Below, piece after piece: positions 1-64,000 of a stretch of DNA of 64,000 nucleotides; position 1 is the stretch's first letter; the number at the start of each line of letters is the position of its first letter. Source of the stretch: Vicinamibacterales bacterium (GTDB lineage: Bacteria > Acidobacteriota > Vicinamibacteria > Vicinamibacterales > Fen-181). The position numbers and the translations under genes were made by a program. A model generated the notes under the pieces. It saw only the letters and a program-made list of their open reading frames with translations, was not told the origin of the DNA and searched no databases. Location: positions 1 through 64,000 of the forward strand of contig DASXVO010000005.1 in assembly GCA_036504215.1 (NCBI GenBank), in the 5' to 3' direction.

Positions 1-532
1 GCTGGCCTCGCAGTCCGCTTCGGACGGGTTCACGGGCTCGCGCACGACCCTGAACGACGAAGCCAACAAGATCCTCGCGGAAATCGACCGTGAAGCCGGC
101 GTTGCCGGCCTGACGACGTCCACCCAGCAGTTCTCGGTGTATGTCAGCACCAGCTCGACCGCGGCGAACAACACCGTCGGTGGCGCCATCGGCCAGGCCG
201 ACTCGAAGGCTGACGGCCTGAACGTCACGGGCATCTTGCTCGACAGCGTCGCGAACGCCAAGCTGGCGGTCGCGACCGTCAAGAGCGCGGTCGCGATCCT
301 GGGCGGCGTCCAGGCCCAGGTCGGCACGCTCGAGAATCGGCTCCAGTTCGCGGTGGCGCTGAGCCAGTCGCAGGTGGTCAACGTGAAGGCCGCCGAGAGC
401 CGGATCCGCGACGCCAACATCGCGGAAGAGTCGGCCAACATGACCCGCTACAACATCCTGAACCAGAGCGGCATCGCCTCGTTGGCGCAGGCCAACCAGC
501 AGGCGTCTTCGGTTCTGTCGCTGTTGCGGTAA
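1..532 (+). CDS. fliC: flagellin, 5'-truncated by window edge
   Basis: This is the C-terminal part of a flagellin, the filament subunit exported through the flagellar type III apparatus. The frame is open from base 2 and ends in TAA at 532, so the start lies outside the window. The last 60 residues carry the flagellin D1/D0 helix signature (ENRLQFAVALSQSQVVN, then SRIRDANIAEESANMTRYNILNQSG) and end in SLLR. They are almost the same as the end of the next gene, so the two are tandem paralogues. The central region is short, which suggests a filament without large D2/D3 domains. Confidence 0.93.
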   Translation, partial: LASQSASDGFTGSRTTLNDEANKILAEIDREAGVAGLTTSTQQFSVYVSTSSTAANNTVGGAIGQADSKADGLNVTGILLDSVANAKLAVATVKSAVAILGGVQAQVGTLENRLQFAVALSQSQVVNVKAAESRIRDANIAEESANMTRYNILNQSGIASLAQANQQASSVLSLLR

Positions 533-600
533 GCGGGCCGCCTGACCGGGGAGTTTCCCTTCCCGTTCGGCAGCATCGGCGGAGTCGTGAGTTCATCGCC

Positions 601-626
601 GGGGAAGCCGCCGTGGCGGCTTCCCC
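601..626 (+). terminator. perfect hairpin after the first flagellin
   Basis: The arms GGGGAAGCCGCC and GGCGGCTTCCCC are exact reverse complements, so at least 10-11 bp can pair around a small loop. It lies 68 nt after the flagellin stop and before the next gene's promoter. No T-run follows, so it may act as a weak terminator or a 3'-end stabiliser. Confidence 0.6.
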
Positions 627-694
627 ACCTTCCTCCTGGGAAGTGGCAGTTCGTGCCGCCTGAGGGCCGCGGACGCGGGTGTGTGCGTCTGCGC

Positions 695-721
695 TCAAGG
701 TTTGCGCGCCGTGTCCGATTA
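695..721 (+). promoter_or_regulatory. sigma-28 (FliA) type promoter of flagellin
   Basis: TCAAGGTT, an 11-nt spacer and TCCGATTA match the flagellar sigma-28 consensus TAAAGTTT-N11-GCCGATAA with correct spacing. The predicted transcription start is near 728, giving a leader of about 68 nt. The same pattern occurs before cheY and fliL in this window, and fliA is encoded at 17686-18426. Confidence 0.75.
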
Positions 722-735
722 CATACTCGGAACGC

Positions 736-790
736 GGCAGCGACGCTGCCAACGGCCGGCAAGGATGCCGACCGGAAACTTCAAGGAGGA
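736..790 (+). promoter_or_regulatory. flagellin leader with candidate CsrA sites
   Basis: Two hairpins occupy the leader. GGCAGC-GAC-GCTGCC spans 736-750. CGGC-AAGGAT-GCCG spans 757-770 and presents an AGGA loop, the preferred CsrA target. A second AGGA-containing stretch, the Shine-Dalgarno AAGGAGGA at 783-790, lies 12 nt downstream. A hairpin site plus a site on the SD is the arrangement known from the Bacillus hag leader. CsrA and FliW are encoded at 5284-6039. Confidence 0.6.
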
Positions 791-795
791 ATGTC

Positions 796-1596
796 ATGGC
801 TTCGTTCTCTGTTGTCAGCAATATCGCCTCGGCAAACGCCCAGGCCAACCTGTCCATCAACAACGTCGGCTTGCAGCGGTCGCTCAACCGGTTGTCGAGC
901 GGCTTCCGCATCAACTACTCGGGCGACGACGCGGCCGGTTTGGCGGTGGCGAACGGCTATCGATCGGACGTCGCGGTCCTCAACCAGGGGATCCGGAACG
1001 CGAACGACGGTCTCTCGACGCTCCAGATCAAAGACGGCGCGCTCAACAATATCTCGACGTTGCTCGACCGGCTCGCGACCCTGGCATCGCAGTCGGCCTC
1101 CTCGGCATTCAACGGCAGCAGGGACACCCTGAACGCCGAGTTCGTCGCAATCGTCGGTGAGATCGACCGTGAATCGTCGGTGGCCGGCCTCAACACCGTC
1201 CAGCAGTTCTCGGTATTCGTCGGCAGCGGCAGCACCGTGGGTGGCACGATCGGGATGGTGACTTCCGGCGCCACGTCGCTGGCGCTCTCGGGTGTCGGAA
1301 TCGCGACAGACGCGACCGCCAAATCGGCGATTGCGCTGATCTCGTCGGCCGTGTCGATCCTGGGCAGCGTCCAGGGCAGCATCGGAACCCTGGAAAACCG
1401 GCTGCAGTTCGCCGTGGCGCTCGGTCAGTCCCAGGTCGTCAACACGAAGGGCGCCGAGAGCCGGATCCGCGATGCGAACGTCGCCGAGGAATCCGCTAAC
1501 ATGACGCGGTACAACATCTTGAACCAGAGCGGCATCGCGGTACTCGCCCAGGCGAACCAGTCGTCCTCGGCGGTATTGTCCTTGCTGCGCGGCTAA
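796..1596 (+). CDS. fliC: flagellin
   Basis: Filament subunit of 266 aa. The N-terminal D0/D1 helix is clear (SINNVGLQRSLNRLSSGFRINYSGDDAAGLAVAN, residues about 20-55). The C-terminal helix pair ends in VLSLLRG. The middle is only about 100 residues, so outer domains are minimal. ATG 796 is chosen because AAGGAGGA sits 5 nt upstream and the protein then begins MASFSVVSNIASANAQANLSI; longer in-frame starts would run over the promoter. The gene has its own sigma-28 promoter and a likely CsrA-controlled leader. FlaG, FliD and FliS follow on the same strand. Confidence 0.95.
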   Translation: MASFSVVSNIASANAQANLSINNVGLQRSLNRLSSGFRINYSGDDAAGLAVANGYRSDVAVLNQGIRNANDGLSTLQIKDGALNNISTLLDRLATLASQSASSAFNGSRDTLNAEFVAIVGEIDRESSVAGLNTVQQFSVFVGSGSTVGGTIGMVTSGATSLALSGVGIATDATAKSAIALISSAVSILGSVQGSIGTLENRLQFAVALGQSQVVNTKGAESRIRDANVAEESANMTRYNILNQSGIAVLAQANQSSSAVLSLLRG

Positions 1597-1646
1597 GCGG
1601 CGGCGCAGGCGTCGGACCCGCGGACGGGTGACCCGTCGTCACGGTA

Positions 1647-1668
1647 GGGGCACAGCCGGATGTGCCCC
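1647..1668 (+). terminator. hairpin after flagellin
   Basis: GGGGCACA, a 6-nt loop and TGTGCCCC form a perfect 8-bp stem 50 nt after the flagellin stop and 29 nt before flaG. There is no T-run. It could separate highly expressed flagellin mRNA from the filament-cap genes. Confidence 0.55.
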
Positions 1669-1697
1669 GCCCAGGACGGCGGACAAGAGAGGTCTTG

Positions 1698-1946
1698 ATG
1701 GTTGGCGTAGATCTCGCAATCGCCGGAACGGCGGACCTTGGCGACGAGGGGCTGGATCGCCTCGAGCAGCTCCTCTCGGTGCACGACATCAGGGTCTCGT
1801 TCGGCCGGAGCCGGTGGACCGGTCAGCCAATCATCCGCCTCGTAGACGGGCACACGGGCCAGCCGCGGCGTCAGATCCCGCGGCCGGTCGTCAGTGAGCT
1901 GGCCGGTCTTGCCGCCGAACTCGCGCGGCAGGCCAGGCAGCGATAG
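1698..1946 (+). CDS. flaG: FlaG family protein
   Basis: Small protein of 82 aa. The second half resembles the FlaG core, a strand-turn-strand followed by RQIP: VSFGRSRWTGQPIIRLVDGHTGQPRRQIPRPVV (residues about 32-64). FlaG proteins are known to influence filament length, and the gene usually lies next to fliD, as here. ATG 1698 follows AGAGAGG at 1686-1692; an upstream in-frame ATG at 1662 lies inside the hairpin and is unlikely. The gene ends 12 nt before fliD. Confidence 0.7.
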   Translation: MVGVDLAIAGTADLGDEGLDRLEQLLSVHDIRVSFGRSRWTGQPIIRLVDGHTGQPRRQIPRPVVSELAGLAAELARQARQR

Positions 1947-1958
1947 CAGGGAGGAGAC

Positions 1959-3308
1959 ATGGGCACCATCACGATGAGCGGCTTCAACAACATCGACTGG
2001 TCATCGATCCTGAAGGCCGTGATGGCACAGGAGAGCCAGCCGCTGACTGCGATGCAGAAGCAGCGCAGCGCGATGTCGTCGCAGAAGACCGCGTTCACGA
2101 CCCTTGCCACCAAGCTGAGTGCGCTCGAAACGAAAGCCTCGGATCTTTCCAGCGTCAGCTCGTTTGCAGGCCGAAAGGCCACGAGCGCCGATACGACGGT
2201 GCTCGGCGTGAGCGCAACCAGCACCGCGGCGATCGGCATGTACAGCATCGAAGTAAAGTCGCTGGCCCGCGCCCAGGTCACCACGTCGAGTCAGGCCAAT
2301 GCCCGCACCGACATCGTGGCCAACGGCGGCACGCTGCGGATCACCTCGGGCGGCGTCAACACGGACATCGTCCTTGGCACCAGCCCCGTGACGCTCGAAG
2401 GGCTCTCTGCCGCGATCAACTCGACCGCGAACAGCCCGGTGACGGCGTCGATCGTTCAAGCGAATGGCAAGTACCAGCTCGTCCTGACCGGCGCGAGCAC
2501 CGGCAAGGACCATGCCTTCACGGTCGATACGAGCGGTCTCACCGCGGGCTCGACGATCAGCTTCAACGCAACGCCCGTCATGAACGCGACCGACGCCGAC
2601 ATCTTCGTGAACAAGGTCGAGGTGACCAGCGCGAGCAACGCGATCGACGGCGCGATTCCCGGCGTGACGCTGAATCTGCTCAAGGAGACGGCGACGGGCA
2701 GCAGTGTCGGAGTGTCGGTCAGTCAGGACTCCTCGGCGACCAAAGACAAGATCCAGGCCTTCATCACCTCCTACAACGACCTGATTACGTTCTTCGACCA
2801 GCAGGCACAGTCGGCACGAAGCGGCGACACGGGCAGCATCGGACGTGACGCGATGGCGCGCGGTCTCCGATCGACGCTCTCGTCAACGCTGCTCCAGCCC
2901 TTTGCCGTTGGCGGCGTCTTCTCGAATCTCTCGGAGATCGGCATCGAGTTCCAGCGGACGGGCCAGCTCGGGCTCAATGCCACGGTGTTCGACGATGCGA
3001 TGAAGAACCATCAGCCAGACGTCGAGAGGCTGCTGGCAGGGACGACCGGTGTGACCGGCGCCTTCGGGACGATCGGAACCGCGATTGGGCAGTACGTCGA
3101 CGCGGGTGGTCTCGTGCCCGGCGTACAGGACCGTCTCGATTCGCAGATGAAGGCCATGGACGACCGCATGGCCGCCATGGGGGCGCGCCTGGCGATCCGG
3201 CAAGAGTCGTTGCAGCGGGAGTACGCCGCAACCGACCAGTTGATTTCGCAACTGAATGCGAGCGTGAACTCGCTCTCGTCGCTGAACAACGTCTACAAGC
3301 TCTACTAG
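1959..3308 (+). CDS. fliD: flagellar filament cap protein FliD (HAP2)
   Basis: 449 aa, the usual size of FliD, which forms the pentameric cap under which flagellin folds. The N-terminus (NIDWSSILKAVMAQESQPLTAMQKQRSAMSSQKTAF) is the FliD D0/D1 helix, the centre is Ser/Thr/Ala-rich beta structure, and the C-terminal coiled coil runs from about residue 390 (LDSQMKAMDDRMAAMGARLAIRQESLQREYAATDQLISQLN). GGGAGGAG ends 4 nt before the ATG. FliS and a chaperone follow, the normal export partners of flagellin and FliD. Confidence 0.95.
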   Translation: MGTITMSGFNNIDWSSILKAVMAQESQPLTAMQKQRSAMSSQKTAFTTLATKLSALETKASDLSSVSSFAGRKATSADTTVLGVSATSTAAIGMYSIEVKSLARAQVTTSSQANARTDIVANGGTLRITSGGVNTDIVLGTSPVTLEGLSAAINSTANSPVTASIVQANGKYQLVLTGASTGKDHAFTVDTSGLTAGSTISFNATPVMNATDADIFVNKVEVTSASNAIDGAIPGVTLNLLKETATGSSVGVSVSQDSSATKDKIQAFITSYNDLITFFDQQAQSARSGDTGSIGRDAMARGLRSTLSSTLLQPFAVGGVFSNLSEIGIEFQRTGQLGLNATVFDDAMKNHQPDVERLLAGTTGVTGAFGTIGTAIGQYVDAGGLVPGVQDRLDSQMKAMDDRMAAMGARLAIRQESLQREYAATDQLISQLNASVNSLSSLNNVYKLY

Positions 3309-3340
3309 CCAGTAGCGGTTCGTCTCGGAGGAACGCAGGC

Positions 3341-3739
3341 ATGCAGACAGCGATGGCACGGGCCGCCCAGGCCTATTACCAGACCCAGGTCCAGTCCCAG
3401 TCACCGCTGGAGCTGGTCGTGATGCTGTACGACGGGGCGCTGCGCTTCATGCGCTTGGCTGCTGACGGTACGCGAAGACGGGACCTCGTGGTCAAGCGCG
3501 ACGGCATGTCACGCGCGATGGCCATCCTCGCCGAGCTTCAGAACACGCTGAATGTGGAAAACGGCGGCGAGATTGCCCGATCCCTCGACGGTCTGTATGC
3601 CTACATCACGAGCCGCCTGATCGAGGCGAACATCAAGCAGGATCCGGCGCCGATCGAGGAGTCAATCCGTCTGCTCACGCCCCTGCGGGACGCCTGGGCC
3701 CAGATTGCCGCAAACCCCGGTCAGCCGGTGACGAAGTGA
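3341..3739 (+). CDS. fliS: flagellin export chaperone FliS
   Basis: 132 aa, the normal FliS length. FliS binds the flagellin C-terminus in the cytoplasm and prevents premature polymerisation. Recognisable parts are the N-terminal AAQAYYQTQVQSQSPLELVVMLYDGALRFMRLA helix pair and the C-terminal LTPLRDAWAQIA. GGAGGA lies at 3327-3332. The stop overlaps the next start in a GTGA arrangement, so translation is probably coupled. Confidence 0.93.
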   Translation: MQTAMARAAQAYYQTQVQSQSPLELVVMLYDGALRFMRLAADGTRRRDLVVKRDGMSRAMAILAELQNTLNVENGGEIARSLDGLYAYITSRLIEANIKQDPAPIEESIRLLTPLRDAWAQIAANPGQPVTK

Positions 3740-4218
3740 GCGCTGCGACGACCACCGAGCTCGAGAACGCGCTGTCGGAGTACGGCGCCGGCCTGGAAGC
3801 GGAAGTGGCGCTGTTGCAGCACCTGCAGCGTCTGGCGCGCGAACAACGCGAAGCCGGTCTTTGCAACGACGTCGGCCGTCTGACCGACTGCAGCGACCAT
3901 CGTACCCGCATCATGGCGGGTCTCCTTGAAATCGAAGAACAGATCCGACCGATGCGGCGTCTGATCCTCGACAATCTGCCGGCCGCGCGCTCCCTCCCCG
4001 GATTCGCCGACGTCTCCCTGCAGCATCGAGCCGCCAGCAACCACGTGACCGCCATCCTCGGATCCGATCAGGAGACGCTGGCCGCGCTACACGCGATCGA
4101 CGACCAACGGCGGACGGCCGCGCAACTCCTGGAGAGCGGCGAGAACACGCTGGCTGCGTATCGCCGTGTCATCGCTCCTCACTCCTCGAACGCCGGCCTG
4201 GTCAACGAACGCGGCTGA
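3736..4218 (+). CDS. FliT/FlgN-like flagellar chaperone
   Basis: A helical protein of 160 aa rich in Leu, Glu, Arg and Ala, without TM segments. It starts with GTG at 3736, overlapping the fliS stop by 4 nt. Its position after fliD-fliS and its helical heptad pattern fit the FliT/FlgN class of export chaperones. FliT, which binds FliD, is most likely because a separate flgN-like gene sits beside flgK at 8314-8673. The family call rests on context; sequence conservation is weak. Confidence 0.6.
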   Translation: MSAATTTELENALSEYGAGLEAEVALLQHLQRLAREQREAGLCNDVGRLTDCSDHRTRIMAGLLEIEEQIRPMRRLILDNLPAARSLPGFADVSLQHRAASNHVTAILGSDQETLAALHAIDDQRRTAAQLLESGENTLAAYRRVIAPHSSNAGLVNERG

Positions 4219-4292
4219 CGCCCTCATCGACTCCAATTGACTGCAGCAGACAGACGCGCCTGCCGGCGGAGTGCCGGAGGATTGAGGCGCTG

Positions 4293-5270
4293 TCAGCCCC
4301 TGGCGGCCGCAACTTGAGACGCGGTCTGGAACGAGCGGCGGGACAGGGCCGGTCGGCTGGCGAAGAAGAAGGACGCGGTCTCTGAAAATCCGAGCTTGGC
4401 GTAGAGCTGACGCGCCGGGCCGTTTCGATCGGACACAATCAGCGTCAGCCGCAGATAGCCCATGGCGCGAACGGTGTCCGCCACGCTGCCGAGAAGTTCA
4501 CGCGCAAGACCTGCCCGCCGAATCGATGGGTCGACGACGATCTGGGCGATGTGCGCCGTCTCGGGAGCCACGGCCGTGGTAATGACGGCACCCACTACCT
4601 GCCGCGACTCACGCCGCTCGATTGCGAAGCTCGCCTGTGGCAGATAGCTCCCGCAGGCTGGCGTGGCGAGCAACTGGCCCAGATAGTGGGCCCACTGATC
4701 GAGCCGTCCGTCCGGAGCGAAGCACCGTGCCTCAGCCAGGCCGGCGTACGATCGGGCTGTCAGCCTGACAACGTCGGCCGGATCGACATCCATGAGAGGC
4801 TGGAGGCGGAATTCGGGGCCGAGACCACCAGGCGACAGGGCCCCGGACGCGGCAACGAGCGGAGAGGACAGGTAGGGATGACGCTCCACGACGAACCGCT
4901 GTCGTTCGAACGCCGATAGCAGCGACGGCGAGATCGGGAACAGGAAAGAGCTCAGCGACCGCGCGAACCTGGCTTCCGGAGACTGCATCACCCGGTCGAG
5001 AAGTTCGCGCAGCCGGGCGGCGCTGTCGGCCACGAGCGTTCCGAGTTGCAGGGTGCCTTCGTGGACGACGAAGTACGTCCAGCCCACGGCCCGGCCCTCG
5101 GTGTTCCGGACCACGAGGCCGGGGAGGCGTCCGGCCCGACGCGCCTCTTCGACGATGACGCACGACGGCGCCAGGTCCCACGAGAGCTGAGTTCGATAGC
5201 GCTCGCACTCGGCCTCATAGAGCCGCTCGAACTCCGCAGCGTCCGTGTCGCGCCAATCCTCGAAGATCAT
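4293..5270 (-). CDS. GNAT family N-acetyltransferase
   Basis: 325 aa. The C-terminal third carries a GNAT acetyl-CoA fold: strand IAQIVVDPSIRRAGLARELL with the RRAGLA pyrophosphate-binding loop (about residues 238-262), then LTLIVSDRNGPARQLYAKLGFSETASFF, the motif B region. The N-terminal 150 residues look like a second, degenerate GNAT half. ATG 5270 starts MIFEDWRDTDAAEFERLYEAE; longer reading would run into csrA. The stop of csrA is 14 nt upstream, so it is probably the last gene of the flagellar operon. The substrate is unknown; protein or glycan modification of flagellar parts is a guess from context. Confidence 0.75.
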   Translation of the reverse strand: MIFEDWRDTDAAEFERLYEAECERYRTQLSWDLAPSCVIVEEARRAGRLPGLVVRNTEGRAVGWTYFVVHEGTLQLGTLVADSAARLRELLDRVMQSPEARFARSLSSFLFPISPSLLSAFERQRFVVERHPYLSSPLVAASGALSPGGLGPEFRLQPLMDVDPADVVRLTARSYAGLAEARCFAPDGRLDQWAHYLGQLLATPACGSYLPQASFAIERRESRQVVGAVITTAVAPETAHIAQIVVDPSIRRAGLARELLGSVADTVRAMGYLRLTLIVSDRNGPARQLYAKLGFSETASFFFASRPALSRRSFQTASQVAAARG

Positions 5271-5283
5271 GGCGGTTCGGTTG

Positions 5284-5553
5284 TCAGCCGCGGGTGGGTG
5301 CGGAGGGTGGCGGCTGCGTCTGGCCGGCAAATCGCCGCAACCGCTCCACCAGGATGTGCGCGGCCGTGGCGGTGCCAGCCGCCGTCCGGTTCTCCTCGCA
5401 GATCTGGTCGTAGATCTCGCGGCGATGCACGGCGACCGCCGGCGGCGCCGTGACCCCGATCCGGACGCCTTCCCGACCGACGCGAAGGACGCGGATCTCG
5501 ATGCCATCACCAATCATGATGGCTTCGTTGCGCTTGCGTGTGAAAACGAGCAC
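5284..5553 (-). CDS. csrA: carbon storage regulator CsrA
   Basis: CsrA is an RNA-binding dimer that blocks ribosome access at GGA motifs. The first 55 residues match the family closely: MLVFTRKRNEAIMIGDGIEIRVLRVGREGVRIGVTAPPAVAVHRREIYDQI. Residues about 60-89 are a C-terminal extension rich in Ala, Arg and Pro, as in other flagellar CsrA proteins antagonised by FliW. It lies 15 nt after fliW, and a candidate target is the flagellin leader at 736-790. Confidence 0.95.
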   Translation of the reverse strand: MLVFTRKRNEAIMIGDGIEIRVLRVGREGVRIGVTAPPAVAVHRREIYDQICEENRTAAGTATAAHILVERLRRFAGQTQPPPSAPTRG

Positions 5554-5568
5554 CGCACCTCTCCCCGG

Positions 5569-6000
5569 TTATTCGACCGTCAGCGGGTAGCGCAACGGAT
5601 ACAGACTGTTGCTGGGGACGACCTGGAACCCTGCCATCCGGCTCGGGTTGACGACCACCGGCGCGCGGAGATTCACGGTCGCCTCTCCGCTCTCGTCCAC
5701 CGCCACGAGGGCGAGCCACAAGAGCAGGGTCTTGTCGTCGGCGCCCAGCCGGAGCAGATCGCTAGGCCCCAGGACGCATCGGTACTTCGGCAGAACGAGC
5801 CGAGGATCGATGGCGAGAAACGTCGCCGCCGGACCGTCTACGGCGTGCAGGCACTGCAGCGGCGCCATGGTCATCGACGAGAGCACCACGAACCGATGAC
5901 AGTGCTCGAATCCGGGAAGGCCGTCTGGAAAGTTGAGGATGTCTCGCGGGTCGGCATCGAAGTCGCCAAACCGCGTCTGAACCCTGATGCGTCCGTCCAT
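5569..6000 (-). CDS. fliW: flagellar assembly factor FliW
   Basis: FliW binds CsrA and flagellin in competition and so couples flagellin translation to secretion. Recognisable FliW features are TRFGDFDADPRDILNFPDGLPGFEHCHRFVVL at the N-terminus and VVVNPSRMAGFQVVPSNSLYPLRYPL at the C-terminus. I chose ATG 6000 (143 aa), because GAGGAACA lies just upstream and the protein then starts MDGRIRVQTRFG. An in-frame ATG at 6039 would add 13 residues and overlap flgL by 4 nt (ATGA-type), so it is a real alternative. Confidence 0.92.
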   Translation of the reverse strand: MDGRIRVQTRFGDFDADPRDILNFPDGLPGFEHCHRFVVLSSMTMAPLQCLHAVDGPAATFLAIDPRLVLPKYRCVLGPSDLLRLGADDKTLLLWLALVAVDESGEATVNLRAPVVVNPSRMAGFQVVPSNSLYPLRYPLTVE

Positions 6001-6035
6001 CGGCTGTTCCTCTTCGTCCAAGCGCTCTGGGTAGG

Positions 6036-6932
6036 TCATTTGAGGTAGTCCAGCAACGAAAGTCGTGTCCGTGTTGAGACGGCGCCGAGGGCCGCCTGGT
6101 ACGTCGTGTTGGCCTGCTGCATGCCCGTAATGGCTTCGGCCATGTTCGCGTCCTGCTCCTTCGACAACCGGGCCTGGCTGGAGAGCTTCATCTCATTGAG
6201 ACGCCTCCGCTGATCGTCGAGTCCGTTCAGGGCCGCACCGACACCGCTCTGCACCCTGGTGAACTCGTTGAAGGCCTGCTCCAGGCTCGCCAAGCCGTTC
6301 GCCATCCCGGCTTGATCGCCCGTGCGAACGGCGGCGATGAGCGTCTGCAGGTTCGCGAACAGGCCCGGGCCACCCGCTGCCAGGTCGAGGCTTCCACCGT
6401 CGAACGTCACCTGAATGGCCTTGTTCTTGTCGATGTCCACCGAGATCGGCGAATTGTTCCCGCTGTAGCCCGAGATCGAGCCGCCGGCAAGCCGGGCGAA
6501 CGGAGGCGTCAAGCTCGCGGATCCGGAAAACAGGTACGTGCCGCGAAATGTCGTGTTCAAGTCGTCGAAGATCGCGTCGCGCAGCCCTTCGAGCTGCTGC
6601 GCCGTTGCCTCACGCTGCTGGGTCGTCTGGGTCGTGCCCTGGCCAGCCACAGCCGCCGAACGCGCGGTCGTGACCTGCGAGATGAGGTCCGACATCACCG
6701 TGTCGACGACGGTGAGACGCGAGGTGACCGAATCGGCCGAACGGACGTACTGATCCACGGTCGCAATCTCGCCGCGCCCGCGAACCACCGCTGCCATCGC
6801 CGAGGGGTCGTCGCTTGGCTGCAACAGCCGTTTTCCCGACGAGACCTGACGCTGGTACCGCTGCAATTCGGCTTGCGCGCGTTCGAGATCCGCGAGCGCG
6901 GCAGCGTCGCCAGAACCAAATGTGATGCGCAT
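6036..6932 (-). CDS. flgL: flagellar hook-associated protein FlgL (HAP3)
   Basis: 298 aa; FlgL forms the junction between hook and filament. The N-terminus RITFGSGDAAALADLERAQAELQRYQRQVSSGKRLLQPSDDPSAMAAVV is typical for FlgL, and the C-terminal D0 helix ends AALGAVSTRTRLSLLDYLK. The frame is open far upstream through flgK, but ATG 6932 begins the conserved MRITFG and lies 2 nt after the flgK stop, so it is the true start. Confidence 0.95.
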   Translation of the reverse strand: MRITFGSGDAAALADLERAQAELQRYQRQVSSGKRLLQPSDDPSAMAAVVRGRGEIATVDQYVRSADSVTSRLTVVDTVMSDLISQVTTARSAAVAGQGTTQTTQQREATAQQLEGLRDAIFDDLNTTFRGTYLFSGSASLTPPFARLAGGSISGYSGNNSPISVDIDKNKAIQVTFDGGSLDLAAGGPGLFANLQTLIAAVRTGDQAGMANGLASLEQAFNEFTRVQSGVGAALNGLDDQRRRLNEMKLSSQARLSKEQDANMAEAITGMQQANTTYQAALGAVSTRTRLSLLDYLK

Positions 6933-6934
6933 GA

Positions 6935-8314
6935 TCAGTGCCCCACCATCGCCATCAGTGTGTCGAGCGCCTGGTTGATTGTCGTGAAGAACTTCGCGTT
7001 CGCCTCGTACGCCCGCTGGAACTTCAACATCGTCATCGCTTCCTGGTCGAGCGAGACGCCGGATACGGCGCCCCTGAGCGCGTCGATCTGGGTGACGATC
7101 TCCGCTCGGTTCTTCTGTTCGGCCCGTGCGGTCGCGGTATCCTGCCCGATTCGATACGTGAGCTCGGCCCAGCCATCGTTGAAGGTCCCGGCCCCGCCGT
7201 TCAGGACCTTCTTGTCGCCGAGCGCGGCGAGGATTCGGGCGTTCCCGTTGTCGCCGACAGCCGCCGTGGCTGCGGCCGCGACCAGCCGGGGATCGGCGGC
7301 CAGTGCCGGGTTCACGGTAATCGCCGCAGCCGCACCCGTCTGCGCGGCAAGGGGCGTGAAGAAGTTGGCCGCCGGGTTGCCGTTCAGGTCGCGCCCGGCC
7401 GTGTGCTGGGTGTTCACTTCCCGGACGAGGGTGTAGGCCATCGAGTCGAGGCTGTCGATGTAGCCGGGGATTACGACGTCGCGAGCGTGCAACATGCCGC
7501 CCAGCTGGCCGCCAGTAATCTCGCCCGTCACGGACACACCGCCGGTCTGCAGGTCCGCAAACCCATCGCTGTTGGTCACGACATCGAGCTTGTAGGCGTT
7601 CGTGCCAATGACGAGCGCGCGGCCGTTCGCGAACGACACGTCCACGCCGCCGCTCTTGTTGTCGAGCACGTTGACATCGACGAGCTGCGACAACTGCTTG
7701 ATGTTCTCCGACAGGTCGTCGCTCAGGCTGAGCGTCATCGAGGACGACCCGCCGCCGCGGCCGATCGAGTCGTTCAGGGCCGCAATCCGCTGAACCAGGC
7801 CGTTGACGGTATCCGCAATCCCTTTGACCCTGTTGTCGGCGTCCAGCCGCGCAGCCGTGAACCGCTCCGACATGCCGTTGAAGGCGCTTGCGAGCGACTG
7901 GCCCTGGAGGATCACTCCCTGCCGCATGGTGGAGGACGTCGGATCCTCGGACAGACTGGCCCACGAATTGACGAACGCGGTGAACTTGCCGTCAATCGAC
8001 TCGCCCGGCGCTCCGAGCGCGGCTTCGACAACGCTGAGCGCATCGGCCAGTGCCGACTCACGACCCTCTGCCGGGCGTTCGAGGCGCACGCGCCGCTCGA
8101 GCAACGCATCGCGGGTCGACCGGATGCCCACGACGTCCACGCCGCCTCCGGCGCTCAGTCGATCCGTCGGGGGAACCGAGGCGAGGTCGAGTTGACGTCG
8201 GGCGTAGCCCGGCGTGTTGATATTGGCGATGTTCTGACCGACGACGTCCAGGCCGAGTCGCTGCGCGTCGAGCGCCCGGGACGCCATCGTCAGGCTGCTG
8301 AACAAATCCGACAT
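6935..8314 (-). CDS. flgK: flagellar hook-associated protein FlgK (HAP1)
   Basis: 459 aa, in the usual range for FlgK, the first hook-filament junction protein. The N-terminus SDLFSSLTMASRALDAQRLGLDVVGQNIANINTPGYARRQ contains the rod/hook-family ANxNTxGY motif. The C-terminus SGVSLDQEAMTMLKFQRAYEANAKFFTTINQALDTLMAMV is the D0 helix. The start overlaps the stop of the chaperone gene upstream by one base (TGATG type on the coding strand). Confidence 0.97.
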   Translation of the reverse strand: MSDLFSSLTMASRALDAQRLGLDVVGQNIANINTPGYARRQLDLASVPPTDRLSAGGGVDVVGIRSTRDALLERRVRLERPAEGRESALADALSVVEAALGAPGESIDGKFTAFVNSWASLSEDPTSSTMRQGVILQGQSLASAFNGMSERFTAARLDADNRVKGIADTVNGLVQRIAALNDSIGRGGGSSSMTLSLSDDLSENIKQLSQLVDVNVLDNKSGGVDVSFANGRALVIGTNAYKLDVVTNSDGFADLQTGGVSVTGEITGGQLGGMLHARDVVIPGYIDSLDSMAYTLVREVNTQHTAGRDLNGNPAANFFTPLAAQTGAAAAITVNPALAADPRLVAAAATAAVGDNGNARILAALGDKKVLNGGAGTFNDGWAELTYRIGQDTATARAEQKNRAEIVTQIDALRGAVSGVSLDQEAMTMLKFQRAYEANAKFFTTINQALDTLMAMVGH

Positions 8315-8673
8315 CAGCCCCTCGCTTCCAGCGCTGCCGGCGCCTGGCTGGTGAACTCACGACCGTCGGCACCGTAAGCACCGACCAACCCCTGCGCACC
8401 GAGTGAAGTCCGGACCATTTCCGACAAGGCGCCGCCGAGACGACGGCACCGCATCAGCGCCGATTTGGCGCGAGCCAGTTCCTGCAGGATCTGGTCACGC
8501 TCTCCGTCGACCGCCCCGCGCTCTGCCGGCAGCACGGCGAGTGCCGCCGCGAGCGCGATCTCGGAACCGAGGATCTCGTCGAGCCTGGCGGAAGCCAGGC
8601 CGTCGCCCGCCTGTTCGAGGGCCGTGCGCAGGCCAGTGGCTGCAATCAGCAGAATTCGCCCGTAGTCAGACAT
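8314..8673 (-). CDS. flgN: FlgN-like export chaperone
   Basis: 119 aa, helical, no TM segment. FlgN chaperones bind FlgK and FlgL and are normally encoded directly before flgK, exactly the position here. The central part (ELARAKSALMRCRRLGGALSEMVRTSLG) resembles the weakly conserved FlgN tail. ATG 8673 follows AAGGACGGGAG; a longer open frame reaches 8874 but its extra part is arginine/proline-rich and unlike a chaperone. Confidence 0.75.
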   Translation of the reverse strand: MSDYGRILLIAATGLRTALEQAGDGLASARLDEILGSEIALAAALAVLPAERGAVDGERDQILQELARAKSALMRCRRLGGALSEMVRTSLGAQGLVGAYGADGREFTSQAPAALEARG

Positions 8674-8863
8674 GGCTCCCGTCCTTGGAACGTGAGCGCG
8701 AGCGGTACGGTGGCTGGACAGGCTACAGCCGACCACGCCTGCCCCGCCGCCCGTCGGGCGACCAGGCCTGCGCGTCGGCGGTCTCTCTGAACGAAGGATG
8801 AGTGCTCCACTGCCAGTCCCCGCATACTTCGGGCGGGGGCGATTCGGGCAGGCTCTCGCCCTG

Positions 8864-8884
8864 CAGGGGGCCACGGGCCCCCTG
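8864..8884 (-). terminator. hairpin after flgM
   Basis: CAGGGGGCC, loop ACG and GGCCCCCTG form a perfect 9-bp stem 33 nt after the flgM stop. The 8674-8916 gap between flgM and flgN holds no other gene. The stem may end flgM transcripts or process the longer operon mRNA. Confidence 0.5.
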
Positions 8885-8916
8885 GCAGGACCGAGCCGCG
8901 CGAACCGGCTCGCCCG

Positions 8917-9213
8917 TTACCGCTCGAGCAGGTGATCGATCAAGCGGTCCGCCAGTTTCATAGGATCCTGGCCGACCCGCCCTGCCACGAGCTTCTGCCG
9001 GGCCGCCGCGACGACATCCTGGCGGATCGACGGAGCGTTCTCGGCTGCCTTCATCGCGGCGCTCGCGAGCTGGGCATCCGACGACAACTCCACACGGTCC
9101 GTCCCGGCGTCGCCCGGACGATCGGCTTTCCCCTGCCGTTCCAGTCGCGTCTGCTCGAGACGTGCTGCGGCCGAGGCCTCATGGTTCGGGCTATTGCCCT
9201 GAATCTTCATCAT
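8917..9213 (-). CDS. flgM: anti-sigma-28 factor FlgM
   Basis: 98 aa. FlgM holds FliA inactive until it is exported through the finished hook-basal body. The C-terminal half fits FlgM: TDRVELSSDAQLASAAMKAAENAPSIRQDVVAAARQKLVAGRVGQDPMKLADRLIDHLL. The N-terminus is disordered, as in the family. Two tandem ATGs (9213, 9210) follow GGGAGTAG. The gene overlaps the end of flgJ by 23 nt and has a sigma-28-like promoter inside flgJ at 9258-9285. Confidence 0.88.
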   Translation of the reverse strand: MMKIQGNSPNHEASAAARLEQTRLERQGKADRPGDAGTDRVELSSDAQLASAAMKAAENAPSIRQDVVAAARQKLVAGRVGQDPMKLADRLIDHLLER

Positions 9214-10141
9214 CTACTCCCACGGCCACTCCGAGCGTGGAGGGCTGGCTGTTTGGTAAATCGGCAACCACCCCACCAAGCTTTAATAGCCCCGCGTATT
9301 TGGTGGCCGCGACCTCCGGATTCACCGGATGGCCGTCCTGGAGTACCTCGAAATGCAGGTGGGGTCCCGTTGACCGCCCCGTGCTGCCCACCCGCCCGAT
9401 CACTGCGCCGGCATCGACCACGGCACCCGTCCCCACTTGGACGGACGCGAGATGCGCATACCGGGTCCGAATACCGTCGGCGTGCTCGATGACAACCGTA
9501 TTCCCGTAGCCGCCCTGGGCCCCGGAGAACACCACCCGTCCCGAACCGGCGGCCGGCACTTCCCTGCCATACGCCGCCTGGATATCGACCCCCGCGTGAA
9601 AACGCCGCGTCCCGCTGAATGGATCCGCGCGGATGCCAAACGGAGAGCTAATTCCCGATGACAGCGGCAACGGCAGGGCGGCCTCGGGTTCGTCGTCGGC
9701 CGCGGGCGTGACGACAGGCAGGATGGAACGGCCCGGGAGACCGAGCGGCGCCGTGGTCACGGCCGCCGGCCACGCAGAGTCGGTGGCGGCGGTCTCGCTC
9801 GACGACTTGGCGGATCCACCGACCTGGCGGTCCAGCGCTCCCTGCAGCACACGCGTCAGGCCAATGCCCCCGCTCAACGTCAGCTGCCGTGCCAGCTCCA
9901 CGTCCATCGTCTCGGTCATGGTGCCAGCGCCAAGACCGTCCTTCTGATCCTGGTCCCCGAGCATCGACTCCCGCATCTGGCGGATCATCTGGCAGACGAA
10001 GAACGACTCGAACTCCCGGGCCAGCTCCAGGATCTTCTCCCGGTCGCCGGGCTTCACGCCCGCCTTGGCGGACGCCACCGTCGTCGCGGGCACTTCCGGC
10101 ATCGACAGGGGCCACGAGGCGCGGGTCGGGTCGGTGCTCAT
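9191..10141 (-). CDS. flgJ: FlgJ rod-binding domain fused to M23 metallopeptidase
   Basis: 316 aa. Residues about 30-105 form the rod-binding domain (LAREFESFFVCQMIRQMRES, later MTETMDVELARQLTLSGGIGLTRVL). Residues about 165-290 are a LytM/M23 peptidase with both zinc motifs intact: FHAGVDIQ (HxxxD) and PHLHFEV (HxH). Classical FlgJ carries a glucosaminidase domain instead, so here wall cutting for rod passage would be endopeptidic. A Ser/Ala/Pro linker joins the halves. The start overlaps the flgI stop by one base. Confidence 0.9.
   Translation of the reverse strand: MSTDPTRASWPLSMPEVPATTVASAKAGVKPGDREKILELAREFESFFVCQMIRQMRESMLGDQDQKDGLGAGTMTETMDVELARQLTLSGGIGLTRVLQGALDRQVGGSAKSSSETAATDSAWPAAVTTAPLGLPGRSILPVVTPAADDEPEAALPLPLSSGISSPFGIRADPFSGTRRFHAGVDIQAAYGREVPAAGSGRVVFSGAQGGYGNTVVIEHADGIRTRYAHLASVQVGTGAVVDAGAVIGRVGSTGRSTGPHLHFEVLQDGHPVNPEVAATKYAGLLKLGGVVADLPNSQPSTLGVAVGVDDEDSGQ
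9258..9285 (-). promoter_or_regulatory. candidate sigma-28 promoter of flgM inside flgJ
   Basis: On the minus strand TAAAGCTT, a 12-nt spacer and GCCGATTT resemble the sigma-28 consensus with one extra spacer base. The predicted start is near 9251, about 40 nt before the flgM ATG. Known class-3 control of flgM by FliA makes it plausible. Confidence 0.5.
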
Positions 10142-11262
10142 CAGATGATCACCAGCTCGGCGCGCAGCGCGCCAGCCGCCTTCAGGGCCTGCATGATGGC
10201 GATGATGTCGCGGGGCGTCGCGCCCAGGGCATTCAGCGCCTTGATGACCGACTGCAGCGTCGTGCCTTCCTCGAGGGCCACCAACTGTCCGCCGCCCTCG
10301 CTGACATCGACGTTTTCGTCAGGCGTGACGACGGTGTCGCCCTGTTTGGAGAACGGCGAGGGCTGAGACACGTTGTACTTGGTCGAGATCTTCACCGAGA
10401 GATTGCCGTGCGCGACCGCCGCCGAGCCGATGCGGACGTCGGATCCCACGACCACGGTGCCGGTGCGCTCATTGATGACCACGCGTGCCGGGGCGTCCAC
10501 CTCGAGCGACAGCGGCTCGAGCCGCGCCATGAGGTCCGGCAACGACGCTCGATACTGCTCCGGCACCTTGACCGCGACGCTCGCCGGGTCGACGACCTGG
10601 GCCGCACCCGATCCGAGTTCGGCGCTGATGCTCTTTGCCAGCCGCATCGCCGTCGTGTAGTCCGGATCGTTGACCGACAGGATGATGCGCTCGGCCGGCT
10701 TCAGTTCAACTCTCTGCGCGTACTGCACCATGCCGCCAGCCGGCACGCGCCCCGCGGTGAGGTGATTGACCTGAACACTGTTCCCGCCCTTGCCACCGCC
10801 GAAACCACCGAGTGTGAGCGCCCCCTGGCCCAGCGCGTAGACCGACCCATCCGGCCCCCGCAGCGGCGTGGGCAGCAGCATCCCGCCCTGGAGACTGCGG
10901 GCATCGCCCACAGACGACGCGGTGATGTCGATGCGCGCACCGGCGCGAACGAAAGCGGGCAACTCCGCCGTCACCATCACGGCCGCGACGTTCTCGATCT
11001 TCATCTGGTCGCCCGGCACAACGATGCCGAACCGCTGCAGCATGTTGGCGAGCGATTGCGCGGAAAAAATAGTCTGCCGGCGATCGCCGGTCTTGTTCAG
11101 GCCGACCACGAGACCGTAGCCCACGAGAGGGACCGCCTGGTATCCGTCGAGGCGCGCGACGTCCTTGAGGCGGACGGGCGCATGCCCTTGCGCAAACACT
11201 CCCGCGCCCGGCAGGAACAGCGCCACGGTGAGCAGTACGGCACAGGTGCGGGTCGGGCACAT
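10141..11262 (-). CDS. flgI: flagellar P-ring protein FlgI
   Basis: 373 aa, matching FlgI. It polymerises in the periplasm into the P-ring around the distal rod. A Sec signal peptide covers residues 1-25 (TCAVLLTVALFLPGAGVFAQ). Family signatures include VRLKDVARLDGYQAVPLVGYGLVVGLNKTGD, QSLANMLQRFGI, GGMLLPTPLRG and the C-terminal ALGATPRDIIAIMQALKAAGALRAELVII. The presence of a P-ring indicates a Gram-negative envelope. The start lies 11 nt after flgH. Confidence 0.97.
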   Translation of the reverse strand: MCPTRTCAVLLTVALFLPGAGVFAQGHAPVRLKDVARLDGYQAVPLVGYGLVVGLNKTGDRRQTIFSAQSLANMLQRFGIVVPGDQMKIENVAAVMVTAELPAFVRAGARIDITASSVGDARSLQGGMLLPTPLRGPDGSVYALGQGALTLGGFGGGKGGNSVQVNHLTAGRVPAGGMVQYAQRVELKPAERIILSVNDPDYTTAMRLAKSISAELGSGAAQVVDPASVAVKVPEQYRASLPDLMARLEPLSLEVDAPARVVINERTGTVVVGSDVRIGSAAVAHGNLSVKISTKYNVSQPSPFSKQGDTVVTPDENVDVSEGGGQLVALEEGTTLQSVIKALNALGATPRDIIAIMQALKAAGALRAELVII

Positions 11263-11273
11263 GGTGATATTGC

Positions 11274-11993
11274 CTAGAAGACTTTGTTGAGCAGCCGGAC
11301 CAGGATCCCGGGCTTCAGGCTGTCCCTGATGAGCCCGTTCCCGAAGTAGCGAACACTGAGCTGACCGATCTGCGTCGAGAGCACGACGTTGTTCGGCAGG
11401 ATGTCCGCCGGCCGCACGACGCCATTCAAGACGACCATCTGCCGGTCGCCGTTGATGTCGATCTCGCGGACACCTTCGAGCACCAGGTCACCGTTCGGCA
11501 GCACCTCGGAGACGCGCGCCGTCATGACCGCCGTCAGTTCACCCGCGCGCGTCGTGGCGCCGGCGCCCGAGAATTTCGAGTCGCTGGCCAGCGATGCCAG
11601 TTTCGACGGGTCGATACCGCTCGGCAACTTGCCCTCGAGGCCCAACAGATTGGGGACTCCGGCCGTCGCCGCGCTGTTCTTGCTGACACTCGAATCGGCC
11701 TTGCCCGACGCCGTGATGCTTTCGATGACCCGGATCGTGACGAGGTCGTTCACGCGGCGGGCGCGTGGGTCGTTCATCAGTCCGGTCATCCAGGCGATCG
11801 ACGCATCAGGGGCCGGCTGCGCCGCGCGTGCGGCCGCGAGATAGCGCTGGTACTGGTCCTCGTAGGCGCCGCCCGGCTTCTGCGCCGGCTTGGCCGTCTT
11901 CCCCTGCGCGCTCTGCGCGATGGCAGGGCACGTCCAGACGACGAGCATCAGCGCCAGCAGTCCCCGGCCGGCGACGCGGTACGCACCGCTCAT
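11274..11993 (-). CDS. flgH: flagellar L-ring protein FlgH
   Basis: 239 aa. FlgH forms the outer-membrane bushing for the rod. SIAWMTGLMNDPRARRVNDLVTIRVIESITASGKADSSVSKNSA and the C-terminal VLSTQIGQLSVRYFGNGLIRDSLKPGILVRLLNKVF are typical. An N-terminal hydrophobic segment ends in CPAIAQS. The only cysteine there is preceded by VWT, which is not a good lipobox, so lipidation is uncertain. The start overlaps the flgA stop in an ATGA arrangement. Confidence 0.95.
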   Translation of the reverse strand: MSGAYRVAGRGLLALMLVVWTCPAIAQSAQGKTAKPAQKPGGAYEDQYQRYLAAARAAQPAPDASIAWMTGLMNDPRARRVNDLVTIRVIESITASGKADSSVSKNSAATAGVPNLLGLEGKLPSGIDPSKLASLASDSKFSGAGATTRAGELTAVMTARVSEVLPNGDLVLEGVREIDINGDRQMVVLNGVVRPADILPNNVVLSTQIGQLSVRYFGNGLIRDSLKPGILVRLLNKVF

Positions 11994-12754
11994 TGCACCA
12001 CCTCGACTTGTCCGGGTCCCACGACCCGCGCCTTCAGCGCCCGCCGGCTTTCACGGTTGACGACACGAATCATGTCGCCTTCGAGACCGCTCTGCTCGGC
12101 CACTGCCTGCGTCTGTACCATCACGGGCCCCACGGACGTCCGCACGGCCACGACGTCGCCACTACGGACCGTCGGCCGGACCTCCACCGTCGATCGCGTC
12201 ACGACTTCGCCGGTCACGAGGTCTCGCACGACCCTGGCGCCCACGATGTCCGAGGGGCGAGGCAGGCGCTGGAGGAGGACAGCCCCCACCTCGCCCCGTG
12301 TCGCCACCAGGTCGGCGTCGACGAATGACTCGCCGCGTGAGAGCGGCCGCACGGTTCGCACGTGATCGGCCGCCACGAAAATGGAAGCGAGAGCATAGCC
12401 GGCGGGAACATGGGAGGCCTGGCCCGCGTCGGAGCCGAGGGTCTCACGGCTGCCGGGCTTCAGCCGCGACAGATTGAATCGGATTGAACGGCCGACGCGC
12501 GCGCCGGGCTCAGGGCTGGCCATGAGCGCCATCGCCTCGTCTCCTGCCACCGCGTTGATGCGAAGAGCTTCGATTCGCACGTCGGCCTCGCGTCCCATCC
12601 TGTCCCTGATTACGTTCTCGATGGCGTGTCGGACAACCGACTCCGACACGGCCTGTCCGTTGGCGCCTGGTGGCGCCGCGTGGAGCCATGAGCCCCACAG
12701 CAGCGCGATCACCGCACTACCGAGACATGTTGTTGACCTGCTGAAGCATTTCAT
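11990..12754 (-). CDS. flgA: flagellar P-ring assembly chaperone FlgA
   Basis: 254 aa with a signal peptide (CLGSAVIALLWGSWLHAA, residues 10-27). FlgA helps FlgI form the P-ring in the periplasm. The SAF-type C-terminal half is recognisable: VRTVRPLSRGESFVDADLVATRGEV, IVGARVVRDLVTGEVVTRSTVEVRPTVRSGDVVAVRTSVGPVMVQTQAVAEQSGLEGDMIRVVNRESRRALKARVVGPG. It overlaps the end of flgG by 38 nt, an unusually long overlap; no later start would keep the signal peptide. Confidence 0.9.
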   Translation of the reverse strand: MKCFSRSTTCLGSAVIALLWGSWLHAAPPGANGQAVSESVVRHAIENVIRDRMGREADVRIEALRINAVAGDEAMALMASPEPGARVGRSIRFNLSRLKPGSRETLGSDAGQASHVPAGYALASIFVAADHVRTVRPLSRGESFVDADLVATRGEVGAVLLQRLPRPSDIVGARVVRDLVTGEVVTRSTVEVRPTVRSGDVVAVRTSVGPVMVQTQAVAEQSGLEGDMIRVVNRESRRALKARVVGPGQVEVVQ

Positions 12755-13505
12755 CGGCCGCTTTCACGACCCTGGAATTGGCCTCGTACGCCCGCTGGCC
12801 AAGGATCATGTTCACCATCTCCTCGACCACGCTCACGTTCGATTCTTCCAAGAAGCCCTGAGCCACGGTGCCCAGGCCGTCGGTGCCCGGCACGCCATTG
12901 GTCGGCTCGCCGGACGCAGTCGTGGGTGCAAAGAGGTTGCCGCCGAGCGCGGTCAGGCCGGCAGGGTTCTGGAAGCTCGCGAGTTCGATGGTACCGATCT
13001 GCTGCGCGGCCGACTGTCCCGGCAACGAGGCCGAGACGATGCCCTGTCGCGAGATGGTGACGGAGATGGCGTTCGGCGGAATCGTGATCGCCGGCTCGAG
13101 CTGATAGCCATCGGCGGTGACCAGCATGCCCTGGCCATTCAGGTGCAGGGCGCCCGACCGCATGTACGCGGTCGTACCGTCCGGGGTCGCTACCTGGAAG
13201 AAGCCGCGGCCTTCAATCGCGAGGTCGAGCGTTCCCCCGGTGGACTTGAGATTTCCCGAGGAAAAATCACGTGCCGTGGCCACCGGCCGGGTGCCGAGTC
13301 CCGCCTCGAGTCCAACCGGCGCTTCGCCAGACGTGGACGTCGGCGAGCCCGCCTGCTTCAACTGCTGGTAGACGAGATCCTGGAATTCGACACGGCTCTT
13401 CTTGAACCCGCTGGTGTTCACGTTCGCCAGGTTGTGCGCGATGTTGTCGATGTTGGTCTGCTGGGCGTTCATGCCGCTCGCAGCCGTATACAGCGCACGA
13501 ATCAT
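12717..13505 (-). CDS. flgG: flagellar distal rod protein FlgG
   Basis: 262 aa, the standard FlgG size. The N-terminus MIRALYTAASGMNAQQTNIDNIAHNLANVNTSGFKKSRVEFQDLVYQ is highly conserved and includes the ANVNTxGFK motif. The C-terminus ends GQRAYEANSRVVKAADEMLQQVNNMSR. GAGGAGAGACAG precedes ATG 13505. A 162-nt gap separates it from flgF upstream, and that gap contains an outward-facing sigma-28-like site on the other strand. Confidence 0.97.
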   Translation of the reverse strand: MIRALYTAASGMNAQQTNIDNIAHNLANVNTSGFKKSRVEFQDLVYQQLKQAGSPTSTSGEAPVGLEAGLGTRPVATARDFSSGNLKSTGGTLDLAIEGRGFFQVATPDGTTAYMRSGALHLNGQGMLVTADGYQLEPAITIPPNAISVTISRQGIVSASLPGQSAAQQIGTIELASFQNPAGLTALGGNLFAPTTASGEPTNGVPGTDGLGTVAQGFLEESNVSVVEEMVNMILGQRAYEANSRVVKAADEMLQQVNNMSR

Positions 13506-13539
13506 ACTGTCTCTCCTCGGGACGGCCCCGGTGTCCCGT

Positions 13540-13566
13540 TCAACTTCTCGCGGCCCGTGCCGATTA
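13540..13566 (+). promoter_or_regulatory. sigma-28-like promoter pointing antisense into flgF
   Basis: TCAACTTC, 11 nt and GCCGATTA fit the sigma-28 pattern of this genome as well as the flagellin promoter does. It lies on the plus strand in the flgF-flgG gap, so a transcript from about 13573 would run antisense through flgF. No plus-strand gene follows. A small hairpin (TGTCGGC-CT-GCCGACA, 13583-13598) lies just downstream. Confidence 0.5.
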
Positions 13567-13667
13567 CCCGACTGAGTAAATGTGTCGGCCTGCCGACAGC
13601 CCTGGCACGCCTCTCGACCACCCCCGCCCTCACATGCCGTGCTGACGGAGCGCTCGGTCCGGGGGGG

Positions 13668-14390
13668 CTACCGACGACCCAACTCCGTAATCGCCCGGGC
13701 ATCGATGTCGTTCGACAGCATTGATATTCCACGCTGCAACGACTCGAATGCCCGCGAAACCTCGGTCAAGTGCACCATCCGATCCGACACGGAGACATTC
13801 GACTGTTCGAGCGCGCCACCTCGTACCGCGACCGACTGCTTGTCGACAGGCGCAACGTCGAGGGGAGCCCGAAATCGCCCGCGCTCTTCGCGATCGAGCC
13901 TGGCATAGTCTCCGAAGTCGACGATCTGCAACTTCCCGGCCGGAGCCCGGTCCACGGCGATCGTGCCGTCCGGTTTCACCACGAGCTGACCCTCAGTCAG
14001 CTTGATCGGCCCGCCTTGGCCCATCACCGGCATGCCGTCCCCGGTGACCAGCGTCCCGTCGGCCGATCGGGAGAAGTGGCCGTTGCGGGTATATCGCGGG
14101 CCGGCGGGCGTCTGGACGACGAAGAACCCCGAGCCGTCGACCGCCATGTCGAGATCACGTCCGGTCGGCAGGATTTCTCCCGGCCCGAAGTCGATCTTCG
14201 CCAGCGCGGGCGCCGTGTCGACCGCAGCATCCAGCACCGAGTCGAACGACGGGCGGCCGACCGCGACTGTGCCGGCTCTCTCGCCCTTGTATCCGGCGGT
14301 GCTCTCGTTGGCGAGGTCGCTTGCGACGCGATCGAGCTGCGCCATCCTGGTGTGCATGCCACTCAACGCGATGTAAATGCTTCCCGCCAT
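13668..14390 (-). CDS. flgF: flagellar proximal rod protein FlgF
   Basis: 240 aa. It is a rod protein of the FlgF/FlgG family: MAGSIYIALSGMHTRMAQLDRVASDLANESTAGYKGERAG at the N-terminus (ANESTAGYK in place of ANxNTxGYK), VDGSGFFVVQTPAGPRYTRNGHFSRSADGTLVTGDGMPVMG in the centre, and a C-terminal helix with LTEVSRAFESLQRGISML. GGAGG lies 5 nt before ATG 14390. It follows a Cys4/MshEN protein by 14 nt in the same operon. Confidence 0.93.
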   Translation of the reverse strand: MAGSIYIALSGMHTRMAQLDRVASDLANESTAGYKGERAGTVAVGRPSFDSVLDAAVDTAPALAKIDFGPGEILPTGRDLDMAVDGSGFFVVQTPAGPRYTRNGHFSRSADGTLVTGDGMPVMGQGGPIKLTEGQLVVKPDGTIAVDRAPAGKLQIVDFGDYARLDREERGRFRAPLDVAPVDKQSVAVRGGALEQSNVSVSDRMVHLTEVSRAFESLQRGISMLSNDIDARAITELGRR

Positions 14391-14404
14391 ATTGGCCTCC
14401 CGTC

Positions 14405-15343
14405 CTACCCCGCCAGTGTCGGCGTCCCGGGTTCCCAGGTATCGAGCGACCGCACGTCGAATCCCTCGTCGCGGCCCTGTTCCCGTGTCGCGGGTGCCGC
14501 CGACACGGACACGGCCGGAATATCAAGACTCTCCGCGTCCTCTGCCGCCTCGTCCCCCATGGACAGCCACAGGTCCTCGACGCGGCCCGCCCCCTCCAAC
14601 CGGACCCAGAGGTAGTCATCCCCGCGCGCCTCGGTCATGTGCACGGCCCCGGTGGTGCGAGCCGCTTCCGCCACCCGCGCGGCGACGGCGTGCACGTTCG
14701 GCATGGCGGCGTAGACCGGCAGATCAGCCTCCGGAGATGCACCGTAGGCACGCGCGAGGATCGGCCACTGCTCGTCGGAGACGAGATACGGTTCGATGAT
14801 CCAGCCGGTCAACTGTCGCAACGCGCCAATCGCCGTCCTGGGCACGGGCGCTGTGCAGGCAACCTTCAAGAGTTGGTGGCCCTCGTCGGCTTCGAATGGC
14901 ACGACGCGCAGTGAGCGGACTGCATGGGCGGAGAGCCGGCCTGGCGCCGGCATCAGCCGCGAGGAGTCGACGGCTGTCAGGAAACCGACACCGCCCTGCG
15001 CCGCAAGTGCGCGCAGGACGTCGAATCTCGACACGATTCCGAGTTGCACCAGTTGCGTGCCGAGCCTGAGGCCGCTCTTCGCCTGCGCGTGAACCGCCTT
15101 CTCCAGCACTGCCGCCGGGATCCGGTTCTGGTGGGCGAGCAGGCCGCCAAGCCGGGCCTGGGCGAGCGCGGGCAGCGTGGCTGGCACGACCGGAGGCGTG
15201 CGCGACAGGCGCTGGTGCGCGGCCAACTCGAGACACCGCGCGGTGCAATACCACTTGTCGTCCAGACGAAGGCCGAGACCGCCGAGACGGACGAGTATCT
15301 CGGGGCGCCACCGGTGGCACTCCTTACGAGCGCAACGCGGCAT
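14405..15343 (-). CDS. Cys4 zinc-finger plus MshEN (GspE/PilB N-terminal) protein, possible c-di-GMP receptor
   Basis: 312 aa. Residues 4-37 contain CARKEC and CTARC (Cys 4, 9, 33, 37), which look like a zinc site. Residues about 62-180 match the MshEN domain. The second copy of its c-di-GMP motif is nearly perfect (RLGTQLVQLGIVSRFDVLRALAAQ: RLG, G, LxxxLxxQ), and the first is degenerate (Asn for the Gly). No ATPase domain follows, unlike MshE or PilB. It sits between flgF and a DUF2802-like gene, so a c-di-GMP input to motility is plausible. GAGGG precedes the ATG. Confidence 0.7.
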   Translation of the reverse strand: MPRCARKECHRWRPEILVRLGGLGLRLDDKWYCTARCLELAAHQRLSRTPPVVPATLPALAQARLGGLLAHQNRIPAAVLEKAVHAQAKSGLRLGTQLVQLGIVSRFDVLRALAAQGGVGFLTAVDSSRLMPAPGRLSAHAVRSLRVVPFEADEGHQLLKVACTAPVPRTAIGALRQLTGWIIEPYLVSDEQWPILARAYGASPEADLPVYAAMPNVHAVAARVAEAARTTGAVHMTEARGDDYLWVRLEGAGRVEDLWLSMGDEAAEDAESLDIPAVSVSAAPATREQGRDEGFDVRSLDTWEPGTPTLAG

Positions 15344-15737
15344 GCGTACCCTCCCGCTTTCGTGCGGCAGTCTTGCCGCGAGCCGCCGCCGATCTCGCCA
15401 AGTGTACCCGGAGATTCACTTCACCCTCGGACACCTTTTCGTCCGCGGCGATCGCGGTGACGGGCCGGCCGCTCTTCACCGCATGCGTCATGCGACGGGT
15501 GGTTGTGCGGGACACCGCCGCCGGACTGAGCTCCGGCCGGTCGGCAATGCGGCCGAGCTCGGACGCGCTTGCCCGGAAGCCCGATTCCGCTGTCTCTGCA
15601 AGCAGCGTGAGGGCGTCGGTGAGATGCGCCAGGCGCGATTCAACCTGGTCGAGTCGGCGAAGTCCGCGCAAGACGAAGACGAGCACACCGGCCTCGACGA
15701 GGCCGACTAGCGTGAGCGCGATCACTGCGTAGCTCAT
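15324..15737 (-). CDS. DUF2802-like membrane protein in flagellar operon
   Basis: 137 aa. One N-terminal TM segment (AVIALTLVGLVEAGVLVFVL, residues 4-23) is followed by a coiled coil (LDQVESRLAHLTDALTLLAETAESGF). The C-terminal stretch PVTAIAADEKVSEGEVNLRVHLA resembles the helix-turn-helix-like end of DUF2802 proteins, often found in flagellar operons with unknown role. It overlaps the following gene by 20 nt. Confidence 0.6.
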   Translation of the reverse strand: MSYAVIALTLVGLVEAGVLVFVLRGLRRLDQVESRLAHLTDALTLLAETAESGFRASASELGRIADRPELSPAAVSRTTTRRMTHAVKSGRPVTAIAADEKVSEGEVNLRVHLARSAAARGKTAARKREGTHAALRS

Positions 15738-15760
15738 GACTGATCCCGTTCTGCCGATTG
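15734..15760 (+). promoter_or_regulatory. weak sigma-28-like site, antisense orientation
   Basis: TCATGACT, 11 nt and GCCGATTG on the plus strand. The -10 part is good, but the -35 TCAT coincides with the reversed start codon of the minus-strand gene. It points toward the 3' end of the fliY-like gene. It is listed because two other plus-strand sites exist in this cluster. Confidence 0.25.
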
Positions 15761-15873
15761 ATCGTTGTGGAGAGGCCTGACCGGGCTCGTGCTCCGGCCG
15801 CCAGCTCGACTTGCAAACTTCCTGCCGCCTGCCGGTCGGCTCGCGACGCTTGCCATGGCGAGCTGCCTGCCGC

Positions 15874-16710
15874 CTACTGTCCGAGGGAGCGGATCCGCTC
15901 GACGGCGCTCATCACCTCGGTGACCCGCACGCCGTAGTTCCCCGCCACGACGACGACCTCACCGCGGGCAATGATCTTGTCGTTGATCAACACGTCCACC
16001 GGTTCGTCCGGCGACCGGTCGAGGTCGATGACCGAGCCCGGCCCGATGTGGGTGAGCGCCTGCAACGTCATTTCCGTCCTGCCGAAGCGAACGGTCAGCG
16101 GGAGCTCGATGTCGAGAATGACTTCGAGATTGTCGATGCCGCTGTGCGGGGCTCCAGCCGGCGCACGTGGCGCCTGGGCCGACGGCCCGAACGATGACCG
16201 GTCCGCAGGCATCGATATCGACGGGGACGGCGCCTCGGTCGACAACGGGGAGTCGTCGATCCGCGCCCAGCAGCCAAACCGAAGGCTGCTTCCGTCCTCC
16301 ATGGCCACGTCGAAGACCGACGGCGCGTCGGGCGGAAGAACGTCGGCGCGGGTGACCGAACCCTCGACACGGATCTTGGCGCCGGCCGCCACTGGCTTCT
16401 GGCTGAGGCCGCCGGCGGCTTGCCCGATCACCTCGCCCAGGGTGTCCACGACGGCATCGACACCCGGGTCCTCGTCCATCCCCATCAGCCGCCGCGCCAG
16501 TTCGGTGGCGTCGGCCTCGCTGACCGCCAGCGTGAACGTACCGGACAAGGCCCCGCTCATCGCGCAGGTGACCGTCCAGCCCGCGGCCAGCGGGCCCGTG
16601 CTGGCGACTGCGGCTGCATTGCTGCCGAGCAGGGCGCTCACGACGCCCGCCAGTTCGCCGGCCAGCCCGGTAATCAGTTCCTGCTGTCGTTCGGTGTGGC
16701 TTCCGTCCAT
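15874..16710 (-). CDS. FliY-like flagellar switch protein (CheC/CheX-like plus SPOA domain)
   Basis: 278 aa. The N-terminal about 130 residues look like a CheC/CheX or FliY domain (ITGLAGELAGVVSALLGSNAA, AVVDTLGEVIGQAAGGL). The usual catalytic Asn after the Glu of the E-x-x-N motif appears as Gly, so phosphatase activity is doubtful. The C-terminal 80 residues are a SPOA/FliN domain: VILDIELPLTVRFGRTEMTLQALTHIGPGSVIDLDRSPDEPVDVLINDKIIARGEVVVVAGNYGVRVTEV. A second, single-domain FliN is encoded at 25598. ATG 16710 lies 4 nt after the fliM stop; a longer frame would overlap fliM. Confidence 0.85.
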   Translation of the reverse strand: MDGSHTERQQELITGLAGELAGVVSALLGSNAAAVASTGPLAAGWTVTCAMSGALSGTFTLAVSEADATELARRLMGMDEDPGVDAVVDTLGEVIGQAAGGLSQKPVAAGAKIRVEGSVTRADVLPPDAPSVFDVAMEDGSSLRFGCWARIDDSPLSTEAPSPSISMPADRSSFGPSAQAPRAPAGAPHSGIDNLEVILDIELPLTVRFGRTEMTLQALTHIGPGSVIDLDRSPDEPVDVLINDKIIARGEVVVVAGNYGVRVTEVMSAVERIRSLGQ

Positions 16711-16714
16711 CGCC

Positions 16715-17686
16715 TTACTCCGCTTCCTGGCGCAGGCCAAGGCGGTTTACGATCTCGACACCCACGAATCGATTGGACCGGACCGGTCGCCCGGTGTACT
16801 TGGTGACGGCGCCCGCATGCACCTCGATTGGATCGCGTGTCGGCCGGCCCAGGGACAGACAGTCACCCGGCCGCAGCGCGAGCAGGTCGCGGGCTTCGAG
16901 ACGCGTACTGAGCGACGCGCTGATTGAAATCGGGACCTTCGACAGGTTCTCGAAGAGCCGTCGCCTCTCGACGGCCGTCGGGTCGCGGTGCGTCCCGTGC
17001 CATCCTTGGGCGAAACTCGCGCCGACCTGGGCCGGCACGCACAGGTTGAGCATGCCGCGGGTCTCGGCGATCTTGATGTCGAAGACCAGCAGGATGAACA
17101 CTTCGTTGGGCGCGGCCACCTGCAGCATCTGGGGGCGCGTCTCACGCCCATGGATCCGGAAGTGGACGCTGATGATCGGAGCCCACGCTTCCGCCAGATT
17201 CTCCAGAATCAGCTTCACGACCGAGTCGACGACGTTCTGTTCGATCTCCGTCAGGGCCCGGCTCAGCTGTGGCGGGCGGCCGGTGCCCCCCAGCATGCGA
17301 TCGATCATGGCGAAGGCGATGCTGGGATTGAGTTCGAGCGCGCCCAATCCGTCGATCGGCGGCAGGCTGAGCGCGTAGAACGCCGTCGGGTCGGGCAGCG
17401 ACATCAGGAACTCGGAATACGTGAACTGTTCGACCGACACCACACTGACGTCGGTTGCGGATCGCAGGTAGGCTGAAAGCGACGTGGCCACGTTGCGGGC
17501 GAAGCGGTCGTGCAGGAAGTGCAGCGAGCGGATCTGCTCCTTCGAGACGCGGTCGGGGCGCCGGAAGTTGTAGAGCGTGGCTTCGGCGATCACGGCCTCG
17601 GCCGGCTCGCGCGTCGCCTCGCGCTCGATCTCGCGCGCCGATCCCAGCAGCGCGTCGATCTCTTCCTGCGACAGGATCTTTCCCAT
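16715..17686 (-). CDS. fliM: flagellar motor switch protein FliM
   Basis: 323 aa, normal for FliM. The N-terminal GKILSQEEIDALLGSA is the conserved CheY-P binding peptide, so phosphorylated CheY (39207) has a docking site. The middle domain (IRSLHFLHDRFARNVATSLSAYLRSATDVSVVSVEQFTYSEFLMSLPDPTAFYALSLPPIDGLGALELNPSIAFAMIDRMLGG) and the C-terminal SPOA domain are complete. The start abuts the fliA stop with a 1-nt overlap. Confidence 0.97.
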   Translation of the reverse strand: MGKILSQEEIDALLGSAREIEREATREPAEAVIAEATLYNFRRPDRVSKEQIRSLHFLHDRFARNVATSLSAYLRSATDVSVVSVEQFTYSEFLMSLPDPTAFYALSLPPIDGLGALELNPSIAFAMIDRMLGGTGRPPQLSRALTEIEQNVVDSVVKLILENLAEAWAPIISVHFRIHGRETRPQMLQVAAPNEVFILLVFDIKIAETRGMLNLCVPAQVGASFAQGWHGTHRDPTAVERRRLFENLSKVPISISASLSTRLEARDLLALRPGDCLSLGRPTRDPIEVHAGAVTKYTGRPVRSNRFVGVEIVNRLGLRQEAE

Positions 17687-18426
17687 CAGTGTTTCTCCGG
17701 CAACCCGAGCGCCTTCCGCAGGCTTGCGCGCAGGCGCGACAGCGCCAGGGAGCGCAGCTGTGACACCCGCGACTCACTCACCCCCAGCACCTCGCCAATC
17801 TCCGCCATCGTCAGCTCCTCCTCGTAGTAGAGGGCGAGGACGTGGCGTTCGCGTTCTGGCAGTTCGAGGAGGGCGCTGCCCAGCATCTTGCGGAGCTCGC
17901 TGCGGGCCAAGCGTGATTCCGGCCCTTCATCGGGGTCGATGCAGAGTTCGAGGAGCGGGGTGCCGTCCGGGCTCGCGCTGTCCAGCTGGCGCACCGCGCC
18001 GATCTCCAGACCGCGCAACTGCTCGAGCACGCGCGTGTATTCCTCGGCGGACAGGTCCATGGCCGCCGCGATCTCGTGTTCCTCCGGCTCGTGCGCCAGT
18101 TCGTGGCGAAGGCGGGCGATCGTGCCGTCGAGGTCGCGTCGCATCTTGCGCAGCGATCGCGGAGCCCAGTCGAGGTCGCGCAGGGCGTCGAGCATCGCGC
18201 CTTGCAGCCGGCGCCGAGCGAAGGCGTCGAACGGCACGCCCATCGACGGGCGGTAGCGGTGCGCGGCTTCGATCAGGCCGATCACACCGACGCTGATCAG
18301 GTCCGCCAGCTCCACCTGCGAAGGCAGGCGCTGCGCGAGCCGATGCGCCATCGCCTTGACCAGGCCCACGTGCTGCAGCACGAGCTGGTTGCGTTCCGCG
18401 ACATCCGCTTGCTGGGGCGTCGTCAT
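17686..18426 (-). CDS. fliA: RNA polymerase sigma factor for flagellar operons FliA (sigma-28)
   Basis: 246 aa. Sigma-70 family group 3: region 2 (LVLQHVGLVKAMAHRLAQRLPSQVELADLISVGVIGLIEAAHRYRPSMGVPFDAFARRRLQGAMLDALRDLDWAPRS), region 3, and region 4 helix-turn-helix (LPERERHVLALYYEEELTMAEIGEVLGVSESRVSQLRSLALSRLRASL). ATG 18426 overlaps the flhG stop (ATGA), which fixes the start; the longer open frame is a read-through. It would drive the TCAA-N15-GCCGATTA promoters listed here and is restrained by FlgM. Confidence 0.96.
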   Translation of the reverse strand: MTTPQQADVAERNQLVLQHVGLVKAMAHRLAQRLPSQVELADLISVGVIGLIEAAHRYRPSMGVPFDAFARRRLQGAMLDALRDLDWAPRSLRKMRRDLDGTIARLRHELAHEPEEHEIAAAMDLSAEEYTRVLEQLRGLEIGAVRQLDSASPDGTPLLELCIDPDEGPESRLARSELRKMLGSALLELPERERHVLALYYEEELTMAEIGEVLGVSESRVSQLRSLALSRLRASLRKALGLPEKH

Positions 18427-19289
18427 GCGCACCGCTGCACCTCCACTCCACCGGAGCCGGCCGTTGCTTTCACTCCCGGCGGCACCAGTCGGAGCCCCGG
18501 ACCGCCGCTCGGACCCAGGTTCGCGATCCGCGACGCCAGCACTCGGAAGCACCGGCTCGCGGGAGACTGTGGCCGATGATCCACGATTGGCCGCTGCACG
18601 AGCACGGCCTCACGAACGGCCGGATCGTAGGGCACGTAGCCGTAGTACCGAAGCCCGCGATTGAGGAACCGTGTGGCTGCGACATCGAGCTGGCGATAGA
18701 CCAGTTCTCCCTCGTCCGCATCGCGCGCCCCGTTCACGAGAATCGCAATGTCCTTGGTGGCGTCGGCCAGGGTCAGCACTTTCACCATCGCGTAGGCATC
18801 GACCATCGCGCTCGGCTCGAGCGACGTGACGACGAGCACGCGTTGGGCACTGATGAGCAGTTGCACCACGTTGTCCGACAGACCGGCGGCCGTGTCGATG
18901 AGCAGATAGTCCAGATTGAGACACAGGCGCTGCAACCCGTCGGCCAGTCTGAGCCACTGCGCCTCTGTCAGGGCGGTCAGGTCACGCAACCCGGAACTTG
19001 CCGGAATGATCTTCACCCCAAACGGGCCGTCGACGAGGATGTCCTCGATCTCCCGCTCGCCCGCCAGCATGTGCCCCAGGTGGTAAGCCGGCGCCAGACC
19101 GAGCAGGACGTCGACGTTGCCCAGTCCGAAATCGGCGTCGAGAATCGCCACGCGATGGCGAAGACGCGCCAGCGCGACCGCCAGGTTGATGACGACACTC
19201 GTCTTCCCGACGCCGCCCTTGCCGCTCGTGACGGCGATCGTCGTGGCGCCCTTCCGGTCCCCGGTCGTGGTGTCGATGGAAGCCGTCAT
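18423..19289 (-). CDS. flhG: MinD-like ATPase FlhG (FleN/YlxH)
   Basis: 288 aa. It is a deviant Walker A ParA/MinD-type ATPase (IAVTSGKGGVGKTSVVINLAVAL) with ILDADFGLGNVDVLLGL and LIDTAAG motifs. FlhG sets flagellar number together with FlhF. ATG 19289 overlaps the flhF stop by 4 nt, so I prefer it to the in-frame start at 19331. A C-terminal tail after residue about 255 is Gly/Pro-rich. Confidence 0.93.
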   Translation of the reverse strand: MTASIDTTTGDRKGATTIAVTSGKGGVGKTSVVINLAVALARLRHRVAILDADFGLGNVDVLLGLAPAYHLGHMLAGEREIEDILVDGPFGVKIIPASSGLRDLTALTEAQWLRLADGLQRLCLNLDYLLIDTAAGLSDNVVQLLISAQRVLVVTSLEPSAMVDAYAMVKVLTLADATKDIAILVNGARDADEGELVYRQLDVAATRFLNRGLRYYGYVPYDPAVREAVLVQRPIVDHRPQSPASRCFRVLASRIANLGPSGGPGLRLVPPGVKATAGSGGVEVQRCA

Positions 19290-20284
19290 GCCGCGTCTCC
19301 CGCCTGGCCCAATTCCTCGCCGAGGACGCACGCCGCCAGAACCGGTGGCGTGGCGCGCGCGAGATCCTCGGGCACACGTTGTCCCGTTCCCAGGAACGAA
19401 ATCGCCAACTGATGCTCACGTAACGTGCGCAGCAGCGGCGAGATGCTGCCGGCCTCGTCCAACCGCGTCAGCGCGACGCAATCGGGCCGCGCCAGCTCGA
19501 AGCTGTCCAGCAGCCGATCGAGTGCGTCAGACGACGTCGTGGCCGGAACGACCAGGTGCGTGCGCACGCCCCGACGTCCGGCGAGCAGATCGAACATCTC
19601 GCGAGCGGCCCGGTCGCGCGGTGACCGTCCGGCGGTGTCGACCAGCACGGGACACGACGAAGGCTTGGCGAAGACCTGTTCGATTTCGCTGGGCGCCCGG
19701 ACGACACGGAAGGAGGACCCGATGATGTCGGCGTAGAGGCGCAGTTGTTCCACCGCACCCACCCGGTAGCCATCGGCCGCCACCAGGCCCAGGCGCCTTC
19801 CGTGGGCGGCCCGCTCCTGCGCGGCGATCTTCGCGATGGTGGTCGTCTTGCCGGCGCCCGGAGGGCCAACGAAGACCTCGACCGGCACCAGACTGTCGCT
19901 CCCGGCGGCCATCGACCCGAGGCACTGCGCCAGCGCCCGGCGGATCGTGGGGACGGAGGCCCCGCGCCGCCCGCTCCGGGGCACGGCCTCGTAGACGCGC
20001 CGGGCCAGTTCGGCATCGACGCCGGCGGCGACCAATCGGGCGATGATTTCGTTGTCTGCGGCAGGAGCTTTGGGCCGTCCGGCCCCGTCAGCTGGTCGGT
20101 TTTCCGACACCGATGGTCGGTCCACGGCCGCTGTAACCTCGATCTCCCGCCCCCCCATCCAGCCTGACACGCCTCGTTTCGCCACCATCCTGGTGGAGAG
20201 AACGAGCGCGCTCGGCCCGAGATCCGCGCGGACCCGCGCCAGCGCTTCACGCACGGTTGGCATCCGATATCTCTTCAGGTGCAT
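19286..20284 (-). CDS. flhF: SRP-family GTPase FlhF
   Basis: 332 aa. FlhF places new flagella at the right cell site. The N-terminal B domain starts MHLKRYRMPTVREALARVRADLGPSALVLSTR and has the usual basic patch. The NG domain has the P-loop VGPPGAGKTTTIAKIAAQ, G2/G3 (DTAGRSPRDRAA), and the ALTRLDEAGSISPLL loop where TKxD would sit. It is followed directly by flhG, its regulator. Confidence 0.94.
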   Translation of the reverse strand: MHLKRYRMPTVREALARVRADLGPSALVLSTRMVAKRGVSGWMGGREIEVTAAVDRPSVSENRPADGAGRPKAPAADNEIIARLVAAGVDAELARRVYEAVPRSGRRGASVPTIRRALAQCLGSMAAGSDSLVPVEVFVGPPGAGKTTTIAKIAAQERAAHGRRLGLVAADGYRVGAVEQLRLYADIIGSSFRVVRAPSEIEQVFAKPSSCPVLVDTAGRSPRDRAAREMFDLLAGRRGVRTHLVVPATTSSDALDRLLDSFELARPDCVALTRLDEAGSISPLLRTLREHQLAISFLGTGQRVPEDLARATPPVLAACVLGEELGQAGDAA

Positions 20285-20285
20285 G

Positions 20286-22322
20286 TCAATCCAGCACTGA
20301 AAGCACGGTCACCCGAATTTGTGATGGCACTTCGTTGTGCGACAGCACCGCGACCTGGGGGAGCACCCTGGCGAACAGCCGCCAGAAATGAGGTCGGAGT
20401 GCTGGCGTGCACAGAAGCACAGGCTGTGCCACGGCGGTTTCGATCACGCGGGCAATCTTGGTGGCCAGGCGCTGGGCGTCGTTCGGGTCCACCGCCAGAA
20501 CGGTCCCGTGCTCGGTCCGCACGACGGATTGCAGCAGCCGGTCTTCGAGCGCGGGCGCCAGGCTGATGACCGGGAGCTCCCCACGCTCGTTTTGATACTG
20601 CTTGCAGATCACGCGGCCGAGCACCGACCGCACCGACTCGGTTATGGCGTCCGGGTCCTTGGTCGCCGATGCGCTGTCGCTGATCGCCTCGAGGATGGTC
20701 GCCAAATCTTTGACGGCCACACGCTCGCGGAGCAGGTTCCGCAGGACGCGCTGGATCTCGCCGAGCGACACCACCTTCGGCACGAGGTCCTCGACGAGCT
20801 TCGGCGAGGTCTGAGAGACCCGGTCCACCATTTCCTTCACCTGCTGGCGTCCGAGCAGTTCCGGCAGGAACGTCCGAATGGACTCTGACAAGTGCGTCGA
20901 CACGGCCGTCGTTGGATCGACCACGGTATAACCGGCATTGGTCGCCTGATCCCGATGGTCTTGGGGAATCCACCACGCCGGGAGGCCGAACGCAGGTTCC
21001 CGAGTCGAGATACCCTCGAGACCGGCGGCCGCAGTGCCGGGGTTGATGGCGAGCAGACGGTCGGGATAGAGCTCGCCCCGAGCCACCTCGACGCCCTTCA
21101 AGAGAATCGAGTACACCCGCGGCCCGAGTTGCAGGTTGTCGGCGATGTGGACCGGAGGCACGACGATACCGGTTTCCGTTGCGATCTGGCGACGGATGGC
21201 GCGCACGCGGGTCAGCAGCGTGCCGCCCTGCTTCTCGTCCACCATCGCGATCAACGCATACCCGACCTCGACGCTGAGCGGATCGACGCCGATCGCCGAC
21301 TCGATGGAATCTGGCGGTGGGCCGGCCGGCTTGTCTTCCTCGACGGCCACGGTCTCTGGCGCTGACTTGGTCGCATACGCGGCGCCCCCGAGCAGCGCCG
21401 CCACGAACAGGAACGGGAACTTGGGGAGGCCCGGGATCAGCGCGAGGGTCACGAGCACCCCGGCCGCGATGACCAGCGGGCGCGAGCGCGCCAGCAACTG
21501 CACCGCCACCTCTTCACCGAGGTGGGATTCCGACGCCGCCCGCGTCGTGATGAGACCGCCCGACATCGAGACGAGGAGCGCGGGAATCGATGTCACCAGC
21601 CCCTCACCGACGGTCAGGATGGTGTAGGTCTTGGCGGCCGTGGCGAGATCGAGCCCGTGCTGCATCACGCCGATGATCAGGCCGGCGATGATGTTGACCG
21701 CGGTGATCAGGATGGCGGCGACCGCGTCCCGCTGTGTGAACCTGATGGCGCCGTCCATCGCGCCGTAGAAGTCGGCTTCCCGCCGTATCAGTTCACGTCG
21801 CGCCTTCGCGTCCTTGTCGTCGATCAGCCCGGCGTTCAGGTCCGCGTCAATCGCCATCTGTTTGCCGGGCAGCGCATCGAGGGTGAACCGCGCCGTCACC
21901 TCCGAGATGCGGACCGCGCCGTGGTTGATGACGACGAACTGAATCGTGATCAACACCAGGAACACGACGACGCCGACGACGAAGTTGCCGCCGACCACGA
22001 ACTGGCCGAACGACATGATCACGTTGCCGGCAGACTCGACGCCCTCGGCGCCGTGGAGGAGCACAAGGCGGGTCGAGGCGACGTTCAGTGACAGGCGCAA
22101 CAGGGTGAGGACCAGCAGCAGCGACGGAAACACGGAGAACTGCACGGGCTGCCGGATGTACAACGCCGTCAGCAGCAGCACCACCGCGAGGCCAATATCC
22201 ATCGACAGCAACAGGTCGAGGAGAAGCGGCGGCAGCGGCACGATCATCAAGAGGACGACCGACAGCACCGCGGCCGGCGCCAGCATGTGGGTGAAATGGA
22301 ACGGATGTTCGGCTTCTGCCAT
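20286..22322 (-). CDS. flhA: flagellar export gate protein FlhA
   Basis: 678 aa. FlhA forms the nonameric export gate. Several TM helices fill residues 10-320, including LSLNVASTRLVLLHG and the FHIPEP-type region (VMSFGQFVVGGNFVVGVVVFLVLITIQFVVINHGAVRISEVTARFTLDALPGKQMAIDADLNAGLID). The C-terminal cytosolic domain follows a linker at about residue 330. ATG 22322 (MAEAEHPFHF) has AGGCGAGG upstream; a start 16 codons earlier has no obvious RBS. Confidence 0.96.
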   Translation of the reverse strand: MAEAEHPFHFTHMLAPAAVLSVVLLMIVPLPPLLLDLLLSMDIGLAVVLLLTALYIRQPVQFSVFPSLLLVLTLLRLSLNVASTRLVLLHGAEGVESAGNVIMSFGQFVVGGNFVVGVVVFLVLITIQFVVINHGAVRISEVTARFTLDALPGKQMAIDADLNAGLIDDKDAKARRELIRREADFYGAMDGAIRFTQRDAVAAILITAVNIIAGLIIGVMQHGLDLATAAKTYTILTVGEGLVTSIPALLVSMSGGLITTRAASESHLGEEVAVQLLARSRPLVIAAGVLVTLALIPGLPKFPFLFVAALLGGAAYATKSAPETVAVEEDKPAGPPPDSIESAIGVDPLSVEVGYALIAMVDEKQGGTLLTRVRAIRRQIATETGIVVPPVHIADNLQLGPRVYSILLKGVEVARGELYPDRLLAINPGTAAAGLEGISTREPAFGLPAWWIPQDHRDQATNAGYTVVDPTTAVSTHLSESIRTFLPELLGRQQVKEMVDRVSQTSPKLVEDLVPKVVSLGEIQRVLRNLLRERVAVKDLATILEAISDSASATKDPDAITESVRSVLGRVICKQYQNERGELPVISLAPALEDRLLQSVVRTEHGTVLAVDPNDAQRLATKIARVIETAVAQPVLLCTPALRPHFWRLFARVLPQVAVLSHNEVPSQIRVTVLSVLD

Positions 22323-22376
22323 GGACCTCGCCTCGAGGTACCGCGGGCCCGGAGGTCCGCGGGACGACACCGGTTG

Positions 22377-23441
22377 CTAGAGCGCCAATTGCTTCAATCG
22401 AATCAGGTAGGCCAGGACCTCCGCGACGGCCTCGAACAGCGCCGCCGGGATGAATTCGCCCACCTCGACCGACTTGTACAGCGACTGCGCGAGCGGCACG
22501 TTCTCGACCATCGGCACACCGTGCTCGCGCGCAACCGCCTTGATTTTCTGTGCCAGGAAGCCCCGGCCTTTCGCGATCACCCGCGGCGCAGCCATCCCGG
22601 CGCGCTGATACTCGAGGGCGACCGCGTAATGGGTCGGGTTCGTGATGATGACCGTCGCCTTGGGCACCGCCGCCATCATCCGCTTGCGCGCCATCGTCAT
22701 CATCACCTGGCGCACGCGTGCCTTGATCTCGGGGTTGCCCTCCATCATCTTCATGTCGTCCTTGACTTCCTGCTTGGTCATCATCAGCGACTTCGTGTGC
22801 CGCCAACGCTGAATGCCGTAGTCGGCGCCGGCCACGAACAGCATGGCCAGGGCCGACTGACGCAGGAGCCGCTCGACGTCCCCCCAGCCGACGATCGCGG
22901 CCTGGAACGGCGACATGCGCGCATAGCGGGCGTTGTCGAGCAGGTTCGCCTCGATCACGCGGTAGCTGATGAAGGTGAGGACGGTGACGAGAACAATCAT
23001 CTTCAAGGTGTCGATGCCGCCGCCGGAGAACCCGAGCTTCTTCGCGCCCGTGACCGGGTTGAGCTTGCTGAAGTTCAGCTGCAACGCCTCGCTCGCGAAG
23101 ACCCAGCCACTCTGCGCGGTGAACAACGCGATGACGGTGACCATCGCCGTGAGGGCCACCGGGGCCACCAGCACCAGGAGCGTGCGCAGGCCGTCGAGCG
23201 CGAGCGAGCCAACCTCGTCGAACATGAGGTCGTGCGCAGGAAATCGGTGCATCTGGCTCAGCGCGTTGCCAACGGCCCGGCCGAGCCCCTCCATCATCCA
23301 GGCGCCGCTCCACCCGAGCGCCACGAGCACCGCCGCGAGCGTGCCGGCCTGAACGAGGTCGCGACTGCGCGCAACCTGGCCCTTCTTGCGGGCATCCCGC
23401 AGGCGGCGTCCGGTCGGTTTCTCAGTGCGATCAGTGGCCAT
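22377..23441 (-). CDS. flhB: flagellar export switch protein FlhB
   Basis: 354 aa. Four TM helices lie in the N-terminal half. The cytosolic domain has the autocleavage motif NPTH (VIITNPTHYAVALEY, about residue 267), needed for the switch from hook to filament substrates in concert with FliK. The N-terminus TDRTEKPTGRRLRDARKKGQVARSRDL is typical. It lies 12 nt after fliR. Confidence 0.96.
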   Translation of the reverse strand: MATDRTEKPTGRRLRDARKKGQVARSRDLVQAGTLAAVLVALGWSGAWMMEGLGRAVGNALSQMHRFPAHDLMFDEVGSLALDGLRTLLVLVAPVALTAMVTVIALFTAQSGWVFASEALQLNFSKLNPVTGAKKLGFSGGGIDTLKMIVLVTVLTFISYRVIEANLLDNARYARMSPFQAAIVGWGDVERLLRQSALAMLFVAGADYGIQRWRHTKSLMMTKQEVKDDMKMMEGNPEIKARVRQVMMTMARKRMMAAVPKATVIITNPTHYAVALEYQRAGMAAPRVIAKGRGFLAQKIKAVAREHGVPMVENVPLAQSLYKSVEVGEFIPAALFEAVAEVLAYLIRLKQLAL

Positions 23442-23453
23442 CGACTCGGCTCT

Positions 23454-24212
23454 CTACCTGAATCCGTACGCCAGACGGCCGGCCAGTTCGAGGGCCGGCA
23501 TCACGAGACGCGTCACCACGCTCGGCACGACTCCGACGGCCGCTGCCAGTGCCACGAGGCCTGCCAGCAGCCGGATCGGGAACCCAATCACCATCAGATT
23601 CAGGGCCGGAGCCGCGCGGGAGATGAGGCCAACGGCCAACTCGGCCACGAGCAGCACGATGACGATGGGCGCCGCCATCTGCGTGCCGAAGACGAACAGG
23701 AGGCCGAGCAGCGCCGCCACACTGGTGGCCATCTGGGAATCGACGTGGCCGATGCCGATCGGCATTGCCTGATACGATTCGGCCAGGGCGCGCAGGAGCG
23801 CGTGGTGGCCGTTGATGCCGAGAAACGTGAGAAGCGTGATGCTGCTGTAGAGCGCGGCAATCAGGTTGTTCCGCGCCCCGGTCTGAGGATCCACCGTCGC
23901 CGCGTACGCGAACCCCAGCTGGAAGCCGGTCAACTGCCCCGCCAACTCGGCTCCAGCCATCAGGATGCGGATCGAGAGGCCCAGCGCCAGCCCGATGGCC
24001 GCCTCGCGGATGGCCATCACCGTCAGGGCGGCCAGCGTGAGGCTGGCCGGCATGGCGACGGTCGGCGAGATGGCGATGCCAAGCACCACCGACAGGCCGA
24101 CCTTCACCGGCACCGGCGTGTACTGGCCACCGAAGGGCGGAGCGGTCGCAACCAGGAATCCTGGCCGGATCAGCAGGAGGGCGAGCCGGGTGATGATCGC
24201 GAGATCGATCAC
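23454..24212 (-). CDS. fliR: flagellar export apparatus protein FliR
   Basis: 252 aa, a multi-spanning membrane protein of the export gate (TRLALLLIRPGFLVATAPPFGGQYTPVPVKVGLSVVLGIAISP and ELAGQLTGFQLGFAYAATVDPQTGARNNLIAALYSSITLLTFL match FliR). It starts with GTG at 24212, overlapping the fliQ stop by 4 nt. Confidence 0.95.
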   Translation of the reverse strand: MIDLAIITRLALLLIRPGFLVATAPPFGGQYTPVPVKVGLSVVLGIAISPTVAMPASLTLAALTVMAIREAAIGLALGLSIRILMAGAELAGQLTGFQLGFAYAATVDPQTGARNNLIAALYSSITLLTFLGINGHHALLRALAESYQAMPIGIGHVDSQMATSVAALLGLLFVFGTQMAAPIVIVLLVAELAVGLISRAAPALNLMVIGFPIRLLAGLVALAAAVGVVPSVVTRLVMPALELAGRLAYGFR

Positions 24213-24478
24213 CGAATGAACTCCGGAAGGCGCTCAATCAGGTGTCGCGAGAACCCGCTCACGACCCGGAGCATCCAGGGAAACGTCAGCGCGAACACGA
24301 CGAAGATGACGGCCGCACGAGGGATGAACGCCAGGATATTGTCCTGGATCGACGTGACGGTCTGGAAGATGCTGATCAACACGCCGACGGCCAGTCCGGC
24401 CAGGAGCATGGGCAGGCTCACGATCACAGCCATCTCGATCGCCTGACGAACGACACCGACAACCAGGGCTTCGGGCAC
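24209..24478 (-). CDS. fliQ: flagellar export apparatus protein FliQ
   Basis: 89 aa with two TM hairpin helices, exactly the FliQ family size. The core VIVSLPMLLAGLAVGVLISIFQTVTSIQDNILAFIPRAAVIFVVF is highly conserved. It begins with GTG at 24478, 13 nt after fliP, and is translationally coupled to fliR. Confidence 0.95.
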   Translation of the reverse strand: MPEALVVGVVRQAIEMAVIVSLPMLLAGLAVGVLISIFQTVTSIQDNILAFIPRAAVIFVVFALTFPWMLRVVSGFSRHLIERLPEFIR

Positions 24479-24491
24479 AGCGTTCTCCGAA

Positions 24492-25232
24492 TCAGAAGAA
24501 GCTACGAACCACCGACGACACGAGCAGGTTCCATCCGTCGATCATCACGAAGAGCAGCACCTTGAACGGCAGCGAGATCATCGCAGGCGGCAGCTGCATC
24601 ATGCCCATCGAGAGCAGCGTCGTCGACACGACGAGATCGATGAGCAGGAACGGGATGAACAGGAAGAAACCCATCTGGAACCCGGTCTTCAATTCCGAGA
24701 TGACGAACGCGGGAATGACGGCGCGCATGGGCAGGTCGTCACGGGTCTTCGGCCGCTCTATCTTCGCGAACTGCGCGAAGAGCGCCAGGTCGGCCTCGCG
24801 CGTCTGCTTCAGCATGAACTCGCGCAAGGGCGGCATGGCCCGCAGCACCGCCTCGTTGACGTCGATCTGCCCGGCAAGCGCCGGCTGGACCGCCGTCGCG
24901 TTGATCCGGTCGCCCACGGGCGCCATGATGAACACGGTCAGAAACAGCGTCAGGCCCATCAGAATCTGGTTCGACGGCATTTCCTGTGTGCCCAGTGCCT
25001 GTCTGAGAAAATGAAAGACGATCGCGATCCGGGTGAACGACGTCATCGTCACCAGGACTGCCGGCAGGAACGTGAGCAGCGTCATGAGGAGGACGATCTG
25101 GAGGGGCGCCGAGACCTTGCCCACACCGTCCAGCGTGACGTCGATACGGGGCGCCGCTCCTTGCTGCGCGAACGCCGGGGCCGCGAGCACCGTGAACAGC
25201 AGGACGACGATGAGGAAGAGAATCCGTTTCAC
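24492..25232 (-). CDS. fliP: flagellar export apparatus protein FliP
   Basis: 246 aa. A cleavable signal (RILFLIVVLLFTVLAAPAFAQQ) is followed by the FliP core (LQIVLLMTLLTFLPAVLVTMTSFTRIAIVFHFLRQALGTQEMPSNQILMGLTLFLTVFIM and VIPAFVISELKTGFQMGFFLFIPFLLIDLVVSTTLLSMGMMQLPP). The frame is open further upstream, but GTG 25232 overlaps the fliO stop (GTGA) and begins the signal peptide. Confidence 0.95.
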   Translation of the reverse strand: MKRILFLIVVLLFTVLAAPAFAQQGAAPRIDVTLDGVGKVSAPLQIVLLMTLLTFLPAVLVTMTSFTRIAIVFHFLRQALGTQEMPSNQILMGLTLFLTVFIMAPVGDRINATAVQPALAGQIDVNEAVLRAMPPLREFMLKQTREADLALFAQFAKIERPKTRDDLPMRAVIPAFVISELKTGFQMGFFLFIPFLLIDLVVSTTLLSMGMMQLPPAMISLPFKVLLFVMIDGWNLLVSSVVRSFF

Positions 25233-25597
25233 TGCTGTCCTCGAGGTGGAACATCCACGGCGCGTTCGAGCGCGCCGGCAAACCCGGGTTCGGCGGACCG
25301 CAACTCGGCCACCAACGACACCTGGGCCGGCGTCAGGCCGAGCAGCAGCCGCCGGCCCTCCACGCAGACGACCAGCAGGGATCGCCGCTCGCCGAGCGGG
25401 ACCGCGGTCTCGACCCGAATGGCCGACGGCCCACGGCGGCCCAGCGGTCCAAACGCCCCGCGGCGGAGCAGCCAGGCAAACACGGCCACGAGGCCGACCA
25501 CGATGACCACCGCGGCCAGCCCGCGGATCGCCCCCATGACGTCGCCGCCTGGCAGCGCGGTCGGGTCCGGACCAGTGAGTGCCAGCAGGGTGAACAT
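25229..25597 (-). CDS. fliO: flagellar biosynthesis protein FliO
   Basis: 122 aa. One TM segment (AIRGLAAVVIVVGLVAVFAWLLRRG, residues about 23-47) precedes the FliO domain (IRVETAVPLGERRSLLVVCVEGRRLLLGLTPAQVSLVAEL). FliO assists assembly of the FliP/FliQ/FliR core, and its position between fliN and fliP is the normal order. ATG 25597 directly abuts the fliN stop. Confidence 0.9.
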   Translation of the reverse strand: MFTLLALTGPDPTALPGGDVMGAIRGLAAVVIVVGLVAVFAWLLRRGAFGPLGRRGPSAIRVETAVPLGERRSLLVVCVEGRRLLLGLTPAQVSLVAELRSAEPGFAGALERAVDVPPRGQQ

Positions 25598-25900
25598 CTA
25601 TGGCTCCGAAATCGTCGCCTGGGGAATCTCGGTCACGCGCATCGCGGTGCTGTCTTCCACGATGACCACTTCCCCTTTGGCGATCGTCACGCCGTTGACC
25701 ATGACCTGCAGGTCCTCGCCGGCCGATTGATCGAGCCGAAGGACGCTGTGCCGCTGGAGCGCCAGGCACCGGCGCACCGTGACGCTGCCGGACCCGAGGA
25801 TCACGGACAGCTCACAGACCACATCGAGCAGCCCGGTGAAGGGACTGACGACGTCCGGCGCCGGGTTAGAACTGGACGACGAAGTCAGTAAAGAGGACAT
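25598..25900 (-). CDS. fliN: flagellar motor switch protein FliN
   Basis: 100 aa, the single SPOA domain of FliN: LLDVVCELSVILGSGSVTVRRCLALQRHSVLRLDQSAGEDLQVMVNGVTIAKGEVVIVEDSTAMRVTEI. It would form the bottom of the C-ring. The start overlaps the end of fliL by 35 nt. A longer SPOA protein at 15874-16710 is a second FliN/FliY, so the C-ring may contain two FliN types. Confidence 0.93.
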   Translation of the reverse strand: MSSLLTSSSSSNPAPDVVSPFTGLLDVVCELSVILGSGSVTVRRCLALQRHSVLRLDQSAGEDLQVMVNGVTIAKGEVVIVEDSTAMRVTEIPQATISEP

Positions 25901-26417
25901 CGAGCACCTTCTTGCCGCCGAGCAGCGGCGTGCACCGTTCAGCGATCGTCTTCTTCAGCGCGGTCTTCCCCTCCGGGGTCACGAGCCGCTCGCTTGTTTC
26001 CTGTGCCAGTGCCTCGATAATCGCGGAACGGAGCCGGGCCTTCGCGACGTCGTCCTTCCCGATTTCCTCCGCTTCCTTCTTGGTGCCAACCACCAGCCGC
26101 AGCGTCAACCGGACGAACCGTGTCGCACCCTTGTCGGCGAGGTTGACGAGGAACTGTTCCAGCGGCACGATGCCCTCGCCGACCAGGGCCTTCTCGGCCG
26201 GCGGGGTGTCGGTGGAAGCCTCGCCGTCACCTCCTTCGGCCGCGTCGGTCGGTGGCCCGCTGCGAGTGAAGTACCAGGCGGCAGCGCCGCCGCCGCCGAG
26301 CACGAAGATGGCCACGACCACGATGATGATCCACTTCATGGCGCCGGACTTCTTCGCCGACGCCGGGATTGTCGACACCGCGGCGGCCTGGGCAGGATTG
26401 GAAGGTGTATCGCTCAT
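25866..26417 (-). CDS. fliL: flagellar basal body-associated protein FliL
   Basis: 183 aa. One TM helix (MKWIIIVVVAIFVLGGGGAAAWYF, residues 27-50) is followed by an acidic linker and the periplasmic FliL domain (VPLEQFLVNLADKGATRFVRLTLRLVVGTKKEAEEIGKDDVAKARLRSAIIEALAQETSERLVTPEGKTALKKTIAERCTPLL). FliL surrounds the stator. It heads the second half of the cluster and has its own promoter region. Confidence 0.93.
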   Translation of the reverse strand: MSDTPSNPAQAAAVSTIPASAKKSGAMKWIIIVVVAIFVLGGGGAAAWYFTRSGPPTDAAEGGDGEASTDTPPAEKALVGEGIVPLEQFLVNLADKGATRFVRLTLRLVVGTKKEAEEIGKDDVAKARLRSAIIEALAQETSERLVTPEGKTALKKTIAERCTPLLGGKKVLDVLFTDFVVQF

Positions 26418-26454
26418 AAATGTCTTGGGACTCCATCGTCCTCACGACAAGTCG

Positions 26455-26470
26455 AGCAAGCGAGGTACCG
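26455..26470 (-). promoter_or_regulatory. candidate sigma-54 promoter of fliL
   Basis: On the minus strand CGGTACC-TCGC-TTGCT matches TGGCACG-N4-TTGCW at 9 of 12 positions and keeps the essential GG-N10-GC spacing. The predicted start is about 28 nt before the fliL ATG. It resembles the flgB site at 36725. Confidence 0.5.
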
Positions 26471-26523
26471 GCCTCAGGCGGGGAGGCGAAGCCGAAATCG
26501 GGTAGTTTTCAGCGGACGGGCAC

Positions 26524-26543
26524 GGGGAGCCGGACGGCTCCCC
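26524..26543 (-). terminator. hairpin between fliK and fliL
   Basis: GGGGAGCC-GGAC-GGCTCCCC is a perfect 8-bp stem with a 4-nt loop, 66 nt after the fliK stop. It has no T-run. It lies between the sigma-28 site at 26572 and fliL, so it may be a partial terminator or a leader structure. Confidence 0.5.
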
Positions 26544-26571
26544 GGACGGGGTGACGACCCACCGACATCAG

Positions 26572-26598
26572 TAATCGGCCGCGGCAACAAGAACTTGA
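26572..26598 (-). promoter_or_regulatory. sigma-28 type promoter upstream of fliL
   Basis: TCAAGTTC, 11 nt and GCCGATTA on the minus strand agree with the flagellin and cheY promoters. The predicted start is near 26565, about 150 nt before fliL and upstream of a hairpin. Confidence 0.65.
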
Positions 26599-26609
26599 GG
26601 GCGATGCCG

Positions 26610-28562
26610 TCACGCATCGACCTCGAATCTGGCCTGTGACTCGCCACCTCGAGATGGCGCGCGGCGTGGTTGCGGTTGCGGTTTGCCCCCGTCCTGCCTC
26701 TGACGGTGGCCGTCGGCGGTCACGACCAGACGGGCGAGTTGCAACCCCTGGCCTTCAAGCCCCTGGCGCAAATCGACTTCGTGCGCCTGGATCCACTCTC
26801 GCGCAGTGGCGGTGTCCGCCTGAACGTGGGCGGTCACCTGCCCCCGCTCGACTCGAAGCGATACGGTCACTTCCCCCAGGTGCTCCGGCGTGAGGCGCAC
26901 CTTCGCCTCGCCCACACCATCGCGCCAGGCCATCGAGATCGCCCGCACCACCTGTCCGGCGATCGGCGGGTCCGGGGTCGCCTCGGCACCGCCGCCAGCG
27001 GGAGCGACCGTGGCGCCGCCGGCAATCGCCGGGTCCGACGACGGCATCGTTGTGGGCGGAAGGCTCATCACCGCAGCGGCCGCGCTCCCGGCGTCGTGGA
27101 CGGCAGGCGCGAGTGGCGTCGGCTCCGGATTCCTCTGTGACGTCGAATCGCGCCCGGTGCCGCTTGCGGCGTACGCCTGCTCGACCAGCCTGACTCGTTG
27201 TTGGCTGTCGCCCCCAAGTGACGCGAATTGCGAGGGGTCGGCAAACAAATCCTGCGTTCGCCTCGCTCCAGGCTCCATCCCCTCCGCCATCCCGACGGCC
27301 GTTATCGCCGGCGCGCCGAATACCGACGGCGTCGCGGGGGTCTCCCGTACAGGCGCCGTGTCAGTCGCCTGACCAGTCTGGCGCCCGGCTTCGGCCACGG
27401 CCGCCATCACCATCATCCGGGCAGCTCGTTGAGCGGCAGTTGCCTCCGTCATCCCCGACTGGCCGACCGCGGAGGGCCTGGCCGGTGCGCGCCTCATCGT
27501 GACGAAGCCGGCGAGATCGTCGGAAGGTTCCGGCGCCCCGGACGTCTCGAGACCCGCCGACGCAGGCAACGTCGGAAGTTCTTCGGTGGTCGGCGAATCC
27601 AGCCCTGGTCGCCCCTTGACCTGAGGAAGCTGGTCTGCGCGTGGCAACCACGAGGAACCCGCCGCCGACGTGGTCTCCCCATCGACGCCGTCGAGGTGTG
27701 GCTGGCCCCGCCACCATGCGTCCGTCGCGGATCCGGACAACCCGATCTTCCTGGATTCGGCCTTCATCGCGCCCGTGCTTGGGGCGGCTTGTCCGGCCGA
27801 TTCCGCCGCGTCTTCCGCTGGCGGGACGTCCTGAAGGTCAACCTGGGTCGCGGGTGGCGCCGGGCTGCCTGCGACGAACCCGAGCAGCGGCGCCGTCGCG
27901 GCAGCGGTCGCCGACACTCCAGGGTCCGCGATGCCAGCGGGCACGGGACCCGGGCGGGAAGACCCGCCGACGACGTTCTGCGAGTCGGCCCGGGCCGTGG
28001 CGGTTGGCGATTCGACAGACGCCTGGGCGGCATCCGCATCGGCCGGAGGCTCTGCGACCGTGGCCGAAATGACTGCTGCCACCACCGCTACCTGTTGGAC
28101 GATCGGTCGCTCGGCATCCGCCGCGACCACCTGCGCTTGGCCGGCCGCGGTTTGATTGCCGGCGGATTCGCTTGGTGCCTGCGGATCCGGGGGCTTGGCG
28201 GCGGGATCAGCACCCTCGTCCGGCACGCGCTGAGCCGGTGTGTCCGCACGAGCGATTCGGTTGTGGTTCGTGGGACGACCGTTCGCCACGGGTCGCGAAT
28301 CGCCACTGTCCGTCCTGGCTGGCTTGGCAGCGGCGGGATGAGCCGCCTCCGCGCCGGCCGCGCTCGCTGGGCGCCGATCGCGTTCGTGGACCACGTGCCT
28401 GTTCTGGTTCGACTTGTCGAACGAGGCGGATTGCCGGGCCCGCGCGCCGTCGAGCAACGAATCGAAGTCCGATGCGGCGGTGGCCGCCGTCCCCGCTGCG
28501 CGCGCATGAGCGGGTGCCGGACCGGTGTCCACGCCAACCAGAGCAATTGAAGATGCGCCCAC
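26610..28562 (-). CDS. fliK: flagellar hook-length control protein FliK
   Basis: 650 aa, long for FliK. Most of it (residues about 20-520) is low-complexity, rich in Ala, Pro, Ser, Thr and Gln, as expected for the ruler part. The C-terminal FliK switch domain is clear at about residues 535-610: GVGEAKVRLTPEHLGEVTVSLRVERGQVTAHVQADTATAREWIQAHEVDLRQGLEGQGLQLARLVVTADG. A basic Gln/Arg tail follows. The start is GTG 28562. The long ruler would predict a long hook, which is an inference. Confidence 0.9.
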   Translation of the reverse strand: MGASSIALVGVDTGPAPAHARAAGTAATAASDFDSLLDGARARQSASFDKSNQNRHVVHERDRRPASAAGAEAAHPAAAKPARTDSGDSRPVANGRPTNHNRIARADTPAQRVPDEGADPAAKPPDPQAPSESAGNQTAAGQAQVVAADAERPIVQQVAVVAAVISATVAEPPADADAAQASVESPTATARADSQNVVGGSSRPGPVPAGIADPGVSATAAATAPLLGFVAGSPAPPATQVDLQDVPPAEDAAESAGQAAPSTGAMKAESRKIGLSGSATDAWWRGQPHLDGVDGETTSAAGSSWLPRADQLPQVKGRPGLDSPTTEELPTLPASAGLETSGAPEPSDDLAGFVTMRRAPARPSAVGQSGMTEATAAQRAARMMVMAAVAEAGRQTGQATDTAPVRETPATPSVFGAPAITAVGMAEGMEPGARRTQDLFADPSQFASLGGDSQQRVRLVEQAYAASGTGRDSTSQRNPEPTPLAPAVHDAGSAAAAVMSLPPTTMPSSDPAIAGGATVAPAGGGAEATPDPPIAGQVVRAISMAWRDGVGEAKVRLTPEHLGEVTVSLRVERGQVTAHVQADTATAREWIQAHEVDLRQGLEGQGLQLARLVVTADGHRQRQDGGKPQPQPRRAPSRGGESQARFEVDA

Positions 28563-28739
28563 GAATCCCCCTTGCGAACGCTCGAGATGAGAACGTGGAC
28601 GCCGCAGAAGATGCCGGACCCCACCGCACCCCCTGCGGCGCCTGCGAACGCCGGGACCACACCCCGGTGTTGCGCGCCGACCCTGGCCCCCGCCCTGCCG
28701 CGGGCGAAGGCCGAACCTTGCCGATCTCGGACGGACGGT

Positions 28740-30008
28740 CTACCGCTTCAGGTTGAGCGTTTCCTGCAGCAGTTCGTCCGAGGTCGTGATCGACTTCGAG
28801 TTCGCCTGGTAGCCGCGCTGGGCGAGAATCATGGCGGTGAACTCGGCGGCGATGTCCACGTTCGACTGCTCGAGCGCGCTGCCGATCAGTGTGCCGCGGC
28901 CGCCGGTGCCCGCTGCGCCGACGTTGGCCTGGCCAGCCGCCTGCGTCTCGCCGTACCGATTCGACCCGAGCTTGACGAGTCCCTTCGGGTTGTTGAACGT
29001 GGCAAGCGCGAGTTTGCCGATCGCCACGGTCTGGCCCGCGCCGAACGTCGCGCTGATCGTGCCGTCAGAGCCAATGCTGATGTTGTCGACAGCGCCCGGC
29101 GCCGAACCGTTCTGGGTGATCGACGAGGTGGCCGACGGCGACGAGTAGCCGGTGAACGAAGCGGCGCCAGTCGCCGTATCGAGGACGTCCCACGTCATCA
29201 CGGTCGCCGCCGCGCCATTGGCCCACGCCGGCGTGGTGACGGTGATGTCCGCGGCCGCCTGCAGCTTGCCGTTGGCGTCGAACACGAGCGTCCCGGTGCC
29301 GCCGCTGCCCGCAGGGATGGCGGAGGGCGGCGCACCCGCCACGCCGGTCACGTCTGCACCTGGCACCGTCAGCGCGTAGGTCCACGTGCCCGCCCCGGAC
29401 TTGGTGTAGGTGGCCGTCATCACGTGCGGAGCCCCCTTCACGTCGTAGATCTGCACGGAGCTGACGAACGTCGAGCCGACGGCCGCGCCAGCGTCCAGGT
29501 TGACCAACGTACGGAACGTGGTCGTCGCGGTCGGCGCCCGAAGTACGCCGGGTGGGACGACGAGGTTGGTCGGCGTGCCGTTGGTCGTGACCTGCCCGGT
29601 GATCGGATCCGTGGTCGTATAGCCCTGAACCTTGTACCCGTCGGGTGTGACGAGGAAGCCATCACGGTCGAACGCGAAGTTCCCCGCTCGCGTGTAGGCC
29701 TGCCCGGCGCCGCCACTGACGAGGAAGAAGCCATTGCCCTGGATGGCCACGTTGGTCGCCTCGGTCGAGTTCGCGATCGACCCCTGACTGAACGTGGGCG
29801 AGATCGACCCGGTCACCACACCGAGACCGACCTGCATCGGGTTCGCGCTCGTTCCGCCGACCGTCTGGCTGACGAGGTCCTGGAAGGTGACGGTGCTGGC
29901 CTTGAACCCGATCGTGTTAATGTTCGCGAGGTTGTTGCCGATGACACCCAAGGCGGCAGAATTCGCGTTGAGGCCCGACAATGCGGAAGAGAAGGATCCA
30001 ACGGCCAT
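28740..30008 (-). CDS. flgE: flagellar hook protein FlgE
   Basis: 422 aa. The N-terminus [54 protein letters not shown] has the axial ANINTxGFK motif. The centre holds FlgE beta domains, and the C-terminus ends GTLIGSALEQSNVDIAAEFTAMILAQRGYQANSKSITTSDELLQETLNLKR. The start overlaps the flgD stop by one base. A 177-nt gap with small GC-rich inverted repeats follows before fliK. Confidence 0.96.
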   Translation of the reverse strand: MAVGSFSSALSGLNANSAALGVIGNNLANINTIGFKASTVTFQDLVSQTVGGTSANPMQVGLGVVTGSISPTFSQGSIANSTEATNVAIQGNGFFLVSGGAGQAYTRAGNFAFDRDGFLVTPDGYKVQGYTTTDPITGQVTTNGTPTNLVVPPGVLRAPTATTTFRTLVNLDAGAAVGSTFVSSVQIYDVKGAPHVMTATYTKSGAGTWTYALTVPGADVTGVAGAPPSAIPAGSGGTGTLVFDANGKLQAAADITVTTPAWANGAAATVMTWDVLDTATGAASFTGYSSPSATSSITQNGSAPGAVDNISIGSDGTISATFGAGQTVAIGKLALATFNNPKGLVKLGSNRYGETQAAGQANVGAAGTGGRGTLIGSALEQSNVDIAAEFTAMILAQRGYQANSKSITTSDELLQETLNLKR

Positions 30009-30307
30009 TACTTGTTCCCTCCGGTCGAGGAAGCGGTGGACGACGACGTCAGACTCTGTGCGACCAGAAGCTGACCAATCGCGCTGACCTGAGACGAGAT
30101 CTGAGAGAGTTGTTCGAGCGAGCTGAATGTAGCCAGCTGGGTGATGAACTGGCTGTCATCCATGGGCTTGCTCGGGTCCTGGTGCTGAAGCTGCGTGACG
30201 AGCAGATTCAGGAAGGCATCCCGACCGAGTCCGTCGGTGCGCTTCAAAGCGGGGGTCGTGGCGCCGGTTGTCGCCGCGCCAACGCCTGATGTCGAGTTGA
30301 TGGACAC
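30008..30307 (-). CDS. flgD: short hook-cap scaffold FlgD
   Basis: 99 aa. The FlgD N-terminal domain is clear: [50 protein letters not shown]. Full-length FlgD in enteric bacteria is about 230 aa and continues into an FlgD-Ig/tudor region, which is missing here. The stop is clean and overlaps flgE, so this looks like a natural short form. It starts with GTG at 30307. Confidence 0.9.
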
Positions 30308-30769
30308 TCATGCTCCTTCCGGCACTTCGCGCAGTGCCACGTACCGCAAGCCTCCGAGCACGTCGAATTCCTTCTGTTCCGCCTTGCGCTCGGCCAGTTG
30401 GAACGCCTTCCACGTGCGGTCGCGTAAATGTTCGAGCGATCGCAGCTTCCGTCTGGCCTCCATCGCTCTGGCGGCCACGACGCGCTCCTCGTCGAGCCGT
30501 TGCTCGAGCGCGTGGCGGGCGGCGACGATGACCTGCTGCTGACGTCTGATCCAATTCCGATACCAGATGGCGCGGGTGGTATCCGAAGCCCGCGCGGCCT
30601 CTTCACGCGCGCGTTCCTGCGTCTCCACCAGGGCGCGTTCCGCGTCCTGGACGGCCCGTTGCGCGGCCGCCGTTGCACGCTTCGCCTCGCCGAGTGCGCG
30701 CTGCGCGTCGTCGTCTTGCTTGCGGCGGAGGTCGAGGGCCACCTGGGCCCGAAATCGGAAGTTCGCCAT
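30308..30769 (-). CDS. fliJ: flagellar export protein FliJ
   Basis: 153 aa, almost completely coiled coil rich in Arg, Ala and Glu (FRFRAQVALDLRRKQDDDAQRALGEAKRATAAAQRAVQDAERAL). FliJ is the central stalk of the FliI hexamer. ATG 30769 starts MANFRFRAQVALDLRR; a start 5 codons earlier is possible. It follows fliI by 27 nt, the usual order. Confidence 0.88.
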   Translation of the reverse strand: MANFRFRAQVALDLRRKQDDDAQRALGEAKRATAAAQRAVQDAERALVETQERAREEAARASDTTRAIWYRNWIRRQQQVIVAARHALEQRLDEERVVAARAMEARRKLRSLEHLRDRTWKAFQLAERKAEQKEFDVLGGLRYVALREVPEGA

Positions 30770-30796
30770 GGGGCTCACTGACAACGCGCTCGCTGG

Positions 30797-32113
30797 CTAC
30801 AAGGCCCGCAGCGCGCCGATCGCATCCTCTGTGGACGACAGCGCGTCGGCGGGCTGGCGGAGAAACGCATCGATCGCCTCGCGCCTCGCGAACGCCTCGT
30901 CGATCCGTGGGTTGCTGCCAGGCACGTACGCGCCCACGCTGATCAGATCCTCGTTTTCCTTGATGGTCGACATCCAGTCGCGCACGCGCCCCGCTTTCAT
31001 CCGGTGCTCGACGTCGGTGACGTCGGGCATCGTCCGGCTGACGCTCTGCAGGACGTCGATCGCGGGATAGTGATTCCGCGCGGCAAGTTCACGTGAGAGC
31101 ACGACGTGGCCGTCCAGAATCGCGCGCACCGAGTCGGCGATCGGCTCGGTCGTGTCGTCACCCTCGACGAGCACCGTGTAGAGCGCGGTGATGCTGCCCC
31201 GCCCGCGCACATTGCCCGCCCGTTCGAGCAGCGTCGGCAGGAGCGCGAACACCGAGGGCGGATACCCCTTCGCGGTCGGCGGTTCGCCCGCGGCGAGTCC
31301 AACCTCGCGCTGCGCCATCGCGAAGCGTGTGAGCGAGTCCATCATGAGCAGGACGTTCTTGCCCTGATCACGGAAGTACTCCGCAATCGACGTCGCGGCG
31401 TAGGCGGCGCGCATGCGCATCAGCGGCGGGTTGTCCGACGTGGACACGACCAGGACCGAACGGCGCAGCCCGTCGGCACCCAGATCGTTCTCCAGGAAGC
31501 CGCGCACCTCGCGGCCGCGCTCGCCGACCAGGGCAATCACGGCGATCTCCGCGGCGGTGCCTCGGGCCATCATCCCGAGAAGGGTGCTCTTCCCCACGCC
31601 GCTGCCGCCGAACAGGCCGAGACGCTGTCCGCGTCCTGCGGTCAGCATCGCGTCGATCGCGCGAACGCCGGTGCCGGTCGGCGCCACGATTGGATCGCGC
31701 GCGAGCGGGTTCAGCGGCGCAGGATGGAGCGGGTACTCGAGAGTCGTGTTCAGTGGGCCAAGCGAATCGAGCGGACGACCGAGACCGTCCACGACGCGCC
31801 CGAGCAATTGATCGCCAACGGGCACGGCGGCGGCCGAACCTCGGGCCACGATCCGGTCACCCGCGCGGATGCCGGCGGTCCCGCCGAGCGGCACGCTCAG
31901 CAGTCGGCCCTCGCGGAAGCCTACAACCTCCACGGTGAGCGAGGGTTCGCCCGGCGCACCCTGCAGTTCGCAGAGGTCGCCGACGCGTGCCCGCGGACCG
32001 CTCGACTCGACGAGCAGGCCGACGGTGCGAACGACGCGACCGGCGACCGGCAGGCAATCGGCCCGTTCGATCCGATCCGTGTAGCGGGAGAGCGAAAAGG
32101 ACTCAGCGACCAC
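30797..32113 (-). CDS. fliI: flagellum-specific ATPase FliI
   Basis: 438 aa, F1-beta-like. The Walker A loop is GLFGGSGVGKSTLLGMMARG, Walker B lies in VLLMMDSLTRFAMAQREVGLAAGEPPTAKGYPPSVFALLPTLLERAG, and the C-terminal helical region is complete. It energises export with FliH and FliJ. It begins with GTG at 32113, overlapping fliH by 11 nt. Confidence 0.97.
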   Translation of the reverse strand: MVAESFSLSRYTDRIERADCLPVAGRVVRTVGLLVESSGPRARVGDLCELQGAPGEPSLTVEVVGFREGRLLSVPLGGTAGIRAGDRIVARGSAAAVPVGDQLLGRVVDGLGRPLDSLGPLNTTLEYPLHPAPLNPLARDPIVAPTGTGVRAIDAMLTAGRGQRLGLFGGSGVGKSTLLGMMARGTAAEIAVIALVGERGREVRGFLENDLGADGLRRSVLVVSTSDNPPLMRMRAAYAATSIAEYFRDQGKNVLLMMDSLTRFAMAQREVGLAAGEPPTAKGYPPSVFALLPTLLERAGNVRGRGSITALYTVLVEGDDTTEPIADSVRAILDGHVVLSRELAARNHYPAIDVLQSVSRTMPDVTDVEHRMKAGRVRDWMSTIKENEDLISVGAYVPGSNPRIDEAFARREAIDAFLRQPADALSSTEDAIGALRAL

Positions 32114-32810
32114 GATTCATCACCGGTTGGTCCTGCCCTTCCTCCACCAGGAGCGCCCGGGCCAGTTCCTGGAACTGCGCATCGACGCTGGCATCGACGT
32201 AGCCGAAGTCCGACTGCACCAGGCAGCCACCGCGGCTCACCGACGGATCCGGGACCACGGTCACGTGGCTGCCCGCCAGCAGCGTGTCGCGGCGACCCGA
32301 TGTCGCCTCGAAATCATCCGGGTTCAGCCGAATCGTGACCGACGTGCTGTCCCCCAGCCGGTCGAGAGCCACGCGCGCCATCGTCACGGTCAGGTCGGAA
32401 TCGAGCGTCACCTCGCGGCGGACGATCCGCCGCGCAATGGCCAGCGCGAGCTGCACCATCTGTCGTTCGGTCTGGCGTACCATGGAGCGGCGCACGTCCG
32501 CCAGTTCCTCGATCGTCTGCGCCAGTCGCCGCAGCATCGCCTCCGCCCGCTTGGCGCCCGCCTCCGAACCTGCGCGTTCTCCCTGCTCGTAGCCCTTGGC
32601 GAACGCTTCGCGCTCCATCGCGGCGAGCCGGGCCTGCTGCTGGGCGAGATCGATGGTCGGGGCCGGGGGACCCGCCGGCGGCGTACCCGCGGCGCCATCC
32701 TCCAGGAACAACGCTTCGACGACCCGTGGTTGTGCGTCCTGGCCCGCGCGTCCCCAGTCGAACGGTTCGAACTGTGACGGGTCGGTCAACCGTCTCGCCT
32801 TAAACGACAT
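32103..32810 (-). CDS. fliH: flagellar assembly protein FliH
   Basis: 235 aa. FliH regulates the FliI ATPase and links it to the C-ring. An N-terminal variable part is followed by a long helix (QARLAAMEREAFAKGYEQGERAGSEAGAKRAEAML) with the GxxxG-type repeats usual in FliH, and a C-terminal domain (VQLALAIARRIVRREVTLDSDLTVTMARVALDRLGDSTSVTIRLNPDDFEA). ATG 32810 is inside the last codons of fliG (11-nt overlap). Confidence 0.92.
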   Translation of the reverse strand: MSFKARRLTDPSQFEPFDWGRAGQDAQPRVVEALFLEDGAAGTPPAGPPAPTIDLAQQQARLAAMEREAFAKGYEQGERAGSEAGAKRAEAMLRRLAQTIEELADVRRSMVRQTERQMVQLALAIARRIVRREVTLDSDLTVTMARVALDRLGDSTSVTIRLNPDDFEATSGRRDTLLAGSHVTVVPDPSVSRGGCLVQSDFGYVDASVDAQFQELARALLVEEGQDQPVMNRGR

Positions 32811-33813
32811 AGGCCTCACCCGCCGCCGCACCGGTCGACAGCAACCCTTCTTCCTCGAGTTTCCGCGCGATCGCGACGATCTCGTGCTGCGCCTTCTCGA
32901 CCTCGCGCAGCCGAATGGCGCCCAGGACTTCCATTTCCTCGCGCAACATGTCCGCCGCGCGCTTGGACATGTTCTGGAAGAACCGGTTCCGCATCTCGTC
33001 TGTCGTGCCCTTGAGCGCGACAGTCAGCACCTTGCGGTCTGCCCGCTGCACGATTTCCCGAAGCGCGTTGTCCTCGACCTTCATCAGGTCGTCGAAGACG
33101 AACATCAGGTTACGGATGGAGACCGCCAGGTCGGGGTTCTGGCCCTCGAGCGATTCGATGACCGGTTGACTCACGGTGCGATCCAGGCGGTTGAGGAGCT
33201 CCGCCACCGCGCGCACGCCGCCGTACGATTCGTGACTGGCCGTGCCCAATGTCTTCAGGCGCTGCTCGATGACCGAGGAGATCCGGCTCACCACGTCGGG
33301 CGAGATCTCGTCGAGGCTCGCCATCCGCGTCAGCACGTCCACGCGCAGACTCTCCGGGAGCAGGCTGAGCAGCTGCGCGGCGTGCGACGAGTCGAGGTGC
33401 GCGAGAATCAGGGCGATGGTCTGCGGCTGCTCCGCCAGGATGAACTTCGAGAGCTGCTGCGGGTCGGCCTTGGCGAGCGACGTGAATCCCGCGGTCGATT
33501 GGAACGACCGGACGACGCGCTCGATCACGCGCCGGGCGTTCTCCGGCCCCAGCGACTTGAGCAACAACTGCTGCGCGAACTCGACACCGCCACGCGCGAC
33601 GTACGACGCGGCGAGCGCCATGTGGTGGAATTCTTCGAGGACCCCTTCTCCCGACTCGGGAGCCACGGCGCCGAGCGCCGCCACTTCCTTCGCGATCCGC
33701 TCGACCTCGTCTTCGTGCAGGTACTTGAAGATCTGTGACGACGTCTCCTCACCGAGCATGAGCGCCAGCACCGCTGCCTTCCGGGCACCGGAGAAGACCT
33801 GTTGGACGGGCAT
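32800..33813 (-). CDS. fliG: flagellar motor switch protein FliG
   Basis: 337 aa. All three FliG domains are present. The C-terminal torque helix region reads IRNLMFVFDDLMKVEDNALREIVQRADRKVLTVALKGTTDEMRNRFFQNMSKRAADMLREEMEVLGAIRLREVEKAQHEIVAIARKLEEEG. The EHPQ motif appears as AEQPQTIALILAHLD. It follows fliF by 3 nt. Confidence 0.97.
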   Translation of the reverse strand: MPVQQVFSGARKAAVLALMLGEETSSQIFKYLHEDEVERIAKEVAALGAVAPESGEGVLEEFHHMALAASYVARGGVEFAQQLLLKSLGPENARRVIERVVRSFQSTAGFTSLAKADPQQLSKFILAEQPQTIALILAHLDSSHAAQLLSLLPESLRVDVLTRMASLDEISPDVVSRISSVIEQRLKTLGTASHESYGGVRAVAELLNRLDRTVSQPVIESLEGQNPDLAVSIRNLMFVFDDLMKVEDNALREIVQRADRKVLTVALKGTTDEMRNRFFQNMSKRAADMLREEMEVLGAIRLREVEKAQHEIVAIARKLEEEGLLSTGAAAGEAYVV

Positions 33814-33816
33814 GGG

Positions 33817-35484
33817 TTACCGTCCCTCCTCTTCCGCCAGCCACGTGCGGACAAGACGGGCGGCATGCTCGGGTTCCTTCTGCACCATCCCGGACAGTCG
33901 CTTGGTGAGCACCGTCATCTTGCGCGGCTCACCAGCCTTTGCTTCCGTGGCCTGGATCTGCGCCTCGATCTCGGTCTGCAACTCTTCGACGGTCTTCGGC
34001 AACTGCTGCGGCAGCGATTGGGTCGACTCGTGCACGGTCACCGTCGGAAGCCCGGTCAGCCCCCGGTGCATCATGGGGCGCACGATGAACACGAAGGCGA
34101 ACAACCCGAGCAGCACCACGGCGCCGATGCGCCCGAACTCGAGAAAGTTCGGCCCGTACAGCTGCCACATGCCCGCGGCGGGCGGTTCCTCGGTGATGCT
34201 GCCCTCGAACGAGACGTTCTCGACCGTCAACTGGTCGCCCCGCAGCACGTCGAAGCCGACAGCTGCGGCCACAAGGCCTTGAATCTTCTGCAATTCCACC
34301 GGTTGGCGTGGCCTCGTGCTCCGTGTCACCACGCCCTTCTTGTCCTTCTTGACTACCGGCTCGTCGTCCACGATGACGGCCACCGACAGCCGCGCAACCT
34401 CGCCGCGCGGCCGGATTGTGTGCCGCGTCGTCCGGCTGATCTCGTAGTTCGTGGTCTCGGCCAGTCGGCTGGAACCACCGAGCGGTGCGCTCGCGGTCTG
34501 CGTCGCCGGTGCGGTCGGCTGACCCGGAACGGGCGTCACCGGCAGGTTCGCGCGCGCGCCCGCCAGACCGCCCTGGGAATTCGGCACGCCCGGGGTGCCG
34601 TCCTGCGACGTCTGACGGCTCCGCACGACGCTCGTCGGGTCCCACCGCTCCTCAGTCTCTTCCTGGCTTTGCGGGTTGATCCGTGCCGCCACATTGACCC
34701 GCACTCGCTCCGCACCAACCACCGGTTCGAGCAGATTGACGACCTTCATCATGAGGTCGCGCTCGACTCGCTGCTGTCGTTCGAGCTGTACGCCGTCGAG
34801 CGGCCCGTCCTCACCGTCAGCGGGTCGCGATAGCGGCCGGCCGAAACTGTCGACGATGACGACGGCCTCGGGGCGGAGGCCTTCGATGCTGGCGGCGACC
34901 AGGCTGGAAATGCCGTGCACGGTTGCCGTGGACAGCGGCCGGTTCGCGTTCTTCAACTTCAGCACGACCGAGGCCTTCGCCGCCTGCTCCTTCGCACCGA
35001 ACAGAGAGTCCTTCGCGGCGACGATGTGGACGCGCGCGCCGCCGACTTCGCTGAGCGTGCTGATCGTGCGCGCAATCTCACCCTCGAGAGCCCGCCTGTA
35101 GTTCACCTGCTCGAGGAACTCGGTGGCGCCGAACGCCGTGCGGTCGAAGATCTCGAAGCCAATCCTCCCCGAGGACGGCAATCCCTGGCCCGCGAACTCG
35201 AGGCGCAGTTCATCCACCTTGGTGGCGGGCACGCGGATCGAACGTCCACCCTGGTCGATCTGGAAGGGAATCTTCTGAGTTTTCAGGCGGGAGACGACGT
35301 CGGCCGCTGCCTCCGGGTCCATGTCAGCGAACAGGAGGACCCAGTCGTTCGAGGACAGCCAGAAGGCCGAACCTGCCATGAGGACGACAACCACGACGAA
35401 GGCACCCCCGATGGTCACCATCTGGGAGGGCGTGAGCGACGTCGCGAGCGATTTGAGCCGGTCTAGGAACTGTTTGGGGTCCAC
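33817..35484 (-). CDS. fliF: flagellar MS-ring protein FliF
   Basis: 555 aa. It has two TM helices (VTIGGAFVVVVVLMAGSAFWL near residue 25 and IGAVVLLGLFAFVFIVRP near 440), the ring-building motifs (YRRALEGEIARTISTLSEVGGARVHIVAAKDSLF, ASVVLKLKNANRPLSTATVHGISSLVAASIEGLRPEAVVIVDSFGR) and a FliG-binding C-terminal tail. It starts with GTG at 35484. Confidence 0.97.
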   Translation of the reverse strand: MDPKQFLDRLKSLATSLTPSQMVTIGGAFVVVVVLMAGSAFWLSSNDWVLLFADMDPEAAADVVSRLKTQKIPFQIDQGGRSIRVPATKVDELRLEFAGQGLPSSGRIGFEIFDRTAFGATEFLEQVNYRRALEGEIARTISTLSEVGGARVHIVAAKDSLFGAKEQAAKASVVLKLKNANRPLSTATVHGISSLVAASIEGLRPEAVVIVDSFGRPLSRPADGEDGPLDGVQLERQQRVERDLMMKVVNLLEPVVGAERVRVNVAARINPQSQEETEERWDPTSVVRSRQTSQDGTPGVPNSQGGLAGARANLPVTPVPGQPTAPATQTASAPLGGSSRLAETTNYEISRTTRHTIRPRGEVARLSVAVIVDDEPVVKKDKKGVVTRSTRPRQPVELQKIQGLVAAAVGFDVLRGDQLTVENVSFEGSITEEPPAAGMWQLYGPNFLEFGRIGAVVLLGLFAFVFIVRPMMHRGLTGLPTVTVHESTQSLPQQLPKTVEELQTEIEAQIQATEAKAGEPRKMTVLTKRLSGMVQKEPEHAARLVRTWLAEEEGR

Positions 35485-35525
35485 GGGTCAGTGCGCTCAA
35501 AAAGTGAACGGATTCAAGAACACCA

Positions 35526-35819
35526 CTAGATGGGCATCCGCATGATTTCCTGGTACGCCGAGACGAGCTTGTTCCGTATCTGGACCGTCAACTGCAGCGT
35601 CATGTCGGCACGCTGCAGGGCGATCATCGCCTCGTGGACGTCGCCGGTGCCGTCGAGCATCCGACCGATCGACTGGTTCGCCTCGCCGCCGGTCGACTCG
35701 ACCGCCGAAACCAGGCGCCCCAACGACTGCGCGAACCCGTCAGCCCCACTTCCGGCCTGCGGGGTCGCCGCCGTCGGCAAACCGTGTCCGATTGAGCCAA
35801 TAACTGCTTCAATGGCCAT
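35526..35819 (-). CDS. fliE: flagellar rod/MS-ring junction protein FliE
   Basis: 97 aa. FliE connects the MS ring with the rod. Its C-terminal half is typical: SIGRMLDGTGDVHEAMIALQRADMTLQLTVQIRNKLVSAYQEIMRMPI. It lies 2 nt after flgC and before fliF, the standard order. Confidence 0.95.
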   Translation of the reverse strand: MAIEAVIGSIGHGLPTAATPQAGSGADGFAQSLGRLVSAVESTGGEANQSIGRMLDGTGDVHEAMIALQRADMTLQLTVQIRNKLVSAYQEIMRMPI

Positions 35820-35821
35820 AC

Positions 35822-36253
35822 TTACCGCCCGAGCTCGAGCGACCGCTGCACGAGGTCGCGAATCAGACCAATCGCCGAGAGGTTCGCCTGATACGCGCGA
35901 GCCGCGCTCAGCATGTCCACCATCTCTTCGGCCGAGTCGACGTTGGGAAGCTGGACGAAGCCGTCCTTGTCGGCATCGGGATGTCCGGGTTCGTAGCGTC
36001 GCTTGAACGGCGTCTGGTCCTCGACGATGTCGTTCACCTTGACGCCGATCGCGCCGCTGGCGCGGCCGAGCGCCGCGTCGAAGCTGGACACGTCGGTCGG
36101 CGCGAGCACGACGCTGCGACGCCGATACGGCAGGCCGTCAGGGCCTCGCGTGGACTCGGCGTTCGCCAGGTTCGACACCGACGCCTCGAGGCGGACCCGC
36201 TCGGCAGTCAGCGCGCTCCCGCTTGCGGCCATCGCGGCACTCAGGGTCGACAT
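35822..36253 (-). CDS. flgC: flagellar proximal rod protein FlgC
   Basis: 143 aa, the family length. It is conserved at MSTLSAAMAASGSALTAERVRLEASVSNLANAESTRGPDGLPYRRRSVVL and at the C-terminal LPNVDSAEEMVDMLSAARAYQANLSAI. It starts one base after the flgB stop, so the two are coupled. Confidence 0.95.
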   Translation of the reverse strand: MSTLSAAMAASGSALTAERVRLEASVSNLANAESTRGPDGLPYRRRSVVLAPTDVSSFDAALGRASGAIGVKVNDIVEDQTPFKRRYEPGHPDADKDGFVQLPNVDSAEEMVDMLSAARAYQANLSAIGLIRDLVQRSLELGR

Positions 36254-36254
36254 G

Positions 36255-36656
36255 CTACCGTCCCTCGCTGATGGCGTAGCGCACCAGGCGGAACTTCGCA
36301 GCCAGCGCTGTCTGCGCCTTGGCGAAATCGCCCGATGCCTCCGCCATGTTCATCAACTCCCGATCGAGTTGCACGTTGTTGCCGTCGCGACGGCTCGCGA
36401 GGCCGTCGACTTCCTTCGTCCCGGCGGTCGCGGACGCGATGGGCGTTGCCTGCAGGTGCGCGGAATTCGTCTGGGCCAGAACGACCGGTCCGCCAAGCTG
36501 GCGTTCCAGGGTGCCGCTGAAGTCTGCTTCCCGAGCTCGGAAACCGGGCGTCTCGAGATTCGCGAGGTTGCCTGCCGACGCTACTTGGCGCGCGACCGCT
36601 CGACCCATCTCCCTGCGGAGCGCCGAGATAACCGCGGCATCGCTCATGTCGGACAT
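36255..36656 (-). CDS. flgB: flagellar proximal rod protein FlgB
   Basis: 133 aa. FlgB is the first gene of the 32-kb minus-strand flagellar cluster. The NLANLETPGFRAREADFSGTLERQL motif and the C-terminal DGNNVQLDRELMNMAEASGDFAKAQTALAAKFRLVRYAISEG are typical. ATG 36656 has AGGAAG 6 nt upstream. A sigma-54-type promoter lies 70-84 nt before the start. Confidence 0.95.
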   Translation of the reverse strand: MSDMSDAAVISALRREMGRAVARQVASAGNLANLETPGFRAREADFSGTLERQLGGPVVLAQTNSAHLQATPIASATAGTKEVDGLASRRDGNNVQLDRELMNMAEASGDFAKAQTALAAKFRLVRYAISEGR

Positions 36657-36666
36657 GTCCACTTCC

Positions 36667-36693
36667 TGAAGTTCCAGCGGCGGTTGTCGATTA
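36667..36693 (+). promoter_or_regulatory. sigma-28-like site in the flgB leader, antisense orientation
   Basis: TGAAGTTC, 11 nt and GTCGATTA on the plus strand, close to the sites at 13540 and 26572 but with two less common bases. It points away from flgB toward the 3' end of the receiver gene at 36839. Confidence 0.3.
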
Positions 36694-36724
36694 CCCATTT
36701 GGGTGCCGCTTGGCCGTCACGGTG

Positions 36725-36740
36725 AGCAAGAAGGGTGCCC
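36725..36740 (-). promoter_or_regulatory. sigma-54 promoter of flgB operon
   Basis: GGGCACC-CTTC-TTGCT on the minus strand matches TGGCACG-N4-TTGCW at 10 of 12 positions with the exact GG-N10-GC spacing. The start would be near 36714. A sigma-54 activator gene lies 0.8 kb away at 37548. Confidence 0.7.
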
Positions 36741-36838
36741 GGGCGGGTTCAGGCAGAAGAAAGCCGAAGATGGCGGCTTCCAGGCAGGCGGGGGACGGCG
36801 CGAAGAGTCGGTAAACCGACAGTCCCGACGGGACCGCG

Positions 36839-37423
36839 TCAGCGCATGGAGCCGAAGCGGGGACGTTCCAGGCGATCGCCCAAATCCCGCAGCAGGACTT
36901 CGAGCCGCGCCAGCCGCTGCTCGATGACGTCGAGTCGCGCGGCCACCGACAGCGACCCATCCCCACTGAGGTCACGATCACCGCCGGCCCGCCCGCTCAG
37001 TTGACGCGCGAGCTGGCGATTCTCCGCCTCGAGCGCCAGACGATCGGTGACGCGCTCGACCACGACGTCAATCTGCCCCATCGAAAACGGCTTGGTCAGA
37101 TAGTCGTACGCCCCGAGCCGCACGGCCTGGATGGCGGAATCGAGCGAGGCGTAGCCCGTGATGATGACGACGTAGCAGGATGGATTCGCGGTCTTCGCTG
37201 CGCGCAGGACGGCGAGTCCGTCGGCCCCCGGCATCTGGAGGTCGGTCACGATGAGACGGTACCGCGCCGGGTCCCGTTCGATCGCGGCGATGGCCGCTCG
37301 CCCGTCGCCCGCGGTCGCCGTCTCGAATCCCCGGTCGCGGAAATACTCCACGAGGAGCTCCCGGATCTCGGGTTCGTCATCCACCACGAGGACGTTCAAC
37401 GGAGTGTGCGGGAGTTGTGGCAT
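36839..37423 (-). CDS. receiver-domain response regulator without output domain
   Basis: 194 aa. Residues 8-125 are a CheY-like receiver (VLVVDDEPEIRELL; phospho-acceptor Asp in LIVTDLQMPGADG; VIITGYAS; YDYLTKPF). The rest is helical with a coiled-coil end (LSVAARLDVIEQRLARLEVLLRDLGDRLERP) and no AAA+ or DNA-binding domain. It resembles the N-terminal third of an NtrC-type regulator. It is divergent from the sigma-54 activator at 37548 and has a sigma-28-like promoter. Its partner is unknown. Confidence 0.85.
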   Translation of the reverse strand: MPQLPHTPLNVLVVDDEPEIRELLVEYFRDRGFETATAGDGRAAIAAIERDPARYRLIVTDLQMPGADGLAVLRAAKTANPSCYVVIITGYASLDSAIQAVRLGAYDYLTKPFSMGQIDVVVERVTDRLALEAENRQLARQLSGRAGGDRDLSGDGSLSVAARLDVIEQRLARLEVLLRDLGDRLERPRFGSMR

Positions 37424-37463
37424 AGGGCTTGCGAGCGGTCGGTTGACCTTACTCCATGACGGG

Positions 37464-37490
37464 TAATCGGCACCTGGCGCATTTTCATGA
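37464..37490 (-). promoter_or_regulatory. candidate sigma-28 promoter of the receiver gene
   Basis: On the minus strand TCATGAAA, 11 nt and GCCGATTA. The -10 is excellent and the -35 weak. The start would lie about 34 nt before ATG 37423. Confidence 0.45.
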
Positions 37491-37498
37491 ATCTTCGC

Positions 37499-37527
37499 TT
37501 GACGGCCGCGGCCGGGGCGAGGATAGT
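37499..37527 (+). promoter_or_regulatory. possible sigma-70 promoter of the sigma-54 activator gene
   Basis: TTGACG, 17-nt spacer and GATAGT, matching -35 at 5 of 6 and -10 at 4 of 6 positions. The start would be about 14 nt before ATG 37548, leaving a very short leader. Confidence 0.4.
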
Positions 37528-37547
37528 CGGTACGTCCTGAGACTCCT

Positions 37548-38948
<1,401 letters not shown>

Positions 38949-39049
38949 CAGCCCGGTGGAAGTCGCGGCGCAGCACCGAGGGCGACGATGCGCCCAGCCG
39001 GCAGGGCGCGACGACTGAGAATAGCGGGCCATATTCGAGGGAGGAGCAA

Positions 39050-39109
39050 CGCAGCCGGGTGAGATGCAGCGTCGGCCGAATGCCGACGGGACTTTCACCA
39101 CGGGCTGCG
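39050..39109 (+). other. nested inverted repeat, candidate structured RNA or terminator
   Basis: Three nested perfect helices: CGCAGCC/GGCTGCG (39050-39056 with 39103-39109), GGTGA/TCACC (39058-39062 with 39095-39099) and CGTCGGC/GCCGACG (39070-39076 with 39082-39088). They are separated by asymmetric internal loops. It lies between the sigma-54 activator and the cheY promoter. I recognise no known riboswitch class in it. Confidence 0.45.
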
Positions 39110-39116
39110 GTGTGCT

Positions 39117-39143
39117 TCAAGTTTCCAGGCGGTCGGCCGATTG
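39117..39143 (+). promoter_or_regulatory. sigma-28 promoter of cheY
   Basis: TCAAGTTT, 11 nt and GCCGATTG, the best match to the sigma-28 consensus in the window. The start would be near 39150, followed by a leader hairpin (39150-39176) and ATG 39207. It also shows that the upstream in-frame ATG at 39141 is not the real start. Confidence 0.75.
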
Positions 39144-39206
39144 TATATGTGTGCGGGCGGGTGCCTGCACCGCACACTCCCTGGTTCTTCCGTGACGGAG
39201 CCGCTC

Positions 39207-39572
39207 ATGCGAATCCTCGTTGTGGACGATTCGTCCACGATGCGTCGGATCATCATCAACACTCTCAACAAGCTCGGATACACCAGCATCGTTGAGGCGT
39301 CGAACGGCCGCGAGGGCCTGGACCGGTTGTCCACGAACCCGGTCGACCTCATCGTCACCGACTGGAACATGCCCGAGATGTCCGGGATCGAATTCATCCG
39401 CAGCCTGCGGGCCAATGACAAGACCAAGGCCATTCCCGTGCTGATGGTGACGACGAATGCCGCGAAGGATGACATCGTGGAAGCGCTGAAGGCTGGCGTG
39501 AACAACTACGTCGTCAAGCCCTTCACGCCCGATATCATCAAAGAGAAGATCGAGGCGGTGATCGGGAAGTAG
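39207..39572 (+). CDS. cheY: chemotaxis response regulator CheY
   Basis: 121 aa, a single receiver domain. RILVVDDSSTMRRIIINTLNKLGY, phospho-acceptor Asp in LIVTDWNMPEMSG, VLMVTTNA (Thr switch) and NNYVVKPFTPDIIKEKI are classic CheY. FliM here has the CheY-binding peptide. ATG 39207 has GGAG upstream. Transcription is probably FliA-dependent. No cheA, cheW or receptor gene is visible. Confidence 0.92.
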   Translation: MRILVVDDSSTMRRIIINTLNKLGYTSIVEASNGREGLDRLSTNPVDLIVTDWNMPEMSGIEFIRSLRANDKTKAIPVLMVTTNAAKDDIVEALKAGVNNYVVKPFTPDIIKEKIEAVIGK

Positions 39573-39601
39573 CCCCTCCCTGCCTTCAGGACCTGTGAAC
39601 C

Positions 39602-40465
39602 ATGGACGGTGTTCGGCCCGGCACAGCAACCTCTCCGATCGGCGACTGGCTGACCCCCCAGAACACCGCCATTCCAGTCCTCCCGACGTTTGCCGGTCGC
39701 GTGATCGAGATGACGAGCGACCCGAATGTCTCCCTCGTCCAACTCGCCAACGTCATAGCCAAAGACCAGGTGCTCGCCTCCCGATTGCTCGGGCTGGCCA
39801 ACTCCGCCTACTGCGCGCCGATGCAGGAGATCACCACGATCTCCGAGGCCGTCATCCGGATCGGCACCGGGCCGGTGCGGAACCTGGTGTTCACCGTCTG
39901 CTTCAGCTCGAAGATGTACGACCCGTCGATCTACGGAGAGCAGGGCCGCACGCTCATCGAACACGGGATCGGCACGGCGTACATGGCGCGGATCGTCGCC
40001 GATCAGGCCGGTGAATCCGAGGACGAAGCCTTCCTGTCCGGCCTGCTGCACGACATCGGGAAACTCCTGATCCTGAAACTCGCGTTCGATTACAAGCGGC
40101 GGACGGGAACCTCGATCCCGGCCGACGAGGTCGCGACGGCCATCGACCAGCATCATGCGAGCTTCGGTGGCATCACGCTCCGCCGCTGGGGCCTGCCGAC
40201 GTCGCTCGACGAACCGATCCGCTGCCACCACGATTACCGGGCCGCCACCCACACGCCGCGCAAGGCGATGGTGGTCTACCTGGCCGATCGCCTGAGCCAT
40301 CGCTACGGGTTCGGGTGCGACCCCGACGCCTACAATCTGATCGGCGACGCGGTCTGCCGCGAGTTCGGCATCGACACGGCCTGGCTGACCGAAGTCGACG
40401 GGCGCGCACAAGGCCTGTTCGACGTGGCTCGCGCGTTTCTCGCCGGCGCCCCATCGCGAGCCTGA
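39602..40465 (+). CDS. HDOD domain signalling protein
   Basis: 287 aa. HDOD domains are HD-superfamily regulators found with chemotaxis and c-di-GMP signalling. Features are IPVLPTFAGRVIEMTSDPNVSLVQLANVIAKDQVLASRLLGLANSAYC, an HD-like FLSGLLHDIGKLLILKLA, and HHASFGGITLRRWGLP. It lies 29 nt after cheY and probably shares its sigma-28 promoter. A catalytic role is not certain. Confidence 0.88.
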   Translation: MDGVRPGTATSPIGDWLTPQNTAIPVLPTFAGRVIEMTSDPNVSLVQLANVIAKDQVLASRLLGLANSAYCAPMQEITTISEAVIRIGTGPVRNLVFTVCFSSKMYDPSIYGEQGRTLIEHGIGTAYMARIVADQAGESEDEAFLSGLLHDIGKLLILKLAFDYKRRTGTSIPADEVATAIDQHHASFGGITLRRWGLPTSLDEPIRCHHDYRAATHTPRKAMVVYLADRLSHRYGFGCDPDAYNLIGDAVCREFGIDTAWLTEVDGRAQGLFDVARAFLAGAPSRA

Positions 40466-40573
40466 CGAACGAGGGAGTTCATCCCCTTTTCCCGCCTCCT
40501 CAGGTTCCCTGTAGTAGAATCCCCGCGATACTCTACCGCTCCGCTCTCAGTCCGCCCCTCGTGAGGATCACCG

Positions 40574-43500
40574 ATGAAACGTCTCGTCCTTGCCCGAATC
40601 GTCGCATCACTGGTGTTCTGCGCTGCGGCCACCACCATGGTGGGCGCCCAGTCCCGGTACGCCCGCGATCCCAAGCAGCCGATCGACGACGAATACACCA
40701 AGAAGATCCGGGAGTACACAACCGCGCCGCACTTCCTGTCGCCGCTCGTGGACTACCTACCCGCGTCGAAGACCGTGCCGACGCCGAAGGCCGTCATCGG
40801 TGACATCGCCGGTGCGCCGAACAAGCTCCCCTACTCTGCCCAGGTGCACGAGTACATGCGGCTCCTCGAAAAGGCCAGCCCCCGCGTGAAGGTCCTCTCG
40901 ATCGGCAAGTCGGAGGAGGGCCGGGAGATGATCGCGGTGGCGATTGCCGACGCGCCGCTGATTGCCAAGATGGAGGAGAACCGGGCCCGGCTGGCCAAGC
41001 TGGCGGATCCTCGCACCATCGCGCTCGATGACGCGGAAGCCGACCGCCTGGTGGCAGCCTCGACGCCGATCTACTACATCACCGGGTCTCTGCACTCGCT
41101 GGAAACTGGCGCCCCCACTGCGTTGATGGAACTCGCCTACCGCCTCGCCGTGGACGAGGCGCCGTACATCAAGGCGATTCGCGCGAGCGTCATCACGCTC
41201 ATCACGCCTGTCGTCGAAGTGGACGGCCGCGACCGACAGGCCGACATCTACGCGTGGCACGTCGCGCACCCAAAGGAGAACACGCCGCCGCTGGTCTATT
41301 GGGGCAAGTACCTGGTGCACGACAACAACCGGGACGCCATGGGCGCCACGCTCGCCCTGACGAAGAACGTGATCAACGTCTTCGTCGATCAGAAAGCGCA
41401 GTTGCTCCACGACCTGCACGAGTCGGTACCCTATCTGTACGACAACACCGTCGGCGACGGCCCCTACAACGCCTGGGTCGATCCCATTCTCGCGGACGAA
41501 TGGCAGCTGCTCGGCTGGAACAACATGTCGGAGATGACCAAGTTCGGCATGCCCGGCGCCTTCGCGCACGGCACGTTCGACACCTGGTCGCCCGGGTACC
41601 TGATGTTCATCGCCGCGATGCACAACGGAACGAGCCGGCTCTACGAAACGTTCGGAAACGGCGGCGCCGACACCGTGGAGCGGACGCTTCGGCCGACCGA
41701 GTACGCCCGCACGTGGTACCGCCAGAATCCGCCGCTGCCCAAAGCGCTCTGGTCACAGCGGAACAACAACAACTACCAGCAGACCGGCCTCCTGACGTCG
41801 CTCTCCTACTACGCGGCGAACAACAAGCTGTTCCTGAAGAACTTCTACCTGAAAGCGAAGCGATCGGTTCTCAAGCCGAAGGTCGAAGGGCCGGCGGCAT
41901 ACGTCTTCCCGGCCGATGATCCGCGGCCTGGCGCACAGGCAGAACTGCTCCGCACCCTGCAGAAGCAGCGCTGCGAGATCTCACGTGCCACCGCGCCGTT
42001 CACGCTGACGCTACCGGCGAAGAAGAAGCCGGCGCGCCCAGGCGAGGAACCGCCGAAGGCCGACCCGGCCAAGCCGGCCGATCCGAAGAAGGACGAGAAG
42101 GCCACCGAGACCAGGCAGTTCCCCGCCGGCTCGTACATCATCCGCATGGACCAGCCGTACAGCCGCATCGCCGATGCGCTGCTGGACTACCAGTACTGGA
42201 GTCCGAACGATCCACAGAAGAACCCATACGACGACACCGGCTGGACCTTCGGTGAATTGTTCAACGTGCAGGTCGTGCGCGTCGGAGACGCGAAGGTGCT
42301 CGATGTGCCAGCCGATCGCGTCAACGGCGATGTGAAGGCGGCGGGCGCTGTGAACGGTGCCGGCACCGTATTCGTGGTGAACCACGACGCCGACCCGAAC
42401 CTGTTCGCACTGCGCTATCGCCTGCAGAACGTTCCGTTCGAGGCGGCCGAAGAACCGTTCGAGGCAGCGGGGCGGAAGTTCAACCGCGGGTCGTTCATCA
42501 TCAAGGGCGCCGCGGCTGCGGATCTCCAGAAGGTCACGAGCGAACTCGGCCTGCAGGCGTATGCGCTTCCGGCCGGACCGACCGTGAAGACGCACGCGAT
42601 CAAGGCCCCCCGCATCGCCTACGTCCACACATGGATCGGCACACAGGACGAAGGCTGGTGGCGCCTCGAGTTCGACCGGCTGCAGATCCCCTACAAGTAC
42701 ATCAGCACCCAGACGGTGGCCGCGACGCCGAACCTCAATGCCAGCTACGACGTGATCGTCTTTCCGCCCGTTGGCCGCGGCGCCCAGCAGGTGGTGGCCG
42801 GCCTCCCGATGTGGGGCAACCCGCTGCCCTGGAAGAAGACCGACCTGACACCGAACATCGGCACCGAGGACTCGACCGACGACATGCGCCCGGGGCTCGG
42901 CTGGACCGGCCTGGCCAACCTCGAACGGTTCGTCCATAGCGGAGGCCTGCTCGTCACGGCGGACGACACCTCCGACCTGGCCGTCACCTTCGGCCTGACG
43001 CAGGGCGTTTCGATGCAGCGCCCCCAGCGCCTGAAGGCGCCCGGCACCGTCGTGCGCTCCAAGTTCGTCGATCTCGCGAGCCCTATCGCGTACGGCTATG
43101 GCGAGAACCTCTCGGTCTACATGTCCAACAGCCTGATCCTCGGCGTCAGCAGCACGCTCGCCGGCCGTGCTCCCCGGTTCGGCGATGACCGCGACCGCCC
43201 GACGGGGCGCGGCACCATGGACGACCCCGACACCCCGCAGGGCCGGCCCGTGGCGGAGGTGCCCGAGGAACCGAAGGCCGAACCGTGGCAGGCGCTCCCG
43301 GTGACCACCGAGCAATTGCGGAATGGACTCAGCGTGATACCGGTGGCGCAGCGTCCGCGCGTCGTGCTCCGGTACGCCGATGCGAAGGATCTGCTCGTGT
43401 CCGGCCTCCTCGACGGCGGCAACGAGATCGCACAGCGTCCGGCGGTCATCGACGTCCCCCACGAGAAGGGCCACGTCGTCCTCTTTTCGCCCAACCCGGT

Positions 43501-43597
43501 CTGGCGCGGCGAAACCCAGGGCAGCTACTGCCTGGTGTTCAACGCGATCCTGAATTTCGACAACCTCGATGCGGGACGGGTGCTGGACAAGAAGTAG
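40574..43597 (+). CDS. secreted M14-type zinc carboxypeptidase, large
   Basis: 1007 aa with a signal peptide (VLARIVASLVFCAAATTMVGAQ, residues 4-26). Residues about 85-300 form the M14 fold: IGKSEEGREMIAVAIA, GSLHSLETGAPTALMEL (HxxE zinc ligands near 174-177) and LHDLHESVPY (third His near 280). The remaining 700 residues hold a Lys/Pro-rich linker (about 475-510) and a domain with FPPVGRGAQQVVAG-like glutamine-amidotransferase features. GAGGATCACCG precedes the ATG. It acts outside the cytoplasm; the substrate is unknown. It is monocistronic. Confidence 0.85.
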   Translation: MKRLVLARIVASLVFCAAATTMVGAQSRYARDPKQPIDDEYTKKIREYTTAPHFLSPLVDYLPASKTVPTPKAVIGDIAGAPNKLPYSAQVHEYMRLLEKASPRVKVLSIGKSEEGREMIAVAIADAPLIAKMEENRARLAKLADPRTIALDDAEADRLVAASTPIYYITGSLHSLETGAPTALMELAYRLAVDEAPYIKAIRASVITLITPVVEVDGRDRQADIYAWHVAHPKENTPPLVYWGKYLVHDNNRDAMGATLALTKNVINVFVDQKAQLLHDLHESVPYLYDNTVGDGPYNAWVDPILADEWQLLGWNNMSEMTKFGMPGAFAHGTFDTWSPGYLMFIAAMHNGTSRLYETFGNGGADTVERTLRPTEYARTWYRQNPPLPKALWSQRNNNNYQQTGLLTSLSYYAANNKLFLKNFYLKAKRSVLKPKVEGPAAYVFPADDPRPGAQAELLRTLQKQRCEISRATAPFTLTLPAKKKPARPGEEPPKADPAKPADPKKDEKATETRQFPAGSYIIRMDQPYSRIADALLDYQYWSPNDPQKNPYDDTGWTFGELFNVQVVRVGDAKVLDVPADRVNGDVKAAGAVNGAGTVFVVNHDADPNLFALRYRLQNVPFEAAEEPFEAAGRKFNRGSFIIKGAAAADLQKVTSELGLQAYALPAGPTVKTHAIKAPRIAYVHTWIGTQDEGWWRLEFDRLQIPYKYISTQTVAATPNLNASYDVIVFPPVGRGAQQVVAGLPMWGNPLPWKKTDLTPNIGTEDSTDDMRPGLGWTGLANLERFVHSGGLLVTADDTSDLAVTFGLTQGVSMQRPQRLKAPGTVVRSKFVDLASPIAYGYGENLSVYMSNSLILGVSSTLAGRAPRFGDDRDRPTGRGTMDDPDTPQGRPVAEVPEEPKAEPWQALPVTTEQLRNGLSVIPVAQRPRVVLRYADAKDLLVSGLLDGGNEIAQRPAVIDVPHEKGHVVLFSPNPVWRGETQGSYCLVFNAILNFDNLDAGRVLDKK

Positions 43598-43760
43598 CGC
43601 ACAACACAGACTGTGAGATTCGAGATGGCGAGTGCGGGGCCCTCGAGCGGCCCTGCATTCGCCTCTTGTCGGCCCGCCTCTCCTCTCCCGCCCTCATCGT
43701 TCCGCACACCTGTTCTCACCCGTTGTCGTCTCCGTTTGCAGCGGCCGCGGCCGCGTCCTG

Positions 43761-43766
43761 TATAAT
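43761..43766 (+). promoter_or_regulatory. perfect -10 box (TATAAT)
   Basis: TATAAT lies 37 nt before ATG 43803. The best -35 (TTGCAG) is 19 nt upstream, slightly too far. It is a plausible sigma-70 promoter in the 205-nt gap that otherwise holds nothing I recognise. Confidence 0.45.
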
Positions 43767-43802
43767 CCGCCTGCCAGTCCTGCCGTCAGCCAGGGATACA
43801 TC

Positions 43803-44801
43803 ATGCTGAAGTTCGTCGTCAGCCTCCTGACTGTGGTCGTCCTGCTCCCGGCCTCCGTCTCGTCGAGCGCTCCGCAGGACACCCCGTCACCGTCCCATCC
43901 GCTCACCGTCGGCGTGCTTCGTCGCGACGGCGTCGTCGTCCCATTCGCCTCGCACGACGGCGAGCGATGGTCGCACATCTGGCGGGAACCGGCGGTCGCG
44001 ATGGTGCGCGAGGCGGCGCCGGCGCTGAGCGACGTGCCCAAGCCCTGGTGGCCGACCGCCTCGCCGGTCCTCATCTGGGCGGCTTGGCCCCTCTCGGAGC
44101 GCGCACGCATCATCGCCATAGAGAAAGCGACGGTCATCTCGCCATGGTGCGTCGTCCAGATCGGCCTGCAGAGCACGTACAAATCAGCGGAAGCCGTGCC
44201 GACGGCCGAGGAACGCCCGTTTCCGAAGGATGGGATCGCGGCCGACGGCCCTGCCGCCGTCCGTCCGCTCACCGTCCTCGACCCGACGACTGCCGACTGG
44301 CGCATCGTGACGGAGGCCCTGGCCTTGCCGGTTCTCAAGTCCGAGACCGAGCACGCCCGCCACGGCGGGGTGCGAAGCAAGAAGGCCAGCGACCAGCGGG
44401 AGCGCGCAGGCACGCGGTTCACGCTCGAAGTGCTCGTGCGGGCCGACGCTCCGGTTCCCGGCCTCAGTCTCTACTACTTCGAAGGCACCAAACGGTATGT
44501 CGGGCCGCCACTGACGTTGTGGGGCGGCGAGCAGCGTCCGTGCGACCGGATCACGTTTGCGAAAGGATGGGTCCACCGGTTGTCCGACGGAACGTTCGCC
44601 TCGAACGTCTTTGTCACGTCCACCGACTGCACCCGGGCCGGCCTTACGAACACCCTCCCCCTTGCCGCGCTCACGGTCGCCGACAAGCCTTTCTGGATTG
44701 TCCAGGAGTCGGACCCGATCGGCGAGCGGTACAAGATTCTCGACGCCGCCGATCCGAAGTTCAGCGCCGTTCTCGAAACCATTGGCGGGTGGTGCCGGTG
44801 A
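43803..44801 (+). CDS. secreted protein of unknown function
   Basis: 332 aa. The N-terminus MLKFVVSLLTVVVLLPASVSSSAPQD is a signal peptide, so it is exported. No catalytic motif is recognised. Two halves can be seen: VGVLRRDGVVVPFASHDGERWSHIWREP near the start, typical of a beta-rich domain in acidobacterial-type secreted proteins, and IVQESDPIGERYKILD at the end. ATG 43803 is chosen because it starts the signal peptide; the longer frame upstream is antisense-like noise. Confidence 0.7.
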   Translation: MLKFVVSLLTVVVLLPASVSSSAPQDTPSPSHPLTVGVLRRDGVVVPFASHDGERWSHIWREPAVAMVREAAPALSDVPKPWWPTASPVLIWAAWPLSERARIIAIEKATVISPWCVVQIGLQSTYKSAEAVPTAEERPFPKDGIAADGPAAVRPLTVLDPTTADWRIVTEALALPVLKSETEHARHGGVRSKKASDQRERAGTRFTLEVLVRADAPVPGLSLYYFEGTKRYVGPPLTLWGGEQRPCDRITFAKGWVHRLSDGTFASNVFVTSTDCTRAGLTNTLPLAALTVADKPFWIVQESDPIGERYKILDAADPKFSAVLETIGGWCR

Positions 44802-44929
44802 TCGGCTGCCGCTCGGGCAGTCGCAGCGCTATACTGCTAAAATGCTCAGTTGTTCTCGCCGGCCGGGACTTGATGTGCCGGCACGACGAGGGCGTGCTGG
44901 AATCACATAGAGTGCCTGGAGGAGATCGG

Positions 44930-45961
44930 ATGATTCGCCTACGAGTGGGTGCGGCGCTGGCACTGTGCGGGCTGCTGGTCACGGCCGGTGCGGCGGGTGC
45001 GGACGTAAAGGCCACCGAAAAGACCCAGACCAAGTTCGAGGGCATGCTCGGCCGAATGATGGGGCTGTTCGGCGGCAAGGCCGCGAAGGAAGGCATCGTC
45101 AGCACGGTGTCGGTGAAGGGCGATCGGAAGATGACCGCCAACGAGGACAGCGCAACGCTGGTCGATCTCGCCGAGGAGAAGGTCTACGAGATCAGCCTGC
45201 GGGACAAGAGCTATCGCGTGTACACCTTTGCCGAGATGAGAAAGAAGATGGAAGAGGCGCGCGCCAAGGCTGACGAGGACGCGCGCAAGCAGCAGACCCG
45301 CGAGAAGAAGGACGCGAACCAGAAGGAGATGGAGATCGACTTCAGCGCGAAGGAGACGGGCAAGAAGCGAGAGATCAGCGGGTACTCCTGCCGGGAGGTC
45401 GTCGTCACCGTCGCCGTTCACGAAAAGGGCAAGACGCTCGAACAGGCGGGCGGCATCCTGATGACCGTGGACAGCTGGATGGCCCCGAAGATCGCGGCGA
45501 TGAGGGAAATCACCGATTTCGACATGCGCTACGCGAAGAAGATGGCCGAGGGTGGGGCAATGCCTTCCGCCGAGCAGATGGCGCAGGCCCTGGCGATGTA
45601 CCCCGGTTTGAAGCAGGCCATGGCGAGGATGCAGAGCGAGAAGGTCAACATGGACGGCACGCCGATCGAGACGGTGACAATCGTTCAGTCAGTGACGACG
45701 GCCGACCAGGCGACCAACGCCAAGAAACAGGACAACGAGCGCGGCGAGTCGCCGGCCGGCGCGTTGGGCGGCATGCTCGGGCGCTTCGGCAAGAAGAAGG
45801 AAGAGCCCAAGGAACAGGCCGCAGATGCCCCGAAGGGCGCCGCGACCGACGGCCCGAACAAGTCGACGTTCATGACAACGACGCTGAGCGTGCTGAGCAT
45901 CGGCACGAGCGTTGGACCCCAGGACATCGCCGTGCCGGTGGGATTCAAGCTGAAGGGCTAG
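44930..45961 (+). CDS. secreted protein, unknown function, charged and Met-rich
   Basis: 343 aa with a signal peptide (LRVGAALALCGLLVTAGAAGA). The mature part has VSVKGDRKMTANEDSATLVDLAEEKVYEISLRDKSYRVYTFAEM, a long charged Lys/Glu helix (residues about 105-135) and ISGYSCREVVVTVAV. This fits periplasmic or outer-surface proteins that act on lipids or carry a DUF4412-like fold, but I would not assign it. ATG 44930 follows GGAGGA; the longer open frame reaching 43967 overlaps the previous gene. Confidence 0.75.
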   Translation: MIRLRVGAALALCGLLVTAGAAGADVKATEKTQTKFEGMLGRMMGLFGGKAAKEGIVSTVSVKGDRKMTANEDSATLVDLAEEKVYEISLRDKSYRVYTFAEMRKKMEEARAKADEDARKQQTREKKDANQKEMEIDFSAKETGKKREISGYSCREVVVTVAVHEKGKTLEQAGGILMTVDSWMAPKIAAMREITDFDMRYAKKMAEGGAMPSAEQMAQALAMYPGLKQAMARMQSEKVNMDGTPIETVTIVQSVTTADQATNAKKQDNERGESPAGALGGMLGRFGKKKEEPKEQAADAPKGAATDGPNKSTFMTTTLSVLSIGTSVGPQDIAVPVGFKLKG

Positions 45962-46002
45962 TCGGGTGCCGAACGGCGCGTCCTGAACCAGCCACGTTAC
46001 GC

Positions 46003-46036
46003 GGAAGCGGAGAGGACCGAGGTCCTCTCCGCTTCC
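46003..46036 (+). terminator. 16-bp perfect hairpin
   Basis: GGAAGCGGAGAGGACC and GGTCCTCTCCGCTTCC pair completely around GA. It lies 42 nt after the stop of the secreted protein gene. It probably ends that transcript although no T-run follows. Confidence 0.6.
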
Positions 46037-46101
46037 CAGCCTCCCCGCTTCCCGCCGGCCCGCGCTGCCCGCCTGTCCGTCTTCGTGAGCAACCCCCGCA
46101 C

Positions 46102-46118
46102 TGTCCGTTTTTGGGACA
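46102..46118 (+). promoter_or_regulatory. dyad TGTCC-N7-GGACA, possible activator site
   Basis: Perfect 5-bp arms, TGTCC and GGACA, spaced by GTTTTTG and located 96-112 bp upstream of the -24 element. That is a normal distance for an NtrC-family enhancer-binding protein; one is encoded in the operon (49081). Confidence 0.45.
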
Positions 46119-46213
46119 AGCCAGTCCATGGCCGCACAGCGGCAAGAGACACCCGCCACCGACAGCTGCGTTGATACCCTTTCTTATCAGTTAGTTACGG
46201 ATGCGTGTGCGCC

Positions 46214-46229
46214 TGGCACGGGTCTCGCC
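46214..46229 (+). promoter_or_regulatory. sigma-54 promoter of the efflux operon
   Basis: TGGCACG-GGTC-TCGCC: the -24 half is a perfect consensus and the GG-N10-GC spacing is correct. It matches 10 of 12 positions. The start would be near 46239, about 105 nt before ATG 46344. Confidence 0.7.
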
Positions 46230-46343
46230 CTTCGGACAGTGGCGGCGACGAGACCCCGCTGCCCGGCTGAATGCGCCTCGATGAACGGCAGGAACGTCGC
46301 GGCGATCGTTTTCGTGCCGAACCCCGTCTAAGGCTAACGAGCC

Positions 46344-47600
46344 ATGGATATTCAACGCCCGTCCAGCATCGCGCGGAACAAGCAGATCCGCCGCCTCATT
46401 ATCGGCGGCATCGCACTCCTCGGAATTGCCGTCATCACGCTTGCTTTGTCGCGCCTGAAGCCAGCGGCACCGCCCGTGGAGCGTGCCACGGTTTGGATCG
46501 ATACCGTGAAGCGAGGTCCGATGGTGCGGCAGGTCCGCGGCCTGGGCACGCTCGTGCCGGAGGACATCCGCTGGATCCCTGCCGCCACCGATGGCCGTGT
46601 CGAGCGGATCGTGGTCTACCCCGGCACCCCGGTGAACGCCGACACGATCATCCTCGAATTGACCAACCCGACGCAGACGCAGGCGCTGCTCGAAGCGGAA
46701 CAGCAATTCAAGGCGGCCGAAGCGCAGTTCGTGAATCTCCGCGTTCGCGTGCAGAACGACGTCCTCTCGCAGGAGGCGGCCGCCACCGGCGTGACGGCCG
46801 ACTACCGCCAGGCCAAGCTGCAATCTGAATCGGACGCGGAACTGGCGAAAGAGGGGCTGGTGTCGTCGTTGACCACCAAGCTCTCGCAGGTGAGGTCCGA
46901 CAACCTGGCGACGCGCGATCAGATCGAACAGAAGCGGTTGCTCCAGATGCGCGAGTCCGTTCAGGCCCAACTGGCTGTGCAGACCGCGGAGGTGGATCGG
47001 TTGCGGGCCCTGGTGATCCTGCGACGGAGCCAAGTGGACCAGCTCCACGTGCGCGCGGGCATCTCGGGGATGCTCCAGCAGGTGCCGGTGGAAGTGGGCG
47101 CGCAGGTGGCGCCAGGAACGAACCTCGCGCGCGTTGCCGACCAGGCTCGGCTCAAGGCGCAGCTGAAGATTGCAGAAACCCAGGCGAAGGACATCGTGAT
47201 CGGGCAGACCGCGTCGATCGACACGCGAAACGGCATCATCCCGGGACGCGTCTCGCGCATCGACCCGGCGGTGCAGGGCGGCACGGTGACGGTGGACGTC
47301 GCGCTCCAGGGTGACCTGCCGAAGGGCGCCCGTCCGGACCTGAGCGTGGATGGGACGATCGAGCTCGAGCGCCTGAACGACATTCTCTTCGTCGGGCGGC
47401 CCGCCTACGGTCAGGAACAGAGCGTGATCAGCCTCTTCCGGGTGGACGAGGACAACGCGAACTGCACGCGGGTGAAGGTCACGGTGGGCAAGACGTCGGT
47501 CAACACCATCGAGGTGAAGTCGGGCCTGAAGGCCGGCGACCAGGTGTTGTTGTCGGATATGTCGCAGTTCGACGCGTTCGATCGGGTACGGCTGAAATAA
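46344..47600 (+). CDS. periplasmic membrane-fusion (HlyD/MacA-type) efflux adaptor
   Basis: 418 aa. One N-terminal TM anchor (IRRLIIGGIALLGIAVITLAL, residues 14-36), a lipoyl/barrel-sandwich part (VRGLGTLVPEDIRWIPAATDGRVERIVVYPGTPVNADTIILEL), a long coiled coil (residues about 115-235) and the beta-barrel end (LFVGRPAYGQEQ ... VKSGLKAGDQVLLSDMSQFDAFDRVRL). Such adaptors connect an inner-membrane ABC permease with an outer-membrane channel. Two ATPases follow, but no permease. Confidence 0.9.
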   Translation: MDIQRPSSIARNKQIRRLIIGGIALLGIAVITLALSRLKPAAPPVERATVWIDTVKRGPMVRQVRGLGTLVPEDIRWIPAATDGRVERIVVYPGTPVNADTIILELTNPTQTQALLEAEQQFKAAEAQFVNLRVRVQNDVLSQEAAATGVTADYRQAKLQSESDAELAKEGLVSSLTTKLSQVRSDNLATRDQIEQKRLLQMRESVQAQLAVQTAEVDRLRALVILRRSQVDQLHVRAGISGMLQQVPVEVGAQVAPGTNLARVADQARLKAQLKIAETQAKDIVIGQTASIDTRNGIIPGRVSRIDPAVQGGTVTVDVALQGDLPKGARPDLSVDGTIELERLNDILFVGRPAYGQEQSVISLFRVDEDNANCTRVKVTVGKTSVNTIEVKSGLKAGDQVLLSDMSQFDAFDRVRLK

Positions 47601-47678
47601 GTCGGCCGGGCCAGTCACTGCCGGCTATGATGTCGGCGACGAGCCAACGATGGTGAACCCCGGATCGCGGGAGGAACG

Positions 47679-48388
<710 letters not shown>

Positions 48389-48392
<4 letters not shown>

Positions 48393-49060
48393 GCGCGATC
48401 ATCTCACTTCGCGGCATCGAGAAGTTCTACCAGCACGGCGTCAGTCGCACCTACGTGCTGCGCCGCATCTCGTCGGAGATCCGCGACGGGGAATTCGTCT
48501 CCATCATGGGGCCGTCGGGGGCGGGCAAGTCCACGGTCCTGCACATCATCGGCATGTTCGACAGCGCGTGGACTGGCGAGTTCGACTTCCTCGATCAGCC
48601 GGTCCACACGCTCAGCCAAAAGGCCCGCTCGGCACTGCACAAGCAGTACATGGGGTTCGTCTTCCAGAGCTATCACCTGCTGGACAACCTCACGGTGTAC
48701 GAGAACCTCGAGATCCCGCTCTCGTACCGAGACGTGAAGAAGAGCGAACGACAGTCGATCGTCTGCGACGTGCTCGACCGCTTCCAGATCGTCGGCAAGA
48801 AGGACCTCTACCCCAACCAGCTGTCGGGTGGCCAGCAGCAACTCGTGGCCGTCGCCCGCGCTGTCGTCGCAAGCCCGAGAGTGATTCTCGCCGACGAGCC
48901 GACGGGCAACCTGCACTCGGCCCAGGGCAAGGAGATCATGGAGCTGTTCAAGAAGCTCAACGCCGAGGGAACGACGATCGTCCAGGTGACGCACTCTGAG
49001 GTGAACGCTTCGTTCGGCCACCGGATCATCCAGCTGCGAGACGGGTGGGTGGTCGACTGA
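48389..49060 (+). CDS. second ABC transporter ATPase, MacB/LolD type
   Basis: 223 aa. Walker A GPSGAGKSTVLHII, LSGGQQQLVAVARAVV, VILADEPTGNLHS and H-loop QVTHSE are intact, so it should be active. It starts with GTG at 48389, overlapping the first ATPase by 4 nt. The two share only family-level similarity and may form a heterodimer or serve two permeases encoded elsewhere. Confidence 0.92.
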
Positions 49061-49083
49061 TTCTCCTGTGAGCCGTCGCCGTG

Positions 49084-50445
49084 ATGTTTCATAACCGAAC
49101 CCGCGTACTGATTGCCGACGATCAGCCCGACGTCCTCGAGGCACTTCGGCTCCTGTTGAAGGCCGAGGGCTGCGATCTCGACGCGGTCACGTCGCCGCCA
49201 GCCATCCTGCGGGCGCTCGAGGACCGTGAGTTCGACGTCGTCCTGATGGACCTGAACTACACGCGCGACACGACGTCGGGCCGCGAGGGGCTGGACCTCA
49301 TTCCCCGCATCCAGGCCATCGACGCCACGCTGCCGGTCGTGGTCATGACGGCGTGGGGATCGGTCGACATCGCGGTCGAAGCCATGCGGCGGGGTGCCCG
49401 GGATTTCGTCCAGAAGCCGTGGGACAACGAGCGCCTGCTGACGATCCTCCGCACGCAGGCCGAATTGGCCCGCGCGCTCAGACGCGGGCAGCGTCTCGAA
49501 GCCGAGAACAGCGCGCTGCGCGAGCAGGCCCCGACCAACCTGATTGCCCAGGCGCCCGCGATGCAGCCCGTGCTGCAGATGATCTCGCGCGTCGGCCCCG
49601 CGGACGCGAACATCCTCATCACCGGCGAGAATGGCACCGGCAAGGGCGTTGTGGCCAGCGCGCTGCACGCCGCCTCGTCGCGGTCCACGCGGCCGATGGT
49701 CACCGTCAATGCCGGCGGCCTCTCGGAGGGCGTGTTCGAGAGCGAGTTGTTCGGTCACGTGAAGGGCGCGTTCACCGACGCCAAGACCGACCGTGTCGGC
49801 CGTTTCGAACTGGCCGACGGCGGGACGCTCTTCCTCGACGAGATCGCCAATGTGGGCCTCGCCCAGCAGGTGAAGCTGCTGCGCGTCCTCGAAACCGGCG
49901 AATTCGAGCGCGTCGGATCGTCACGCACGCACAAGGTCAGCGTGCGCGTGATCTCGGCCACCAACTCGGACCTGTTCGCGGAGGTCGCCACAGGGCGGTT
50001 CCGCCAGGACCTGTTGTTCCGCCTCAACACCGTCGAGATTCGGCTGCCGCCGCTGCGCGAACGCCGCGAGGACATCCCACTTCTCGCGGTGCACTTCCTT
50101 CGCCTCCACGCCCAGCATTATCGGAAGCGCCTGTCCGGGTTCGAGCAATCCGCGCTGCAGGCGCTCGTCGAGCACAACTGGCCCGGCAACGTACGCGAAC
50201 TCGACCACGCGGTCGAACGCGCCGTGCTCATGACGCAGGGGCCGACCTTGCGCTACGGTGACCTGAGCCTCACGCCCTCGCGCGACGGCGCATCGCGCCT
50301 CGAGGACATGAGCCTCGAAGACGTCGAATCCTTCCTCGTCAAGAAGGCGATGGCGCGCTACGATGGGAACGTGAGCCATGCAGCCCGCGCGCTCGGCCTG
50401 AGCCGTAGCGCGCTCTACCGCCGACTGCAGCGCTACGGCCTATGA
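49084..50445 (+). CDS. NtrC-family sigma-54 activator, GAFTDA variant
   Basis: 453 aa: receiver (VLIADDQPDVLEALRLL, phospho-Asp in VVLMDLNYTRD, VVMTAWGS, VQKPW), AAA+ domain (GENGTGKGVVA Walker A, LFLDEIANV Walker B, WPGNVRELDHAVERAVLM) and Fis-type helix-turn-helix (YDGNVSHAARALGLSRSALYRRLQRYGL). The sigma-54-contacting loop reads GAFTDA instead of GAFTGA. The GTG at 49081 in front is an alternative start. It is coupled to the kinase that follows and probably autoregulates the operon. Confidence 0.92.
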   Translation: MFHNRTRVLIADDQPDVLEALRLLLKAEGCDLDAVTSPPAILRALEDREFDVVLMDLNYTRDTTSGREGLDLIPRIQAIDATLPVVVMTAWGSVDIAVEAMRRGARDFVQKPWDNERLLTILRTQAELARALRRGQRLEAENSALREQAPTNLIAQAPAMQPVLQMISRVGPADANILITGENGTGKGVVASALHAASSRSTRPMVTVNAGGLSEGVFESELFGHVKGAFTDAKTDRVGRFELADGGTLFLDEIANVGLAQQVKLLRVLETGEFERVGSSRTHKVSVRVISATNSDLFAEVATGRFRQDLLFRLNTVEIRLPPLRERREDIPLLAVHFLRLHAQHYRKRLSGFEQSALQALVEHNWPGNVRELDHAVERAVLMTQGPTLRYGDLSLTPSRDGASRLEDMSLEDVESFLVKKAMARYDGNVSHAARALGLSRSALYRRLQRYGL

Positions 50446-51848
50446 CGCGGTCGAGGCGCGGTCGCCGATGGCTGGGCCATGAGCGACGCGTCCTGCTCAT
50501 GGCGCTCCTCGCCGGCCTCCCGGCCGTCGTCGTCGCGCTCTGGCTGCTCTGGACCGGCAACTTCGCGCCCAAGATCTCCTGGACCCTCACCGTCTTGATC
50601 CTCTCGTGCTGGTGCGGCGTTGCCGTCGCCCTGCGCACGCGCGTCGTCTACCCGCTCCAGACCCTCTCCAATCTCCTCGCCGGGCTCCGCGAAGGCGATG
50701 CGTCGGTGCGCGCACGCGGCGCGGCCCAGGATGATGCCCTCGGCGAGGTGATGCTGGAGGCGAACGTCCTTGCCGACACGCTCCGCCAGCAGCGCCTCGG
50801 CGCGCTCGAGGCGACCGCCCTGCTCCGCAAGGTCATGGAGGAGATCGACGTCGCCGTGTTCACCTTCGATGGCGCCCATCGCCTGCGCCTGATCAACCGC
50901 GCCGGAGAGCGGCTGCTCGGGCGTGCGGCCGAGCGCCTGCTCGGATGCAACGCGGAAGAACTCGGCCTGGCGTCCGGCCTCGACGAGCACACGCCTCGTG
51001 TCGCCGACATGGCCTTTCCCGGCGGCGTCGGCCGCTGGGAGGTCCGGCGCACCAGCTTCCGGCAGGGCGGCCTCCCCCACCAGCTCCTCGTGCTGACCGA
51101 TGTGAGCCGTCCGTTGCGCGAGGAAGAGCGCCAGGCGTGGCAGCGACTGATGCGCGTTCTTGGCCACGAGATCAACAACTCGCTGGCGCCCATCAAGTCG
51201 ATTGCGGGCAGCCTCGCGCGCCTGCTCCAGCGCCAGGAACTCCCGGCCGACTGGCGTGACGACGCGGGACGAGGCTTGGGGGTGATCGCACAGCGATCGG
51301 AGGCCCTCACACGGTTCACCGCGTCCTACGCGCGGCTCGCCCGACTCCCCCAGCCTCGCCTGGCTCCGCTCGACATCGGAGACCTCGCCAGGCGTGTCGT
51401 CGGCCTCGAGACCCGGATGGCCGTTTCGCTCGAACAGGGGCCTGCGCTCCAGGTGCCTGGCGACAGTGATCAGCTCGAGCAGTTGCTGATCAACGTGCTG
51501 AAGAACGCCGTGGACGCGGCCCTCGAGACGGATGGCGGCGTGAACGTGAGCTGGGCGACCTCCGGCGGCTTCCTGGAGCTGCGCGTGGACGACGAGGGAC
51601 ACGGGCTGGCGCAGACGGCCAACCTGTTCGTGCCGTTCTTCACGACAAAGCCCGGTGGGTCCGGCATCGGTCTGGTACTCAGTCGCCAGATCGCCGAGGG
51701 CCACAACGGAACCCTCACCCTGGAGAACCGAACCGACCGGAGCGGCTGCCGAGCGACGCTCCGGCTGCCGCTCCTCAATCCCCGCTCGTCAGTCGTCGCC
51801 GACAATCCCGCCCACATCGCCTGGCCCGATCCCGAAGCACGCCGCTAG
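50442..51848 (+). CDS. sensor histidine kinase, NtrY-like
   Basis: 468 aa. It has two N-terminal TM helices (LLMALLAGLPAVVVALWLLW; WTLTVLILSCWCGVAVAL) with a very short outside loop, then HAMP, PAS (about residues 135-225) and a kinase core with H-box LMRVLGHEINNSLAPIKSIAGSLARLL, N-box NVLKNAVDAA and G-box GSGIGLVLSRQIAEGHNGTLTLENR. It overlaps the regulator stop (ATGA), which makes a cognate pair. With almost no periplasmic loop, it may sense the membrane or an interior signal. Confidence 0.92.
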   Translation: MTRSRRGRRWLGHERRVLLMALLAGLPAVVVALWLLWTGNFAPKISWTLTVLILSCWCGVAVALRTRVVYPLQTLSNLLAGLREGDASVRARGAAQDDALGEVMLEANVLADTLRQQRLGALEATALLRKVMEEIDVAVFTFDGAHRLRLINRAGERLLGRAAERLLGCNAEELGLASGLDEHTPRVADMAFPGGVGRWEVRRTSFRQGGLPHQLLVLTDVSRPLREEERQAWQRLMRVLGHEINNSLAPIKSIAGSLARLLQRQELPADWRDDAGRGLGVIAQRSEALTRFTASYARLARLPQPRLAPLDIGDLARRVVGLETRMAVSLEQGPALQVPGDSDQLEQLLINVLKNAVDAALETDGGVNVSWATSGGFLELRVDDEGHGLAQTANLFVPFFTTKPGGSGIGLVLSRQIAEGHNGTLTLENRTDRSGCRATLRLPLLNPRSSVVADNPAHIAWPDPEARR

Positions 51849-51912
51849 ACATCTTCCAGGGGGCAGAGCGTGACGAATGACGCACGTTCTCGCGCCGCGC
51901 TTCCGCCCCGAT

Positions 51913-51933
51913 GACGACGCCGGAGGCGTCGTC
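51913..51933 (+). terminator. hairpin after the kinase gene
   Basis: GACGACGCC-GGA-GGCGTCGTC is a perfect 9-bp stem 64 nt after the kinase stop. No T-run follows. It probably ends the efflux/two-component transcript. Confidence 0.55.
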
Positions 51934-52072
51934 CAGAAACAGCGCGGGCTAGACAGCGAAGCGAGTTTGGCGGTGTGTGGCGAAGCTAGCAGTCTTCGGG
52001 GTGGCAACCCGGGTCTCAACCGTCGGGTTTCCGGCGGCAGGTGCGACCTCCGTTTCTCACTGAACACGCAAG

Positions 52073-52090
52073 CTTCGTCGAATCACGAAG
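52073..52090 (+). promoter_or_regulatory. dyad CTTCGT-N6-ACGAAG before hydrogenase promoter
   Basis: Perfect 6-bp arms separated by 6 nt, 10 bp upstream of the -24 element. A related dyad CGAAG-N8-CTTCG is at 51981-51998, about 100 bp further up. They may be operator sites for an activator or repressor of the hydrogenase genes. Confidence 0.35.
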
Positions 52091-52100
52091 TTAGGCTTCC

Positions 52101-52116
52101 TGGCACGGAAATCGCT
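52101..52116 (+). promoter_or_regulatory. sigma-54 promoter of hydrogenase operon
   Basis: TGGCACG-GAAA-TCGCT matches the -24/-12 consensus at 11 of 12 positions with exact GG-N10-GC spacing. The predicted start near 52127 gives a leader of about 150 nt. Confidence 0.75.
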
Positions 52117-52193
52117 AGACGCGGCCTGCGGCAATCCCAACACAACACCCAGTCCGGTACTTCGGCAATCGGCGGCGCTGTTCTTCGTTCGTG

Positions 52194-52212
52194 CCGGGAG
52201 CCCTGCTCCCGG
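52194..52212 (+). promoter_or_regulatory. stem-loop in hydrogenase leader
   Basis: CCGGGAGC-CCT-GCTCCCGG is a perfect 8-bp stem inside the leader, 67 nt before the ATG. It could be a stabiliser or an attenuator. Confidence 0.4.
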
Positions 52213-52278
52213 TTGATCGCAATGCCCGGACCGGCACGCCTGTCGTTCCACCGGGCGACGCCATCAGAGGACGTGACT

Positions 52279-53397
52279 ATGAGCGATCGCGAGAGCTGGT
52301 TCACCGATGAACTCGAGCGGCGAGGGGTGTCCCGCCGCGACTTCCTGGGATTCTGCACGGTGATGGCGTCGGCACTCGCGCTGCCCGCATCACTGTCTGC
52401 CGCGATCGCCAAGGCGATCCAGCAGACGGACAAGCCGGTCTTGGTGTGGCTCGAATTTCAGGACTGCTGCGGCAACACCGAGTCGTTCCTGCGTGCGGCC
52501 CGACCCACCGTGGCCGACATCATTCTCGACACGCTGTCGGTGGACTACCACGAGACCATCATGGCGGCCGCGGGTGTACAGGCGCATGAAACCCTGAAGA
52601 AGGTCGTCGGCGACAAGCGAGGCCAGTACCTCGCGGTCGTCGAGGGTTCGATTCCGACCGGTGACGGCGGCGCCTATTGCACCATCGGCGGCCGTTCGGC
52701 GCTCGAGATCGCCCGGGAGGTCTGTGGCAACGCGGCAGCGACGATCGCGATGGGCACGTGCGCGGCCTACGGGGGCCTGCCGGCCGCGGCGCCGAACCCC
52801 ACGGGCGCCGTTGGGGTGGCTGACGCCGTGCCGGGGATCAAGAACCTGGTGAATTTCCCTGCGTGCCCCGCGAACGCCGAGAACATCACGGCTTTGCTCG
52901 TGCACTACCTGACGTTCAAGAACTGGCCTCCGCTCGACGAGTACCAGCGGCCGCTCTTCGCCTACGGCAAGCTCATTCACGACAACTGCGAGCGCCGCGC
53001 CCACTACGACGCCGGGCAGTACGTCGAGGCGTGGGGCGACGAAGGCCACCGAACGGGCTACTGCCTGTACAAGATGGGCTGCAAGGGCCCGGTCACGTCC
53101 CAGAATTGTCCGCGCGTGCGCTGGAACGAGGGGACGAACTGGCCGATCGGCTGCGGTCATCCGTGCGTCGGCTGCGCCGAGCCGGATTTCTGGGACAAGA
53201 TGACGCCTTTTTACCAGCACCTGCAGGGGCCGCCGATTCTCGGCCCCGGCTACACCGTTGACCGCGTCGGCGTCGCCGCGTCGGTCGGCATCGCGGCCGC
53301 CTTCGCCACACACGGCGTGATCTCCTATGTGAAGAGGTCCAGGCAGCTACCGCAGGAAGAGCCCAAACCCGAGGCGAAGAAGGGAGACACGGTATGA
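52279..53397 (+). CDS. [NiFe]-hydrogenase small subunit, Tat-exported, unusual proximal motif
   Basis: 372 aa. A Tat signal (VSRRDFLGFCTVMASALALPASL, residues 17-39) precedes the small-subunit fold: GSIPTGDGGAYC, GTCAAYGG, NFPACPANAEN, IHDNCERRAHYDAGQ, YCLYKMGCKGP, and NWPIGCGHPCVGCAEP. These supply ligands for the three Fe-S clusters. Where related enzymes have CTGC near the N-terminus, this one has DCCGNTESFLR, so one proximal ligand is changed. A C-terminal TM anchor (VGVAASVGIAAAFATHGVISYV) points to membrane binding. GAGG lies upstream of ATG 52279. Confidence 0.95.
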   Translation: MSDRESWFTDELERRGVSRRDFLGFCTVMASALALPASLSAAIAKAIQQTDKPVLVWLEFQDCCGNTESFLRAARPTVADIILDTLSVDYHETIMAAAGVQAHETLKKVVGDKRGQYLAVVEGSIPTGDGGAYCTIGGRSALEIAREVCGNAAATIAMGTCAAYGGLPAAAPNPTGAVGVADAVPGIKNLVNFPACPANAENITALLVHYLTFKNWPPLDEYQRPLFAYGKLIHDNCERRAHYDAGQYVEAWGDEGHRTGYCLYKMGCKGPVTSQNCPRVRWNEGTNWPIGCGHPCVGCAEPDFWDKMTPFYQHLQGPPILGPGYTVDRVGVAASVGIAAAFATHGVISYVKRSRQLPQEEPKPEAKKGDTV

Positions 53398-55100
53398 CGC
53401 ACATCGTCGTTGATCCCGTCACTCGGATCGAGGGGCACCTGCGGATCGAGGCCGAGGTCGATGGGGGCAAGGTGCGTGACGCCTGGTCGTCTTCCACGAT
53501 GTTTCGCGGCATCGAGCTGATCCTGAAGGGCCGCGACCCGCGCGATGCGTGGGTGTTCACGCAGCGGATTTGCGGTGTGTGCACCACCGTGCACGCCATC
53601 GCCTCCATTCGGGCCGTCGAGAACGCGATCGGCGCGGCACCGCCACCCAACGCACGGCTGCTGCGCAACCTGATCATCGCGATGCAGTGCGTCCAGGACC
53701 ACGTCGTCCACTTCTACCATCTCCACGCGCTCGACTGGGTGGACATCGTTTCCGCGCTGAGCGCAGACCCGACCAAGACCTCATCGCTGGCCGAGTCGAT
53801 TTCGGACTGGCCGCTCTCGAGCACGAAGTATTTCGCCGGCGTTCGCGACCGGATCAAGGGCTTCGTCGACCGTGGACAGCTCGGTCCGTTTGCCAACGCC
53901 TACTGGGGACATAGCGCATACAAGCTGCCGCCGGAGGCGAACCTGCTCGCCGTGGCGCACTACCTCGAAGCGCTCGAGTGGCAGCGAGAGGTCATCAAGG
54001 TCCACGCGATCCTCGGTGGAAAGAACCCTCACCTCCAGAGCTTCCTGGTCGGCGGCATGGCGACGCCGGTCGATCCCGACAAGCAGGCCTCGCTCAATGC
54101 CGACACGCTCGCTCAGGTGCGCTCGCTGATCAACAAGGCGCACGACTTCGTGGCCCGCGTGTACATTCCTGACGTTCTGGCTGTCGCTTCGTTCTACAAG
54201 GACTGGGCAGGCTACGGCGCGGGACCCGGCCACTTCCTCGTCTACGGCGAGTACCCCGAAGACGACGGGCAGCGCCCTGCCCTCTTCCTCCCATCCGGCG
54301 TCATTCGCAACAAGGATCTGAGCAAGGTCGAACGCCTCGACGCGGCCCTGATCACCGAGCAGGTCACGCACTCGTGGTACGAGTACGCCGGTGGCGACCA
54401 GGTGGGCCTGCACCCGTTCGCCGGCGAAACGAAACCCAGTTACACGGGACCCAAGCCTCCGTTCGAGCGGCTCGATACAGCGGCGAAATACAGCTGGCTC
54501 AAGTCGCCACGCTACGACGGCCTTCCGATGGAAGTCGGGCCGCTCTCGCGCATGCTGGTGGCCTATGCGTCCGGCCACGCACGGGTGAAGGAGGTGGTCG
54601 GCGGCGTCCTCCAGAAGCTCGGGGTCGGGCCCGAGGCCCTCTTCTCCACGCTCGGTCGCGTGGCGGCGCGCGCCATCGAGACCCTCATCCTCGCCGAGAA
54701 GCAGGTCGAGTGGCTCGACCAACTCGCCGGCAACATGGCGCGGCACGACTTGCGGACGCACGACAACTCGAAGTGGGACCCGAACAGCTGGCCCGCCGAG
54801 GCATCGGGTGTCGGCCTCCACGAGGCGCCGCGCGGCGCCCTGGGTCATTGGGTCCACATCCGCAACGGCTCGATTGCCAACTACCAGTGCATCGTCCCCA
54901 GCACGTGGAACGCCGGCCCGCGTGACGCCGCTGGCCACCGCGGGCCGTACGAGGAGGCGCTTCTCGGAACGCCCGTCGCGGATCCGGCGAAGCCGATCGA
55001 AATCCTGCGGACCATTCACTCCTTCGATCCATGTCTGGCGTGCGGCGTCCACGTCCTGGACGGCCGCCGGCGCGAAATCGCGCGAGTGAGGCTGTCATGA
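53394..55100 (+). CDS. [NiFe]-hydrogenase large subunit
   Basis: 568 aa. It binds the NiFe(CN)2CO site through RICGVC (residues about 58-63) and DPCLACGVH near the C-terminus. The residues after the last His (VLDGRRREIARVRLS) are the extension removed by the protease encoded at 55818. It begins VVDPVTRIEGHLRIE, typical of group 1 uptake enzymes. It overlaps the small subunit by 4 nt (ATGA). H2 oxidation in or at the periplasm with electrons to cytochrome b is the likely role. Confidence 0.96.
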   Translation: MTHIVVDPVTRIEGHLRIEAEVDGGKVRDAWSSSTMFRGIELILKGRDPRDAWVFTQRICGVCTTVHAIASIRAVENAIGAAPPPNARLLRNLIIAMQCVQDHVVHFYHLHALDWVDIVSALSADPTKTSSLAESISDWPLSSTKYFAGVRDRIKGFVDRGQLGPFANAYWGHSAYKLPPEANLLAVAHYLEALEWQREVIKVHAILGGKNPHLQSFLVGGMATPVDPDKQASLNADTLAQVRSLINKAHDFVARVYIPDVLAVASFYKDWAGYGAGPGHFLVYGEYPEDDGQRPALFLPSGVIRNKDLSKVERLDAALITEQVTHSWYEYAGGDQVGLHPFAGETKPSYTGPKPPFERLDTAAKYSWLKSPRYDGLPMEVGPLSRMLVAYASGHARVKEVVGGVLQKLGVGPEALFSTLGRVAARAIETLILAEKQVEWLDQLAGNMARHDLRTHDNSKWDPNSWPAEASGVGLHEAPRGALGHWVHIRNGSIANYQCIVPSTWNAGPRDAAGHRGPYEEALLGTPVADPAKPIEILRTIHSFDPCLACGVHVLDGRRREIARVRLS

Positions 55101-55825
55101 TCGGCGACACCGCCCTGGCCGAAACCGTGCGCGTGTACGTCTGGGAGTGGCCGGTACGTGCGTGCCACTGGCTGATCGCCGGGTCCATCGCGGTCCTGTC
55201 GGGCACCGGGCTCTACATCGCGAATCCCTCGCTCATGACGACCGGCGTCGTCACGCAACGGTCGCTGATGGGCCTCGTGAAGTTGATCCACTACTCGACC
55301 GCGATCGTCTTCGGCATCGCGGTCTTCAGCCGCGTCTGGTGGATGTTCGTCGGAAACAACTACGCGCGATGGGACAAGTTCGTCCCCGCGCGCACCAAGC
55401 GCTGGAAGGCGATCTGGCCGACGCTGAGCTACTACCTGTTTCGGATGCGGAAACCCCCGGGCTTCGTCGGACACAACCCGCTGGCGGGGCTGACCTACAC
55501 ACTGGTGTTCGTCATCTACCTCATCATGATCGGCACCGGGCTGGCGATGTACTCGGTCAGCGCGCACGTCGGCTCGCCACTGCGGCTGTTCACGTTCCTC
55601 GTGCCCGTGTTCGGCGGTCTCGCGATGGCGCGCTGGCTGCATCACGGGTTCATGTGGATGCTCATCGGCTTCGCGCTGCACCACGTCTACAGCGCCGTGC
55701 TGATGTCGCAGGTCGAAGCGAATGCCACGGTCGAATCGATCTTCTCCGGCTACAAGTTCGTTCCGCGAGAAGACCTGGTGTACTCCGGCTACCGGTTCAT
55801 CGACCGCAAGGACCAGCATGGATAG
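55097..55825 (+). CDS. hydrogenase cytochrome b subunit (HyaC type)
   Basis: 242 aa with four TM helices (WLIAGSIAVLSGTGLYI, IVFGIAVFSRVWWMFVG, LTYTLVFVIYLIMIGTGLAMYSV, FMWMLIGFALHHVYSAVL). Haem-ligand histidines stand in ACHWLIAG, KLIHYST, WLHHGFMW and ALHHVYS. It passes electrons from the Fe-S small subunit to quinone. The start overlaps the large subunit stop (ATGA). Confidence 0.93.
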   Translation: MIGDTALAETVRVYVWEWPVRACHWLIAGSIAVLSGTGLYIANPSLMTTGVVTQRSLMGLVKLIHYSTAIVFGIAVFSRVWWMFVGNNYARWDKFVPARTKRWKAIWPTLSYYLFRMRKPPGFVGHNPLAGLTYTLVFVIYLIMIGTGLAMYSVSAHVGSPLRLFTFLVPVFGGLAMARWLHHGFMWMLIGFALHHVYSAVLMSQVEANATVESIFSGYKFVPREDLVYSGYRFIDRKDQHG

Positions 55826-56363
55826 CCGTTCGTCGCTGCTCATTCTCGGCCTCGGCAATCTCCTCTGCACCGACGACGGCGCGGGCGCCTTCGTGGTGCA
55901 GGAGATTGCCGAAACGAGGGTGGCGCCGGACGGCGTGCGGATTCTCGACGGAGGCACGCTCGGACTGGCCCTTCTGCCCTATCTCGAGGATGCAGAGCGC
56001 GCGATCCTGGTTGACGCGGTGCAGGTGGACGCGCCGCCTGGAACCGTGATCCGCCTCGAGGGTGAGGAGGTGGGACCGGCCATCGCGTCCCACCTATCGG
56101 TCCACCAGGTGGGCGTCGCCGATCTGCTCGACGCCGCGCGGTGGCGGGAGCGTGTACCTCCCGAACTCACCCTGCTCGGCGTCGTGCCGCTCAGCACGGA
56201 ACTCGGCTACGGCCTCTCGGCACCAGTGGACGCGGCGTTCGACGACCTCGTCGCCCGCGTCTGCCAGGAGGCGGCTCGACTGGGTTTCCCCTTGTCGATG
56301 AAACAACCGCATGACCACGACCACGAGGGCGCTCGTCTGCGCGCTGCTGTCGGCGATCGCTGA
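55818..56363 (+). CDS. hydrogenase maturation protease (HyaD/HybD, M52)
   Basis: 181 aa. It cleaves the C-terminal tail of the large subunit after nickel insertion. The N-terminus ILGLGNLLCTDDGAGAFVVQEI is the M52 signature (GxGNxxxxDDGxG), and HLSVHQVGVADLL carries the third metal ligand. The last 20 residues are His/Asp-rich (KQPHDHDHEG), unusual, and could bind nickel. The start overlaps the cytochrome b gene by 8 nt. Confidence 0.93.
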   Translation: MDSRSSLLILGLGNLLCTDDGAGAFVVQEIAETRVAPDGVRILDGGTLGLALLPYLEDAERAILVDAVQVDAPPGTVIRLEGEEVGPAIASHLSVHQVGVADLLDAARWRERVPPELTLLGVVPLSTELGYGLSAPVDAAFDDLVARVCQEAARLGFPLSMKQPHDHDHEGARLRAAVGDR

Positions 56364-56697
56364 GACGACCTGCGGCCGGTCCGACATTGCCTCGCCGCCC
56401 GCCTCCCGGCTATCTTCACTCGCCGCGCGGGAGGCGGGTCGCCGCCTCTACCAGACCCACTGCGCCTTTTGTCATGGCGAGCGCGGCGATGGCCAGGGAG
56501 TCCGTCGGTCGTCGTTCGCTCGCGCACCCCGGGATTTCACCGACGTGGCGTGGCGCCGATCGACGTCGCCAGAACACGTGTCCCGCGCGATCCGCGACGG
56601 CGTCACAGGCACGGCGATGCCGGCGTGGGCCGCCCTGGGCGACGACGCCATCGCCAATCTGACAGCGTACGTCTGCTCGTTCGGCCGCTCCCGGTGA
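56311..56697 (+). CDS. monohaem cytochrome c
   Basis: 128 aa. A signal segment (RALVCALLSAIAETTCG) is followed by one CAFCH haem motif (residues about 51-55) and a distal Met in GTAMPAWAALGD, the class I cytochrome c pattern. It overlaps the end of the protease gene by 53 nt. The Cys near the signal end could also be a lipobox (ETTCG is a poor match). It is a likely electron carrier of the hydrogenase module. Confidence 0.88.
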   Translation: MTTTTRALVCALLSAIAETTCGRSDIASPPASRLSSLAAREAGRRLYQTHCAFCHGERGDGQGVRRSSFARAPRDFTDVAWRRSTSPEHVSRAIRDGVTGTAMPAWAALGDDAIANLTAYVCSFGRSR

Positions 56698-56764
56698 GCA
56701 GCACAGGCAAACGCCTGGAGTGGTGCATTACACAACACTCCACATGCGACCATTCGCAGACCAC

Positions 56765-56840
56765 TGCCGAATTTTCGGCACTCGCGCGACCAGCCATCAG
56801 CCATCCTCCTGGGAACCGCGCAGAAACGTGCGGTTTCTGC
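56765..56840 (+). repeat. two perfect inverted repeats upstream of the multihaem gene
   Basis: TGCCGAA-TT-TTCGGCA spans 56765-56780 and GCAGAAAC-GTGCG-GTTTCTGC spans 56820-56840. They lie 14-89 bp upstream of the -24 element at 56854. They may be activator-binding dyads or RNA hairpins ending the hydrogenase transcript; CAGGC-AAAC-GCCTG at 56704-56717 is another small hairpin. Confidence 0.45.
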
Positions 56841-56853
56841 TAGACTGCGCCGT

Positions 56854-56869
56854 TGGCAACCGCCTTGCT
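56854..56869 (+). promoter_or_regulatory. sigma-54 promoter of the nine-haem cytochrome gene
   Basis: TGGCAAC-CGCC-TTGCT matches 10 of 12 consensus positions and has exact GG-N10-GC spacing. The start would be near 56880, 43 nt before ATG 56923. Confidence 0.65.
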
Positions 56870-56922
56870 GGTTAGCTGAGGTTGGGTCGTCGTTTTCCCC
56901 TTCTCCGGTGGCAGTCAGCAGC

Positions 56923-57972
56923 ATGCCTTGTTCAGCGCTTTTCCCACTCGTCGTTGCCTTGATCGTCCAGACGCCGGCGGCGGTCCAGCCGAAGAACGAA
57001 GACATCGAAACGTGTCTGGCATGTCACGCCGACAAGTCGATGTCGGTCATGCTGCCGAGTGGTGAGTCCCGAGGCCTGTTTGTCGACAAAGGCGGTTTCA
57101 CCCGCTCGGTGCACGGTGGAAAGCTCGGCTGCACGGACTGCCACACCGACGTGACCGAGATCCCGCACGCGTCGAAGCCGTTCAAGTCAAAGCGCGAGTT
57201 CACCATCGCGTACTACGAGGCGTGCAAGCGGTGCCATTTCGCCAACTACAGCAAGACACTCGACAGTGTCCACTACGCGGCCATCGCGCGCGGTGACCGC
57301 ACGGCACCGACGTGCGTGGATTGCCACGGCGCCCACGACATCACGCCGCCCAATCAGCCGCGCTCGCGGATCTCCCAGACGTGCGCCACGTGTCATCGGG
57401 GCGTCTCGACCGTCTACGCGCGCAGCGTGCATGGCCGGGCGCTGATCGAGGAGAAGAACATCGACGTCCCTGCCTGCACGGACTGCCACCACTCGCACGA
57501 CATCGCGGGCCCGCACGCGCCCGGTTGGCGGCTCAAGAGCCCGGAACTCTGCGCCAGCTGCCACGCCAGCCAGAGCATGATGAAGAAGTACGGCCTGTCC
57601 ACGGCGGTGATGCAGACCTATCTGGCCGACTTCCACGGCATGACGGCGTCGCTCCAAAAGCAGGATGGGACGACGGGACCACGCGTCACGGCGCTGTGCA
57701 TCGACTGCCACGGCGTGCACGACATCGCGAAGACCAAAGGACCGGGCTCGGCGCAGATGCAGAAGAACCTGGTGGCCACCTGTCAGAAGTGCCACCCGGG
57801 CGCGACCAAGAGTTTCTCGGCCGCGTGGATGTCACACTACGAGCCGACGCTGCAGAAGGCTCCGCTCGTCTACGGCGTCAAGCTCATGTACTACGTCTTG
57901 ATCCCATTCATGATCGGAGGATTGGTGCTCCAGATCCTCCTCCACCTCTGGCGCGTCGTGGTCAACCGATGA
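56923..57972 (+). CDS. nine-haem cytochrome c with C-terminal membrane anchor
   Basis: 349 aa. A signal peptide (PCSALFPLVVALIVQTPAAVQ) is followed by nine CxxCH motifs: CLACH, CTDCH, CKRCH, CVDCH, CATCH, CTDCH, CASCH, CIDCH and CQKCH. A C-terminal TM helix (VLIPFMIGGLVLQILLHLW) anchors it. It looks like an NrfB/octahaem-type electron relay between the membrane and a partner. I prefer ATG 56923; GTG 56908 in frame is possible. The gene is coupled to the next cytochrome b. Confidence 0.93.
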   Translation: MPCSALFPLVVALIVQTPAAVQPKNEDIETCLACHADKSMSVMLPSGESRGLFVDKGGFTRSVHGGKLGCTDCHTDVTEIPHASKPFKSKREFTIAYYEACKRCHFANYSKTLDSVHYAAIARGDRTAPTCVDCHGAHDITPPNQPRSRISQTCATCHRGVSTVYARSVHGRALIEEKNIDVPACTDCHHSHDIAGPHAPGWRLKSPELCASCHASQSMMKKYGLSTAVMQTYLADFHGMTASLQKQDGTTGPRVTALCIDCHGVHDIAKTKGPGSAQMQKNLVATCQKCHPGATKSFSAAWMSHYEPTLQKAPLVYGVKLMYYVLIPFMIGGLVLQILLHLWRVVVNR

Positions 57973-58664
57973 AGGGCTACATCGTCCGTTTCTCGCGGCG
58001 GCAGCGCATCGAGCACTTCTCGGTGATGACGGTGTTCATCATCCTGTCGCTGACGGGTCTGCCGCAGAAGTTCTTCGAGGCCTCGTGGGCCCAGGCGCTC
58101 ATCGTCGGCCTCGGCGGCATTGACCGCGTGCGGTGGATCCACCGAGCAGCAGGCGTCGCGTTCGCGCTGCTGACCGGCATCCATTTGACAACGGCGGTGG
58201 GGCTCGTGCTCCTGGGGCGCTCGTCGTTGTCGATCGTGCCGACACGCCAGGACTTCACCGACGCCATCGACCAGATCCGCTACTACCTGGGAGGCTCCGA
58301 GGAGCCGGCCAGGTTCGACAAGTTCGACTACAAGCAGAAGTTCGAGTACTGGGGCCTCGTCCTGGGTGCCGTCATCGTCATCAGCACCGGGCTCGTACTG
58401 CTCTTCCCGATCCTGACCGCGCAGTTCCTTCCCGGCGAGGTCATTCCAGCGGCGAAACTGGCGCACGGGAACGAGGGGTTGATGGCCTTTCTCGTGGTCA
58501 TCGTCTGGCACATCTACAACGCGCACCTCAATCCCGACGTTTTCCCGTTCGACACGACCATCTTCACCGGGAAGATCAGCCTGGACCGGCTGCACCACGA
58601 GCATGGTCGGGAATATGAGAGACTGAAGGACGAACAGTCGCCTTCCGATCCTGCGTCGATCTGA
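57969..58664 (+). CDS. cytochrome b membrane subunit (FdnI/NapC-partner type)
   Basis: 231 aa. Four TM helices (IEHFSVMTVFIILSLTGLPQKF, IHRAAGVAFALLTGIHLTTAVGLVLL, FEYWGLVLGAVIVISTGLVLLFPI, GLMAFLVVIVWHIYNAHL) with paired histidines (IEHFSV, IHRAAG, GIHLTT, AHGNEG, VWHIYNAHL). It resembles the membrane cytochrome b of formate dehydrogenase and hydrogenase. Its ATG overlaps the stop of the multihaem gene (ATGA), so the two form a quinone-linked pair. Confidence 0.9.
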   Translation: MKGYIVRFSRRQRIEHFSVMTVFIILSLTGLPQKFFEASWAQALIVGLGGIDRVRWIHRAAGVAFALLTGIHLTTAVGLVLLGRSSLSIVPTRQDFTDAIDQIRYYLGGSEEPARFDKFDYKQKFEYWGLVLGAVIVISTGLVLLFPILTAQFLPGEVIPAAKLAHGNEGLMAFLVVIVWHIYNAHLNPDVFPFDTTIFTGKISLDRLHHEHGREYERLKDEQSPSDPASI

Positions 58665-58687
58665 CGGAGGGGCGCGCTGCTGGTCAC

Positions 58688-59674
58688 ATGACGATGGGCC
58701 GCCTCCTCCCAGCCTTTCTGGCCCAGTCGATTCTTCACGGGCTGATTGCCGCGGTCTTCGTCGAGACCGTGCTGCGAGCGTGGCGTGTCGAAGATGCCTC
58801 GTGGCGCGTGCGCCTGCGGTTTCTGCCGCTGCTGTTTCCGATCGTGGCCCTGCCCGTCCTCTTCCTCCTCGCGCCGTGGCGGAACGATCCGTCGTTCATT
58901 GGCCGTCGGGCGTTGTTTGCGAGTGAACGGTGGAACCTGCTGCACGTGTCGGGCGTCGGGCTGGGCGACCTCGTGCTGCTGCTCGCCGCCGGTCTTGGCG
59001 CGGCGCTCTTCCTCCGGGACGCCGTGCCGCCGATCCTCGATCTGCTGCGGGCCGGCCACCGTGCGGCCGACGTGGGCCCGTGGCTCGCGGGGAGCACCTC
59101 CGTCACCACGGCAGTCGAGACACACGCGAGGGTTCTGGGGATAGCGCCTCCACCGGTTCGAGTGATTCGGCTCACGGCCCCGGTCCTGCTCTGTGAGGGC
59201 GCCCGCCGGCCGACGCTCGTCATCTCGCCTTCGACGATGGCACGGCTGCCGGCCGCGGAATTGAACGCGGCCCTGGCGCACGAACTCGCTCACGCGGCCT
59301 ACCGCGATCCCGCATGGGGCTACGTCCTGATTGCGCTGCGAGTGGTGTTGTTCCTGAATCCGGCGGCTCAGTGGACGGCCCGTGCCGTCGTGGACGACAT
59401 GGAGCGTCGGGCGGACCAACTGGCCGTCCGGCTTGTGGGCGACCCGAATGCCCTCGCCCGCGCGATCGAAATCCTGTTCGACGCCGGTCAGGCACAGCCC
59501 GTCGAAACCGACTCGTCGCTCGAACGACTCTTCTGGAAGGCGCGACGCGCCGGCGTCGCGCGCCGGTGTCGGAGGCTGCGCGCGACGGCGCCGGGTGTGC
59601 CGACAGGCGGCGGGCCGCTCACGTTGGCGCTGGCCGCGCTCGGCATCGCGCTGCTGGTGTTCTTCTCCGTGTAG
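58688..59674 (+). CDS. M56-type (BlaR1-like) membrane metallopeptidase
   Basis: 328 aa. Three or four N-terminal TM helices; the gluzincin motif AALAHELAHAAYRDPAWG (HExxH near residues 198-202) follows VLLCEGARRPTLVISPSTMARLPAAELNAA, which is the M56 arrangement. A C-terminal TM helix (LTLALAALGIALLVFFSV) ends the protein. No BlaI repressor gene lies nearby, and the sensor domain of BlaR1 is missing. The target is unknown. Confidence 0.82.
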   Translation: MTMGRLLPAFLAQSILHGLIAAVFVETVLRAWRVEDASWRVRLRFLPLLFPIVALPVLFLLAPWRNDPSFIGRRALFASERWNLLHVSGVGLGDLVLLLAAGLGAALFLRDAVPPILDLLRAGHRAADVGPWLAGSTSVTTAVETHARVLGIAPPPVRVIRLTAPVLLCEGARRPTLVISPSTMARLPAAELNAALAHELAHAAYRDPAWGYVLIALRVVLFLNPAAQWTARAVVDDMERRADQLAVRLVGDPNALARAIEILFDAGQAQPVETDSSLERLFWKARRAGVARRCRRLRATAPGVPTGGGPLTLALAALGIALLVFFSV

Positions 59675-59734
59675 GGGATCCGGATCGATCGAACGTCGCG
59701 GAGGCATCTCGGTCCGCGGCGCCGCGGCACACCG

Positions 59735-60289
59735 ATGAGAGAGACCGTCAGGCTGATCGCCTCCTGGCTCGTGGTTCTCGCGGCGGCGGCCGTCGCGCTC
59801 AAGGCGCTCGACCGTCTGCCGTCGCTGCTCACCGGGACGCCACCAGGCGCCCGGGCGTACGAGTCGATCGATCGGGCCGAACGTGCCCTGGGCGCGAGGA
59901 TCTGGCTGCCCGCCTTCTACCCCGACACGCTCGCGTGGCCACCATCGCGGATCGAGTCGTTCGTGGGGCCGCATGTCTGGGCAGTGGTACACGTGGTCGG
60001 CCGCGAGGATCGTGGGGAACGTCTCGTCCTCGTCGAGTCCATGGACGAGCCGGCGCCACCGCCGGCGACCCTGCTGCCGCCGGTTCTCGTGCTCCAGTCG
60101 AGCGCGGTCGCGATCGGCACGCGTCAGGGCGTACTCTCGCGAGTCGTGACAGACGAGGGGCGGACACTCCATGAAGTGTGGTGGGTGCACGGCGCGCGGA
60201 GGGTCATGTTGCGGTACGATGGCGCAGCGGAGGAACTGCTCGTGATCGCCCAAAGCCTCGAACGGACGCAGTCATGGCCCCGGCAATGA
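59735..60289 (+). CDS. hypothetical membrane-anchored protein
   Basis: 184 aa with one N-terminal TM anchor (RLIASWLVVLAAAAVALKAL) and an exported domain. I recognise no family. WLPAFYPDTLAWPPSRIESFVGPHVWAVVHVVG and VWWVHGARRVMLRYDGAAEELLVIAQSL suggest a compact mixed alpha-beta fold. It ends with an ATGA overlap to the kinase gene, so it may provide or sense the kinase signal. Confidence 0.7.
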   Translation: MRETVRLIASWLVVLAAAAVALKALDRLPSLLTGTPPGARAYESIDRAERALGARIWLPAFYPDTLAWPPSRIESFVGPHVWAVVHVVGREDRGERLVLVESMDEPAPPPATLLPPVLVLQSSAVAIGTRQGVLSRVVTDEGRTLHEVWWVHGARRVMLRYDGAAEELLVIAQSLERTQSWPRQ

Positions 60290-62148
60290 CGATCCCCGGC
60301 CGGAAACGGCGCGGCATCCAGACGCGTGTCGTGCTGCTGGTCGGCATCGGCATCCTGGCAGCGCTCGCCATCTTCGGCGGCACGAGCTTCGTTGGCTTCA
60401 ACTCGCTGACCGAGCGTCTGGCGGCAGAACGCGAGATGCTCGCGCGGAGCATCGCCGCACATCTCGACTATGTCGTCCGGAGCGAACTCGAGATCCTGCA
60501 GGGCGTGTCGGGAACCCCCGGGGTGGACCTGTCCGATCGGGACCCGTCGCCGGAGCAGTCGGCCCTCCGGACGGCGTACCTCCGCTCGCGGCTGTTCGAA
60601 CGGGTCTTTCTCATCGGCCGTGACGGCGCGGTGCTGCTCGACGAGCCCAGCAGGCCGGCGGGGGGCGGCGCGCCCACACCACCGCAGGGCGACGTCGGCG
60701 TCGCCCTGCAGACCGGGCGGCCCGTCATCTCCGATCTGACCGAGGCCGGGGGACGGCGACGGCTCTACCTGCTCGTTCCCATGCGGAACTGGCGCGGACA
60801 GGTAGTCGCACTGGCCGGCGGCGAGGTCGATCCCGAAGCGTCGCGCTTCGTCACGATCCTCGAGCCGTACCGCCTGGGCCGAACCGGGATCACCTCGCTC
60901 GTGGACAGCACCGGCACCGTCATCGCCGCCACCGATGCGTCGCGTCGCTTCAGGCCAAGCGCACACCCCGAGCGGCTCGGCGCGAAGATCCGGAGCCGCG
61001 AACCGGTCGTCGAAGTCGACGCCGAGGGCGACGCGAGAACCGTCGTCGCGATTGCCCCTCTACTGTCGGCGCCGTGGGCGGTCGTGATGCTCCAGGACGA
61101 AGCCGAGACGTTCGCCCAGGGGCGGTCGATGGCTCGGCGGGTGCTCTGGCTCGGCCCCGCGCTGCTCGGCCTCGCCCTCCTGTTCGCGCTCGGTGCGGCA
61201 CGCAGCGTGAAGCGCCCACTCGCCTTGCTCACGGCGTCCGCCGAGCGGATTGCGAGCGGCGACCTCGATCAGCCCATCCCCCGCCTGGCCGAGGACGAGG
61301 TGGGCCGGCTCGGCGGGTCGCTCGAACGCATGCGTGTCGCGCTCCGTACGTCGATGGATACGATTGCGCGAGCCAACCAGGAACTCGAACAGCGAGTCGA
61401 GTCGCGCACCCACGAGCTGCAGGGCCTCTACCGCCAGCTCCAGGAGCGCGAGCAGTGGCGCGAGGAGCTGTTGCGCAAGGTGATTTCTGCGCAGGAGGAC
61501 GAGCGCAAACGCCTGGCGCGCGAGCTGCACGACGAAACGAGCCAGACGCTGAGCGCCCTGGCGATGAAGATCGAAACGGCACTGGCCGCGTGGCCGCAGG
61601 AAGCCTCGCGCGACCGGCTCGTCGAAGCCAAGGCCCTCACCGTCCGCACGCTCGACGAGCTGCACCGCCTGATCTTCGATCTGCGTCCGTCCGTGCTCGA
61701 CGACCTCGGGCTGCTGTCCGCCATCCGCTGGTACGCCGAGCGTCATCTCGAATCGCGCGGCATCACGGTGCGCTGCGAGTTCAGCGGCATCGAAACCCGC
61801 CTGCTGCCCGAACTGGAGACGGCGCTCTTCCGCGTGGCGCAGGAAGCCATCACCAACATCGCGAAGCACTCGGGCGCCGAGACCGTCCTCATCCAGTGCT
61901 TCGAGCACGACGACCGGATCTCGATCGAGATCGAAGACGATGGGAAGGGATTCGCACCCGAGGATCTGCCTCCACCGGCCGCCAGGGAGCGCGGCCTGGG
62001 TCTGCTCGGCATGCGCGAGCGGATCGAGCTGTTTGGCGGGACAATCGAAATCGACTCGGCACCGGGACGCGGCACGCGGATAGCGGTCGCCGTTCCGACG
62101 ATCCAGGAGGTCGGACATGCCCAGGATTCGCGTCCTAATCGCGGATGA
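60286..62148 (+). CDS. sensor histidine kinase, NarX/HisKA_3 type
   Basis: 620 aa. TM1 (VVLLVGIGILAALAIFGGTSFV) and TM2 near 290-310 enclose a large extracytoplasmic Cache-like sensor (residues about 35-275). HAMP, a coiled coil and HisKA_3 follow (ISAQEDERKRLARELHDETSQTLSAL, His in ELHDE), then HATPase (NIAKHSGAETVLIQ, GLGLLGMRERIELFGGTIEI). ATG 60286 overlaps the previous stop; ATG 60274 is an alternative. It pairs with the LuxR-type regulator at 62117. Confidence 0.9.
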   Translation: MTIPGRKRRGIQTRVVLLVGIGILAALAIFGGTSFVGFNSLTERLAAEREMLARSIAAHLDYVVRSELEILQGVSGTPGVDLSDRDPSPEQSALRTAYLRSRLFERVFLIGRDGAVLLDEPSRPAGGGAPTPPQGDVGVALQTGRPVISDLTEAGGRRRLYLLVPMRNWRGQVVALAGGEVDPEASRFVTILEPYRLGRTGITSLVDSTGTVIAATDASRRFRPSAHPERLGAKIRSREPVVEVDAEGDARTVVAIAPLLSAPWAVVMLQDEAETFAQGRSMARRVLWLGPALLGLALLFALGAARSVKRPLALLTASAERIASGDLDQPIPRLAEDEVGRLGGSLERMRVALRTSMDTIARANQELEQRVESRTHELQGLYRQLQEREQWREELLRKVISAQEDERKRLARELHDETSQTLSALAMKIETALAAWPQEASRDRLVEAKALTVRTLDELHRLIFDLRPSVLDDLGLLSAIRWYAERHLESRGITVRCEFSGIETRLLPELETALFRVAQEAITNIAKHSGAETVLIQCFEHDDRISIEIEDDGKGFAPEDLPPPAARERGLGLLGMRERIELFGGTIEIDSAPGRGTRIAVAVPTIQEVGHAQDSRPNRG

Positions 62149-62776
62149 TCATGCCATCGTCCGCGAGGGGGTGCGGGCGCTCCTCCAGTTGTCGGATGAT
62201 ATCGAGGTGGTCGGCGAGGCCGCCAACGGCCTCGAGGCGATCGACCTGGCGCGGCGCCTGGCTCCAGACGTGGTCCTGATGGACATCGCGATGCCTGGCC
62301 TCGGCGGCCTCGAGGCGACCCTGGCGATTCGCAAGGACATCCCAGAAACGAAGATCCTGGTCCTCACGCAGTACGAGGATCGCGAGTACATCAGGCGCTT
62401 CCTGAAGGCCGGTGTCTCGGGCTACGTCCTGAAGAAAGCCGCTGGTGCCGAGCTGACCGCAGCCATTCGAGCGGTCAACCGCGGCGGCCTGGTGCTGGAC
62501 CCGGAAGTCGCGCGGGAGGCGATGCGGGAGCCGGTCTCGTCGGCGGCTCCCGGCGAAGCCACCGACCTCTATGACGCGTTGACAGACCGTGAGAAGCAGG
62601 TCCTGAAGCTCGTGGCAGAAGGCCGGAGCAACAAGGAAGTGGCGGAATTGCTCGACATCACCGTCAAGACCGCCATGTCGCACCGCGAACACATCATGCA
62701 GAAACTCGACCTGCACAGCCGGACCGACCTGATCAAGTTCGCGCTGCACAAGGGCGTGATCCGGGTCGACGGCTAG
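62117..62776 (+). CDS. NarL/LuxR-family response regulator
   Basis: 219 aa. The receiver (VLIADDHAIVREGVRALL, phospho-Asp in VVLMDIAMPGLGG, VLTQYEDREYI, GYVLKKAAG) is followed by a LuxR HTH (LTDREKQVLKLVAEGRSNKEVAELLDITVKTAMSHREHIMQKL). AGGAGG precedes ATG 62117. It overlaps the kinase by 32 nt and forms a two-component system of unknown signal. Confidence 0.92.
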   Translation: MPRIRVLIADDHAIVREGVRALLQLSDDIEVVGEAANGLEAIDLARRLAPDVVLMDIAMPGLGGLEATLAIRKDIPETKILVLTQYEDREYIRRFLKAGVSGYVLKKAAGAELTAAIRAVNRGGLVLDPEVAREAMREPVSSAAPGEATDLYDALTDREKQVLKLVAEGRSNKEVAELLDITVKTAMSHREHIMQKLDLHSRTDLIKFALHKGVIRVDG

Positions 62777-63210
62777 TCGTGCAGGTCGGGCCGGCGCGAT
62801 TCGTGGCGCTGCTTGCCCTGCACGCTCGAATCGATGGAGTCCTGATCCACGACCTCGCCGTTCTCGGCATCCGGCGCCTTCTTCTTGCTCGCCAGGTACG
62901 CCTCGCCGGGCCGCCACTCGGGGGTCATGGTCGCCGCCACGCCCACCGCGCCGGAACGCGTCATCGCGAACGCCTTCTTTCCAAGGAACATGAAGAGCAT
63001 CGCGAACCCGATGAAGGGAAGGAACATCGCATAGACAGCGCCCATCAGCGGGGCCAGCACGAGCAACGCCACGATCGGAACCTTGATGTACTGCTGCTCC
63101 ATGCCGCCGGGAAGGATGCCTCCCGGCTTGGGAACCATCGTGAGTTCCCACTTGCCAAGATTCCAGTAGAAGCCCGTCTTCACCGCCGTGCCACCAGTTC
63201 GCTTCGCCAT
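62773..63210 (-). CDS. small membrane protein of unknown function
   Basis: 145 aa. Residues about 45-80 are two close hydrophobic helices (IVALLVLAPLMGAVYAMFLPFIGFAMLFMFLGKKAF), and the C-terminal 50 residues are charged and probably cytoplasmic. ATG 63210 follows AGAGGTGA. It converges with the response regulator and shares 4 nt with its end. Family and role are unknown. Confidence 0.75.
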   Translation of the reverse strand: MAKRTGGTAVKTGFYWNLGKWELTMVPKPGGILPGGMEQQYIKVPIVALLVLAPLMGAVYAMFLPFIGFAMLFMFLGKKAFAMTRSGAVGVAATMTPEWRPGEAYLASKKKAPDAENGEVVDQDSIDSSVQGKQRHESRRPDLHD

Positions 63211-63254
63211 GACTCACCTCTCTATGAATGCCGGGGTCACTGTCAACGTCTGCA

Positions 63255-63371
63255 TATAATCTACGTCCGGCCGACCGATTCGACAATCGGGCGGTTGACC
63301 GTGCGGACCGGGTAAAAGTCCCGATGCGGCATCGGGAAAACACCCGAGATGGTCGGGGAAGACGCCCGACG
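63255..63371 (+). other. hairpin-rich intergenic stretch, candidate small RNA
   Basis: A TATAAT at 63255-63260 is followed by a chain of short perfect helices: CCGATT-CGAC-AATCGG (63275-63290), CCCGATGC-G-GCATCGGG (63320-63336) with flanking CGGGT/ACCCG, then CCCGA-N5-TCGGG and TCGGG-N7-CCCGA up to 63370. No -35 is visible for the TATAAT. Confidence 0.35.
63320..63336 (-). terminator. possible intrinsic terminator of the partial gene
   Basis: CCCGATGC-C-GCATCGGG on the minus strand is followed by ACTTTTAC, the only hairpin here with a short T-run. It lies 38 nt after the stop of the gene at 63374. Confidence 0.45.
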
Positions 63372-63373
63372 CG

Positions 63374-64000
63374 CTAGCCCTTCCGTTCGGCCTGAGCGCG
63401 CGCACGCCGATCACGCAACTGAAGGACTTCGAATGCTTCCTGAACCTGGTCGCAGCCAGACCGCAAGGTCGAAGTGATCGTGTCGAAGATAGGCTGCCGC
63501 AGGCCCTTCGACTCGGGATCGAGCCGCAGAACGCGCCAGCACACGAGATTCAGCGCCTCCAGTGCGCCGCACACCTCGTTCGCCGCGAAGCCCTCCTTGC
63601 ACCGTTGATTGGCCAGGTCCTGGCAATAGGCCATGAACACGCCGCGGTCCTCCGTCCGGACGGCATTCATCAGCTGGCGTAGCACCACGCGGTGGTTCCA
63701 CTCGTGCTGCGCCGAGGTCAGCGCCCGATACCGGCTGAACCGTGCCTGCCGAAGCGGCCCCGTCAGGAGATCGTTGAAGTCCCGGATGATCCGCTCCTGA
63801 TGCTGCTCCAGGAGCCAGTAGATCTTGAGACTGGCGGGAATGGGCAATTCCGCGACAGCGGTTCGGTTCATCTCGGCCCACTTCGCTGGATCGATCTTGC
63901 GGTTCTCGATGAGAAACGGCATCCGACGGAGGATCTCCAGGCGCGGCCGTGGCGCCCATTCGAGTCGTCGCCTCGTCTGCCTGGCGTCGACGGCGAGCAC
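63374..64000 (-). CDS. protein of unknown function, 5' end outside window
   Basis: At least 208 residues, open to the window edge, so the start may lie outside. The protein is helical and soluble: FNDLLTGPLRQARFSRYRALTSAQHEWNHRVVLRQLMNAVRTEDRGVFMAYCQDLANQRCKEGFAANEVCGALEALNLVCWRVLRLDPESKGLRQPIFDTITSTLRSG. The pattern of about four conserved helices resembles N-terminal regulator domains of the RsbR/RsbU class, but this is a weak guess. Confidence 0.6.
   Translation of the reverse strand: MLAVDARQTRRRLEWAPRPRLEILRRMPFLIENRKIDPAKWAEMNRTAVAELPIPASLKIYWLLEQHQERIIRDFNDLLTGPLRQARFSRYRALTSAQHEWNHRVVLRQLMNAVRTEDRGVFMAYCQDLANQRCKEGFAANEVCGALEALNLVCWRVLRLDPESKGLRQPIFDTITSTLRSGCDQVQEAFEVLQLRDRRARAQAERKG

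Follow-up and report, generated by a model that had tools for sequence, protein, structure and literature searches.

Group 1f [NiFe]-hydrogenases of Roseiflexus, Geobacter and Frankia have been described as carrying Asn or Asp in place of one proximal-cluster Cys, and Asn has been described at this position in group 2a (PMC5364354). Table 1 of a further paper records a Cys-to-Asp replacement for G. metallireducens and, for the group 2a enzyme HupS of Nostoc, a Cys-to-Asn replacement at the column studied here; the same source reports that the A. macleodii hydrogenase was active with Asn or Asp for this Cys, in a background that had two further Cys substitutions (PMC4070099). In Huc, the group 2a enzyme of Mycobacterium smegmatis, three [3Fe-4S] clusters were assigned from cryo-EM density, the fourth coordinating residues and EPR (PMC10017518), and a review credits Nostoc HupS with two [4Fe-4S] clusters and one [3Fe-4S] cluster (PMC4463661). 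For group 1h, an Asp is cited as the fourth proximal ligand (PMC5364354). Group 1f itself has been described as polyphyletic and poorly studied (PMC6896113) and has been reported in Acidobacteria (PMC5900883), and we found no paper in the open-licence literature that characterises the cluster of any 1f enzyme.

The locus considered here lies in a 64,000-nucleotide stretch of a Vicinamibacterales genome (the window), which encodes a hyaS-like [NiFe]-hydrogenase small subunit of 372 residues on the forward strand at 52279..53397, residue n beginning at 52279+3(n-1). The protein carries a Tat signal (RRGVSRRDFLGFC; TIGR01409) and a C-terminal hydrophobic anchor, and it matches the Pfam profiles PF14720 (118.8 bits) and PF01058 (88.4 bits) as well as TIGR00391 of NCBIfam (415.9 bits, cut-off 179.5). 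Its proximal site reads DCCGNTES (wider reading, VWLEFQDCCGNTESFLRA). Alignment to solved small subunits puts Cys63 at proximal ligand 1 and Asn66 at the place of ligand 2, with Cys64 as an extra residue, whereas the corresponding residues are ECTGC in Desulfovibrio and ECTGC or CTCC in Hyd-1 and HoxK. The first-pass annotation of this DNA had read the site as CCGN, with Asn for the second ligand and an extra Cys after the first, and this is exactly what the codons tgc tgc ggc aac at 52465..52476 (forward strand) and the alignment give for C63-C64-G65-N66. The three standard proximal Cys that it counted as left are likewise in place: Cys63, Cys161 (in GTC; 52759..52761, forward strand), which is invariant across the 111 rows compared (48+39+24), and Cys196 (in PAC; 52864..52866, forward strand), which is preceded by Ala195 (52861-52863) in place of Gly. 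The medial ligands Cys277, Cys296 and Cys299, with Pro289, and the distal ligands His234, Cys237, Cys262 and Cys268 appear normal in the alignment, their roles being assigned from known families. A structure predicted for the small subunit alone has a mean pLDDT of 62, with residues 230-331 below 50, which is too low for ligand geometry, and in this low-confidence model the anchor would be a helix at 326-355.

Downstream, all on the forward strand, follow the large subunit (53394..55100; PF00374, 783 bits), whose active-site residues C60, C63, C547 and C550 are intact, a hydrogenase b-type cytochrome (55097..55825; TIGR02125, 149 bits, cut-off 121.5), a HyaD/HybD-like hydrogenase maturation protease (55818..56363; PF01750, 88.7 bits; TIGR00072, 134.7 bits) and a small c-type cytochrome (56311..56697; PF13442, 53 bits), the start of which overlaps the protease gene. 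Among the loci of the window's sub-clade (defined below) that have room downstream, the large subunit comes next in 38/38 and the cytochrome b gene is present in 37/38; the small cytochrome c gene occurs in 27 of the 36 sub-clade loci with room, against 0/18 Asp-type and 1/15 other Asn-type loci. Directly upstream of the operon, at 49081-51848, an NtrC-type sigma-54 activator is encoded together with a histidine kinase, and a sigma-54 regulator likewise stands beside the hydrogenase genes of C. necator pHG1. Past the operon, at 56908-58664, lie the genes for a multihaem cytochrome c, in which nine CxxCH were counted by eye, and for another cytochrome b, an arrangement found only in loci L009 and L010 (2/34 and 2/33 sub-clade loci with room). 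The genome, which is rated 100% complete, yielded one PF14720 small subunit and one full hydrogenase large subunit together with weaker PF00374 matches that are probably complex I-like proteins; HypD is encoded at another place, and there is one haem-copper oxidase.

We assigned the enzyme to a group from the tree, the motif and published descriptions, with Geobacteraceae rows standing in for named 1f references. Two CxxC NiFe motifs in the large subunit and the Tat signal in the small subunit mark a membrane-bound uptake enzyme of group 1. Within that group, the small subunit clusters with Geobacter and Chloroflexota types and not with 1d or CTGC types, and it has Asn at the second proximal position, where Geobacter Hya and the Roseiflexus and Frankia enzymes of group 1f also have Asn or Asp. 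Geobacteraceae, Nitrospirota and Chloroflexota rows form one clade with the window and share its small-large-cytochrome b-protease gene order; what sets the window's sub-clade apart from other 1f enzymes is Cys292, Ala195 and, usually, the small cytochrome c gene. The O2-tolerant MBH of group 1d (HoxK, E. coli Hyd-1) resemble the window's enzyme in fold family, anchor, cytochrome b partner and Tat export, but their six proximal Cys are not reproduced here: Gly65 and Gly166 take the places of the two extra Cys, numbered 19 and 120, and ligand 2 is Asn, not Cys. Group 1h is described as having neither a Tat signal nor a C-terminal anchor and as carrying SFDPCLPCGVH as its L2 motif (PMC5364354), whereas the window has both of these features, FDPCLACGVH and Asn66; the 1h protein HofK (PDB 5AA5) has the motif CDGD, which puts an Asp, also a non-Cys residue, in the Asn66 column. 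Huc of group 2a (CSGN, in ACSGNTMSF) has Asn in that same column, but kinship with group 2a is not borne out, Huc being matched at ~1e-33 versus 1e-75 to 1e-95 for standard [NiFe] group 1 chains, and Huc has Lys at the window's medial Pro (placed by spacing from the following Cys). On its sequence, the enzyme is thus a new member of group 1f, a Tat-exported, cytochrome-b-linked uptake hydrogenase. These comparisons also correct the background from which the motif had first been judged: the expectation of CTGC or CTCC is incomplete, as small subunits of groups 1f, 1h and 2a do not have CTGC here. The suggestion of a non-standard site after the actinobacterial-type enzyme was sound insofar as ligand 2 is not Cys and is homologous to the Asp of HofK, while the Asn of group 2a, as in Huc, is a closer precedent than the Asp of group 1h.

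How widely the replacement is shared was read from two sets of relatives. The best 80 of 339 confirmed relatives, which were hence picked by similarity, have Asn at ligand 2 in 61 loci, Asp in 19 and Cys in none, with Cys at position 64 in 8/80. Whole genomes were then sampled at thresholds of 1e-40 and then 1e-60, and a relative was found in 57/297 genomes of the window's phylum, 35/195 of the phylum of G340, 33/251 of the phylum of G318 and 120/247 of the phylum of G303. For the window's phylum, 30 of 60 matching places were read (11 Asn, 18 Cys and 1 unreadable), and for the other three phyla 90 loci, a subset of the matching places, were read. In the phylum of G303, several small-subunit matches (e.g. 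L184, L198 and L206) span one or two in-frame stops (TAG, TGA or TAA). After removal, ahead of counting, of L099 (which ends at the motif), L089 (the window itself) and six rows duplicating other proteins, the enlarged set, two references included, comprised 195 rows, with ligand 2 as Asn in 90, Cys in 65 and Asp in 40.

A quick IQ-TREE of 188 rows, built without HofK and six Cys-type Chloroflexota rows (L175-L180), places the window in a clade (SH-aLRT 93) in which 125/125 rows have Asn or Asp at ligand 2 (86/39), and the rows adjoining this clade (L160, L163 and L201) keep Cys. This distribution points to a single loss of the Cys, close to the clade's base. Across the whole tree, two switches between Cys and Asn/Asp are enough, the second giving a separate Asn clade of four rows; when Cys, Asn and Asp are treated as three states, 10 changes are needed, which implies that Asn and Asp have been swapped several times. 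A careful 62-row tree gave the same picture (bootstrap 96 and SH-aLRT 89 for the clade), and in an AU test on that tree the uniting of the two Asn clades was not rejected (p-AU 0.236), which fits a single origin of the replacement as well as convergence within group 1. The four rows of the second clade (L096, L097, L098 and L100) lie outside the main Asn/Asp clade, read CAGN at the proximal site and have neither Cys149 nor Cys292. The alteration, first taken to be particular to this small subunit, is accordingly the rule in its clade, and its standing as something other than normal does not survive either, given that Asn or Asp here is an established feature of group 1f in print (PMC5364354). 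A sequencing error, which had been named as something that would refute the observation, is ruled out in practice by the relatives: the nearest of them, L009 (86% identical), and 10 more rows combine Cys64 with Asn or Asp at ligand 2, and the second Cys is missing throughout the clade. With the motif common to independent relatives and both reading frame and operon intact, the chance that we are looking at an error or a decayed gene is negligible. The altered motif is a real and published normal signature of a membrane H2-oxidising family and no oddity of the Vicinamibacterales genome; what appears modestly new, from the alignments, is the repeated interchange of Asn and Asp inside one family.

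The reading that we favour, at a probability of about 0.7, is that the enzyme belongs to a 1f-type membrane uptake lineage in which the ligand-2 Cys was replaced by Asn or Asp once, near the base, and the replacement was kept, leaving a proximal cluster held by three Cys that is likely to be [3Fe-4S]. The enzyme would be exported by Tat and would oxidise H2 at the periplasmic face, with electrons passing from the proximal cluster by way of the medial to the distal one and on to cytochrome b, the quinone pool and an oxidase. Three Cys would hold the proximal cluster and the corner at Asn66 would have no thiolate. For that reason its potential should lie above that of a standard [4Fe-4S] cluster, whether it is [3Fe-4S] as in Huc, which is most likely, or a weakly Asn-ligated [4Fe-4S], and the higher potential would bias the enzyme towards H2 uptake. 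The Asn precedents conflict on the cluster type, HupS being mixed and Huc all [3Fe-4S], and this counts against the proposal. By analogy, we put [3Fe-4S] slightly ahead for the Asn-type members because the structure of Huc was determined directly, on the whole enzyme, and the Asp-type members would probably hold [4Fe-4S].

The same site could instead hold a proximal [4Fe-4S] cluster in which three Cys are joined by Asn66, or by Asp in the relatives, as a true O/N ligand, as in actinobacterial-type hydrogenase with its 3Cys/1Asp cluster. HofK, with Asp in the same column, and the EPR of HupS (PMC4463661) speak for such a ligand, and the Asn/Asp swaps among the 10 three-state changes would fit two O-donor ligands. 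Yet Asn and Asp are one base change apart, so that swaps would be just as likely without any ligand role for either, and Huc, which is also CxGN, has [3Fe-4S]; we consider true ligation by Asn66 a serious possibility, although the odds are against it.

The extra Cys64 raises the further question of whether a fourth thiolate has been regained. Cys64 occurs in 12 of the 125 Asn/Asp rows of the clade and in none of the 63 other rows (59 Cys-type and 4 outlying Asn-type), and its occurrences in the 188-row tree are spread over 8 unconnected tips or small clades, each of them inside the 125-row clade. That clade makes up 54% of the branch length, and the naive chance that all 8 fall inside it is 0.007, a crude and post hoc figure. 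Such a bias is what would be seen if Cys64 stood in for the Cys lost at 66 and rebuilt a four-Cys [4Fe-4S] cluster in a subset of the family. It might also be seen if the Ala found at this position tolerates replacement by Cys better than does the Thr of Cys-type enzymes, and 113/125 clade rows manage without Cys64, usually with Ala or Thr; L010, which stands beside L009 in the window's group, has Ala. We therefore regard a substitute thiolate at Cys64 as quite improbable. To judge from the alignment, Cys64 is a sporadic and optional neighbour, enriched where ligand 2 has been lost, and no required ligand.

The window's sub-clade (50 rows, including three identical pairs; SH-aLRT 100), whose record titles name Acidobacteria, Myxococcales, Gemmatimonadota and relatives, has Asn66, Ala195 and Cys292 in all 50 rows. 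Cys292 (in WPIGCGHPC; 53152..53154, forward strand) is an extra Cys in the medial-cluster loop, lying after the medial Pro and ahead of the medial Cys that comes next. It was found in 48/48 sub-clade rows and in 0/39 and 0/24 others; in the enlarged set all 50 sub-clade rows have it and the clade's 75 other Asn/Asp rows do not, L127 and L130 being the only further rows with it. Ala195 was present in 48/48 sub-clade rows where the others have Gly (39/39 and 24/24); three rows of the Chloroflexota sample (L153, L154 and L156) also carry Ala195, though with Val and not Cys at 292. The fixing of Cys292 and Ala195 beside cluster ligands in the 50-row sub-clade also seems, from these rows, to be modestly new, and no report of an additional Cys in the medial loop came up in our search of the open-licence literature. 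We also considered Cys149 (52723..52725, forward strand), which is Cys in 119/129 Asn/Asp rows versus 1/59 Cys-type rows, as a substitute cluster ligand, and judged this unlikely. The predicted structure has a helix at 141-150 and a strand at 154-158, which would put Cys149 at the helix end, ahead of the strand leading to Cys161, and thus on the far side of the sheet from the cluster. Its association with the loss of ligand 2 comes down to just 1 starred independent pair, too few for a test.

A bolder extension would have the Asn-type 1f enzymes hold a Huc-like [3Fe-4S] cluster and the Asp-type enzymes a 3Cys/1Asp [4Fe-4S] cluster, with a single-base switch, repeated several times in evolution, altering both cluster type and potential and with Cys292 remodelling the medial site in the window's sub-clade; we think this rather unlikely. 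Asn versus Asp was also considered as a marker of lifestyle, from a PF00115 survey of haem-copper oxidases that covered the source genomes behind 50 of the 80 loci (19/19 Asp-type and 31/61 Asn-type), many of them incomplete MAGs. PF00115 also picks up NO reductases. A strong COX1 match was present in 17/19 Asp-type genomes (1 with none and 1 weak) and in 24/31 Asn-type genomes (5 with none and 2 weak), and since these proportions are not clearly different, the oxidase content gives no lifestyle signal for a functional split between the two types.

Since the motif is already known, the finding is mostly explained. What the clade and its neighbours provide is a natural series of Cys, Asn and Asp at one ligand, with solved end-points outside it (Huc for Asn and HofK for Asp), and this series allows the effect of the proximal cluster on oxygen response and uptake bias to be tested in close homologues. 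The 1f enzyme of Acidobacterium ailaaui has been cited for sub-atmospheric H2 consumption (PMC6776052), a setting in which a high-potential proximal cluster would matter. If the switch between [3Fe-4S] with Asn and [4Fe-4S] with Asp is true, group 1f would have come to a Huc-like uptake of trace H2 independently, by a second route.
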